Shown here piece after piece: positions 1-64,000 of a stretch of 64,000 nt of DNA. The stretch is taken from the NCBI GenBank assembly GCA_002245135.1, contig NGBS01001165.1, positions 186,001 to 250,000 on the forward strand, read 5' to 3'. The notes below the pieces were generated by a model that worked only from the letters and a program-made list of their open reading frames with translations, had not been told where the DNA came from and ran no database searches. The translations under genes were made by a program, and so were the position numbers. This DNA comes from Proteromonas lacertae. Taxonomy: Eukaryota > Sar > Bigyra > Opalinata > Proteromonadidae. Numbering within the stretch: the first letter of the stretch is position 1; every line of letters starts with the position of its first letter.

Positions 1-1187
1 CCATGACCATCAGCACCAAATCTTGCCTTGTGAGCACCAGTATATTGTGAACTATCAGTTAATTTGTCGAAAATGCTTCCCTTTGTCTTAGCATTTGTAC
101 CACTAGACATTGGACCAGCACTCTTTAAGATTTTAGCTTTAACTAATTCAAATCCTTCATCTGGTGATTTATCTGGGTGTAACTTCTCAGCAGCCATATA
201 AATAGCTTTTTCGAATTGTTCATAGGTAATTTTACGTTGTCCTTGTAATTTCACCTTTGAGAAGATCAAATCAACACCAGTTGCACTTAAAGCGCTGTTA
301 ATCAATTTACAATCTCTGAATAATTTAGCGAATTTAGCATTATCCATCTCTGGAGCAGCACCTCTAGCACCAAATGCACAGAAATTATTGAATGCATCTT
401 TCAATGAGTTAGCGCTTTCACCTACTGGCTTAGCTTTAGTAGCACTTGTTCTGGATGTTCTCTTTGGAGCTGGAGCAGCGGATGGACTTACAACTGTAGC
501 ATCAGCACCTGCAGCAACAGCTTGTGCTCCTGTAGCTGGTTCATAAGCAGTAGCAGCAGCAGCAGCACCTCCTTGTGGTGGTGGAGCAATACCTGGAGCA
601 GATTGGCAAACAGCAACTGATGAAGATGCAGCTGTGGCTGTTGGAATACCTTGAGCTTTTGGACCTAAGTTATTACGGGTAATTTGTGATAAATCAGAAA
701 TACCACCTGTATTATCAACACGACCAGCAGCACCCATACCATGACCACTTTCATCGAATCTTGATTTGTGAGCACCGGTATATAATGATGTATCTGTTAA
801 TTTATCTAAAATGCCACCTTGATCAGCTTTCACTGAGTTGGTTACTGGACCATGACCAGCACAAATAGCATTGATCAATTGGTTTTGAGCTTGTTCTGGA
901 TCAACTCCTGGATATTTCTTTGCAGCCATTTGTGGAATAGACTTGTTTAAGAATTCATTAAAACCGATTTTTCTCATTCCTGGAGCTTTTGATTTAGTAA
1001 AGATAAGATCAATATCAGTTTTTGTCAATTTCTTATCTAATATCTTTGTATCTCTTGCAAGCTATGGATTATAATCTAGATGTTGATATACCTTTGCGAA
1101 TTTTGCATTATCTAATTGATTATCACCACCGCCTCCTGCACCAAAACTAGCGAAGCCAATGAAGATTTGTTGAAGCTGTTGTTCCAT
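1..1187 (-). CDS. TPPP/p25-alpha protein with two p25-alpha domains (3' end outside window)
   Basis: The gene reads leftwards from an ATG at 1187 and is cut by the window edge. Removing a 30-nt intron at 1062-1091 (GTATAT...CATAG) gives one continuous frame. Two p25-alpha domains are visible. The first follows the start and ends with the family signature LTDTSLYTGAHKSRFDESG. After an Ala/Pro-rich linker a second begins (NFCAFGARG) and carries the same signature as LTDSSQYTGAHKARF. p25-alpha/TPPP proteins bind and bundle microtubules and are conserved in ciliated or flagellated eukaryotes, which agrees with CFAP57 elsewhere in the window. Most family members have a single domain, so the tandem copy is notable. 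The linker is rich in Ala, Pro and Thr and looks disordered. Family assignment is firm; the cellular role is inferred from family. Confidence 0.88.
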
Positions 1188-1747
1188 TTTTTAGATACGA
1201 TTAATTAGCCAATCAAATAATTTCTAGAAAGTAACGACTTTTAACCGAAAGATGTCAAATACGATTGTAATGATTGTAAAGCACATGTCACGATTGTTTA
1301 TCGATTGTTAATTCTATGCATCAGTTATACATTATAAACAAATCATTCGATGAAAATGTTAAGAATAAATGATGTAATGTGATTACTTTCTTGTTATACA
1401 AGGACATTTGATTTTGTTATGTATAGTTTTTCTGATTAATCTGAATGAAGTTATTGTTTTATATTATTTTTGATGTAGGAAGTATTTAATCCTATTGCAG
1501 CATTTCAAATTGATTTTGCATTTCGAGAAGAATGAGTTAATAGAAATAATTGTGATAAAAGTATCTAGATAATAACATTTCTGTTTTTAGATCCATAAAA
1601 AAAAGCATTCAATCTTATATTTAGAGAAATAAATAACATAGATTATCAATTAATGATTACTAGGAGAGTTTTCTGGATATACTCTACTACGATTCATAAA
1701 TAATATGCTTCTACTAATACTCTTCTTTGATAAATCTGTATTGATAA
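1188..1747. other. intergenic, no gene seen
   Basis: About 560 bases of AT-rich sequence between the start of the TPPP-like gene and the 3' end of the large receptor gene. I see no convincing exon, RNA gene or repeat. It must contain the promoter of the TPPP-like gene, but no motif stands out. Confidence 0.6.
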
Positions 1748-2760
1748 TTAATTTTGAAGTTTTTGATACATATATCCCATAGAATTTGGGTAAAACACTA
1801 AGTTAAAGTTACTACACAATAACAATAATATAATAAAAAAGATATGCATAGACATTATAGTTTGAAGAATTCCTAAAACAGTTAATCCAATTGAACAAAC
1901 GTAACTCTTCACTATCACATCATCAGTTATTTGACCAATGAAAAAAATAGTTATTATAACAACCAGTACAAAATAGGAATTAAGAAAAACATCTTTCAAT
2001 TGAACAATAACTGCAAAAAAAAAGATATAAGTTGCAGTTCCAACATAACAAATTTGTTTTGATTCAAAGTATTTTGTGTCAGTGTTCTTTACACTATATA
2101 AAACTATAAACAGAAGAATGGATGTAATTATTATCAATATCCATGTGATATAACTATATTATAAAAATAAATATATGAATCTTACTAATATATTTGATTA
2201 ACTTGACAATAAGAGAATAATGTCAATTCTAAAAAGGATGAATTATTTTCATATGTTTTCTCTACACTTCTATTCACACAATATAAATACAGCAAATATA
2301 TATACAGAGGAGGTTTAACCACTAACCATATTATCATATATATTCCTCCAATTGTCATAGTAATACAAAAACCTCTTATAACACTTTTCATTAAAAATGG
2401 TAACTATTTATAATAAAATATAGTTAAATATATACAGATTTTAATCCAGTTCCATTTATAGTTAAAAACCAGTTTATTTTTGATTCAAATATTGCAAATA
2501 TTAAACTGAATGTAATTAAAAGAAGAACTTCTCTTATATAACAAACTGGAGAGAATGTATGTGGAGTAATTATATTTGTAAATCCTGTTGTTATTGCGAT
2601 TTCTGAAGCTATAATTGTTAAAATACAATAAGAAATATTTGCTTTTCTTATAATTGATTGCCTTCGGTTTATTCTCAATAAAACAATGATTATGATATTG
2701 ATAAGTGTAACAATAGCAATTAATGCATAATAAATGACTTTATATTCCAAAGCCAAATCA
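1748..2760 (-). other. class C-type seven-transmembrane domain of the receptor
   Basis: Seven hydrophobic segments are encoded here. After the first helix comes a short basic loop (LRINRRQSIIRKA), as in GABA-B/metabotropic-type receptors. Helix 3 begins with a conserved Cys and reads CYIREVLLLITFSLIFA, matching the class C pattern Cys-x2-Arg followed by an FSL-F segment. Short introns separate helices 3/4 and 4/5. The protein ends about 10 residues after helix 7, so there is almost no cytoplasmic tail. Family call is from motif and topology only. Confidence 0.62.
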
Positions 2761-5700
2761 TAATAAACTGTTTTCCTACCAAAATATTCTTCAATATTAT
2801 TTGGTATAATCTCCATAGTTGTTAATGAAAATAGTTTCTTAAAATCTGTCATTATACCAACTGCTAAAGGTATTTTTATTAAATTATTATCCAGTATCTC
2901 ATAATTACCAAGTGTGGATGAAAATGAATGGTTATAAACGGCTAAACGAAGAATATCACCTCCACATTTATCACCTGCTTCAATATGTAATTCTGAATAG
3001 CATTTTTCATACATTCTCATTATTACATCTACTAATAAATAAGCATGATAAGCTTTCTCATCTCCAGTTAAAATATTATTTGAAAATTGAGTAATTAATG
3101 CTGAAAATGGATTTGACATTATTTCACTCATGTAAATCAAACACAAATAACATTTGACTTAATTCTGCAGTATATGGTTGTATTTCATTATATGTTTGTC
3201 TGTAGAATATGATTCTTGAACTATCATGTTGACAACCAGCATCTTTATATGAAGATAAGATATATGGAATTGATTCACTTCTCATTGTATTAATAACTAT
3301 TAATAACATATAAAAGAGGTTAAAACATACTCATAAATCTTTCGCCTTTACTTGTCAAATCTCTTAATGTTGAAACTATAGTTGGTGTTATTTCATCATA
3401 ATATTTAAACACAAATCTCTTAATTATACTAATTCCATCTTTATTTAGTTTCTGAATCATATAATCTAAAAATGGTTCAGCATTGAAATGATGAATTAAA
3501 GATTCAAAATTACATATACAAAAAAAAAGATATAAATATTTATCGTCTTTCATTTCTAAAGTTACATAAATATTAAAACTGAACTTGTAAAACAAATACT
3601 TTGTAATCTGATACAAATGATCTTCATTATATGAAAAAGAAATAAAATTACTCTGAATTATTTTGTTTGAAGAAAAATCATCAATATGAATAAATAAAAC
3701 ATTTGTATCTGAATAGTCTTTAAAATTATACAAATCTCTTGTTGGACAGAACAATAAACATAACGAAACTCTATTCAAAGATCTAAGAAATTTCAATCCA
3801 TCATTAATCTCATTTCCATCTGTATAAGAATATACAATTGTTTTAAATGTAACATTGGATAAAATATCAGGTATAATATACTGATTCTTTGTTACAAATC
3901 TTCTCATAAATGCATGATATACTCCTGTATAATTGTTTTGAGAATCAATAAGTATTTTGTATATAATAAATATTGGTATTGTTGGAACTTCAATTCTATC
4001 TAATGGATTTGAAGGATTACTAAAATCACAAGTGATTATTGGATTATCATCATTATCAATTGTTGCAGAATCCATTAAAGTGTCTATCAAGTATTCTATT
4101 CTATTTTTATTATTAATAAACTTGCTAATTATTATAGGTCTTGTTACATGATGATCATATTCTAACATTACTGACGAATAAGGAGTTAATATCATTGTTT
4201 GAACTTCTTTTAATATTTCATCAGTCTCAAACACTGTTGCTTTTGTCACACAAGTTTTCCATAAGTTTATAGTAACATACGAATTATACATTACATCTGT
4301 TATATGTCTTTTTCCATAACAATTATTATACTCTGTTTGAAATTGTTTCAATTGTGTTAAAGAGTTATTCACAAATGAATATCTCTTTATTGTATCAAGA
4401 GAAGTTAGTTCTTCTACAAATACTGAAGTAAATATAGTATTATTTAATAGGTATCTATCTTTTTCTTCTACACTATATGGATATATATCAGTAATAACTT
4501 TAATATCACTTTCATTAACGAATTTACTAACCTTTTCTAAAACTGATTTTGGATTTGTTAAACATTGTCCCATCATCACAGCGACTGCAATATTTGCATT
4601 TGTATTATTACCAACTACTTTTAAAGCATTATCCAATGTGAAGTTATTATTTTTTATAGAGAAGAATATACAATTAAAATGTTCAACTATTCTTACTCTT
4701 TTCCCACAATAATCCTTATAACCATTATACGAAGCAAAATCATCAATATTAACATATAGCAACACAGAAGAAATTGAATTCAGTTGATAGAAGTTTTCAA
4801 TAACATCATATGTTTGGAGAGGATATGAACCAGTGTAAATAATATTTCTTTTACATTCATTCCCTTCATAATTTGGTAAATACCACATTAGTTTATTATA
4901 TTTTTCAAACAATGGATATATTGCTTTTCTTTCTATACTATTTATATACACAAAATAACCAATTACATTTTCATCTTTAAAATAGTCTTCAATTTCATCT
5001 ACTTCAATAAATATCGATTTGATAAAAAACCCAATCAATCCACCTTTATCATTTATTCTTTTCAATGCTAAAGTAATTCCTCTAAACACTTCTCTCTCTT
5101 TCTCACTAATATCAATAAATTCATCCTTGAAAACTATTGCTACAGTTTTAGTATCTTGAGTTCTTATCAAACCATTTCTATAATCAACATATATGTATTG
5201 CTTTGAATCATTTGTAAAGCCATAAGGATTAATAACTGTTGTATCAGGGTTTACTACCAACATTTCTTCCTCATTTGTCATATTAACAACAGACACTGGA
5301 TAAAGAAGATAATTTGTTGTTGAAATACTATAAGTAGTGTAAGATGTTTTGATGTTTACTTTATATAGTTCCTTCACTAACTTTGATTTACTATACTCAC
5401 TATTATCTGTTTTTAATGTTATATGATATGCCTGTAAAAACATATTCATCATAATAAACAACGAAAACTGTTTTCTCTGTAATATTCTTGATCCAAATAC
5501 ATCAACGTGTATCTTTTCATAATTATCATATTCCATAATATTAGATAAATCATATTCTTCTACATTCAATATTTCTTTAGTCAAAGATTTAACTCCATGA
5601 TTCTTTGCATAATAAAATACACTTGACTTCAATCTGTTTAGAATTACAGTAATTAAATAGATATTCTGTTTGTGTTATATCCAAATACGAATAATAATGA

Positions 5701-8700
5701 ATATTCTTTTCCTTAAACCCATTATTCTTATTACAATTAATTCTCAAATATTCATCCATCTCTTTTCCCATCAGAAAAACTGTAATAATTAATATTTCCT
5801 CAAACGAATCTAAATAATCAGATATTTCTTGAATAGACTTACTTCCATCATAATATACTTCTTCTTTATTAAGACAGTATGAACTAGTATACTCATAGAT
5901 TAACTTTGTAGTTAACCTTTGTGGATATAGTAAATAAACACATCTAGTATTAGATGGATAAGTTGATTTTATATAATTGAAAAAGGGACATAATAACTGT
6001 GTTACCAATCCACCAGAATAAAAGATTGACGTAGAATTTGTAGATGAAGGAGTAGTAATAAATGGGAAAATTAATAGTTTATCAGATTGTTCTATCACAT
6101 CTCTTACCATATTCAACTGGCCTAATGAATTACCACCAACTATTATTATTACTTCAGGATTATTCACTAGTTCCACAACCTTTTTTCTAAATGATTCATC
6201 ATCACTTTCTGAATCTAATACCATATAATCCAAACAAACTTTATCTAAATAATTATAGAATAAATAATATGTAAATAAATATACATGTCTTACAATAAAA
6301 ATCAATTGCAGATATAGCTATTAATATATGACTAATCTCTAAATTGGAATATTTTCCAGATACTGAACCAACTAATCCTATTTTCTTTCTACCACGACAT
6401 TTATAATAATTTCTAATATCTTCATATTCGTAACTGCAATGACATCCATTATGCTCTGGATATATCCACAACAATCTGAATGCTTTAATAGCTATATTAG
6501 AGACAGAATATAATTGCATCTCTCTATTGTATTTATCAATCCTTATTTCATTTACTACTGTTGACATTTGCCTTTCATCATTAAAATATGAATATGAATC
6601 AATCTCTATTTCATTTTCTTTCATATAATTAGATATAACTCCTAAATCAAACGATTTTACTGTATGAACTACTGTAAACCATCTATAATATGTTAAGTAT
6701 CCAGATAAAACAGATCCTTCAAGTGCGATATTATATGTCATCTTATAGTTCATTTCCTCATTAGAATCATATTCAGTTGGAACTTCAGTTGAGTATATAT
6801 ATTCAAATGGATTAAGAATCATTATAACTTAAATACTTATAAAATGGTACATATATTGGATAATTCACTCTATCTAATTCATTCAGTACTTCCAATAAAT
6901 CTATCTGGTATAAACAAAATGATGATTAAAGAATGATCACTAAAAGCTTTGATTCTTTCTAAGTAAAAATAATGATCATCTGTTGAATTATATTGTAATT
7001 CTAATAATGCAGCACCAACATAGTTATAATAATTTCTTATGTATATCATAAAATCTTCATATCTTTTATTGTATATAACAACAGCACTAAAGAAATCATT
7101 AAACATAAAATAGTTGAATGAAGCTTTAAAGTATTGATTCATTGATAATCCTGAATTAATTACATTTAAAGAACAAGTTCCTTCTATTGAATTAGCAGAC
7201 CAAATTAACAAATTATTATCTTCTGCATATGGTATAAATGTGTCTAAACAAACCTTTGAATTACATCCGAATATACCAACAATAGTATAATTCTGTAAAA
7301 GATTATTTAAATCTTTGTAACCTTTATCTTTATCATATTCCTTATTAAACACAATTTCATAATGTAAAATTTTCTTATTCAATACAGGAATTTCGCTTCT
7401 AAATTTGGATAATAATCCTATTGTAAATTCTTCATAATAAAACATATATTCATCTATTACAACAATTGCAATTTTGGTTTTTTCAAGTATCATTTCTTCA
7501 GCATACATACATCTTTGAAATGATGGTTCATACGAGGTTATACTATCAGGAAATATCATTTTTACTGATGAAATATATAATACATCATGATTATATATTT
7601 CTTTTAGATAATACTTCTTTGTAATCAAATGATTCTTTAGCATCATCATTTCACCAGTTGGTGTATCTATAAGCTTATCAAACGGAAATACACCATCTGG
7701 AATGAAATATTCAAACACAATATAAGCTAATGTCATTGACACTGATAGATGAGAGGAAGTTGTTATTCCTTTTATTCTATTATTCTTTCCATAACCTGGA
7801 ACAAAACCCATTTCATTTTTATTATATGGAGATGATCCTATGTAATAAATGTTGTGATGATAGTTTTCCTCAATTCTGTCAGAGGAATCATTATCAAGAT
7901 TGATAAGTATATATTTATTTAAAGCAGCAGGAGTTCCTGTAATTAACTGATATAATTTCTGTTTTATTGATGAAGAAAATGAAAAATATATTAATACACA
8001 TTTATCACTATTTTTACATTTTTCAGTGATATAACTAGATATAAAAATCCAACCACTTTTTGATTCAAATATATATACACTTCCTTTTATAAAGTATGTA
8101 TCGAAGTTTTTCTTTAATATATCAGCATATACATCATACAAATATATGCTTTTATCCATTAAAGCAATGGTCATTTCATATCTTCTGTAATATATGAAAT
8201 GATACAACAATGTCAGTTCTTGAATATAGACATTACCAATGAAATAGATGTTATTAAAACAATCAATTCCATGTGCATGAAAACTTGATAATAAAAATAC
8301 ATTAGTACCATCTAAGACAGATTGTATTGCTTTTAATCCACCAATTAATGGATGTCCACCTAATATAATCTCCACTTTTTCAGATAATAAGTATTCTATA
8401 TCTTTCTTTATCTCCTCAGCATCATTAGACAATCCTCTAACTATCAATCTATATTCTATAGATGCATTGTTTGTAGCTCTATATATTTCAAAAGTTTTAA
8501 AGATTATTGAAGGTGTGTCGAGGTAGTCTAAGAACAAATAGGGATTAATTATTCCAACTGAAACATATCTATCATATGTTGCATTAAAAACACATTCAGA
8601 ATACGTATATACAGTGTGAATATAAACAGTAGGAATTAGTATTATTGAGTATCTTTGAGGAAGTTGATTTCCTTCATATAAATGAGAATAGAAATAACTC

Positions 8701-11071
8701 AATTTACTGTGATGGTGATGATCAATACTGAATTCATTATTACTTACTGTTATATTCTTATTAACCATTTCATACTTATAATTATCAGAATAATCCATAT
8801 GACATTCAACTATTAGTCTTGATATTAAATATGAAAGATATGAAAAAGTTGAAAGAATATATTTTTTACCTTTAGAATCATTATTATTCTGACTATAACC
8901 TGATATTTGATTTATATATTTTACCAAATTCTCATTTCTATCATCTTTTACCAATGAAGTCATATAATCAAAATCACTCAACTCTTTTTCATTGAAATAC
9001 TTGGATAAATAATATAAGCTAGATAATGTGAAATACTGAAATGAATAAGGAAGCCTGCTGTTATAAACCATTATATTATCATAGATATATCTTGTAAACA
9101 AATATCTTTCTTTGTTTTGTATAGAAAAATCCACTATTGATCCACCATTCATCAAAGCATATCGTATATTATTAACAACTTTATAATAATCATCTGATGT
9201 AGAATTATCATATACTATTGAATATTTTATTGAATCTAATCCATATGTTGTAGTGTAACGATTAAAAGCGTTTAACAAATCTATTCCAATATCACTTAAA
9301 TCAAATATAAAATAAGATTCATCTAAATTATTAAAATGTTCTTGATAGGTTGATAATATATCTACGTAACTTGGTCCAATATAAAAAACAAGTGTATGAC
9401 AAACATCTATTTGGGTAAAGCCGATATTGAAGAAAGGAAGTGAATATGACTCTAACAATGGAACGATTTGATTTATCAACATACTATTCAGATTACCAAT
9501 TATTGCAATCATTGATTTATCATTCTTTATCCTTTCTTCAATTCCATTGTACAAATCTTCATCATTTTCTACATGAAGAGAGATAAATCTCTAAAATAAT
9601 ATAAAAAATATATATACATAATATGAATGATCTATTTTAATATTTATTTGATCAAGTGCTGCTAATATTCCTACCATTTCAGATCCATCTGAATCACTCA
9701 TCTCTGATTGAATAAATAGAATTGTAAAATATTTCCTTGATTCCATACACTGAGTATTTGAGAATGACAAATTACATAATTTCACTTCTGTTTGAGTGAA
9801 TGTAGGTAGAGATGTACCATTTAATGAATAGTTACCTTTGTATACCACAATTGTATTATTTCTATCAATATTTGTTCTATTCAATACTGAATATGTATCA
9901 ATATAATGATTTGAATTTAACACTAATCCAAATTCTTCCATTGAATCAATATCCACATGTTGAATTGATTCTAGCAATAAAAATAATGTTGTACTATTAA
10001 CATAATAACAATAACATATTATTATACATAATATAAGGACTGCCATCTTCAATAGGATAATCTATTCTCACTTTACTATCGGCTGAATAAATTGCATTGA
10101 CAAACATGTTTGAAAACTTACCTGATTTTTCTCCAACAATTATATCATTTTTGAAATGATGTAATTTCTTCAGTATTTGGTATTCATTTAAATACATATG
10201 GAACTTTGATATACTGTATAGACTTTCATCATTATATAATTCTTCTGTATCATGAATATTCAATATATTCACTATAAAGTCACACTTGTTCTTAATGCTA
10301 TTTCTTATAGTATCTTTATCTGATTCTTCCTTCTTAAAGTAATATATCTTTATCAGCGAATTAAGAAGTGGATTTGTTTGAAAAAAATTATATGTATATT
10401 CTGTTGAAACATCATTTTCTTTTCCTATTATACAAATATTCTTTGCTCCAATTGAAAATAAATAACTATTAACTCCAAATAGTATTTGGGATAATGTTCT
10501 TTCAAGTTGATAATATTTTCTATCACATATCATTCCAACTGATATTCCTACATTATAGAATGTGATATTTGTTGTTTTGATTATTTCAAACACATCGTTA
10601 AGAATATTATCATTGAATAATCATTAAGAAAACAAAAAATAAATACTTAAAAAAAAAACACAAAAAACAAAAAAAAAGATATGAAATACTTGCCATAATT
10701 CTAGCAATATTCTTCTTCTTTGAATCTTCAATAACATTTTTATAACAATTATAATCTTCTAAATCACATTCATAAAATATAAACTGGAAATCACTGATTA
10801 GTGTAGGGAAAAATGTGATATGAAGATAATTTGTTAGATATTGATAGAAGGATTCGAATTCTTTTATTCTTTCTTCTACAACAAATGCGATTCTTTGCAT
10901 ATAAATGTCATTATCTAAGTAATAACAATTATTAAAATATATATTTTATACATTCTTCATTAATTGCAGTACATGTCAAAACATGACCATCACCAATTGT
11001 CACTCTATCATCAGAAGAATAAATTGGTATTAAAGATCTTTCAACCATCTCAGAATTGATAATCTATTCCC

Positions 11072-11103
<32 letters not shown>

Positions 11104-13472
11104 AATAGAAAGAATTCTGTATATTTACTCAAATTGTCAGTAATTGAAGTTTCTTGATAGACAGAAATATCTTGAAAAACAACCTGTCTTAAACATCTAT
11201 TGAATAATTAAAACAATATTAATATATACTTAGTATAAATGGATGGATATCTACTTCCACATCCTTGAATTGCTGTTGTATAAGATAGAAAGCTTTGATA
11301 TGATAATATAAATTCATTGTTGAAATTTGCTGATAATAAAAACTCACTCATTTCGTTCTTTAACTCTTCAGATATCATTTCAGGAGTTATTGTAGTTACT
11401 AAATAGCTTTTTGGATACTATTATATTATATAAATAATAACATAAAATTCTATAATACATATTGATTTGGATCTATCACTATTTTCTTAAAAATTATATG
11501 GTATTGAGATGAAAAGAATATGTATTTAATCTTATGAAAATATGATCCACAATAATTGATGTTTGAAAAAACTTTATCAACACACTCTTGAGCTATAAAT
11601 ACAAGGTTATAAATATCAAAATTGGGTAAAGCACAAATATCATCTATTACTTTATTTCCATCACATAAATCTAATAGTTTTATTTCATTAAACACATCAC
11701 TATTATCTTTAATTAATATCTTCATTTCTTCAGTATAATAAAACGGATGAACATAAACTATTGTTCTTTGTTCATAAGCTCTTACTCTTCTCATAAAAAA
11801 AGTGATTGTTTTTGCCATAGATATAATTCCATAATTAAAAAATGTAATTGAATCTTCACAATTGAATCTAATTTGTACTTTATAATTAAAGAAGTGAATG
11901 CTATTTCCTTTCAAAACTATTAATAAATAAAGAGTAAAATATTAAAAAGAATAATACATGGAAATAACAGAGTATTAACTGTATCATTAAACTCCCCAAA
12001 GATTGTATGAATGTCATATTTTGCAGTTATATCATATAGCTAATTATATTATAATAACAGAAATAAAGAATACTTTATGAAAAAAATTATCATCAGTTTC
12101 TTCACAAAATATATGTAATACAAAATATGTATTTTCAATTTTCTATAATGAAAAGATAAATACAAATATATATCTTATACTTCTGTATTATAACTATCAA
12201 TTACAGCATCCATACCATTAACTATCTGTTGTCTACTTAACGAACAGTATGGTCCATAATCAACAAACAGTATATGCTCAAATACATATGGATAAGGTAA
12301 AGAATAACTCATTAATTCTTTAAAACTTACAGCATTTGGATGATAGAACCTTGGATCAATATTCATAGCATATCTACCATCATAATCTATAATAATATAT
12401 AAACTACTGTCATAAGTTAATAAAAACATTCTTCCTATTGCATTACCTGCTTCTGTCAGCATATATTCATATTCTGGTGTTTTATATACATCAAGTCTAA
12501 ATCTTTGAAGAATTTTTGGTTTTGTGAATTTAGCTTTTTTAACTATCTTTAACCAATACTTTGATGTATAATATACAAAATACATTTCATCTGTAATAAT
12601 AATATCATTGTATCCTTCTTTCTTATATAGTTTACTGAAACTTGATTCAACCTCATTACTCTCTTCATAATAATAGGTAACTACACTATGCCTTTGTAAT
12701 TCATTTGGATGAGTGTAGAATGTATAATAAGTTGAACTGAGTAATGATAGGAATTGATAATCATTATTTAGATTAGATATAACTGTAAGTACTTCTGGTG
12801 TAAAATCTATTGGTTCTAAAACTGAAAAAATCTTGTGAATTGAAGATGAAGAAGATGATCCAAAATTGAAATTTGTATTATTTGAATAAAGGAAAGTATA
12901 TTCTCTTCTTTTTACTAAATCATATTCATCTATTCTTGATAAAAATTCAAGTACTTTGTCAGTGTAAGGCGAAGATTTTGATGGAAACAAAAATGCAATA
13001 TCTTCTTCATCATTCACTTGAAACAACACTATAATAGATTATATATACTAAATTATATACAAAATATCAATTTCGATAAAAATAAACCATTTGATATAAA
13101 TGGACTGTTTGGATATAAATTTAAATCAAACGGATTTATAATCACAGATATATTTTGGTTAGTATAATTGTAATATGACTCATAACATTTAACTGATATA
13201 CCTGTAAATATCAATGAATATTCTTTATCCAATAATTTGTTCATCTCTTCTCCACATGTATTTGGATTTTGATATACAACATCATCTACTATAAAATTAA
13301 AATAATCTTCGTATGATTCATCTTTAAATGCTAAATGAACTGATCTAGAGATTAAAATGTCTTCAGGATTGGACGGAGAGTATAATATTCCTATATGTAT
13401 ATCTTTAATAGCGCTACAAACAGTAAATGTGATTAAAATAATAAATAAATGAATATTGGATGATATATTCAT
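1748..13472 (-). CDS. giant receptor: tandem urea-type binding-protein modules plus class C-like 7TM
   Basis: Exons run from a signal-peptide start at 13472 (MNISSNIHLFIILITFTVCSA) to 1748. Several junctions were checked and stay in frame, for example introns at about 9998-10031, 9596-9622 and 6258-6297 (GTAT...TAG), so I model one gene of roughly 3,700 residues. The ectodomain holds at least six or seven modules of the type I periplasmic-binding fold, closest to the urea/amide (Peripla_BP_5) type. Seen are module starts such as KIGLVGSVSGKYS and TVAIVFKD, a central RKAIYPLFEKYN followed by PNYEGNE and NIIYTGSYP, and a C-terminal GEMMMLKNHL. The chain ends in seven hydrophobic helices. It probably senses small amides, amino acids or urea-like ligands at the cell surface. 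Some joins (about 3130, 5610, 6830, 6880) need a +1 register change or an unusual intron, so the gene could be two genes or partly decayed. Confidence 0.6.
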
Positions 13473-13646
13473 ACTTATTAAAAACTATTTTGAAACATAA
13501 TCCGTTACACAAATTATTTTTTATTTTATCAAAAAACACAAGAATTAATTGACTAAATAAATAAATATCAGCATGTACAAATAATATGCTATTGAATGTT
13601 CTGACTAGTATAAGATCTAACTATTCTCTAAAAATATGTAAACTAT

Positions 13647-15057
13647 CTAAACATTTAAAGGATGTAACTGTGATTCTAAATCTAAAGCACCATCTGTTCC
13701 ACTTCTGCCTCTAGTTTGAGTAACTGTAACAATTGACGATCTTGTGGATTCTTTACCACTCTTACTACTATTCCCTTTCTCTTCTAATACTACCATTCCA
13801 CCTTGAGTAATAACATCGTTTCTAATCAAATCACTCAATCCTTCTCCTCTTTCACTTATAATGATATTCTGACTCATTCTATCACTTTTAACTGTAGATG
13901 CAATAATTGTAGTATCTTCACAGGATGGTTTAATGATCTTAGTACTACACGATGAAGATGATTGTCTTCGATTGGTATTATGAGAGATGGATAATGGTTT
14001 AATATTCATATTATTCATATAATTATTGCTCTCATCTATTCTTAACTTACAATAAGGTGGATTTGCTATTCTACAGTATGTTTTAACTAGCATTTCTATC
14101 CTTGAAGTATTCATGTTGCTGTTGTTGTTGTTGCTGCTAATGCAATTATTATAACAATAATAATCATCACTAATAAAACCACTACCACTATTTCTCGTCA
14201 TTCTTTTACTACTGTTTTGATTGTTATTGTTCTTATCGATTGATGATGATAATGAACATTTATGATTGGTGATTTCATCTGCTGTTAATATATAATCATA
14301 CTTATAAGGATTACCAAATTCACTAAATAATGAATGAATATATTTCACACACGATAGAGTAGGGTAAGAATGATGAATTTCATAGTAATTACGAATTTCA
14401 TTTATATTGGTGTGTCTATACATTATATTGTAATATTGCCTGATTGTAAAGACGGAACTACGGTATTGATTTCGGATAGATTCTAATGGAGCAAATAAAT
14501 CTGGGATTATTTGATCTAATGCTAGAAATTGTTCGAATGTGATGAATGAACTTCGTTTTCCACTTACTACATCAATAGCATTTAGTATAATATTATCATC
14601 TATTGAACATTCTATTATTGACTTAAAATAGAGTATCTGCACCTTCGTAATTGGAGTAAATGGTGAAATGTGACAAGTGGATAGTAATACTAAAAACAAA
14701 TATAGTTATAATGATACATTGATAGTAAAAAGGTCTTGGCATGAGAGTTAAAAAGCAAATATACACAAAAAACTCATCATATGATAATTCTTTCTCTATA
14801 GATATAACTATAATGTGATATACTGAATGCAGAAGATAAAAGCAGTGGGATTTTCTTTTTGGGTGACACGTAACTGAGAAAAGTTTCAATATCAATTGTA
14901 TCACTAGGGATTTAATAAAACGGAAACAATACTTATGTGTTAGAAAAAAATTGAATATTGAATCTATCTTGTCCACCTCTGCATTGTTTACTAGAGAAAA
15001 ATAAAAACAACCATTAGATAATACATGAAAAAAACTTCGCCAGATATAAAGCATCAC
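13647..15057 (-). CDS. unknown protein with an EF-hand-like region and low-complexity tail
   Basis: Two exons joined across a 28-nt intron at 14690-14717 give 460 residues. The N-terminal half is helical and hydrophobic-rich. The middle (IDVVSGKRSSFITFEQFLAL) resembles the second half of an EF-hand and the start of the next helix, as in calcium-binding regulatory proteins, but canonical Asp-x-Asp loops are not evident. The C-terminal third is Asn/Ser-rich with RMTRN and TRGRSGTDGA patches and looks disordered. It starts 178 bp from the HINT gene in divergent orientation. I do not recognise an orthologue; calcium binding is only a guess. Confidence 0.5.
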
Positions 15058-15235
15058 CTCGCAGAGCGTGTACTATGTTTATAGGCATGTATATTCACTA
15101 CGTTGTTTAAATGATTATTATAACGATTATTAAAATACAGAACTTTCTAGACTTTTCTTAATTCAAAATTTAAAATTTTCGCTTTTAGATCTTTTCGTTG
15201 TTCATCAAAGGGTGTTGTTAAAACATTTACGGTTT
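15058..15235. promoter_or_regulatory. shared upstream region between EF-hand-like gene and HINT gene
   Basis: This 178-bp stretch separates two divergent start codons, so both promoters must lie in it or overlap it. It is AT-rich with one small patch of higher GC content near 15060-15070. No specific element is identified. Confidence 0.4.
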
Positions 15236-15645
<410 letters not shown>

Positions 15646-15875
15646 TGTAAGTTAATAATGTAATAATATAATAGTTAATAATATAATAAATGATATTTAC
15701 TTTTAATAGGTTTTGTTTTTCATTACATAATTATTTGAATAGTTTGATTAAAAGTTTGAATTTTTGTGTAACTTATTATGTATATATAATCTGTTTATGT
15801 AAATATACTATGTAAAAACAAATAAGTTTGAATTAAGGCTTGATCAATAATTATTATTTCATTCTTTTCTGCTTT

Positions 15876-16345
15876 ATGGGCATTGGTGGATCAAAACCAA
15901 GTAAAGAAGATATAATAAAAGTGTATGGTAATTGTAATGGAAATATTTTGGATTTCGTAAAATATGTGGTTGATGATAAAGAATCAGACTTGATATCAAT
16001 AGATAGTTTTGTTATACTTTATGATTTTCTTTTGGAAATACATGAGTTTTTAAAGATTAAAGAGCTTTATAAATTAGTTACTGAATTAATTGACAAAAAC
16101 TTTAAGTATAAATTATATAATTATTAATTCATAGTAATGTAACTATTGGCAGTTTAGTGGAAATTATATACAAAGTTTTACACATCTCCTGTTTTATCTC
16201 CTTCTGAATTAACTCAATCGTTTGATTTGCTGTTTAAAATCAAGGAAAAAGATGAAAGTATGTTTAAAGAATTGATGAAGCTGGTAGCTTATCACTTTCC
16301 ATCACTCTCTAATCCAGTTATCAATGAAGATGGATAATCCAGTTA
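15876..16345 (+). CDS. unknown protein with N-terminal myristoylation motif (possibly 5' part of next gene)
   Basis: The first exon starts MGIGGSKPSK, a good match to the Met-Gly-x3-Ser consensus for N-myristoylation, and I chose this internal ATG over an upstream one (15840) for that reason. About 76 residues follow, helical and acidic. A second open segment (about 16158-16345, containing KFYTSPVLSPSEL) follows, but I cannot join it cleanly: the obvious GTATAA donor at 16106 leaves the wrong phase. Its frame ends at a TAA that overlaps the start of the next coding segment by about 22 bases, so the two may be one gene with a frame break. No family recognised. Confidence 0.45.
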
Positions 16346-19300
16346 CTTTAAATGGAAGATTTAAATATGAAGTAATAGAATCTCTAAATCCAAATGGTAT
16401 TTATATTAATACAAACGATAATAAACAATACAGTGTTACTAATGAGATTAAACCTATAGAAAGATATCATAGTGTTATTGATGGTGGAATGAGTATATTT
16501 TATAAGAATCTATATTATTTTGAATGTGAAAATAACAATAGTGTATAATTTATATAATATTCTTCATTCTACATAGTCGTTGAGATATGTTTTGGTTAAT
16601 GATGATTATCTGTTTATAACAGAGAAGAAAAACGATTATAAGTTAGCTGAAAGAGTGAATAAAAGTTATAATAGATTGAGATACAATGAAAATGAAATAA
16701 TGTCAAGAGACATGTTGACTTTGAGCTGCATGAAAATGCAAAGAGATAAAATACCTCTAAACAATGATATATATATTACATTTTTATTAGTATTGGAAGA
16801 ATGTGAAGAGGAAATAGAAGATGATAATGGTTTATTGATATTGAAAATAGGAAACAATGAATTGTATTACAAAAATCATGAAGTTGAAGTGAATAATAAT
16901 AATGTAGGAAGAGAAATAGAATTGGTTAATGTTGATAAACCACTTTATAGAATAAATATCTTAACAGATTTGTATGAATCAATTGAAATAAGTGGTGAAT
17001 GTAATGTTGGAAAGAATTGTAAATGCTGTGTAGGTGAATTAAGAATATTTGAAAAAGATACAATGATAAATGATTATATATTCAGTTTACCAATAATTGG
17101 AAAAGATTTAATCGATGAAAATGATATGAAGTTAAAAATAATTAATGATGTAAAAATGATGAATAGTGAAATTCACAGAAATATGTTATTGAAAGAAAGT
17201 GAGAGTATTTATAATTATGAAGATAGATATTATATAAATAAAAGAGAAATAGAAATGAGTTCTGATAAAAAATGCAGTGTAAAAATGAAGATTATAATAG
17301 AAAAAGAATGGAAAGAATTAAAGATAGTTATTGGTGTATATTAATGATTATTTCTTGTTATATAATAGAAAAATCACATTGATAAAAGATTAAATGTCAT
17401 AAGTAAAGAATCACAGAAGAAAGAATGTGTTATAATATTCAACCAACAGAAAAACCATTTTCAAATATGGAAAAATAATAAAATGTTATGTCAGGTAAGT
17501 GCGATATTAAATGAGATAGTATAAATATGAATTATTGTGAATAGTTAAACCTCGAAATTAATCCTGAATCTATAAGAATTAATTGTATGAAAGATAATGA
17601 ATCAAAGTTTGATAAATTTCAATATAATTTAGAGATAGAAAAAGCAAAGAATATAATATTGTTTACTGAGAGAAAGAATGTATTGAAAGATTATGAATTG
17701 GAAATAGAAGGGATGAACGATTGTAAGATGGAAGAAAACATATTCATTTACAATACAGAATCTGGTCCACACTCAATAATACTAACAAATATATCTTTTT
17801 ATCATTATAATAATATTATTATTTTCTTTAATGAAATATAAAAGTCAGAAACAGTTAATCATCAAGTCATAAATATAATAGATGAAAATAATAATGTCTC
17901 ATCTTTTAGAGATAAAAATGGGAAGGAATACAGAATTTATAAAGGAATAGATATAGAAGATGTTAGTTTAAATGTAGAAGTTGGAATGATTATTGAAAAG
18001 ATAGATAAATTTGGTAATAGACACAAATATGAAAGAGTTAATTTTAATGTTAATCAGAGAAGTGAGAATTTATATTTCAAGAGTAATTGGACAGTTGAAC
18101 AACTTGTTTTATTCTCATATATATCAATGAAAGATATTCTTCCTATACCTAATGATGAATATAGTAAAAGATATAAAGAATTCTATAACTCACTTGAATA
18201 TGACAATATCTATTTATCAAATAAATACAATTCTAACGTTAATCCATATGATATTTTTCACAAAATTCTTGTAGATAATGATATTTCTCACCAACCATTT
18301 GTATATAAATTGACAAATGATTCTAAATGCTTGAAATGTAACAAAGTCAATACTACTAAAGTTGAAATGGATCATATCACATTATCACATACTTATTATA
18401 AACCTATTTATGCTTTTAGAAAAATTGATAAGAATGATCATAAAAATGAAGATGAAGAAATAGTTTTTTGTGAAATGAATGGCAATGAAATTCAATCATA
18501 CTATGTTATTAATAGAAAAAAAGGATATAAACCAATTACTGGTTTATATATTATTAGAAATGATGATGGAAATTGTGAATGTTTTGAAATAGATGGTGTA
18601 TAGATTATTATTTATTTAATATAATAGACTAAAGTTGGTATAATTAGAAATGGGAAATCAGTTGTTACTAACATCTTGATAGTTCCAAATCTAGAATGTT
18701 ATAAAATACCGCCAAATTATAAACCTCTTCATCTAAAGAATTATAAAATATTAGTTCAAAAAGTAGCTATTGATTGTAATGGAAATAAATATGCTTTTGA
18801 TGATAAGAATAGTATCATTACTACTACTGATAAATATAAAGACTATTCTCCAACATTAATTGATGTTAAGTTTGATAAAGTATGATATTAAGAATATATA
18901 ATTTTTAATAATAATAGAAAAAAGAAGAATTGGAAGGTTTAGAAAAATACTTTTCTAGATATAGTGATATTTTAGATATAGATATTTCAAAGACTTACAA
19001 AGTTGGTGAATATATTGTAAAGTGTTATAAGTGCAAAGTTATGAAATTGGAATGTGTGATAGATGTATATGGTGAAAAGATTTTAAACTATTTCAATGTA
19101 AAAGATAAACAAATCAAAACAATTGTATATTATTTATAATATAATGAATAGAGTTATTATATTAAAATAGAAGATGATGAATATACAGGATCTCAATATG
19201 TTGTTATGATACATATAGATAATAAATGGATGTATGGATGTTTAATAGAAGAAGCTATATATTTTGATAATGATGTTAGTAAATTGTGTTTAAAAATCAG

Positions 19301-20417
19301 TGAAACAGTATAATTATATATTATTGTGTTGATAATATTTAAAATAGAAAAAAAATGAATCAGTTATTCCAACTATTCCAACTATTTTAGCTGTAAATAA
19401 ACCTTATATATTAGATGGTGATTGTCAAATGATATTTGAATTTGAATCAGACGAATATGAATCATATTTATTAAAATTCACTGAAAAAGGGAAAGTTGAA
19501 TCTGATGCAATTGCTTTATACAATATCATTTTTTTATTATGATCATTATATATCTTAATACATGAAATGAAAGAAGATGAAAATAATCTTTCAATAGTAG
19601 GATCATTGAAATTCAAAACTATTGATATGAAATTTAATGAAGATAAACTAAAGGGAACATTTATGGATGAAAAAGAAGTAGAAGTATATATATGTTATTA
19701 TTATAACATTGGCTAGTTTGATCAAAACATTCTAACTCCATTATACAATAATTATACTAAAAATGAAGATAATTTCATATTTAATTCAATTGAAAAAGTA
19801 TAATGAATATATCTTTTATTAATAATATTAATAGTATGTTGAATGTAATTCATTTTCAGTAGAAGAAATAGCAAAAGCTTCACTTCATGTAAGATTTGAG
19901 AATAAAAGATGTGAATGTCATTCATATATAATGAAAACAAGTATAAAAATAACCTTCTATTGATTTAGCTGAAGTAGAAGAACCAACAATTACAGTAGTA
20001 GATTTATCAAATAGTGAAATTGATATGAAATATGCAGTATCTATTCTATGTTTATTATCTTAGCCATTTACTTATGAAACATCAAAATTAGTTTCAATAA
20101 TACTACACAAAGAATATGATAATACAAATATTGGATTATTTTTTGGATATACAAATAATGAATTTATTATTTTCAGAGATAAAGAAATATTGAGTGAAAA
20201 GAATGAGAATTTGACATATTATCTATCTTCGTTAAGAACTAAAGAATATTATCCTGTATTTGTAATATATCGAAAAGAGGCAAAGCAATATGATGATGGT
20301 GATAATGAGATAGGATTTAAAGAAGAAGGATTTGAAGAATTATATAGAGATTTGTGCAAGTATTATACTGTTGATAATATATTGATTAATGACTATAAAA
20401 ATGAAAATTACAAATGA
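16324..20417 (+). CDS. unknown multi-exon protein with internal beta-rich repeats and an in-frame TGA
   Basis: At least nine exons follow one another through short introns (for example 16538-16574, 17338-17370, 17494-17544, 18884-18921), giving a protein of more than 1,000 residues. A unit of about 60 residues recurs. Compare NGIYINTNDNKQYSV with GMSIFYKN, and NGKEYRIYKGI with GMIIEKIDK. One segment holds two Cys pairs (CLKCNK near 18330) and another CKCC (near 17030). No transmembrane helix is seen. An in-frame TGA at 19540-19542 lies inside an otherwise continuous exon, with no GT donor nearby to remove it. The segment around 17780-17845 is also not cleanly joined. The gene may be slightly decayed. 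Function unknown. Confidence 0.5.
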
Positions 20418-20537
20418 TTATAAAATTATTACTCATTGAATGTATTTGGTTATGTCTAAAATAGCAAAAATACAAAAATAAGAAACGAATATATTTCTAT
20501 TTCTACGTTTCTACTAAAATCTTAAAATTCATTTTAA

Positions 20538-22414
20538 ATGATTCCCAGTTTAAGTCGTTATTCTGTTGCATTTTCTGTATTTATGTGTTGATCTAAATAC
20601 CTAGAAATCGTTATTACGTCAGAAGAGTGAATTATTTCGATGTTTTGCTACAATACCATTCAATTTGACAGATATTGGTGAAGGAATTACAGAAGTAGAA
20701 ATCATGAAATGGTTAGTAAAACCTGGTCAAAAGATAGCTCAATTTGATCCAATAGCTGAAGTTCAAAGTGATAAAGCTACTGTGACAATATCCTCACGAT
20801 TTGATGGAACTGTGACAAAACTAGAATATAAACAAGGAGATGTAGCTCAAGTTGGCAAACCACTTATTTATATGGATGTATATATATATTGATATTAATA
20901 TAATAGACTGAAGGTGGAGCAGAAGGTGCAACACCAAAACAAGAAGAAAAACCATCTCAATCAACTCCAGCACCACATCCTCCATCTCCCGCTGTAGCTG
21001 CTCCATCAGGAGGTAGTGGAGTTAAGAATATTCCATTTATATTAGCAGATATTGGTGAAGGAATTACAGAAGTTGAAGTAATGAAATGGTTAGTAAAACC
21101 TGGTCAAAAGATAGCTCAATTTGATCCAATAGCTGAAGTTCAAAGTGATAAAGCTACTGTGACAATATCCTCACGATTTGATGGAACTGTGACAAAACTA
21201 GAATATAAACAAGGAGATGTAGCTCAAGTTGGCAAACCACTTATTTATATGGATGTATATATATATATTGATATTATTTTCTATTTATTTAGACTGCTAG
21301 TGGTGATGCATCTGCAGCTCCAGCAGCAGAAAAACCAACAGAAGCTGCTGTTCCAAATCCATCATCCTCTCCCTCATGTCGTACTAGTGGTAATAAAGCC
21401 TCAACAGCCAGTGAAAATAAGACAGGTAAAGTCCTAACAACACCAGCAGTAAGAGCCATTGCTCGTCATAACAATATTGATTTAACTAAAGTTACACCAA
21501 CTGGTAAAGGAGGAAGAATAATGAAAGAGGATATAATGAATTATATGAATAATAAACAACCAGCAGCTTCAACTTCATCATCATCAACTGAAACTCCAGT
21601 TACATCATCTTCTGTTGGTAGTTCAACTCCAAATATCGTTAGTGGTAAAGACAGAGTTGAAAAGATCTCAGGAATAAGAAAAATGATGACTAAATCGATG
21701 ACAGAATCACTTTCAATTCCACATTTAGGATACAATGAAGAAGTAGAAATGAATGAATTAACTAAAATCAGAAAAGGATTAAAAGAATGGTCTAAACAAC
21801 ACAATGTTAAAATATCATATATGCCATTCATAGTAAAAGCAGCAAGTATGGCATTAAACGAATTCCCAATCGTTAATTCATCAGTGAATAAAGAATGTAC
21901 AGAAATAATATATCATCCTTATCATAATATTGGAATTGCAATGGATACTCCAAGAGGTTTAATCGTTCCTTGTGTTAAGAATTGTGAGCAAAAATCAATT
22001 GTTGAAATTGCTAAAGATATTAATAATTTACAAGCTTTAGGCTCGCAGAATAAGTTAGGACCAAATGAGTTATCGAATGTTACATTTACGTATTTTATAT
22101 ATTATTTATTGTATAGATTATCGAATATTGGTACAATTGGTGGAACTTATGCATTTCCATTAATTACTCCTCCACAAGTGGCAATTATTGCTTTAGGAAA
22201 GATACAAAAGTTACCAAGATTTGATAAAGAAGGAAAAGTTATCAGTACAGAAATAATGGATGTATATAATATTAATATTTATTATATATTATATAAATAG
22301 ATAAGTTTATCAGCTGATCATAGAATCATTGATGGAGCAACAATTGCTAGATTCTTCCAAAGTATGAAAGGTTTTATGGAAAATCCAATGAGTTTATTGA
22401 CTATGTTAAGATAA
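20538..22414 (+). CDS. DBT: branched-chain 2-oxoacid dehydrogenase E2 (dihydrolipoyl acyltransferase) with two lipoyl domains
   Basis: Six exons (introns 20577-20604, 20878-20906, 21255-21292, 22090-22116, 22262-22300) give 571 residues. The N-terminus ([20 protein letters not shown]) is basic and Ser-rich, typical of a mitochondrial presequence. Two lipoyl domains follow (about 31-104 and 147-220), each with the lipoyl lysine in SDKAT (Lys70 and Lys186). Next come a peripheral-subunit-binding domain (about 267-303) and the acyltransferase core ending with the catalytic DHRIIDG (His541, Asp545). The lipoyl start ([15 protein letters not shown]) is more like BCKDH E2 than pyruvate dehydrogenase E2. 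It transfers acyl groups from branched-chain keto acids to CoA in the matrix. Animal BCKDH E2 has one lipoyl domain, so the duplication is unusual. Confidence 0.93.
20704..20877 (+). repeat. lipoyl-domain duplication, copy 1
   Basis: This 174-base stretch, encoding most of the first lipoyl domain, reads identically to 21081-21254, and both are followed by an intron beginning GTATATATATAT. Just upstream the copies differ by a few bases. Confidence 0.9.
21081..21254 (+). repeat. lipoyl-domain duplication, copy 2
   Basis: Second copy of the 174-base stretch at 20704-20877, encoding the second lipoyl domain of the same E2. Identity with no silent change seen implies very recent duplication or gene conversion. 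Confidence 0.9.
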
Positions 22415-22541
22415 ATTTTGATGTTAATTTGACTTTACTTTTCTATGAATATTCTTTTCTTTTTAATTTCATTTCTAACTCTAAAAAACATACAATTTCA
22501 AAAATAAAATCTAAAAACAAAATTTATTTATATATTTTCAT

Positions 22542-23899
22542 TTAATTCTTTCTAAAACTTGGACTAGGAGATGGAACAACTTCTAAACCTAACAATTTAT
22601 TCAATTGCATAACCAATTCAAGCAATTCTTCTCTACTTTTCAATCCATTAATCGATCCAGGAGTTGATGAGTGTAAAGAAGGAAGAGATTTATTCATTAA
22701 TTCTTCAGATTCATCAACAAAAGACTATCCAAAATAATAAAACAAATATATATATAGATATATAAAATACACTTAAATTCTTTGGAGCACTTGAACTAGG
22801 TTCCATTTTACTGGAAATTGGTTTCATTTTCTTTGTATTATTATTTCTCGCTGAAAACTTATTTGCTGATTCTAATAAAGAAGCTCTATCAATCATATTC
22901 CTCTCACTATTTGCATCTTTCTCTAATTCATTGAATATTTCATTTTTATAACGTGGATAAGCATCTAATGATTCATCTAAATGATCTCTATCTATTGTTC
23001 TAATGTTACTATAAGTTTGACTTGTTATTATTATAGGACATTCTTGTGGATTTAACATAAATAAAGCACCAAAATAAGAGTTACTGTTATATTCCTTGAT
23101 TAATCTTCCATTTTTAGTATACAATGACATAATTCCTTTTGAAACGATAAAGATTTGATCTACCCAAGCCTGATAAGGTGTAATAATTTCATTTGGAGCA
23201 TAATAATATTCTTCAATATTCTGTAATATACTCATTATAAAATATTGATCCGTCAACTGCAAAAACTTCACCGAACTAACAACTTGTTTATTTACTTGTA
23301 AAATAATTTCCATTCTTAGTGGAGGAGGTAATTCATTTAATATTTGCCTTTCATTTTCAAAATCTGATTTCCAATTTCTATTACTGTATTTCTCTCGATA
23401 GAACGTTCTAACTTCAGCTTTGATATGTGAGGGGAATGTTTCTGAATTTTAAATATTTGTTTATTTTATCATATTGACTTTGTCTTATTCTCTATAAATA
23501 AATAACAATAAGTATAAGAAAAAAATAGAAAAAAAATAATAGTTATATATATACATACCATAGTTTTTTGTCTTCTTTTCACAATACTAATCAAAGATGA
23601 CAAAATATACGCATATAACATTGTTCCTAAAGACATACAAAATAAACTATAAAACCTTTCAGGTGTAGATTGACCTGTTAAATCACCATAACCAATTGTA
23701 GTTATCGTTTCCATCGCCCAATAAACCACAGTTACATAATTATCAAATGGTGGTGCTTCTGCTACTCCTGCTTCTTCTAAGATAGTGGGTAAACCTAAAT
23801 TGCGTGAGTAACCTGAAACCATAAATAATACACAACCACAGATGTGTAATATCCATAATACTTGGATAAATAATACACAAAACTATATATACATAATAA

Positions 23900-23937
<38 letters not shown>

Positions 23938-24848
23938 TTGCAATGAATGTCTAGTATCATATAATGATGGAAATTTCGTTAATAAATGTGAAATCTGATT
24001 GGTTACTTTCAATTTAATTATTTTAACCTAAATTTATATATCTTAATAACAATATAAAATCAGGTTCTCTCCATGCTTGAGTATCACTTGGATAATATTT
24101 ATGAATATGCAAAAACATATTCATTGGTATAACTGATAATATGTCAATAAATAACCATGATTTTACATAGTGTTTTCGTACTTTATTCTTATCCATTTCT
24201 ATACTTCCACCATGATGGTGAATACCTGTGTTAAACCAGAGGAATATATCGAATAAATATGTTCAATGTTACAACTAATTCCCATAAAAATTCAACTGTT
24301 GAATAATGATTATCGGTAAATGAAACGACATAAGGGACTGTATAGGAATAAATGATTATTACGAAGGAGAGATATATGTTGAAAAATACAAATAGTTTTG
24401 AATGAGGATGAAATATCACTTTTTTACCTTCTGCAACCTATTATTGTTATGATATATATATATACTCTTGGAGCTGATGATAAATCATCTTTTGGCTTAT
24501 ATTCATCGGAAGAACCTGGAATGAAAAAATTGACATTTGAATTTTCAAACATTTTAGCATCTAGTTTGTATTGCTCTTTTCTGTTGAATTCTTTATCAAT
24601 GGTCCCACCTATGCAGCTAAGTAAAAAACATTCATACTTCTAAAAAATGCAGGAGTAGAAGGTTCTAATTAATAAAAGTAAGTAAATATACCATCACTAT
24701 CATGTCTTTTCATAAAAGAAAGATCATTGACACTATATGACCTTTCATGAGTCTTTTTACCTTTGATCCCCTTTTCTAAATCTGAAGCTGATAGCACAGA
24801 ATTCTTTTCACTATACGAATTAAGCAATGGTATCTTAGTTTCATCCAT
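22542..24848 (-). CDS. EAG/CNG-type potassium channel with cyclic-nucleotide-binding domain (three frame breaks)
   Basis: Reads leftwards from MDETKIPLLNSY at 24848 to a stop at 22542. In order: N-terminal cytoplasmic region, S1-S3 (LFVFFNIYLSFVIIIYS; DIFLWFNTG; LFIDILSVIP), S4 with LLLRYIN then VKIIKLK, S5, the pore with TTIGYGDL selectivity filter, S6, a C-linker (YLKF...EVRTFYREKY), and a cyclic-nucleotide-binding fold (IFIVSKG, YFGALFML). A short tail holds a predicted coiled coil (REELLELVMQLNKLLG). The filter predicts K+ selectivity. Frame +1 breaks occur near 24263 (before DIFLWF), near 24032 (in S4) and near 23435 (a CCCC run in the C-linker). No short intron explains them, so this is either a young pseudogene or carries assembly errors. 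Confidence 0.75.
23905..23934. repeat. (TA)n tract inside an intron
   Basis: An uninterrupted TA dinucleotide run inside a channel-gene intron that lies between the S4-S5 linker and S5 exons. Similar tracts sit in introns across the window. Confidence 0.8.
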
Positions 24849-24947
24849 TTCTTTTGTGTTGGATTGAAAATGCTTGATTTTGCAGTTTGAAGATTTTCAG
24901 TCCACACATAGTAATAAAAAAATTAGATTAAAATTATAACAGCAACA

Positions 24948-26628
24948 TTAATTAGTTTTAAGCTTCATCACATGAGTAGTCTTTACAGAAGGTATTTTAT
25001 CTGGATTTGGCAAAACTATTGTAGATGACAAATCAGTGTCATCCGTTGGATCTATTCATAAAATAATATATTAATAACAATACGATCATTAATATATTTA
25101 TTGAGGTAATTCAATTGAATAGAGAAAAAGGGCTGAAAAGCAATAAAAACGGATGAAAAAAAATGAATTTCAATAATTGCTAAAAACATTTTTGTAATCC
25201 ACGAATCATTCCAACCAAAGGTTAACATCTATTAAAATATACATTATATATATACAGTAATAATTTGAAAAATAATAGGCATAACAATATATATCATAAA
25301 ACTCACTCTCAACATATCAACAAATGCTATATACTTATATAAAACAGCAATTTCAGTACACCACCTTTCATGATAGGCTTCAATTGATAATGACTATAAA
25401 TATAAATATAAATAATAATATATATATATAGTTTATACTGGTGGACCATAACAAAATATTGATAATAATTTAACAGCAACAAACAAATACAACGCAAATT
25501 CAACATGATATAAGATTGTTTGAGTATCATCTGTTAATTCATTACTTATACCAATTCTTATTATTTGAAATACAGAATATAAACATTCTATAAGTGTAAA
25601 AAATATTCCTGGCTTTTTGAACAGTATTTTTCTTACACTCTATTATATAATAATTATATGTTATACTTTATCTGAATAAGTCCTCCATCCATATGCAAAT
25701 AATCCAATGACAAAATAACTATATCCTCTGAATAATATATCAAACACATGATAACAATAAAACCAAAACGAAATTATCTTTGAATTAAGAAAGAAATAAA
25801 AATATAAATTTGTGTTAAAAATGATATATTTATCACCTTTATGTGAATAATCATAAAAATAAATAATATGAAAGAAAATTGATAAAAGGTTTATTATCAT
25901 TACAGTAACCCATATAATTGCTGGATATACTAATGGATTAGTCCTGTAACGATAAATTTAAACAATAAATTAAAGAAATACAAACATAATAAAGTGATAA
26001 ACAATAAAAACAAAAAGATATAATTTCCAACGAAAATAAGATTAATCCAAACATTATTACACAGTTCATTATATATACATATATATCATATTTATATTGA
26101 CCTGAATAATGACTTAATTCACCTGTAATGTCTGGGGACATGATTGTTACTGATCCACCTACATTAACTATATGACTATGACAATTTGTGGCAGTTATTA
26201 TGTACAAATCAGACATATTTACATTTATAAGATAATACAATTCTCTATCTACTTGAAATCTCTAATTATTCAAAAACGATAACAAGAATGAAATATACAT
26301 ATAGCGTTGGTAAGTAACAGTAATTTTCTATATTCTCAACATTAGTAAAGGATGATTGAAAGTCCCATTGGTCAATATTAAATATTTGTATCAAAGGGAG
26401 TTTTTCTTCCTAGGTACGAATTAAATATTAATCAATACTTCTGTTTTTAAACTTACTGTCAAAGAAATACTTCCTCCTTTATAGATTCCTGCTTTTACTA
26501 TCTGTTTTGTTTCATACCGTCTCAGTGCTATTAGGAATGATTAATGGATGTTTTATACCAAAATTGAAATGAACCACTTCTGCATTAAGTGGGAAAAGTA
26601 ACGACAGAAAAAAGAACAAAATATACAT
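24948..26628 (-). CDS. seven-transmembrane protein of the GPR180/TMEM145 (GOST) type
   Basis: Starts with a signal peptide at 26628 (MYILFFFLSLLFPLNAEVVHF). A luminal beta-rich domain follows (KAGIYKGGSISLTV; YIITATNCHSHIVNVGGSVTIM), then LSHYSGQ and about seven hydrophobic helices. One reads GYSYFVIGLFAYGWRTYS, resembling the helix with a conserved Gly-Trp in the Lung-7TM/GPR180 group. The tail (DPTDDTDLSSTIVLP) is short. Introns are short GTAT...TAG, for example 26539-26569 and 25048-25074. Animal members sit in Golgi and secretory membranes; their precise activity is poorly known. The family call rests on topology and scattered motifs and could be wrong; a different GOST subfamily is the main alternative. 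About 100 bp separate it from the K+ channel gene on the same strand. Confidence 0.5.
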
Positions 26629-26742
26629 ATTCGTTTCAAGTATGCTTCTAACACACATTATCAATTACTAATTTTACTTCTAAAATAATACACCCTTAAA
26701 CTAAAAAAAAAAGAATCTTCAAAAATCAATGTGTTAATTAAT

Positions 26743-29063
26743 TTACTTTCTTTTCTTATCATGATCTCTACCATGTCTATTACTAGTTGAACTACGTCTA
26801 GAATCTCTCGAATGACTATGACGACTTCTTTCCTTAGATCTATTTCTAGAATGAGATCTATGTCTCTTTTCTGACTTTCCATCATCTCTATGTTTACTAC
26901 GACTTCTCTCTTTTCTTCTTTTGGGCGATTTACTAGCAGATCTTGACACACTTCTCTTTCTTTTACTTTTAGCAATAATAGCTGATTGTGGAATAATTAC
27001 ATTCTCTAGTCTTTGTAGTTTTTCACCTTTCTTTACTAAATTATTCATATATATAGATCTAGCTTCTTCACAAACACCTATACAATATACCAATATATAA
27101 TGTAAAATATCAATAGTTGGTGCTCGAATAAGTAACTTTGTTTTCCAGCCATATTCTTTCAATGATATTTTTGAATTGAATGAATTAAATTGATGATTCA
27201 AATCTTTAAGCTTCCTTTTAATATTATCTTCTTGATCATCAATACTAGGATCTATACCAAATTGAATATATTGCTCGAAATGATCATCTTTTTCTACTGG
27301 TTGTAAATAAGCTGGCTATATATAAATACAAATTAATATATAAATACATAATCTGATATTTTATTATTATTCACAAATGCAGATAAAGTCAATAATTGCT
27401 TCACTTCAGGTATACTTAATTTCCTAGCGATTAAAGCGTTGTATAATATTGGAATAACTTCTTCTTTCTTCATATGTACAGCCATTGCTTTATTACAATA
27501 CAATTGGCCAACTCTGATTTGTATTGGATATGGTGACTCTTTAGTATTTCTATTAATAAAACAATCTATTCAAATAAATAAATCAATAATACATGGTTCA
27601 ACATTTCTAATTGGATATGTCAAAGCTTCATAAGCTCCATAAACAATATGATCCGTTGAATCATATAAGAATATGATCGTACCAGGAGTTATAAATTCAA
27701 TATTACTCGCATATCTTTCACTTACACCAAATATTTGTTTTTCTAAACATTCATAAATTGTCTGTTTTGTTACTACAAACATATATCCTTCTCGATCAAT
27801 CAAAGGAATATTACTAATTGGAGTGTATTCAATATCATTTGAAGTTTCAACTCTTCCATCAAAACTCCAACCACCTTCTGGTTCATCTGATATATTTAAC
27901 TATTTAAATTATTCATTATATATATATATATATATACACTATCATGTCGATATAATATCTCCATTAATCCCATTGCAGGAGTATATGATATTTCTTCCAT
28001 ATCATCTTTCTTTATTAGTAGTTTAAAATAATCACCAATATAATTGCATATTTCAAATTGAACATATGTATATCTAATCCATTCAACTTTAAATTCAAAA
28101 ACATCTCCTTCAACTAATTCAGGACAAGATTTCAAAGTACAAACACCAAAATATGAATTGGTAAACATTATACTACAAAAGAAATATATATTTTTATTAT
28201 CTTTATAATTATTTATAATATTTAAAATATTTCCATTTACATTTGGAACTCGCCATATATTATCTCTTATTGATAATATAAAGTTGTTTTTATTATATGA
28301 TTTCATCATGTAAAATCTAGTTGTATCTGGATGAGTGACGGGTAAACCGAGTAAATCTAAGGTTCTTCTATCTGGTAAGGTTGGGATTAACGGTTGTAAA
28401 TTGGAATCTAGCAATTGTGAATCATCTAGTTGATTGTTAGGGTTATTTCGTTCAGGTATGATTAATTCACTTTCACCATGGGCATATATACATTTGTCAC
28501 CATATATACATACGCCATGGAGAAGAAAATTGTTGCACAGTGATGTTTTATACTTATCACTTCTTGTAGGCTATTCTTATATACATAAAAATAAAAATAA
28601 ATACAACTGCAGGTTTTGCTGTAGATTGCTGTTGTTGTTGTTGAGATTTGTCAAGAGTTGGTTTTACTTTCTTTAATACTTCTTCTATTGGTGGCAACTG
28701 ATCTTTAGTTTTTTTGACATGAACTCTTAAACAGTTTGGACCAAATGGACAAAATCCTTGATTATATAAAATACATTCAGCTTTACTACCATGACTGAAT
28801 GGACAATCTGGGTTAACACAAAATACACCATTTGGACAATCTGGTACTCTTTCATGAACATATTTGTGTAAATACTCGCATTCTTCACCTTTTTGACATA
28901 AGCCTCTTAGCCAATGATGACACACCTCCAAACCAGCTCTATTATCATATTTTAGATGAAGTCTAATAGCTTCCTTTACTCTTTCAGGTCCTTCCAGATG
29001 CGAAATACCCTCCACTTGCTTCATATTATCTTCAAAGTCGAATTTAATACAATCTAAACTCAT
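26743..29063 (-). CDS. CPSF30-like CCCH zinc finger protein fused to YTH, DCD and SR-rich domains
   Basis: Five exons (introns 28571-28607, 27900-27937, 27566-27592, 27316-27374) give 719 residues in one frame. MSLDCIKFDFED starts it, like CPSF30. CCCH fingers are at about 48-66 (CHHWLRGLCQKGEECEYLH), 76-91, 97-115 and 164-182. A YTH domain spans about 236-362 (RFYMMKS, IWRVP, FKVEWI). A DCD-like domain spans about 400-525 (TIYECLEKQIFGV; PGTIIFLYD; NVEP then YPIQIRV). A basic Arg/Ser tail ends the protein. CPSF30 is an RNA-binding subunit of the polyadenylation factor, and YTH domains read m6A. CPSF30-YTH fusions are known in plants and apicomplexans; the added DCD and RS tail are not known to me. 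Expected role: m6A-linked poly(A) site choice in the nucleus. Confidence 0.85.
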
Positions 29064-29136
29064 TTTCAAGATAAAAATAAAAATCACTTCAAGCTAAATT
29101 CAAGCTTGTCATTTTTAAAAATTGACTGAAGTGAAT
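29064..29136. promoter_or_regulatory. 73-bp divergent promoter between CPSF30-YTH gene and LSM12
   Basis: Only 73 bases separate two start codons facing away from each other. Transcription and both 5' UTRs must be accommodated here or overlap. Both products act on RNA, which may be chance. No element is recognised. Confidence 0.5.
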
Positions 29137-29721
29137 ATGCCACAGAATCCAACGAAGTATATTATAATCATTAACGTTTAATACTATATATAATATAATT
29201 TATTTTTATCTAAATATAGAATAATCACTCAATTGATTGGTGCTCAAGTAAATATAACAACACTTGATGGAAATACAATTAATGGAGAAGTGTGGTGTGT
29301 TCATCAACCAACCGAAACAATACTAATAAGACATCAATCTACAGATCACACTAATAAAGCTGAATGTTATTTGGTGAAATACAGTTTTATTAAAACAATG
29401 GAAAAATTAACTGAAGGAACAGGAATAAAGAAAAATACACTACCTAGATTAAATTATGATAATATTATGAAACGAGAGAATAATGCTATAGCTTTAAGAA
29501 AAATGACAATTTATCTTCAGCAGAACAATATAGATATGAGAGCATTGCAAATCCTACAAAGTTTGTGTGTAGGATTGAAATGTAACTTTATTGATGGATC
29601 TATAAATGTTTGCAATGAGATATTTATAGATTCTCCATATACGGCTGATAAAATAAGAGGAAATTTAGATAAATATTCTCATATAAAGACAATAGTAGAA
29701 AATGTATGGTCAAATCAGTAA
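29137..29721 (+). CDS. LSM12: LSm12-like protein (LSm fold plus anticodon-binding-like domain)
   Basis: A seven-codon first exon (MPQNPTK), a 63-nt intron at 29157-29219, and a long second exon give 173 residues, close to the roughly 195 of animal LSM12. The N-terminal half (IGAQVNITTLDGNTINGEV) is an LSm-type beta barrel. The C-terminal half (ENNAIALRKMT...DSPYTADKIRG...HIKTIVENVW) matches the LSm12 AD domain, which follows the barrel in this family. Animal LSM12 binds ataxin-2-type partners in RNA metabolism. Divergent from the CPSF30-YTH gene. Confidence 0.85.
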
Positions 29722-29795
29722 TTTTGATAGTTTTTATTTATATAATATGTTTTTCAATGATTTTAGTGTGAATATTCAAACATAAGCAACAACAT

Positions 29796-29915
29796 TTAAT
29801 AAAGGATCATCTTTCTTTGGGTTTATATATAATTACTGGTTGTGTTCTCTTTCTTGGTCTTGGTAGTAAAGGTACAGATCTTCTTGGATCAACATATATA
29901 TAATTATTAGTAATT
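29796..29915 (+). repeat. 120-bp direct repeat, left copy (duplicated 3' end of the 36.7-kb gene)
   Basis: This segment matches 36705-36824 with one mismatch by eye. On the minus strand it would encode the last ~37 residues (YVDPRRSVPLLPRPRKRTQ...YKPKER, stop) of the disordered protein at 36716-38440, but here no upstream exon is attached. It lies 16 bp beyond the stop of the NTPase gene. Confidence 0.88.
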
Positions 29916-29931
29916 CTTTGTGATAAATATT

Positions 29932-32636
29932 TTAAAATGTAAATGATTTAAGTACAAAGTCTCCTTTAAGATCAAAACATACTCTATATATATTCTTTTC
30001 AAATTCACAATTATAGTAATATATGTTAACACTACCAGTCTGTTTTTTACCATTTACTAAATATTCCTTTTCGTTATTCTCTTTTTTTATTACTTTTATT
30101 TCTTCTATTCCTTTAAAATGTGCTGCAAAAATTGAATCATTTGATTGATGTAGAATAGTGCTTCCTTTAGATGAAACAAAAATATAATGAAAATCTGGCC
30201 AGCCAAATAAAATGTTCAAATGTATCATACATTCTTTTACTATATCATCACATTCACTTGAATGTGATTCATTATTAACTATGTGAATAAAACAATTATT
30301 CAACATATATATCATTTCTCTGTTCTTACCACTAGCAAAATGAAGTAAATATATTCCTTCATTGTTTTCAGTCATATTATTCTTTTTAGTGGAATATATA
30401 TCTTCATCGAATAATTTCTTAAATTCTTCAAATCTATTTTGTTCTATTTCTTTTAATATAATACCACTGTAGCTTTGTAATTTATCACCATTATATAAAA
30501 TATTGTACCATACTAATTCTCCAAATAATAATTCAAACAATTGAAGATTGTTTCCTTTTCATAAATGTCTTTATATATTTGTTGAATTGCTTCTATATCA
30601 TCTTTTCCAGCTTTATGTTTCACACAATCATAAATAAAATCAAATATATCATCAGAAATAAATTCCATCTCATATTCATTTATTCTATCAAAATATTTCT
30701 GCTTATTCTCTTCATCTTTATATGGAATTGAATATTTCACTATATAATGACATAATGTACTATCAAATGTATTTATTAATTTTGATATTCTATCATTTTC
30801 AGTTTTATTTGGATATAAATAGGTCATTAGAAATTCCATATAACCAAGATTACCAACTATTCTCTTTATACCATTGGTATATAATTCTTTCCAGTAATCT
30901 TTACCATAACATTCTTTATATATTGATACATAATAAATATGTCTTGGAACATTTCCATATCTACTATTAAACCCCTTTGCTGTATTTATTAAATCAGGAT
31001 GTAAACAGTTGTCTTCCCATTCTTCAATTTCATTTTTACTAAATACATCCATATAATAGAAGATTTTCACACAGTTTTCATTAAAAAATGCTTCATAGTT
31101 TTTGTAATCTGGCGATGCAATATATAATATTATATGAGATTCTGCCATATTTTTATCAACGTTATATGAATCAGATATTGATATATCATATTTCTTTCCT
31201 CCCTTACCTTCAACCACTTTCGAACCAGCTAAATGATATGCATTATAGCAGGGATATTCAGTTTTACTTTTAAATATATTTGTTCTGATTGGATCATCAA
31301 TACTAACTCCTAATTCAATTATTTTCATCAATAAGAATATAATGAAGGATGTTTTACCACATCCTGGATTTCCTCTTAATAAAAAACTGATCAAATTATT
31401 CACTCCAAATTCGTCTTTCTTTCTTTGTAATGCTGTTTGTAGTTTATGTATGTTATAATTCAATCCTTTTTCTACATTGCCTATTATTCTATTTAATTTC
31501 ATTCCATTATGTTTATTTAATTCATCGATTATTTTGTTGCTAACCTCTTTAATATGTCCTAATTCTTCATTGGTAGGTGATTTATGTTCCATAATATACT
31601 TTTTTAATGAATCTTTTTGATCTCTTAATTTAACTAATAGAATATATTTCTTCAATTCATTCCATATTTCTCTATAAACAGTTCTGATATATACTTTTTG
31701 TATAGGATACTGAAATATATTACAATCAATTTTTATAGTTTTATCATCAAAATAGTATGGACTTACATCTCCAAAAACTTTACACAGAGCATTACTAGCT
31801 ATAATAATATTACAATATAAACATATATATATGTATATACTTGTACGGCTTTTACAATATTCTGGTAAATCATTCAAAATTAATTGTAATGTCTTGAATC
31901 CTTTTTTATACTCATATTTATATTTATCTAGTTCCTTATTATCGATTTGTTTTTCAATTAATTCTTTAATTTGCTTTACTTCATTATTTTTCATATCTAG
32001 TGTTACTATTTTATCAATTCGTTCATACTCCTTCTTAATTATTTCTTTTATTGTTAGCACATCTTTATCATTAACATCATTTTCTATTATATCAACGACA
32101 TTTGGATCATCGATTATTTTGTCAAATATTTCATAATTATATATTATATCATCATTCTTATTATCATTTGATTGAAATAGCATAATCGAATCTTCTGAAT
32201 AATAACAATGCAATAAACTTTGAATCCCTTCAGATGTTAAATAATTATGCAAATTGCCTCTATTGATAGGATAATTAAAATATCTAAGTCTTTTAGATTT
32301 AATTGATATTATATTCTCTCTTGGATCATCTATTTTGCTTTTCTTTTCAGTTGGTTTTTCATTTTTATCAGGCTGTGCAGATGATGCTTTTCTTTTAGAT
32401 CTTACAGGCTGACTTGATTTGCTTATTGATACAAGAGGTTTATCCCAACAATAATAATGTTCAATCTCTTCTTTCATTTTTATACTTAATTTTTCTCCAT
32501 AATGGCCAAATTCTGTTTCACCAATTTCATAAGACAGCTCAACATCTTCTTGATCATATAATATAAAAACTATGTTAAATATTGGGTTACATTTGTTTAA
32601 TTCATTAATTATATCATTTTTATTTATATCTTTCAT
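29932..32636 (-). CDS. P-loop NTPase of the Crinkler/RHS effector-like class
   Basis: Begins MKDINKNDIINELN at 32636; a 42-nt intron lies at 31799-31840. A bipartite basic stretch (RSKRKASSAQPDKNEKPTEK) suggests nuclear targeting. Residues 415-425 or so hold Walker A (GNPGCGKTSF). After it come HIILYIASPDYKN and a C-terminal ATPase part (SKNEIEEWED...GFNSRYGNVPRHIYYVS). The Gly-x-Val-Pro-Arg step is typical of the NTPase domain shared by Crinklers and trypanosome RHS proteins. Near 30513-30540 the frame changes: either a 26-nt intron (GTTTGA...TTAG) or a frame break, in which case FELLFGELVWYNIL follows. The last 200 residues show no clear nuclease motif. Family call is from motif pattern. 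Cellular role unknown; relatives act as effectors or in genome conflict. Confidence 0.6.
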
Positions 32637-32677
32637 ATTTAATTCTTTAGATATTTCCTATAATTAATATTGATATA

Positions 32678-34416
32678 TTAATATACACTAATAATTTCAT
32701 TTTTTATTTTTTCTCTTTCTCTTTTTCTTTCTTTTTCTTTATCTTTATCTTTATTCAAGCCGTTGTATTTTACATCGATCAAATAGTCTTCTAGATCATG
32801 CAATACATCATTATTTAAGTTTTCTTTTACTGTTTCATTTGCTTGTTTAATATTATATAAACTCACTATTTGTAGTTGGTATTGAAGTAATACTAATTGG
32901 TAATTCAATAAATGCAATTCTGATTCTGATTTTGTAGTTTCTAAGTCGGATGAGAAGCCTTCATAATAAGAATTCAAATCACTTTTTTTATCATCAGTTA
33001 ATAATGGTGTGTGTATCAGATTTTCTAATGCTATTAACCTACATGGTTGGTTATGTAATGTTTCTACTAAGTTTACTAATAATTGTAACGGTTGTCTTTG
33101 TAATTCTATTAATGACTCTTGTAAAAATTGTAGTTCGTTAGGTTTATTTTTAAATTCCTGAAACATATTCACTAATGATGTTAATTGTGAAGGTTGGATT
33201 TGCAATATCTCCATTAAATTTAATATATTATCAAACTGTGATGATGATTCTTGAAATGCTGCTATTAAGCTCTGTAAATAATGTAGTGGTGCTTGGTTTT
33301 GTAATGCTTCTATTAAATCATTTAATTCACTTAGTTGTTTCTGGTTTTGTGATGCATTTAATAGCCTACAAAAAGCTGTTAATTGATGTGGTTCATTATG
33401 AAATTTTTCTACAAAATTATGAAATGTTGTCAAAAGATTTGGTTGATTTTGAAATGCTTGAATTAATTCTTCTAATGATTTCAAATCTAGATTCTTTTGT
33501 AATGTTTCTATTAATTTCTGATTTGATAATGATTCTTTCTGAGCTTTTAATTTATTTATTAAATCTTGTGTTTCATTAAGATATTGTTCTGCTTCAAATA
33601 TATTTAACTCTTTTTCTGAACCTGGTGGTAGTTTCAATAGTAATTCTTTCTCACTTTCTAATTTATTTACTAACTCCTGTAAGTTATCTATTAATTCCTG
33701 CAATTCATTTACAAATGATTGGTTTCTGCAATTTTTCTATTAAGTATTGTAATTGATTTAGATCTTCACGATTTTCAAATATTTTCATTGAATTTTGTAA
33801 TAATTGCAGTTGTGATTGATTCTGTAATGTTTGAATTAAATTTTGCAATTCAATTACATATGATTGATTATATAATTTTCCTATTAACTCCTGTAATGCT
33901 TTTAATTGCGATTGTGATTCTTTCTGATCTTGTAATTTTTGTAATACATTCAATAATCTTATCAATTGCGGTTGGTTTTGTAAAAATTGTGATAGGTCCA
34001 ATATTTCTACTTGTGTTTCCTTTAATTCAACTTCTTGTTGGGGCTTTAATGAATTCATAAATATTTCTAATTCCGTTGATAGTTCTTCAGGTAGAGTAAA
34101 CTTTGATGCTATTACTATACTCTTTAACATTTCTAAGTGTGATTTTGGCTATACTTTGTAAATTTTGTATTGATTGATGAAATAGTTTTAATTCTTTATG
34201 TGGTTGTTTTTCTAATAATTTCATAAATTTTAGTAATTCAATAAATACTGGTTGATGTATATGATTTTGCATCGTTTGTATATCTATTAAAAATGATTCA
34301 AACTGTGATGATGTTAAACTATGTAGTAATTGTAATATTTGTAATTGATTATTTGATTGTTTCATTTGCTCCAATAATTCTACTTGTAATTTCTTTATAC
34401 TCTCTACGATTGTCAT
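32678..34416 (-). CDS. protein of tandem ~17-residue Leu/Gln-rich helical repeats
   Basis: Three exons joined through introns of only 22 nt (34133-34154) and 25 nt (33688-33712) give 563 residues. Most of the protein is a degenerate repeat of about 17 residues whose core reads LQNQPxxLxxLxxLIEx, for example FQNQPNLLTTFHNFVEK, FHNEPHQLTAFCRLLNA and LQIQPSQLTSLVNMFQE. I count at least 16 units. Each would form about one amphipathic helical hairpin turn, so an alpha-solenoid or long coiled coil is likely. The C-terminus is Lys/Arg/Glu-rich (KDKDKEKERKREREK). No signal peptide or membrane helix. It sits between two P-loop NTPase genes on the same strand. I know no named family with this repeat. 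Confidence 0.7.
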
Positions 34417-34485
34417 TATTCTAGTGATTATTATATTTACTAAACTTTTTGATGCCTTTGATAGACTATGATATATTATTAGTAA

Positions 34486-36429
34486 TCATGGTAACTCTTC
34501 TACAATAATTTTATCTACTATATTTTCTAATGTAAGTAATTCTACTATTATTCTATAATCTTCACACTTTATCTTGGGATTTTCTGCAATTATTGATTCT
34601 AATCTGTTTTCTATATCATTCAATTGTCTATCTAATACGTTAAACATTTCATCATCTTTTTTATTATTACCTGCTATACAATTCAATTGTGTTTTCAATT
34701 TATTATATTCAATCATATCCCTATCTAGCTTATGAAATTGTATCATTCTCTTTTCACCATATAAATTAATCAAATCATCTTTAATAGAAATATCGACATC
34801 TCTTCTATACTTAACCACATTAATTAAAAACTATAAAAAGAATAAATAATACAAATATATACATATGTCTCACATAATGTTCTTATTCTTCCATCCATCT
34901 GTAATATGTAGTTTCTTTTTAATTTATTTGGTATATAACCATTTTGGTAAAGTGATGAGATTAATATCTTTTTATCTTCTTCTTCATTATCAATAGTAAG
35001 ACTTTTTAAATAGTCCAATTATAGCTGTTTTATGATAGTTATAAAGCATCTATATAATAATAAAATAAATATTTATACCTCTAACAAAGCTATTACATTA
35101 TGCTTAACAGAGTGTGTTTTATCTTTTGTCATTTGAACAGCAGTTATGTTGAATTTGTTAATAATACATCCATCAATACAGGGGAAATTAGATCTTTCAC
35201 TAAAATCTAAATATAATCCATCTACTTCTTCAGTAATTAATGTAAGATCTTCTCTTTTCTTTCTTATATACCTTTCATTTGAATCTAAATATTTTAATAT
35301 ATTATCCATTTTCTCTAAATAGCACTTATTTGTTGGAAGATATAGAAAATCATAACTATTGAAGTTCAAATCTTTATAATTACAACTACTATTTGACAAT
35401 ATTATATGAATCAACCTCTCAAATATCTTTCCATCATTATCTTTCATAAACATATCATGTAATTCTTTATAATTCTCTTGAGTTATGAAGTAATTACCTA
35501 TTATGCAATTCTTTATTTCATCAGATTTAAATACTAATCGATCTGGTATATCATTTATTCTTTTTGCATCATAAATATAACAATTTTCATTATATTCTGG
35601 TGGTATGTATGACGGCAATCTACCTTTCTTTAGCATCAAACTTTAAATATTTATCTAATTCCTCTATATCACCTGCATGTTGTAAATTATATCCATAATT
35701 GACACACTTTGTTAGTAATTTTTTAAATTCTTCTTTTGTTCTATGAACTAAATTTTCTTTATCCACATTATAAACAATCTTTACTAACTCAGCATAACTA
35801 AAAAGAGGTATGTAAAACTGAATTGGAGCTCTTTTGTTACTCATTACTTTGTATTTATCTGCTTTGGGAGAACTTATCATAATTACTACATTATCATCAC
35901 TATAATCATCTTCTTTAATCTCACAATTATCACTTATAATAATACTTTTTCCTTTTGTCTCTGGTAATTTTTCAGAAGCGTAATATTCTTTACCATTACC
36001 TTCTCGAAAATAATACTTTACTTCATTATATACTTCACCAACAATGATTACATTGTAGTCTTTAAAATCTTTATCTTTATTAAAGCAATAGGCTAAAACC
36101 ATGCATAAACTTGTTTTACCTGTGCCTTCATTTCCATAAATTAAAAAACACTTCTGAGGTTGAAATTTAATAGTTGCAGAGGTTGTACTACCACTTTTGA
36201 CAGAGGATTTGTTTTTAAGTGAATGACATATTTGCGATAGCGGGGAAGATAATGTATGTATCGGTAATACAGGAACTGCAATGATTCTTTTAATCTCACT
36301 ATAAATACCAACATAACAATCTCTCACAAGAATGTAAGGGTTCTTTATATAATATTTATTCCGTTTTTCTTTTATCATCTGCATCTCATTTATATCATCA
36401 TAATCGACATATCTATGATAAAGACTCAT
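34486..36429 (-). CDS. Crinkler/RHS-type P-loop NTPase with restriction-endonuclease-like domain
   Basis: Starts MSLYHRYVDYDDINEM at 36429. Walker A is GNEGTGKTSLCM (about 36110-36150), followed by NVVIMISSPKADKY and a helical C-terminal ATPase part. A 22-nt intron (35620-35641, GTTTGA...GTAG) or a frame change leads into a second domain. This holds DGKIFERLIHIIL, EEVDGLYLDF, FPCIDGCII and AVQMTKDKTHSVK, the pattern of the PD-(D/E)xK-like nuclease found at the C-terminus of Crinkler and RHS proteins (Gly-x-x-Phe-Glu helix, acidic strand, Gln-x-Thr). A 29-nt intron (35050-35078) follows. The short exon after it has one unresolved frame change before LKSLTIDNEEED, and the last exon is coiled-coil-like. 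Start uncertain: another ATG is upstream at 36501. Confidence 0.6.
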
Positions 36430-36545
36430 TATTAAAAACAAAAATGATTCTTTGATAATCAAACAATGAAGATGTTCAGTAATCAGAATCAATAAACACA
36501 AACTATATCAAGCTAATCAAAGAGTATTTTTTTCTTTTATATAAT

Positions 36546-36698
36546 ATCTAATTGAAGATATATATCTTCTTCATAACTCAAAAATAGAATTCAAATCAGG
36601 AAAGATTGATTTAAACTATTATCAAACTACATTCACTGGATATGAAGAAGATTTTAAGATTCTCAATATTTGTAAGCAAACTATAAATATTTAAGAAA
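36546..36698 (+). other. orphan exon-like fragment
   Basis: Between the NTPase gene and the 120-bp repeat, the plus strand holds an open, protein-like stretch of about 48 codons (IEDIYLLHNSKIEFKSGKID ... NICKQTINI, stop) with gene-like codon use and no start codon or neighbouring exon. The preceding TTTTATATAATATCTAATTG could be an old intron end. Likely the remnant of a gene cut when the neighbouring block was inserted or rearranged. Confidence 0.35.
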
Positions 36699-36704
36699 CA
36701 AAAC

Positions 36705-36824
36705 TTAATAAATGATCATCTTTCTTTGGGTTTATATATAATTACTGGTTGTGTTCTCTTTCTTGGTCTTGGTAGTAAAGGTACAGATCTTCTTGGATCA
36801 ACATATATATAATTATTAGTAATT
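36705..36824 (+). repeat. 120-bp direct repeat, right copy
   Basis: Counterpart of 29796-29915; here it is the genuine 3' end of the disordered-protein gene plus 11 bases beyond its stop. Together the two copies bracket the NTPase/repeat-protein block. Confidence 0.88.
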
Positions 36825-38440
36825 ACTTTCTTTGTCTGTGTTGAGGGAGTATTATTGGGTCTTTTAGTTGAACTAACAAGTGAGGATGGATTTCTACCAA
36901 TAATATGTGGTTTTCTTTGACTTTGAGAAATTCGAATTATATCTTGATAAGGGACTAATGGTGGATTATTATCCTGTAGTTCATTCTGCAGTTGTTGTGG
37001 TTGTTGTTTCATACTTTGTCTTTGTTTCAAATTCTGTAATTTCGATGTTGAAACTGATCTTCTTTGAGAATTTTTGATACTTCTTCTATTATTATTGTTG
37101 TTTACTTCATTCATACTTACTCTTGGCCTCATCTCTCTCTTTAATAATCCCAATAAATGTTTTGCTCCTTGTAGTTCATTTTCAGCTTCATATTCTGATT
37201 TTATCATTCTATTATCATATAATTCATTATTGCCTAATGGATATTGTTCAGGTTGAATTGCCTTTGGATTTGGTATATTATTTGCTTTTTGTGTTACTTT
37301 ATTATATTCAGCAATATATTCATCTTCAGGAGGAGGTGGAGGTTGTGGAATTTGCTGTGAATTGAAAGTATATGGAATGAATGAATGATTCTTTGTGTTT
37401 CTTATATAATTGAATAATCTATCTTGTTTCACATCAAACTATACTTATTACATATAATATTAATTATAAATTTTTATACTTTTTTCATATCATTTAATCC
37501 AGTTTCTATTGTTGTTTGAATATCTTCAATTTCTTGAGTGATTTGATCCATTTCTCGTTTTAATGTGTGAAAATCAGCTGGTTCATTTGTCCAAGGATAA
37601 GACATTGGATAAATTATATCATTTTTACTTCTTCCATTTTTATTATTATTAGATATATCTAAATCTAATTCTGAGGGTGGATTATATTCTTCTATTTCAC
37701 CATCTAATTCATTTATATCTTTCACACTTAAATAAGATTTACCACATCGAGAATCAATTAGAAAATTAAATGGCAACTATTAGACATATAGAATATATAT
37801 TAATATATACCGTTATTTTGGATGATGAAAATGGAATATCAGATGGAGGAGGTAAAGGAGAAATTGGTTCATTAACATCTGGTTCAGGTTTAATTATTGA
37901 TTGAAATACAGAAATTGGTTGTAATTGAGATGTTAATTCCGGTTTTAAGGGAGGTGATGATGACTCTGGTGGTGGTAAAGGAGGAGGTTGTGGTTGAGAA
38001 TAGGATATATTAATTGTATTTAATGGAATTAATTGTTTGGATAAATCTGCTTTTAATAACAATTCATCCTGCATTACAAACACAGATGGTACATGTGATG
38101 GTGGTGGTTCTGGTTCTGGAATTGGATTAGGGGATAAGGGAGATTCACCTAAATCTATGGAATCGGAATCAGATAAATCTATAGAAGTATCAGGACTAGG
38201 ATAATTGAATAGTAAACTATTCGTTGGACTTACTATATCTTCAAAATTATCTTTATATTTCTTCAGTAAACTAGCTGCTACTTTTGCATCAAAATTTTCT
38301 TCACTTTCTAAATCAACACTACTTAATACATTTTTTAATTCTGATAATTTTTCATCTAGTCTTTCGTGAGTGTAATAATCTTCAGTATCAGAATAATCGG
38401 ATAATTCTTTGTCACTTTTGCTTATACTATAATCATTCAT
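36716..38440 (-). CDS. proline-rich, mostly disordered protein, unknown
   Basis: Three exons (introns 37777-37810, 37439-37479) give 549 residues. The N-terminal part is acidic (KELSDYSDTEDYYT), followed by long Pro/Ser stretches (PNPIPEPEPPPSHVP; PQPPPLPPPESSSPP), a short predicted helix (LKREMDQITQEIEDIQTTI) and a basic C-terminus (YVDPRRSVPLLPRPRKRTQ). It looks like a scaffold or cytoskeletal adaptor, but I recognise no family. It lies just downstream of CFAP57 on the same strand with a 195-bp gap. Its last 37 codons are duplicated at 29.8 kb. Confidence 0.65.
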
Positions 38441-38635
38441 TACTTTTAAACTAATTATGTAATAAAACTCTTTCTATTTAATTCATAAAATAAAAAAGAA
38501 ATAGGTTTGGCTTGATTATCTAAAATGAAAAACAAAACATATCTCATTAAATACTAAACAATATCTTCTGAAAACACAGAAATATCAAATAAACATTAGA
38601 AAAATAACATTTAGGAAGATATATTACTTTTACAG

Positions 38636-39840
38636 CTATCTATTCTTCAAAACTGGCATACTCTTCGTCTGACCAGGAACTTTAGGAAATTTCGTTGCAC
38701 TTTTCGTTGTTCCTAACAAAGAAGATTTTCTAGCTTCTTTAGTAGGAGATACAACAGGTGAAATAGATCTTTGATCTGCACCTATCTCATTACTATCACC
38801 AAACGCTTTCTGTAATAAGTCTTCTATTACTGGATCACCTATTGGAATGTGTTTCTTTGGCTTTCGAGGTATATAATCGATTTTCATTTGATCTATTTGT
38901 TTTCTTAAAGCAACATTCTCTCTTCTCAAATTATTCAATTCACTTAATAAAACCACATTTTGATTCAAACTCGATGTTGTGAAATTCTTGAATTTGATTT
39001 TGTTGATTTCTGCTTTATTTCTTGTCACTTTCAATTCTTTTTCTATGTGTTTTCTCTGTAATGCATATTCATCTAATAATTCATTTGTATCAGGTTTCGC
39101 TACATTCTTCTCTTTCAAATGACTCTTATAATCATCATACAACTTTATTAAACCATTCTTCCATTTCCCAGGATCTATTGTTGTTACTAATCTTTCTATA
39201 TCACTGATTAAGTAACATAAAGTATTTGTTAATTCATTTCTTTTATTTATACTTTCACTCAAACTTTCACTCAAATTTCGTATCTTAATTTCATAATCAG
39301 TTATTGTCTTTTCTCGATCACTAGCTACTTTTATATTTCGATTGAATTCTCGATCTAATTCACTCATTTGATCTTCTAATAAATCGATTCTTTCTTGTTT
39401 ATTATTCAATTCTTCTTTCGTTTCTTGTAGTTGATGTTGTAATACTTTTCTAGTTCGTTCTAATTCACTGATTCCATGTTGAGCTGTTGATAATTCTTCG
39501 ATCTTTTCATCTCTTAATCTTTTATCACTTTCAATTTCATCTTTTGCACTTTGTAATAATCGTTCTAATCGCTTTTTATTATTGATTTCTTGTAGTAATT
39601 GTTCGTTCAGTTGTTCACATTTATGTTCACTTCCTAATAATTGTTTTTGTGTATCTTGTACTGTTTTTCTCATTATTGCTAATTCACCTTTCGCTTTTAC
39701 TAGAGTATCTCTACTTTTGATTTGTTCATTGGCAATCTTGGCATTTAATTCTGTAACTACTTTGTCTTGATGACTTTCTAAATCTGCTAATATACCTTCA
39801 TATTCACTTTGTAAATTACTTGTAAATTCCTATTTAAAAA

Positions 39841-39891
<51 letters not shown>

Positions 39892-42800
39892 TTCCATTTC
39901 TTTCTTTGTTCCTTTATGTGCTTTTGCTCTTTCTGCAAATGCATTTAATAACGATTGTTTCTCTAAGTCATGATCTTTTTGTAACTTTGCTATTCTTTCT
40001 TCATTCTCAGCTGTTACTGCTATATAAGTTTCATGTAATTGATCATATCTTGTTTTTTCTTTTGCTATCTTTTCTTCATATAATCCTTCTAACTCACCAG
40101 TTAAATTGTTATATTCTTCGTCTCTTCGATCCATTTCTCTTTGTAATGTAATTAATTGATTTGCAGAGGTTTGACGAAGCTCGTCTAATTCATTTTGCAA
40201 CTGACCAATAGCTGCATTTGAAGTTGCTTTTAAATCATTCAACTGTTCATAATGATTGGATTCTATTAATTTCAATTTCATTTGATGTTCTTCTTCAATA
40301 TCATCCATCTGAGTCTTTAACTCATTTAACTGTAATAATTTCGCATTCAAATCAATTGAATCTATCAATGTTAAGGCTGTTAATGGTTCTAATTCATGCA
40401 TTGTAACTTTAGCAGTAACATGATGTTGTAATAAATCATTCTTTCCTAAAGATACAATTTCTGTACTTACTTCATTATTCATAAAGTTCATTTTGGGGGT
40501 ATAACCTGGTTTTGTATCTTTCGGTTTATTCATATATCCTTCACATATTTCAATCATTAAATTACCATCTTGACTTCCACTGAATAGGAATTGAGAATCA
40601 GCTGATTTTGTAAAAGCAGTAATTGGTGTATGATGAAATCTAAAACATTTTATATTCAACATTGGAATATCTTTAACATTCCTATCATCATCATCATCTT
40701 CTTCTTCAGTATTGTCTTTATTCTTATCTTTATTTACTATTGGCCAATTCACATAACCAATATAACCATTTTCCATTGTCATAACCAAACAATAATCATC
40801 AAAATCTTTACATTTAAAAATACATAAGAATCTACTTCTGGTTGGTAAAAGATAAGTCTGTTCTGGAGCATCTAAATTTGGATTCCATACTCGTAAATAG
40901 GAGTTTTTCATAGCAGCTTGATATTCGGATGATAATTGTTCATCATCTTTCATTAGATGAGGTTCTAAAGGAAGTGAACTTCCAATAACAGTTGTGTGAT
41001 CTGGACCATATAAGATTTTTTCATAACAATTTTTCTATTTTCATTATAATGATATATATATATACTTTTATTACTGATTCTTTTACTTTATAATCTTCTT
41101 TGGTAAAATCTCCCAAACATAATTCATAAACAGCACCATCTAATGAAGTACTAAGCATATACAAATCATTATAATTAAAACATAAACTATTTACTCTTAA
41201 ACTATGTCCTTTATAAGTAGCAATTTGTTCCATTCCATTTATACCAAATGTTTTATAGAAATAAATTATCTTACCAGCAATAATGGTAAACATTTGACCT
41301 CCTTCACTGAAATAAGCTTTTGTTGCACCCTATTCAATATAAATAAATAAATAAATAAATAATAATAACATACTCTTGGAGTTAATTCACCCATCAATCT
41401 CAATTCATTCATTAATATTGCATATAATCTCACTTTACCATACAATGTCAATAACATATAACTTCCTGTAGGATGAACACTCACACAATTCAATTCACAA
41501 GTAGAGGGAAATGACATATAAAATGTCTGTTCTCTTGTTTTATAATTCCACATTCTTAAGGATTTATCTACATTACTTATTGTGACAAGCAAAGGTTTGA
41601 CTAATGATAATGACATGTCTGTTATTGCTCCACTATGACAACCACTATTAATAATATTATTAAAAAAATACTGTGGTGGATAATGTTGTAATGTAATATT
41701 ATCTTGATCTTTCCATGTAGCAATTTCTTCAATTGGAAACTGAGCAAAACTGTCATTAAACAACAATGCAAATGTTTTATTATTTGGAGATGAACTAATA
41801 CCATAAATGTTATTATTGAATTCGGGTGGACGGTTTATCGTGGCTTGATGGTAGACTTGAAATAATGATTCAAATCGAAGTTTCTCTTCAGCATTGGCTG
41901 GTGTATAAATTGTTATTTTTCCTTTTGTTCCAACGGTGATGAAGGAGTTATTATCATAACTACAAATACTCTATATAAAATAATAAATAATATTATATTA
42001 TATACTTTTATTTTTTCTTTTCCATGTGATTTATCTATTTTTTGCTTCAATTCATTCTCTTGAATTATCAATAAATCACCTTCTTCACTTATTATTACAA
42101 TTATTTCATTATCTAACCAACAAATATCAATAAAATGAGCTTTATATTCTCTTGGCAAACCAACAAATGGAGGTAAACTCTTTAATATACATCCACTCAT
42201 AACTTTCCATAAGCGGAGGTAATTTTCACCACATGTACAAAATATATTGTTATCTTTTGGATTATATCGAATCATTTCTATTTTACTGGATAAGCTGTAT
42301 TTACATAGTAATAAATTCCTTTCCCAATTCCATACTTGAGCTGTTGTATTTGATAAGGTAATTTCATTCTTTTCTACTTCAACTCCTGTGTTTTTTTTTA
42401 ATTCACCATTTTCACTACCTGAGGTTGATTCTTTTGTAGTGCTTTGACTTTTTAAGTTTACACTATCTCCACTTATTATATCAACAAATTGACTTCCATC
42501 ACTGCTGAAATTAATAAATTCGATCTTTTGATTCTTTGATGTATTTTCACCACTATTTAGTATGTTAAATATATTTATATTTATACATTTCAAACACTCT
42601 TATACGAGTTGGAACAGACGACTTAGAAGCATCATATTTCCATAAACTAATTCGAATTGAACTATTCTCACATTCTGTTTTCTCACCTAAAGCATATAAA
42701 TTGGCTGCAGCACAAACACTAAAACAAGTAATCTTTAAAGGAACATTTTCAACATTAAAATTACTAAAAGCAACTTGATCACCACTAAATATATCTTGAC

Positions 42801-42915
42801 TTATTAAATGACGACCACTAGCATAAATTACACTTTTGTTTGAATTAAATTGAAGATGTTCACGTATATCTCTTCGGAACCCAAAACTGTGGAATAAATC
42901 AAAACTGTAATTCAT
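38636..42915 (-). CDS. CFAP57: CFAP57-like ciliary WD-repeat/coiled-coil protein
   Basis: Six exons (introns 42553-42586, 41971-42005, 41330-41373, 41035-41065, 39830-39891) give 1,357 residues, near the 1,250 of human CFAP57. It opens MNYSFDLFHSFGFRRDIREH, close to the conserved family start. WD-type repeats fill about the first 620 residues (AQVWNWERNLLLCKY; SLRMWNYKTREQT; GHSLRVNSLCFN; FSGSQDGNLMIE). A long coiled coil follows to about 1230 (ELDELRQTSANQL; LERLLQSAKDEIES), then a basic tail (GQTKSMPVLKNR). CFAP57 is an axonemal protein needed for inner dynein arm assembly and beating. This is strong evidence that the organism builds motile cilia. Confidence 0.92.
39847..39890. repeat. (TA)n microsatellite in a CFAP57 intron
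   Basis: About 22 TA units make up most of a 62-nt intron, the longest of the gene. The unit count probably varies between alleles. Confidence 0.85.
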
Positions 42916-43264
42916 TTATATATGTTATATAAATAGAAAAATTCAATCAAAAATTTAAAATAACGATATTTTTATAAACCCAATTTATTTTTTTGAATAA
43001 CCAAATTGATAAAATAGAAACGAACATATTTTTTAAACAAAATTTTTTAATAATTGATATTATAAACTCAATATCACCATCTGAATTGAAATGTTTATTA
43101 TACTTTATGAAAGTAAATATTTATAGAATTTAAATGGTGAAAAGAAGACTTTGAATGTAATTCAATAGTAAAAGATGTGAATGATTGATGGAATGATGAA
43201 ATAATAACAATGTGAAAAAGAATGTTAAAAATGAATTGAGTTATAATAATAATAATAACGGTTA
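42916..43264. other. intergenic, upstream of CFAP57
   Basis: About 350 AT-rich bases with no exon that I can support. It should include the CFAP57 promoter; no motif recognised. Confidence 0.5.
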
Positions 43265-43265
43265 T

Positions 43266-44335
43266 TTAAATCTCAACATTCAATTCTTTGTTTGGATGAT
43301 TTTCTTTGATTATTCTTTCAATTTCTTCTTCATTTGTTATTTTGTTATTCCATAAATATAATTCATTTAATTTTAAACATTTTGGTAAATATTGAGATAA
43401 TAATCTTCCTCCTTCATCTGATATTTCATTACAACTTAAATACAATTTCTCTAATTTTGTAATATACTGAATATTATCACATAATACTTTTACACTTTCA
43501 TCTGTTAAATTATTCCCTATTATAATATAGAATAGAATAAAATACCACTAACATCTAAATATTCTAAATTTGGAATATCTTTCAAATAAGAAATGAAGAT
43601 TTTAAAACCATCATCACCAATTTCACAATCTATTCATTGTAATATTAAAGTAATAATACAATCAAAACTCTACACAACATAAATTACCATCAAAATATTT
43701 ATCGAAAATTAGCATTATTAATCAACCTTTTCTATCTCCATCTTCAATCTCAATCTTATCTAATAATTCCATTAAATTTACATCTTTATACCAATCACAT
43801 ACTCAGCGATTAAATCCATCGATTATATTATCATATTTCAATGAAATCTTTATTCACTATTACATCATATCCATCTTATTGATATTCTAACATTATATAT
43901 CCAATTCCAAGAGTTTTATCTAAAATCACATGTTCTCTAGTTTTCACCATCTTTATCACATCATCATACTTCAAATTCACATTTAACACTACATATTATC
44001 ATCACTAATACATCAGCTTTTACTCTTTTACTTTTTTACCACTTTCTTTCCTTTTTCAATTCTTTCTTTATCAACTTCACATGTCAAATATAACATATTT
44101 ACACTCTATCTATTTTTATCAGCAAAAACATCACACACAAATACTAACTATTCTTCTTTTACACTTATTTCACCTTCTTACATAGCATCTTTATTTATAT
44201 CAGCTTAACTTTCGATTACTTCTATTACTACTTCTTTATCTTCATTTTTCACTCATGGAAAATTAATCTCGGTAGATAATGGTATATCTTCAAAACAATC
44301 GCGTTTCTTTATCTTCATTCATCTCCTTTCGTTCG
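43266..44335 (-). pseudogene. decayed LRR-family gene
   Basis: The 3' 400 bases are intact: two exons joined by an intron at about 43535-43563 encode leucine-rich repeats (NLEYLDVSG|NNLTDESVKVLCDN; LEKLYLSCNEISDEGG) ending at a TAA. Upstream to about 44335 the same strand keeps a protein-like frame (EDIPLSTEIN; LVFVCDVFADKNR; NMLYLTCEVDKERIEKGKK) but is broken by at least seven stop codons and frame changes. Several of the stops sit where glutamine or tryptophan would read well. It is a close relative of the LRR genes at 47-49 and 51-53 kb. Confidence 0.65.
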
Positions 44336-44591
44336 ATTTGAACAGAATTTTCAAAAAATAATCAAAATTTATCAAACCTCATTCAAATCAAGCAGTTATC
44401 AAGCCTAATGAATATTAAAAATGCTTTTACTTCATAATAAGAAAGTAATTATGTAGTTGAATGATGAAACTGTAGTGAATTATCAATAAGCATAAAAGAA
44501 AATATGGATAAACCAGAATTTGTATTGATAATCAGAAAAAAAGAATGAATATAATAATATAATTACATATAAATATCATAATTCAAATGAA

Positions 44592-46681
44592 TTAATCATA
44601 TTTCTTCATCTTTTTACCATTCTCTATCAAATATAAATACAACCAACTATTAATTATAAATTAACAACAATATATATATATATATATATACATTAATAAA
44701 CTACTAATTGTAACACAAAACAATAAAATCATGGCCACACTGCTTTTATTAGAATAACCACCACCATTATTATTACATTTATATTCACTTTTGATTTTCT
44801 GACCATAATCATGTAAAAATATATGTATTCCATATTCCAATATTCTTATTCTATGAATTAATACATTTCCAGTTTCATAATCATGAAGAGTAATAGAAGA
44901 AGTTATAGTCTCAATTTTACTGATAAATGATTTCCATAATTTCAAAAATGTTTTATAATCATCTAATGTTAGAATTGAATATAAATCATTTTTATTATAT
45001 CTTCGAAAATGATCTAATCCTTCAATTAAATCACTTATTATATAATTCAATTCATTTATTATATTATTGCTCTCTATTATATCTTGTATCATTTCTATTG
45101 GATGATTATTGTTTAAGCAGAGTGAATTGTATGGATTTTCACAATAAGATAATAAGAACAAATTCTCTAATTCATTTGTGTTTTTATTATAATACTTATA
45201 AAATGGTGGAATCGACCAAATTGTTGAAAAAAGATTCGTTACAACTAAATCATAACAATTCTTCATGTCATAATATACTCTTTCTTCAATTGTTCTGTTA
45301 TTCTCATTAAAATCAGTAGAATTGTTAAAGAAATTGATTGGATATTTCTTTGTATAATTCGTTTCTATTCCTATAACCATATCATCATAACTTACACTTT
45401 GATATTGTTTATCAAATAATATTGGATTTGTTGAATTCAATTTAAATATAAATATTGGAATTGATCTTTCTTCTTCTCCTTCTTCTGTTGCACTTGTTAT
45501 ATGCCAATATGTATCTTCAAACAAAGTTAACCAACGATGTAATTCTTTAGAATCAATATATTCATTATAATTATCGCTATTATTATTATTATTATTATTA
45601 TTATATTTTATTGATTGATCAAATGCAATTGAACATAATTCACATTCAATAAAATTAGTTTCATGTGCAAATACTCGAATATGTTGATTGGATGGAATTA
45701 TATTCTTGATTGTGTTATATATTTCCATCCATTTACTTTCTTCTTTTCCTGTTGATTCAATATCTTCAGTTATTATTAAAACTTGGAGTGTAATTAGTTT
45801 GGAAAATCTTTGTTGTTTGAAATATAATGATGGGCAAAAATAAACTGATGTGAATTTATCTATTAATGATATAATCTTAGGAATAAAATAGTATCTTATA
45901 TTCTTCATATTGATTCTTGGAATTGAAGTATTTTGAACTGAACCATATATTCTGATATTGTCATTATTTGGACCATATACTGAAGGACCAGCTGATAAAT
46001 CTATCCCTATATATCGATATTTATTTGATAAAAAATAATCTCTTTTATTATAAGTATAATATTTCTTTTGATTATTGAAATATGGCAAATTACAATTGAT
46101 TATAAATATTGAATAGGAAATTGCACTTTTGTTATATATTGAATCAAATAATGGAGATAATATATCGGAAGGTAATATATTGTTTTGATATTTTGACATA
46201 TATTGCTCTATTGTACTTTTCACTGAATTACATAAATTATTTCCTGTATGGGATACTTTGTATAAATATTTTCTACTTATCAGCAAATTTTCACTAGATT
46301 TTGTTTCTTTCGATGTATCTACTGGAATAAGTATTTCATTTGAATTCTTTGAAAGATATTTTTCTACTGTGTTTTCATCTAGCTTGATTTTACCATACCC
46401 ACTACCATCAAATCCAACCAAGTTTATATTTATATGAATTGGAACAATGAAACTCTCTAATTCTTCGATTTTTTCAGTTAAGTTATAGTTTGACTTTTGA
46501 TAATTCACTTCTTTATTGAATAGCACATTCGCATTTTTCTATATAAATTATATTTCATTTGTTATACATTAGAACCATCTATCTCTTTCAATGCAGCATC
46601 GATCTCTATTTTGTAATCTTTATTACTGTGGCATGATACTTCTACTAGTAATAATATCAAAAGCAGGAACATATATTCCAT
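44592..46681 (-). CDS. type I membrane protein, plant APAP1/SPOT1-like (tentative)
   Basis: Three exons (introns 46539-46567 and 44647-44691) give 671 residues. A signal peptide (MEYMFLLLILLLVEVSCHS) begins it. The luminal part includes IHININLVGFDGSGYGKIKL, VHININLVGF-type features I recall from plant membrane proteins with a DUF7906-like domain, then YIGIDLSAGPSVYGP, IPIFIFKLN and YDDMVIGIETN. One membrane helix (SVAMILLFCVTISSLLIWLY) and a short basic tail (ENGKKMKKYD) end it. The topology is clear: a single-pass type I protein of the secretory pathway. The family link comes from memory of motifs and needs a profile search. It is divergent from the LRR gene at 47.2 kb. Confidence 0.55.
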
Positions 46682-47019
46682 AATTGAGAAATTTATAAAA
46701 TTGTAATTGTGTAATTTTGCGTCATAATTACATTAGTAAATAAAAAGCATTATAAAATCAATATTTAAGTCAAGATGATTATAGGGATATAATCATCTTT
46801 CATTCAGATATTTTTATTCCCAGAAATCTTATATCAGAGTTAAATTAATTATCAAAATGTTTAAAAGCTCAAGTAATAATACAATAGTAAATGAGATTTT
46901 AGTAATTTGAAGTTATTAAGCATTTTTATTGCTAGGAGTTAACTTATTAAAGATATCTAATCAAGAATTCTCATAAACATTGGTTAAAGCTTAGTCAAAT
47001 GGAGTTCTCTATGGTTTAA
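46682..47019. other. intergenic
   Basis: Upstream of the membrane-protein gene. No intact exon seen; the right part grades into a decayed coding fragment. Confidence 0.4.
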
Positions 47020-47217
47020 TTTGATTGAAAGATGTTGTTTATGATGAATTGATTGGAGAGATTTGTAGAAAAGTATGAATAAATTGAAGAAGTATATGTG
47101 TTTGAAGATAATGAGTTAATTTATATCTATAGATGTAAAGATATTTGGTATTAGTGGATATTGTTGAAATTGTGTAAAAATTCTAAAATAGTGAATGAAA
47201 CGAATCAATATTTTTAA
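47020..47217 (+). pseudogene. decayed coding fragment upstream of the pseudokinase gene
   Basis: One plus-strand frame reads as protein (LERFVEKYE, IEEVYVFEDNELIYIYRCKD, WILLKLCKNSKIVNETNQYF, stop at 47215-47217) but is interrupted by TGA, TAA and TAG. The TAA and TAG fall where glutamine would fit. Probably the relic of a neighbouring LRR-family copy. Confidence 0.4.
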
Positions 47218-47228
47218 ACTCTCAAAAA

Positions 47229-49014
47229 ATGTCTTTCTTAGAATTACTGTTTGAAGCAATTTTATCCTTACTATTATCATGTTTCACACAGGTATATATT
47301 TATATATTGTTATTTAATTTCTGTTTAGAAAAATAAGAGGATTGAGAAGAAGAATAGTGATATGGATATGATAGAACAAAGAATAAAAGGTAATAAAATA
47401 GTGAAAATCCTAAATATTGAAGGGATGAAAGAAAAGAAAGTATTAAAATTCCTAGAGAATAACTCAATATTGTCAGAATATTGTTCATCCTTCATTTATC
47501 CTTTTTTAAATCATCAGTTGAATAAATGCAATAAACAAATGATATTGGAGAGATATTATTATTTGCAAGATTTAGAAGAAGTTATTCAAAATATCTCGTT
47601 ATCAAGAAGTGGTATATATGGTATTATATGTGGTACATGTGATGTTCTAATGATGTTAAATGAAAATGATATAACATTAAAGAATTTAAAGAGTAGTAAC
47701 ATAATATATGGAAAGGATGGTGAAATAAAGTTATGTGATTTATTGTTGAATGAGTTGAGAAGAGAAGATGAAATGAGATTGTATGACATCTGCTTCAAAA
47801 GCCCAGAAGAATTAAGTGGATTAGAATGTAAAGAGAAAAGTGTGATTTGGTCAATTGGATGTATATTATATGAAATGATTTGTAAGAAATTGCCATTCAA
47901 TGAAGATAATGATATTATGAAAACCAAAGAGAATATTCTGAAATGTAAATACAGTCTAGATAGGAAATGTGATGATATAATGAAAGAAATGATATTCCGA
48001 ATGTTAAAAGTAAGAAGTGATGATAGAATGACTTTAAGAGAGTTGAAAAAAGAGATGATCAAAATGAGTGAAATATTGAAAGATAAAGATAATAATGTAA
48101 TGATGTATAAAGAAAGAAAAGAGATATTGTATAAAAATGATTATTCAATAGAAATATCACCATTTGATGTTTTACATGAATTAGAATATTATAAGGAAGA
48201 TGATTTAATAGAAATGTACAATAAAAAAGCAGATGATAGAGTATTAGCATTTTTGTTGAATAAATATCTTTTCATTAGATTTAATTTATCATATCTATTA
48301 AGAGACAAGTTGAAATTTCAAATTTATCATCAATGTGAATATGATGAAAGTAATGTGTGTTATTTAGATTGGATGTTGTTTAACATGAATAGTTTTAAAA
48401 ATACTCTATATATTAGTATAAAGAAACAATGTATACATGAAAAACAATGGCGTGGAGATTGTTTTTGTTGTTGTAAGGAAGGAATAAGATATTTCTTCAA
48501 AATAATTAAGCTAATGTTAAACACAAAAAGTATTAGTAGTATATTATAATTTAATTCTGTCTTAATAGTGTATAATATTAAGAATATACCTATTGAAAAT
48601 CAATCATTATTTGGATCATGTTTCTCACAATTATCTAACTTAGAAGAATTAGAATTATTTAGCTGTTGTCATTTAACTTCTGAATTTATAAAATCATTTG
48701 TTAAATCAATTCCAAAAATGAAATTGAAATATCTTGATCTTCATGGTATTATATTATCTATACTGATTTATTTTTGTATAGGCAATCCAATTGGTTTAAA
48801 TGGATTTAAAATGCTACTTCCATATTTGCATCTATTAATCAACAAGTATGGTATATTGAATCTTTCAGGCATGAATTTAGATGATGAAGCAATGATATTA
48901 TTATCAAAAGAGTTATATAAATATCCAAATCTTAAGAAAATAAATATTAGAGAAAATGATGATATTCATTCAAAAGGATTAAAAGCCTTACCTTACAAAT
49001 TTACATTCACATAA
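47229..49014 (+). CDS. pseudokinase-LRR protein
   Basis: Four exons (introns 47292-47328, 48539-48568, 48746-48781) give 560 residues. An N-terminal hydrophobic stretch (LLFEAILSLLLSCF) could be a membrane anchor. The kinase fold is visible: ITLKNLKSSNIIYG sits where the catalytic loop His-Arg-Asp-x-Lys-x2-Asn belongs, IKLCDLLLN where Asp-Phe-Gly belongs, then SPEELSG and VIWSIGCILYEMICKKLPF. The catalytic Asp of the loop is replaced (LKNLK) and Gly of the DFG is lost, so phosphotransfer is unlikely. After a linker come leucine-rich repeats (LEELELFSCCHLTSEF; YGILNLSGMNLDDEAM). It resembles TKL-type LRR kinases that lost activity. A related gene lies at 51-53.6 kb on the other strand. Confidence 0.68.
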
Positions 49015-49240
49015 TATGTTTATTTTCTTTCTATTATGGTATTTTAAAATGAAAATAACATAAAATTCTTTCAATACTATATAATAATTCAAAAGAATTT
49101 ATTTCTCTTTTTAGGATTAAGTTTTATTATTAAAATAGTTACTTAGAAATTATAAATTCCAAATATGAAGTTAAAAAGAACAAAAACTGAAATAATACAT
49201 AATTAGTATATATATCAACACAATTCTAGAATTAAGAATA

Positions 49241-50878
49241 CTATTCATCTCTTTCATAGATAATATTACCTTCTTTTATTGTCATTAACACTTTTATATT
49301 CTTCAAATCTTCAATATCTATTTCCAACGGATTCTTATCCAACACTATTAAATCTGCTAATTTATCAACTTCAATACTTCCTTTTACATTCTCTTCGAAA
49401 TTTTGATATGCACAATTGATAGTAACAGCTCTAATTGCATCCATTACACTTACTCTTTGATTTTTACCTAATAACAAACCATTTCTTGTTTTACGATTAA
49501 CAGCATTATGAACTGCAAATATTCCATTCACTAATTTAACTGGAGAATCTTGATGTAATGTAAATTTCATATTCTTTTCTAACATCCATCCAATTGGACT
49601 GATATTTTCACTTCTTTCACTACCAAATACTGAATTATAATGATAATCTCCCCAATAATAAACATGATCATTAAATACAGTTGCTATAACATTTAACAAT
49701 TTCAATTCATCAATTTGATCTTTTCTTAATAATTGGCAATGAACTAACACTGGTCTTGTGTTATTATAATTATTTGTTAATTTTATAGCTTCTTTATAAC
49801 ATCTTATAAATTGATCAGCTGAAGCATCACCATTACAATGGCTGTGAATCTGCCAATTATTCTCTAAACACATTTTGTAATATTCTATTAAATCTTCATC
49901 ACTATGTCTTCCATATCCTTTATAATTATTATCCTTTATATCTCGAGGGATTTTATAATAAGGTTGACTTAACCAAGCTGTTTTTGCTTGAGGTGAACCA
50001 TCTAGCCAAGTCTTTGCTCCTCCTAATTTATAATGATTTTTATATTCTTTACTTCCATCTTTTAACATCATTTCCTTTGTAAATGGTTCTACTGCTAATG
50101 CATAGATATCGATTCTAAGTTTATTTAATTCACTACATTTTTTCAATAACTCGTGATATTCAGGTAATATACTAGCATCAAAAGCTGTTGTAAATCCTTG
50201 ACTGAAATAATACTCTTCTACTTCTAATATATCCTTTATACTATCTTCTTCACTCTTTTTTACTTGATTTGTCATACTTCCATCTATATTCATAAAAGCA
50301 TTTTCTTCCAATAAACCATTTGCTTCACCACTATCTGCAAATCGACAGATTTTACCACCATATGGATCTTTAACATCTTTTTTATCATATCCTAATAGCT
50401 TCAAACCTAATGAGTTCGTAACTCCAACATGACCTGATATATGACTAATCATAATTGGAATTGTTGTACTGACTTTATCTAAATCGTATCTATTTGGTGG
50501 AACTTCATCTTCATAAAGAGTATTATCATAGCCAAAGCCTATAAACCATTCACCGTCTTTAAAACTCTTTTTCTGGATTTCTATTTTCATTCCTTCTATT
50601 AATTCATTAACTGAACAATATAAATCTAAACGAGCTAATGAATGTGTTTGAGCAACTGCAGTTATATGACTGTGAGGATCAATGAATCCAGGTAACAATG
50701 TTTTACCTTTTAAATCGTATAATATAGTATTGTCATTTTTAAACTCAAATATTTCCTTTGTACTTCCTCTATATCTTATAATTCCATCACTGATGAATAT
50801 TGCTTCACATATTGTATTATACTCATCAACAGTAATGATTGTACCATTATAGAATATGATATCTTTCATATAGAACAA
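49241..50878 (-). CDS. YtcJ-type amidohydrolase (amidohydrolase family 3), intronless
   Basis: One uninterrupted frame of 545 residues; the second Met (50869, MKDIIFYNGTIITVD) may be the true start since it aligns with the family opening. The metal-dependent hydrolase fold is shown by LLPGFIDPHSHITA (His-x-His), SHISGHVGVTNS, the WQIHSHCNGDA segment, VHCQLLRKDQI and TLHQDSPV. The end (LADLIVLDKNPLEI) is the usual return to the small beta domain. Family members hydrolyse amide or related bonds in small substrates; the substrate here cannot be told. In a region where nearly all genes contain introns, an intronless enzyme of a mainly bacterial family suggests lateral acquisition. No targeting peptide seen. 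Confidence 0.88.
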   Translation of the reverse strand: MFYMKDIIFYNGTIITVDEYNTICEAIFISDGIIRYRGSTKEIFEFKNDNTILYDLKGKTLLPGFIDPHSHITAVAQTHSLARLDLYCSVNELIEGMKIEIQKKSFKDGEWFIGFGYDNTLYEDEVPPNRYDLDKVSTTIPIMISHISGHVGVTNSLGLKLLGYDKKDVKDPYGGKICRFADSGEANGLLEENAFMNIDGSMTNQVKKSEEDSIKDILEVEEYYFSQGFTTAFDASILPEYHELLKKCSELNKLRIDIYALAVEPFTKEMMLKDGSKEYKNHYKLGGAKTWLDGSPQAKTAWLSQPYYKIPRDIKDNNYKGYGRHSDEDLIEYYKMCLENNWQIHSHCNGDASADQFIRCYKEAIKLTNNYNNTRPVLVHCQLLRKDQIDELKLLNVIATVFNDHVYYWGDYHYNSVFGSERSENISPIGWMLEKNMKFTLHQDSPVKLVNGIFAVHNAVNRKTRNGLLLGKNQRVSVMDAIRAVTINCAYQNFEENVKGSIEVDKLADLIVLDKNPLEIDIEDLKNIKVLMTIKEGNIIYERDE

Positions 50879-51108
50879 AATATAGAAGAAACAATCTAAT
50901 AAAGTTTGATTTTGGTTTGCTAAATTATTTTAAAAAATATGAATTTTCATTGTGCTGTGAAAGTGAAAATGCCAATATAATTATCAATACACAGTTTATA
51001 TAGTTTTAAAAGTATAAATAGTATTATATTTGCAGTATATAAGCAACATATGAAGATCTTCACATATACAGGTATTAATATAACACATGAACCGTTTAAT
51101 CAAATATT

Positions 51109-52010
51109 TTAACTGAATTTATCAACAATAAACACTTTTATCTGAGGATTTGGATGATTATCTTTAATTCTCTTCTTTATATCTTGATAATCATGTATTA
51201 AATTCTGTGCAACATACAGTTCCTTCAATTTTGTACAAACATATATATTTTCTATCAACACATTCATTCCAATGTCACTAATCTTGTTATTCCTCATTGA
51301 TAGTCTTGCTAGATTAGTAATATAACTTAGATTATAACATAAATTAATAATTCCATCATCTGTAGTATCAATACATGGAAATAAAAGATCTTGAAGCTTA
51401 GGTATATATCTCAATTGTTGACTTAATTTAATTATACTTTCATCTCCAATTGGATTTTCACCAAATGATAATTCGAGAAGAGAAGTTAATACACTAATGT
51501 GATCAAACAATTTCATCATTCCTCTATCATCAATATTGTTTGAAAATAAATCAAGACGACTTAAATGCTTTAAATATGTAATTGAATATATAAAAGTATC
51601 AACACTTGCATTTGTTAGTGTATTATCTATAACAATTATAGTAAAATTTAATAATAAATAATACTGCATAGGAATAGAGAATCTAGTTGTAATAAACTGC
51701 TACAATAAGAACAAAATGATAAAAAATTATCATCATTTATATTATTCCTAGTAAAATTCACCTAATATAATATTCGGAATAAAATGCAAATTTCTATTAA
51801 ATGATTCACATCCTAACATTCCCAACATTATTACCAGAGAAATCGAGAAATCTTAAATGAGTAGTAAAACTCAAATTATTACATAGTTCCATTATTCCCA
51901 TTTCTTTTACTTTGTTGTTAGAAATGTTTAATCGTCTTAATTGATTAACATAAGAAAGATTTTGACTTAATGCTTTTATACCTTCATCTTCTATCTCATT
52001 ATCTAACATT

Positions 52011-52041
<31 letters not shown>

Positions 52042-53612
52042 TATACCACTTATTGAGAAATCTGTTAAATCAATCATATAACTCAAATTATTACATAACA
52101 TTACCATTCCTTCATCAGTTATTTTATTCTCTATTAAAAAATAAAAATGTAGAAATTGAATATATATAAATTATACTATTCAAATAAAGTGATTGTATTG
52201 ATGTAATATAATGAATATTATCACAAAAACCAATAATACCTCTGTCATCAATACAATTTGCTATTTAAAATATAAAAATAATAAAAAATGTATATATATA
52301 TATACTACTAAGTATAAGTTCATTTAATAATTGTATTTTACTCAAACTGTTACTTAACGATATTAAACCTTCACTACTTATATTATTGGCTATTTAAATA
52401 TAATACAAATAGTATATATATATCATACAGTCAAAATGAAGAGATAACATATTTGTAACAGAACTGAAATGATTAGTTAAAGATATAATTCCATAATCTC
52501 CAATATCATTATGTGTTAAGTCTAAATACTTTAACTTTGATACATAACATAGATTTCTACTAAGTTCAGTAATGCTCTTGTCTGTTAATTTATTATCTAA
52601 ATGTACATAATAATAATAATAACAGATATTGGAGTGAATATATAATAATAATATACAACTAAGTGAAAGTATCAGTAATTCTTTTAAATTAGTGATATTT
52701 TTCGTAAAGTATTTCATTCCAAAATCATCAATATTATTTCCATTCATTAGGAATATCTTTTTATCTGATACACTTAAATTCACATCAAATATATATTCTA
52801 ATCCATAATTCCCCATATTCACTATTAAAATAATAATAATAATAATTATTATTATTATTGTTATACAATTACTATAAATACTCACGTATTTGTTATTATC
52901 ACATCTTTGTATTTCATCACATACATTTACTATATAGCAAATATGAATATTAAATCATACTTATATTTCTATCAACCGGATGATATAATGAATAATAATA
53001 TTCTTTCATATTTACTGTGAATAACTCTCTTAATAGTTCATTTTTATCCAATTCATCATTTACCATAATATCTTCACTATTCAATATTAATCTTAATTCC
53101 TCAAATAATAAAGTTTCTACATCGATATTATCTAATTTATTAATCATTTCAGTAGTAGTAGTATGTGGATTGTTTTCTTTGTTATAGATTGACTTTAAAA
53201 GTGTCATAAAATAGTGCATTTCATATTCCTTCTTTTCAGAATATTGATTTATATTTATAAACATTTCATCGACATAAATATTACTATGCTTGTCTATATA
53301 CATATCATTCACTTCAATATTGAAATATGATAATCCTATACATTTAATTTCAAGAATTAGATTTAGTAACTGTTCAACTATATTCATAACATCGTGTTCA
53401 CCACATTTTATCTTTGAATGAATGGAAACAACATCCAACTTTTCTTTTTCTAACATTAACATTCCATTTGTTACAAAATATACAAAATGCTTCCATATTC
53501 TCTGAATGCATAGTAAATTTATAATTTCCAAATTTTCTATCATATACATCAAATATTTCGGTTTAATTGTCGATAAGTCATAATCTATTGTTTTATTGTA
53601 TTTATTTTCCAT
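51109..53612 (-). CDS. degenerate kinase-like domain followed by an LRR array
   Basis: The first exon starts MENKYNKTIDYDLST at 53612. Its middle (CIGLSYFNIEVNDMYIDKHSN) occupies the place of a kinase catalytic loop but lacks all catalytic residues. Leucine-rich repeats follow over at least eight exons (LSRNLCYVSKLKYLDLTHNDIGDYG; LNQLRRLNISNNK-type units; LARLSMRNNKISD), ending KVFIVDKFS. Introns are 27-60 nt and mostly fall in phase 1 just before the Asn of each repeat, so exons carry whole repeats. The join at about 51745-51810 is the least certain (donor GTGAAT). Ribonuclease-inhibitor-like repeats of 24-28 residues suggest a protein-binding role. Partner and pathway unknown. Confidence 0.62.
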
Positions 53613-53765
53613 TTCCTAATGCAATCAATAAATATTAATATATTTATATTGATCTATTTCGAAAATTATATCTAGAAGATAAAATAGAGAAAAAAAAATT
53701 CTTTTGGTTAATAAAAAATAATTTTCTTAAACCAAAAAAAATAAAAAGTAATAAAAATAATCATT

Positions 53766-56700
53766 TTAATCCTCATCTGATACTTCAACATCATCATTAA
53801 TTACTTTTCCATTCAAATCCTTATTTTTCAAATTTCCAACCCAGAATACATCAGGACAATCATTTTCTTGTGTAATTGCTTTGATTTTATAGATAAATAA
53901 TTCCAAATTCTTCTTTATCTTAGGAGCTATTGAAATCATTGAAGTATTTCTTGTAGATTTACCGTGACTGCATAATGCCTGAATTTGTCTAGTTCCTTTC
54001 TGAAAAGTCTTTAATATATCAGTAATCTCATTAATATAACTCTTAAAAATCTTTGAAATAAATGAAATAATCTTTGATAAGAAAATATCTATAAATTTCG
54101 ATCCATACTTCAATGCTGAAGTTAATATTGGTCTAGTCTGTACATAAGAAGTAAAATGAATCAAAGTAGTAAATGTAACAACATGTTGACCTATAACCCT
54201 TAAGGTATTTATCACATCTTCAGTATCCAATTCAACCAATGAAAATGATTGTTGAGTAACTTCAATTAAAGTAGAATAATACAACGGTAATGTTGTTTTA
54301 TTGAGTGTGGGAAAATTTTCGGAGAAATTAATAGCTTTATTTTCTTCATCCATCAATTCTCGAAATGTTGTTCCAACGAAATGCATTGTTAAATCAAATT
54401 GAATTGGAGTTTGTAGAAAATAGTACTTCAATAACATTCCTATATTTTTAGCTTTATAATTTGCTATATTCCAGTTTTTTTGTAAGAATGAAGAGAGTAG
54501 CAAATTGTATGATTTTCTTTTCAATTTGTAAAGTTCATCATCTGTTGATTCTATTATTTCAACTATCTTCTTTAATAAATCAATATATGTATTGATTATA
54601 TTGAAATTAGTTATATGTTCTAAGATTGATTGTATATATTCAAATGCCAATTTCAATATTTCTGTTTTAGTTTTTTTATTATTCTCGTCATTTTCTACTT
54701 CACATTTTGCTAATATTCTCAATACTACTTTATAATAATCGTTATAACTCTCAACGAATTCAGAATGTAATAAAACTATAAATATCTTTCCAATATAATC
54801 GATGATTTCATCATCATAATCACTATTATCATCTTCACTTAAACTTGGAGTAACATTTTTATCAATAATTCTCAAACTAATTTGATTTCTTAACGATCTT
54901 AATACTTCCTTTTGTAGATAACTGAACATTTCTTGAGGTGTATAGTTATTGTTGTTATTTGTTGATACTTCATGCATTTGTCTCATCTTTGTAAAGAATC
55001 CTCTTGGTGGATCTAAAACTGCTTTTATAGTTGGATAATTCTCAGATAATAGTAATAATATTGATTGTGAGTTTAATTGGTATAATTGAATGGTATTATT
55101 TTCTAGTGATTGTGATTTGATTGTTTTACATTTTAATAATATCAATGAATGAGGATGAAATGTTACTACTTCTGTTTCATATAAAGATGATAATGTATTG
55201 GATGATGATAATGATGATGATATATTGATGGATTTTGATTTATTTTGGCTTTTTCCTTTGCCTTTCTCTCCACTTTCTATTCAATAATATAATAATTATA
55301 TACTTTCTATTGTTTTGAATTTCTTTCTAATTGTTTCTTCTACTTCACTGATATTCTCACATCTTAAATAACACATTCTTATTATCTCATTTCCATCAAT
55401 ATTACTAAATATCGATATTAATAATCTTAACCATTGTAAACTATACAAATAACACAACTTTAATATATCAACAGTTTCAGATTTATAGATTGTAATGTCA
55501 TTCAATGTGTCAACTGACACTAGTAACAAAGGATAACTTAAATAAGGAATTAAATTGATTATATTGTTATGTATAATTTCATTACATAAAACCAGTAATT
55601 TAAACTCTGGTATAAATAGATTGATGATATATTTATTTTGGTTTAATAGTAATAATAACACATTTATAACTTTATTATTGTTGTTATTTGCTAGGTTATA
55701 AATAGGTTTTGGTATAATATTATCATAGTCTTTTAATTCTTCATATACACCTCCTTCAGGTATATCACTCACAAACAAGTTATCAAATTCTTGAGATACT
55801 AAATTGTAGATTATTTCAATGAATTTAATATCATATTTTCCATTTTCAATATAACTACTCAGTTCATTATAAAAGAAAGACTTCAATTTCGTATCTCTTT
55901 TACAAATAGAATAACATAAGTTGAATATTTCATTACAATTATCAAATGAAGATTTTCCATTATAAGTTGGTATTTCTGATAATATGTCAATAACTGACAG
56001 TGAAAAAATCACTCCAATTTGTTGATATTGTTCCGACGTGTTTGATAAATGTTTTTGAATATAAATTAACAATTCATCGAATGAAAATCCAGGATTATCG
56101 TTTGATAAACAACATAACTTTGTCAATATTTTTGATATAATTTTATGATCTTCTTTATTCAATGTATAGATTATATCTAATAATGAACGAATATATAATC
56201 CATAATACTGAAAATTATTAATCAACTCAGGTTCTGTATATTTATATAATAACAATAAACATTTGTTTGTCGTATTTGGAGTAAAACCATTAACATGAGA
56301 AATGATAGTCAAAATTACTTTCTGTTTATCACTTGGATTATCAAAATATTTAAATAATATATAATACAATGTAATACCTCTATCAATGAATATTGGTTCA
56401 TTTTTATTCACTAAATGAGATGCTAATTGTAAAAGTACTGTAAAATATGGTTGAAATAATAATTGATAATTATTCAAAGAATCTTCTATTAATTGTGATG
56501 ATATTATTTCATTTTCACATAATTTTCTGAATATTGATTCAGCTTTGGATGATATTGAAGTGATTGATAAACATATATAAATCAACCATATATCAAATAT
56601 ACTTATACTATCAACTGTTACTTTTTTGATTATTTTAAATATCTTAGTTGTAATATCAATTTTACATTTTAATAAACTTGAAATGGTATTAAAGAATATA

Positions 56701-57602
56701 TGAAAACTATCGAAATCCTGTTGTATAATATCAGCAGTGATATAATTCCTATATTTATTAAATATACCATTCAATTGTTCTATATCTAAATATTGTAATG
56801 AAAACTTCAATATAATAGCATTTTGTGTTATTTTCACTTTATCTATTAATTGTAATAGTGTAGATCGAATAATTACTATTTGATCAGCGGTTAAATCTAA
56901 ATCACTAAGTAAATCTATCACATACACTGTCAAATTCGGTTCACCCGTTATTAAATCCATCAATGATTGGATAGATTGTGACATTGTTTCTTCATTAATG
57001 AATTCACTTAAAATTGATAATAATTGTCTTTGTATTATTAATGGTAATATCCCCAAATATTGGAATATTAAATTTATTATATTGGAGATGTTGTTGTGAA
57101 AATCTGTCCATCTTAACTGGGAAATTATTAGATTAACTGTGCAATTATCAGGAAAATTGTCATTATCATTCTCATCACTGTATACTGGTATTTGCTCAAA
57201 TAAATACTCCACTAATTTCATCTGTAATAGTTCCACATCGAGTGAAACTTTGCATATAGAATCACCAAAATGTCCATTCTCTTGATCAGATGGCTTGTCT
57301 GAAATCCAAATTGGTGATAAAAACGTTCTAAAATTTTCTCTATCCTCAGACAGTAATTTTACACAATTTAAATAAGATGAGCATTTTTCTGGAGTACTTA
57401 AACTCTCTTTTATTTTACTTTGAAATATGGATAGATCTTTGGTTTGAACTTTCGATAGTTTAGATGCTTCCCACTCATAATTTATCTCACAATCGTTTAA
57501 TAAAGGAAAAAAGAAACCATCCAATTCACTTGATTGGTCTTCTACCTCTGGACGTTTTGCTGGAGGTACTTCTGTTGGATTTGACTTTCTTTTTAATCTC
57601 AT
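53766..57602 (-). CDS. FANCD2: FANCD2 (Fanconi anaemia group D2) homologue
   Basis: Two exons around a 27-nt intron (55277-55303) give 1,269 residues (human 1,451). I start at MRLKRKSNPTEV; an in-frame ATG 54 bases upstream also exists. Strong family segments: VEYLFEQIPVYSDEN...LIISQLRW, YYILFKYF, FYNELSSYIENGKYDIKF, SDIPEGGVYEELKDYD, and at the C-terminus RQIQALCSHGKST and DVFWVGNLKNKDLNGK. FANCD2 clamps DNA with FANCI in interstrand crosslink repair once monoubiquitinated. The acceptor-lysine context (human Tyr-Lys-Leu-Ile-Gly) here reads YQQIGVIF, with Gln at the lysine site and also before the Tyr. The acidic C-terminal tail (DDVEVSDED) is short. Very firm identification. Confidence 0.95.
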
Positions 57603-57977
57603 ATTCAAAAAACGCGATTTCGCGCCAATTCGATTTATTCTTAAATAGAAAAACATTTGGTATTAATTTTCTTTTTATTATGTTGATGGTTATAAATTAC
57701 ATATATTCTGAAAACTTCTTACAAATTGTAATATTGATGTGTGATTCAGTTATTTAGCTTGCAAGTTGGTATGATTTCTTGTGTTATATATTATTTAAAT
57801 AAATTATAGTATATATTTAATGAGTAACTAAAGAAAAGAGTTTTTCTGTATTTGTTGAATTACAGTGAGTATATTGATCGAGATGTATTTAGTATTATAA
57901 ATACCATTAAAATAATATAAAGAAAATCAAAATACTTTTAAAAAAAGTTAAATCACAATTTATAATGTTTAATTTAA
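57603..57977. other. intergenic, upstream of FANCD2
   Basis: About 375 bases between the FANCD2 start and the 3' end of MEMO1. No exon or repeat supported; contains the FANCD2 promoter. Confidence 0.5.
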
Positions 57978-58947
57978 TTATATATATGCATAATAACCAA
58001 GATATGATATAGATTCATCGTCTTCAATATTCTTTATAGTATTCGATTGATGATATAAAGTAGTTTCACATTTTAGCTTATTATTGAAAGAAGACTGACA
58101 AAGGATTCTTAAAATAACATTTATAGATTCCTTTCCACAGATAGTATTACCTGTTATATTCAAATATTCGTCAAATTCACCATAATTCAATTTTGATAAT
58201 ACTTTCACACCCTCTTCGTCTAATACTCTTATAAAATCATTGATAGTTGGATACAATGGATCAAACTTAGTAAATTCCCACTTATCTCCCCAATGACAGA
58301 AATTACTACTTATACACCATAAAGTACTTGGATCATTGAAATATGGTAATAAACAACTCGCTGCTTTCATACGCATAGCTTCATCCAGATCACCTACCAA
58401 TAATGGAATTAATTTGAAAGGTCGATTCTTCATTAAAGCTAATATATTCAAACAAAGTATCTCTACACAGTGTTCTGTTTCATCACTGTGGTGTTTTAAT
58501 AGCCTAAATGTTTCATTTGATCTTAATAAATCTCTCACTACCTCCTGGTCTATCTCTACATTGCCTAATGGTGTTTCATATATTGAAGCCTCGCTTAAAC
58601 CACAAAATCTATTCATATAAATCGACAATTAATAAATACGGTTGATATTCATAGTGATTTGGACCTAATACGAAAATTCGTTTTATATTTGTAGGATCGA
58701 CTTTTGCAAACACTGAAGATATCACATCACCACAATCATTATAACCATCGTGTGGAGCTATCAAAAATTTGGTTTGTTTACGATCATCTGTATGGAACTG
58801 TGTTAAGTTATCTATTGAATATATAAATGTTCATACTTCTTATCTGTTTGAGGAGATTTTGAGGATCACTGTCATACCTATACAATATACTCAATAAAAT
58901 GTATACATATGACCTGCATTATGGGCTGGTCTTATGTAGTTGTTCAT
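57978..58947 (-). CDS. MEMO1: MEMO1 family protein
   Basis: Four exons (introns 58878-58906, 58812-58836, 58609-58639) give 294 residues, against 297 in human MEMO1. The start MNNYIRPAHNAGHMY fits the family opening. The copper/iron-site ligands of MEMO1 are kept: His48 in FLIAPHDGY, His80 in VLGPNHYEY, and the Cys in NTICGKE. Other family landmarks are SIYETPLGNVEID, DETEHCVEI and CISSNFCHWGDKWEF. MEMO1 is a cytosolic metal-binding protein related to extradiol dioxygenases, linked to redox and iron handling. The three ligands suggest metal binding is retained. Confidence 0.95.
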
Positions 58948-59109
58948 TTGACTTGAAATAGAATAGAATTATGAAGATGAAATGAGAGTTCTTAATAATT
59001 CTTCAAAATTCTTTTTAAACATGTGTATTGAATTTTGATTAGAATCTCAAAAATAATACAAATAAAAACACAAAATATTGAATAGTATTTATTCTTTTGT
59101 AATCTAAAT

Positions 59110-61050
59110 CTATTCTGTATAGACTATGTGATGATTTTTAATTCTCTTATTACAATTTGGACAAACCTATGGAAAATAGAATTTATAGAATATAATATCA
59201 TAGCAATTACTGTGTATTTCATATACATATATATATATATATATATACCTTTTGAGACATGATTTTTTCACTACATTCTTTACAGTAAAGAAAACACTTA
59301 CATGGCATAAACAACACATTTTTATGCTGCTTCTTACACATCTATTGATTATAATATAATACTTATACATTACATAAATTATTATCTATTACATTATCAA
59401 CTTCTTCTTTTAATTTATTGATTTTATTCTCCAATTCATTATTCTTAATATCAACTAATTTCATTTTTTCTTCTAAAACAGAAGTTTCATTAGGATCTTT
59501 CGTTTTATCCTTCATACCCTTCTCATATGTATCAATAGACAATATTTTATCACTTGTAACGATTTTCTTTGCAATATTAATGGGTTTATCAAAATCAACA
59601 GAAGAATCAGTGAAATTGAGATTATCTATGATATGTTCTAGAATAATATTATAGTTAGGTAGCAATAATGGGTTACTTTCATAACACATAAGGACTTTCG
59701 AATTCAATCTTAATTTATTAATCTCATCTACATTTATATTCATATTTATATAATCTCTATCTAATAAATAAGGTAATGAAGCTAATGAAACTCTATTTTG
59801 TCTTAATGTAATATAAGTACTTTCAGATATTCCATATCTATTACAATATTGTTTCAGTTCATTTTGTTTTTCATCTTCTATTCCAAGATTAATCAATTTA
59901 AATGAATTATAAAAATATTTACCGTCATAACCACCAAAAACATAAATACTATTTCCGACTAGCGCAGTGCAATGTTTACGAGTAGGTGGAGGTAATGGAA
60001 CAACTAATTTCAAATAATAAAAATAAAATAATAATCAATATACATCCAATATCAAAAGGAATTGATATTTGTAATACAAAACTAGTAGAAGTTGGAATTC
60101 TGCCAGGATAATCAATTAATTCAATACATAATAAAGTATTACAATCTTTCGCTTCCTCTACATTATCATTATAATTAATCATTCCACTGTATATAAATAA
60201 TTTATTGTTTATCATATCAGCACTATGTCCCCATCTACCTTTGATATTATGAAAGTCATAACCAGTTAATTGTGGCAAAACCCACGTGCCATTGCATATT
60301 AGATTAGTTATTCTATAATAGATATAGATCATATTGTTATTTTGATATTCTTGACTTGTTCCTCCGAATAGAATAGCTACACCAGTTAAACTATAATATA
60401 TTAAAAATTATAATATTTCGATATATATACGGATGATATGTTAAAGTAGCAAATTTCAATGGTGGTACAATGACGGAGTCTTTATGTAATATACTCTTTT
60501 CCCATGTGACTATATTTGTATAAAATTGACTGATATCTAAAATATAAACTCTATTATCAACTCCTTGTTTAGTTTCACCTCCAAAGAAGATTATTCTACT
60601 ACAATCGTGAATATAACTGCATGCATGATATCTACGAGGTTCTGGCATATTTTCTGGTTTATATTCCATTATATTTAAGAATGTGTATGTAAAAGTATCA
60701 AACCAATAAGTATTATTATAAAATTCTTTATTTTTACTTCCACCATTTATCATTAAAATTCTACTAATCTTAGTACCAGTTTTATCAAATACAGAAACTG
60801 GAAGTGCTACATGGTTTGATCTTTCGATTGATTGAAATTTTAATCTAGTCCATTCCATTTCTGAAGGATTAATATAACAAATTTCATCATAAAACCCTGA
60901 CTTACCCATAGACCTATTTATGTAAAAAGAACAAGCATACCCTCCAAATAATATAACTTTATCCCCAACAGCAGTTAAAGTTGCACCCCATCTTTTCTCT
61001 GGTGGTATTCCTTTAGTCATAACATTACGACATTCGTAGGTATAATTCAT
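59110..61050 (-). CDS. kelch-repeat protein with C-terminal coiled coil and RING finger
   Basis: Introns at 60391-60430, 60004-60043, 59342-59368 and 59167-59248 join five exons into 583 residues. Kelch blades fill the first ~340 residues (RWGATLTAVGDKVILFGGY; RRYHACSYIHDCSRIIFFGG; GRWGHSADMINNKLFIYSG; KHCTALVGNSIYVFGGYDG). A helical coiled coil follows (LEEKMKLVDIKNNELENKI). The last ~45 residues form a RING-HC finger: CNMC, then PCKCFLYCKEC, then CPNC, with Cys at the usual His position. This predicts a ubiquitin E3 ligase in which the kelch propeller selects the substrate. Kelch plus RING in one chain is uncommon; kelch is more often joined to BTB-BACK, and a BTB-BACK gene is its head-to-head neighbour. 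Confidence 0.82.
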
Positions 61051-61257
61051 TCTTGTTATGAAAAATCAAGCCAAAGGTTTGAAAAATAAAAATATGTTTT
61101 TTACATTCTTTTGATTATTCTTTAATACTTTTATATGTATTATATATGTAGGATCATCAAACAACAACAGGCCATAACATCAATTAAACTACTCAATAAC
61201 AAAATTGATGTTTCAAAAATAGATCCGTTTACACAGTTGTTTTTTTAAATCAGTTGA
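61051..61257. promoter_or_regulatory. divergent promoter between kelch-RING and BTB-BACK genes
   Basis: The two starts face away from each other across 207 bp. Within it, 61153-61246 on the plus strand has a short open stretch (IIKQQQAITSIKLLNNKID) preceded by TATGTAG, which may be a non-coding or alternative first exon of the BTB gene. Confidence 0.4.
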
Positions 61258-64000
61258 ATGGAGTCTTCAATAATTCACAAAAATCCACCTCAAGAAGGGT
61301 ATAAAATGTATTTCATCTGTAGACTGTTTTTAGGAATTAACAGTGTAAATCTTGCTGATCTAAAAGTTCAGTGTGATGGTGTGATAATAGAATTACCTCA
61401 GAATTTATTAGAGACTCGTAGTGAAAAATTCAGACAGCTTATTAATGGACTTAATGGTAAAGATGTTTTAGAATTGTCTCAGAATACTCTTTTCGATGGT
61501 TTTGAGAATATGTTGAAATATTATGGTTATGCTACCCTAAAACTATCATCTGAAAATGCTATTCCTATTTACTTGGATAGTTTATATTTAGAAGATGTTG
61601 AGTTATCTATGAAATGTAAAGCGTATTATTAATTTATCTTATGTATATAGTTATATAAAATCCAATGTTGATGTAGAAATAATCAGTGATTTCATCGATT
61701 ATAGAGATAATTTCCCCAAAATAGTAATAGACGAAATTGAGCCAATTATAGCTGAATTTGTACAAAACAATACCATGTACATACTCAGTGACAGTATAAT
61801 TTAACTATTTATGTTGATTATTAGAAAATCTTCAAAAATTAACGCCAGGAGCAGTAAAATTCATTCTTTCCTTCTCATCATTAAGTGTACCAAGAGAATT
61901 ATTCTTAGCCAATCAATTGCTCAAGTTTTATAACTTTACTGAGAATGAGATTTTACAAATGCAAAATAAGAAAGAAAGATGTGAATTATTGGAAGCTTTT
62001 AAAGACTGGTTTTTGGGTGTGAAAGACTCTATTAATTGGTATGAAGCTAAAAAAAGTATATTAATAAAGAGTAATGCAGTAAAATTCTTAAAGAAGGATG
62101 ATTTTTGGAATAACAAAGATAATATAAGAAGAAATAATAATATTTCAGTTCAACCCAAATCATGTATATTAATATTATATTATTATTATTATTAGATTCT
62201 ACTTACATTAAGTTAACTCCACCGCATGGAGGAATAATCAATGACTTAGTGAGTAAAGGATATGGAGATATAACATTCAAAGTAGGTCAAACTGAGATAA
62301 AAAGTGTGAAGAATATATTATTATACCAACAAAATAACTATATAAATACCTTAATAGACAATGCATTTGATAAGAAATCAACTATTTATTTATCAGATGG
62401 AATTACAGTGAATGGATTTAAGATGTTAATGGTTTATTATGGATATGGTGATGTAGAAGTAGATAGTAGTAATATTGGTGATTTGTTGATAACAAGTTAT
62501 TTAATTAAAGATTATTCATTATTCAAACAATGTAAAGAGTATATATATATATATATATATATTAATAATATGAAAATAGATTTTTTGTGAATAATTTAGA
62601 TTATAAATCCATTGATGTTTATTTCAATAATAATGACTATCTTGAACAAAAGAGTAAAAAAGTTTTGGATTTAGAAGTGCAATCTTATATATCATCCAAC
62701 AATAATTATTTATTTAAAGATGATATCATATTAAATTATTCAATAGACTCACTTACAAAGATGGTTAAAACACCTGTTTTATATTTAACAAGTGAAAATA
62801 CATTTGCTAATCAAATGTTGTTCTATTATAATGAATCAGAAAAGAATGGAAAAGTGAATATTTACTTTAAGAAACAATTCAGAGAGATTTGTGAATATAT
62901 AGATTGGAGTAAAGTGGATAAGAAGATGTTGTTAAAATGTGAAGCGTTAAATGAAATTGATATAAATAAAAAGACATTAAAAGAAGGAATTGTTCACCAT
63001 TATATTGAAGAAAAAATACCATATCAATTGATGAGATTGTCATTCTTGAGAGAAGTAGAAGAAATGAAAAGTATAATTTATTTATTTATCCAATTTCAAT
63101 AGAAGAATATAATGAAGAATTAGTCAAAATAGATTTGAGAGAATATTTTGAAATTGAATCGTTACAAGATGATATTACAGAATATTGTATATATATATAT
63201 TATAACATTTATCGCATGTATAGTAATTGATAAAGTGTATGTTTTATTGGATAAGAAAATGAAAATCAGTAAAGATATCTTAGAGCCAATTCCTGATAAT
63301 GAGAAGTTATTCAAACATATATATGACGAATTCCCACAAAAGAATGTTGCTTCTACTTATTTACAGAATGAAAGTTATTTCTTATTGATAAGAGGTTATT
63401 TATTAAAACCACAATTGAAAGATAAATATCCATTAAATGAGTTAGTGTCTGAAATAAAGAGAAAGTTTTATGATGGAATTATTCATAAAAATATAATGGA
63501 TTTTAGACGTATAATTTTTAATTACTCTTTCTTTTTAAAATAGAATGTCCACTTACTGGTGATAATATCTTAATATTATCTAAACATTTCTATATGTTAG
63601 ACACTTTAAGAAACTTAGATCTGCCCAAACCGCAATTAAGAAAGTTATTCTCCAAACCATCCAGTGATAATGCTGAGTATTTAGTTAACCTTAAATCATT
63701 AACATGTGATGGAAAAAGAATAAAAGATAATGATTGGACATTCATATTCTTTAACATGACAATTAATTCAGCTGTTAAAGTAAGTAAATATAGTGAATTT
63801 TTCTATAATATAATTCATGATCATTATGTAGCGAAGAGTTATAAAGAAAAGAAAATATTTGAAGAAGAAGTGAAACAGAATAATTTATATGCACATAAAG
63901 AAGAAGAGGAAGAAAAGCAGAAGAATTCACATAAGAAAGGAAAGAAGAGTAAATCAAACTCTGATAATAATAATAATAATAATGAAGAAGTAAAACAAAA
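61258..64000 (+). CDS. tandem BTB-BACK-like protein (3' end outside window)
   Basis: Starts MESSIIHKNPPQEG; introns at about 61302-61325, 61622-61649, 61799-61826, 62164-62195, 62540-62579, 63072-63103, 63186-63222 and 63509-63543 keep one frame to the window edge. Two similar units are seen. Each has a BTB-like part (DLKVQCDGVIIELPQNLLET; GDITFKVGQTEIKSVKNILLY) with a YYGYA/YYGYG segment, then a helical BACK-like part (SLSVPRELFLANQLLKFYN; YLTSENTFANQMLFYYN). A third region (CPLTGDNILILSKHFYML) and a Lys/Glu/Asn-rich stretch follow. BTB-BACK proteins commonly adapt substrates to cullin-3 ligases. The match is by pattern and repeat structure, so BTB is likely but not proven. Divergent from the kelch-RING gene. 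Confidence 0.62.

What the first reader, a model, noticed from the sequence alone, without database searches (positions are those of the whole stretch)
26743..29063. CPSF30-YTH fusion extended by a DCD domain and an RS-rich tail
One 719-residue frame joins four CCCH fingers, a YTH fold, a DCD-like domain and an SR tail. CPSF30-YTH alone is known from plants and apicomplexans. DCD (development and cell death) domains were described as plant-type stress modules, and I know of no fusion to the polyadenylation machinery. This would physically link poly(A)-site choice, m6A reading and a stress-type domain.
Basis: partly seen in the sequence, partly recalled or inferred. Interest (0 to 1): 0.82.

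Follow-up and report, generated by a model that had tools for sequence, protein, structure and literature searches.

The report
Poly(A)-factor CPSF30 fused to YTH-DCD
This is a protist's RNA 3'-end-processing protein joined to two RNA-modification-reader-type domains, a combination already reported in water moulds and related algae; what is new here is that the part that should grip methylated RNA looks broken.

Summary
A five-exon gene on the minus strand (29063-26743) encodes about 728 residues: CCCH fingers (four by pattern), a YTH domain (Pfam 45.7 bits), a DCD domain (62.1 bits) and an RS-rich tail.

Two things stand out. First, the YTH domain keeps the first cage tryptophan (W258), but the loop that carries a Trp in YTHDC2 is seven residues shorter and has none; the only other YTH protein found in the genome also lacks Trp in that loop. 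Second, the MT-A70-type genes found are AMT1-, MTA9/AMT7- and METTL4-like; METTL3 was not found, nor METTL14 as far as the family profile reaches. The proposed link of m6A reading to poly(A)-site choice is therefore doubtful. Best reading: the CPSF30 of a heterokont-type protist, with YTH kept but probably not a canonical m6A reader. No expression or binding data exist.

The parts
26743..29063 (-). whole coding region of the CPSF30-YTH-DCD-RS gene (5 exons, 728 or 729 aa)
28719..28922 (-). three CPSF30-type CCCH fingers (residues 48-66, 76-91, 97-115)
   Evidence: phmmer to PDB Yth1 and CPSF4; zf-CCCH; finger limits by pattern, coordinates
28571..28607 (-). intron 1, 37 nt (or 28571-28604, 34 nt)
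28478..28537 (-). fourth CCCH finger, C-x8-C-x5-C-x3-H, tristetraprolin-like (residues 164-183)
   Evidence: PF00642 best stretch 159-185; tristetraprolin 1m9o; coordinates
27956..28321 (-). YTH domain (residues 236-357)
   Evidence: PF04146 45.7 bits; weak PDB matches to YTH chains, best E 0.0048
28097..28138 (-). shortened, Trp-free loop (residues 297-310) where YTHDC2 carries a Trp
   Evidence: pairwise alignments; MAFFT
27900..27937 (-). intron 2, 38 nt
27384..27788 (-). DCD domain (residues 401-526), interrupted by intron 3
   Evidence: PF10539 62.1 bits; genome search; coordinates
27566..27592 (-). intron 3, 27 nt, inside the DCD domain
   Evidence: one search reports one TGA inside the DCD match
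26971..27383 (-). unassigned segment after DCD (residues 527-653, spanning intron 4), where heterokont orthologs are reported to carry KH
   Evidence: residues 539-637 and 548-628: 0 Pfam families at E up to 10; whole protein: only a sub-cut-off MutS_I match at 617-667, E 0.15; single-sequence model pLDDT 53
26746..26970 (-). RS-rich basic tail (residues 654-728)

Best explanation
This is the organism's CPSF30 (CPSF4) of the heterokont type, CCCH fingers-YTH-DCD, with an RS-rich tail. Inferred mechanism: the N-terminal fingers hold the protein in the CPSF complex, touch the poly(A) signal and bind Fip1; YTH and DCD, both of the PUA/EVE-like superfamily, add RNA contacts that bias cleavage-site choice; the RS tail keeps it nuclear and near splicing factors. 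The YTH domain has probably lost canonical m6A capture and persists as a structural, unmodified-RNA or protein-binding part, leaving DCD as the likelier modification-sensing domain. Shown by computation: domain content, a single CPSF30-like locus found, no Trp in the cage loop of both YTH proteins found, no METTL3 found. Inferred: every binding and functional step.
For: Finger matches to Yth1 and CPSF4; one CPSF30-like locus in the genome, the query's own (1 of 1 candidates); a Fip1 match (66.9 bits); DCD and YTH over cut-off; fingers-YTH-DCD in the same order published for heterokonts (PMC7641849); TPI-GAPDH fusion (marker value recalled). Against m6A reading: loop seven residues shorter than in YTHDC2, whose Trp falls in a gap of the query; the second YTH protein, on C58, matches YTHDF1 on both sides of the loop but has a low-complexity insert without Trp; PF05063 finds only C1172 and C31 even at E 10. 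C1172 is closest to the MT-a70 chains 8xyl/7f4l (250 bits; Tetrahymena MTA1 from memory) against 98 for METTL3; C31 to 7cv6 (71 bits; Arabidopsis METTL4 from memory) against 34 for the next; a third, C160, to MTA9/AMT7 chains. The METTL3 catalytic domain as query finds only C1172. METTL3 and METTL14 homologs were also not found in oomycetes (PMC11449341, passages).
Against: W258 is kept and YTH is over cut-off, so ligand binding may remain. m6A could be written by other enzymes: P. sojae METTL4 and METTL16 orthologs are implicated in RNA m6A (PMC11449341), and some depositors of the chain closest to C1172 call it 'mRNA m(6)A methyltransferase'. Absence searches are six-frame, exon by exon, on an assembly of unmeasured completeness; PF05063 missed C160, and METTL14 was sought only through PF05063. 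L009 shows a frame break without an intron, so the assembly holds indels or decayed copies. No structure model was usable (mean pLDDT 53 and 32). The YTH loop could not be compared in other heterokonts, and the C58 exons were joined by eye.
Confidence: 0.68

Rival explanations
1. It is a working m6A-reading CPSF30 as in Arabidopsis and Toxoplasma: YTH binds m6A with a rearranged pocket and steers poly(A)-site choice, and DCD adds a second modification.
For: YTH over cut-off with the first Trp kept; the Toxoplasma and Arabidopsis CPSF30 YTH domains bind m6A RNA and hardly unmodified RNA (PMC8313237, passages); a CPSF30 YTH chain (5zuu) is the best PDB hit, though weak (E 0.0048).
Against: The loop in the cage region (residues 428-439 of YTHDC1 per PMC8313237 section 10) is shortened and Trp-free here, the other YTH protein lacks Trp there too, and METTL3 was not found.
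Confidence: 0.2
2. Two separate genes or transcripts (finger-YTH and DCD-RS) lie head to tail and the fusion is a gene-model artefact.
For: The joins rest on splice-site sequence alone; no RNA data are held. Plants make a short CPSF30S without YTH as well as the long form (PMC8313237 section 6). The assembly holds at least one frame break without an intron elsewhere (L009).
Against: Exon spacing is 27-38 nt, a usual intron length here, reading frames join without stops, and the same order of fingers, YTH and DCD is published for heterokont CPSF30.
Confidence: 0.05
3. YTH and DCD are both drifting remnants with no RNA role, and the fingers alone do the work.
For: Trp-free YTH loop; DCD reads NVEPYCF where the genome's other DCD protein reads AIDNSAW (by eye).
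Against: DCD scores well over cut-off along profile positions 2-125 of 126, and YTH along 1-133 of 135.
Confidence: 0.1

Closest known systems
[quoted passage not shown] 2020, PMC7641849; example the oomycete S. diclina)
   Same: CPSF30 fingers, then YTH, then DCD, in one protein, same order.
   Different: No KH detected after DCD here; a fourth finger and an RS tail here; the YTH loop is Trp-free. Whether S. diclina shares the last two features was not tested.
Plant CPSF30L and apicomplexan CPSF4-YTH (PMC8313237, PMC6117058)
   Same: CPSF30 fingers joined to YTH.
   Different: Those have three fingers and, in Toxoplasma, a strongly conserved m6A cage (PMC8313237 sections 6 and 10); 'DCD' does not occur in PMC6117058. 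Here four fingers by pattern, DCD, RS tail and a Trp-free loop.
CPSF4 of animals / Yth1 of yeast
   Same: Finger core: residues 46-118 here align to 66-145 of the CPSF4 chain.
   Different: Metazoan and fungal proteins have five fingers and no YTH (PMC8313237 section 6); the second finger here is shorter than its counterpart in the alignment.
Plant DCD proteins
   Same: DCD profile PF10539.
   Different: Here DCD sits on the polyadenylation factor, not in the plant development and stress proteins described first (PMC7641849).

Membership tests
CPSF30 / CPSF4 | array of CPSF30-type CCCH fingers | tested here: met
   E 2.5e-18 to Yth1, E 2.9e-15 to CPSF4
CPSF30 / CPSF4 | only or best CPSF30 candidate of the genome | tested here: met
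   one locus, the query's own
CPSF30 / CPSF4 | physical membership of the CPSF complex | not testable with these tools
   needs purification; Fip1 match present
YTH m6A readers | YTH fold by profile | tested here: met
   45.7 bits, cut-off 22.1
YTH m6A readers | aromatic cage: first Trp | tested here: met
   W258 aligned with the YTHDC2 Trp in GIW; its role in the cage is recalled
YTH m6A readers | aromatic cage: second Trp in the loop | tested here: not met
   no Trp between W258 and W316; the YTHDC2 loop Trp falls in a gap of the query
YTH m6A readers | m6A-dependent RNA binding | not testable with these tools
   needs a binding assay
DCD (PF10539) | profile match over curated cut-off | tested here: met
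   62.1 bits versus 27.8, positions 2-125 of 126
Heterokont YTH-DCD-KH CPSF30 | fingers, YTH and DCD in this order | tested here: met
   one search compared with PMC7641849 section 13
Heterokont YTH-DCD-KH CPSF30 | KH domain after DCD | tested here: inconclusive
   residues 539-637 and 548-628 match 0 Pfam families at E up to 10, but HMMER filters drop most weak matches and the model of this stretch was poor; a divergent KH is not excluded
Heterokont YTH-DCD-KH CPSF30 | host is a heterokont | tested here: inconclusive
   TPI-GAPDH fusion fits; the rRNA search did not complete

The most novel reading that the evidence does not exclude
In this lineage the YTH domain of CPSF30 has outlived m6A: the METTL3/METTL14 writer and the Trp-bearing cage loop of both YTH proteins are gone, and modification-sensitive poly(A)-site choice, if any, has passed to the neighbouring DCD domain (for instance m5C, the ligand Bell et al. 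suggest for heterokont DCD). It would be a natural experiment showing what a YTH domain does without m6A.
Probability: 0.25. Interest if true: 0.7.

Novelty: new variant of a known kind. Interest (0 to 1): 0.4.

Why it matters
CPSF30-YTH is a clear case of a polyadenylation factor that reads an RNA mark. A protist that keeps the fusion, with DCD, while lacking the Trp-bearing cage loop and apparently METTL3 lets one ask directly whether YTH and DCD on CPSF30 serve m6A, another mark, or none. As a domain architecture alone it is ordinary for heterokonts.

Tried and rejected
Novelty of the DCD fusion: rejected after PMC7641849 came up (read). One search found 0 papers holding both 'CPSF30-YTH' and 'DCD domain'.

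Homologs: the full-length protein search gave one weak hit among 4054 candidates, P0001 (E 1.3e-4, 26% identity over 19% of the query; CCCH fingers and PF04564, a U-box from memory); region 375-650 gave none of 771 at E 0.01. No plant or oomycete CPSF30 appeared, so these searches say little about rarity. The third protein search was not used.

Structure: single-sequence models of exon 2 and of 139 residues of exon 5 were poor, so no fold search was run.

KH: the stretch after DCD looks strand-strand-helix-like by eye, but no profile matched.

m6A writers: the WTAP profile gave one match under cut-off (27.6 of 35 bits, E 7.1e-5) in a 2355-residue open frame; a prokaryote control rang too, so I took it as chance. 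VIR_N gave none of 7 candidates, and the tool marks that result as uninformative. METTL16 profile PF05971 gave none. No METTL14-specific query was run.

Poly(A) signal: of 245 long ORFs kept in 264 kb, 53 passed my end-of-gene filter, 52 after removing exact duplicates (at least one near-duplicate pair remains). Within 60 nt after the stop AATAAA occurs in 4 of 52 (shuffled mean 5.9); TGTTTGTT with at most one mismatch in 20 of 52 (shuffled mean 11.6; 1 of 300 shuffles reached it; 2 of 52 at 140-200 nt). The motif was picked after I saw the hexamers and recalled Blastocystis, and the region is T-rich. Exact TGTTTGTT occurs 35 times, once per 7.5 kb, against 20.4 expected from base composition, and other T/G words are as common or commoner; in Blastocystis it is once per 2.8-3.1 kb (PMC5608401, passages). 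Too weak to tie to CPSF30.

Full report
Observation. The gene is real at the stated place. On the minus strand an ATG at 29063 opens a frame that runs, through four introns of 37, 38, 27 and 32 nt, to a TAA ending at 26743. The product is 728 aa, or 729 if intron 1 begins three bases later. Short introns are common in this genome: 49 of 125 candidate joins in 264 kb had exactly one GTA[TA]...TAG solution, median 34 nt, 43 of 49 between 27 and 41 nt (the filter itself asked for these ends, and two of the printed ones belong to this gene). Residue numbers below are for the 728-aa model.

Domains. Pfam gives CCCH fingers (54.9 bits, three stretches passing on their own), YTH at 236-357 (45.7 bits, cut-off 22.1) and DCD at 401-526 (62.1 bits, cut-off 27.8). 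Three fingers by pattern (48-66, 76-91, 97-115) lie in the stretch that matches Yth1 and CPSF4; a fourth, tristetraprolin-like finger sits at 164-183. Residues 654-728 form an RS-rich tail with 20 R and 19 S in 75. Between DCD and the tail no Pfam family matched residues 539-637 at E up to 10; the whole-protein scan shows only a sub-cut-off MutS_I match at 617-667 (E 0.15).

Is it CPSF30? The finger array says so, and a genome search with it returned only this locus. A Fip1 match lies elsewhere. In plants, chromerids and apicomplexans the first finger is conserved with metazoan finger 2, linked to A1 and A2 of AAUAAA, and the third with finger 5, involved in Fip1 recruitment (PMC8313237 section 6). 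In the alignment the second finger here is shorter than in CPSF4.

Known or not. Bell et al. 2020 (PMC7641849; passages, section 13) searched available genomes for DCD. [quoted passage not shown] the oomycete S. diclina is the drawn example. They place DCD in the PUA-like superfamily with EVE and suggest m5C in mRNA as its target. The host fits: a TPI-GAPDH fusion is present (L010, 567-residue open frame), which from memory is a stramenopile and cercozoan trait.

The YTH pocket. PDB matches of the YTH stretch alone are weak: a CPSF30 chain (5zuu, E 0.0048; Arabidopsis from memory), YTHDC2 (E 0.0067) and 7ng2 (E 0.012; Toxoplasma CPSF4 from memory). W258 aligns with the first cage Trp. After GVCTL the protein has KSCPELVEGDVFEFK before VEW, where YTHDC2 has SSEIGREKSQDWGSAGLGGVFK; the YTHDC2 loop Trp falls in a gap of the query. 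PMC8313237 section 10 gives residues 428-439 of YTHDC1 as part of the cage region; that W428 is a cage residue is recalled. The 5zuu alignment stops before this loop and resumes after it. The only other YTH gene found (C58; 38.4 bits six-frame, 51.2 with two exons joined by me) resembles YTHDF1 on both sides but carries a Ser/Thr-rich insert without Trp in the loop.

The writers. PF05063 finds two MT-A70 genes even at E 10. C1172 is far closer to chains deposited as 'MT-a70 family protein' (Tetrahymena MTA1 from memory; some depositors also write 'mRNA m(6)A methyltransferase') than to METTL3: 250 versus 98 bits. C31 is closest to 7cv6 (Arabidopsis METTL4 from memory): 71 bits, next 34. A search with the C1172 protein found C160 (E 0.002), closest to 8xyl_B and to chains named MTA9 and AMT7. 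The METTL3 catalytic domain as query found only C1172. So the genome seems to hold an AMT1-AMT6/7-type pair, which PMC12695648 (passages) calls DNA-associated, and a METTL4, but not METTL3; METTL14 was sought only through PF05063. METTL3 and METTL14 homologs were also not found in oomycetes, although P. sojae shows RNA m6A linked to METTL4 and METTL16 orthologs (PMC11449341, abstract and passages). METTL16 was not found here. Absence is weaker evidence than presence: completeness is unmeasured, PF05063 missed C160, and L009 shows a frame break without an intron.

Reading. The safest account is a heterokont-type CPSF30 whose fingers do the conserved work. Its YTH domain probably no longer captures m6A in the usual way. 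DCD and the RS tail may add RNA or protein contacts. A link from poly(A)-site choice to m6A looks unlikely here, and one to stress is untested.

Side observation on 3' ends. In 52 unique gene ends AATAAA is not enriched after stop codons, while T-rich sequence and TGTTTGTT-like words are moderately enriched (motif chosen afterwards). Blastocystis uses a TGTTTGTT element and no conserved upstream motif (PMC4159000, passages), but there the exact motif is more than twice as dense. This is a lead only.

Verdict. Observation confirmed; architecture already known in heterokonts; the variant features are the Trp-free YTH cage loop together with no METTL3 found, the fourth finger, the RS tail, and no detectable KH. 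Interest is moderate.

Noticed in passing
29194-29718 +: LSM12-like frame (Pfam AD 31.3 bits over cut-off, LSM12_LSM 25.2 bits below it), divergent from the CPSF30 gene with a short gap.
   Followed up: no
53769-57662 -: FANCD2-like gene in two frames (FancD2 127.5 and 163.6 bits).
   Followed up: no
3323-9590 -: Two long frames with periplasmic-binding-protein-like matches (Peripla_BP_5: 78.8 bits over cut-off, and 24.1 bits below it), perhaps receptor ectodomains.
   Followed up: no
30516-36507 -: Large frames: two (30516-32657, 32681-33736) without a Pfam match at E 0.001, one (35623-36507) with AAA_23 over cut-off and nSTAND3 below it.
   Followed up: no
L036, genome place C160:158723-158953: Divergent MT-A70-like protein closest to MTA9/AMT7 chains that PF05063 misses; with C1172 it suggests an AMT1-type DNA 6mA pair.
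   Followed up: partly
L009, L010, L012: TPI-GAPDH fusion genes. L012 is nearly identical to L010 but frame-broken, and L009 has a frame break without an intron: alleles, decayed copies or assembly errors.
   Followed up: partly
L001, genome place C248:63727-64128: Second DCD protein (76.4 bits six-frame; 87.2 bits with two pieces joined), no other Pfam domain in the pieces read.
   Followed up: partly
window and C573:1-200000: No AATAAA enrichment after stop codons; moderate TGTTTGTT-like enrichment within 60 nt (20 of 52 against 11.6 in shuffles), recalling the Blastocystis signal but weaker.
   Followed up: partly
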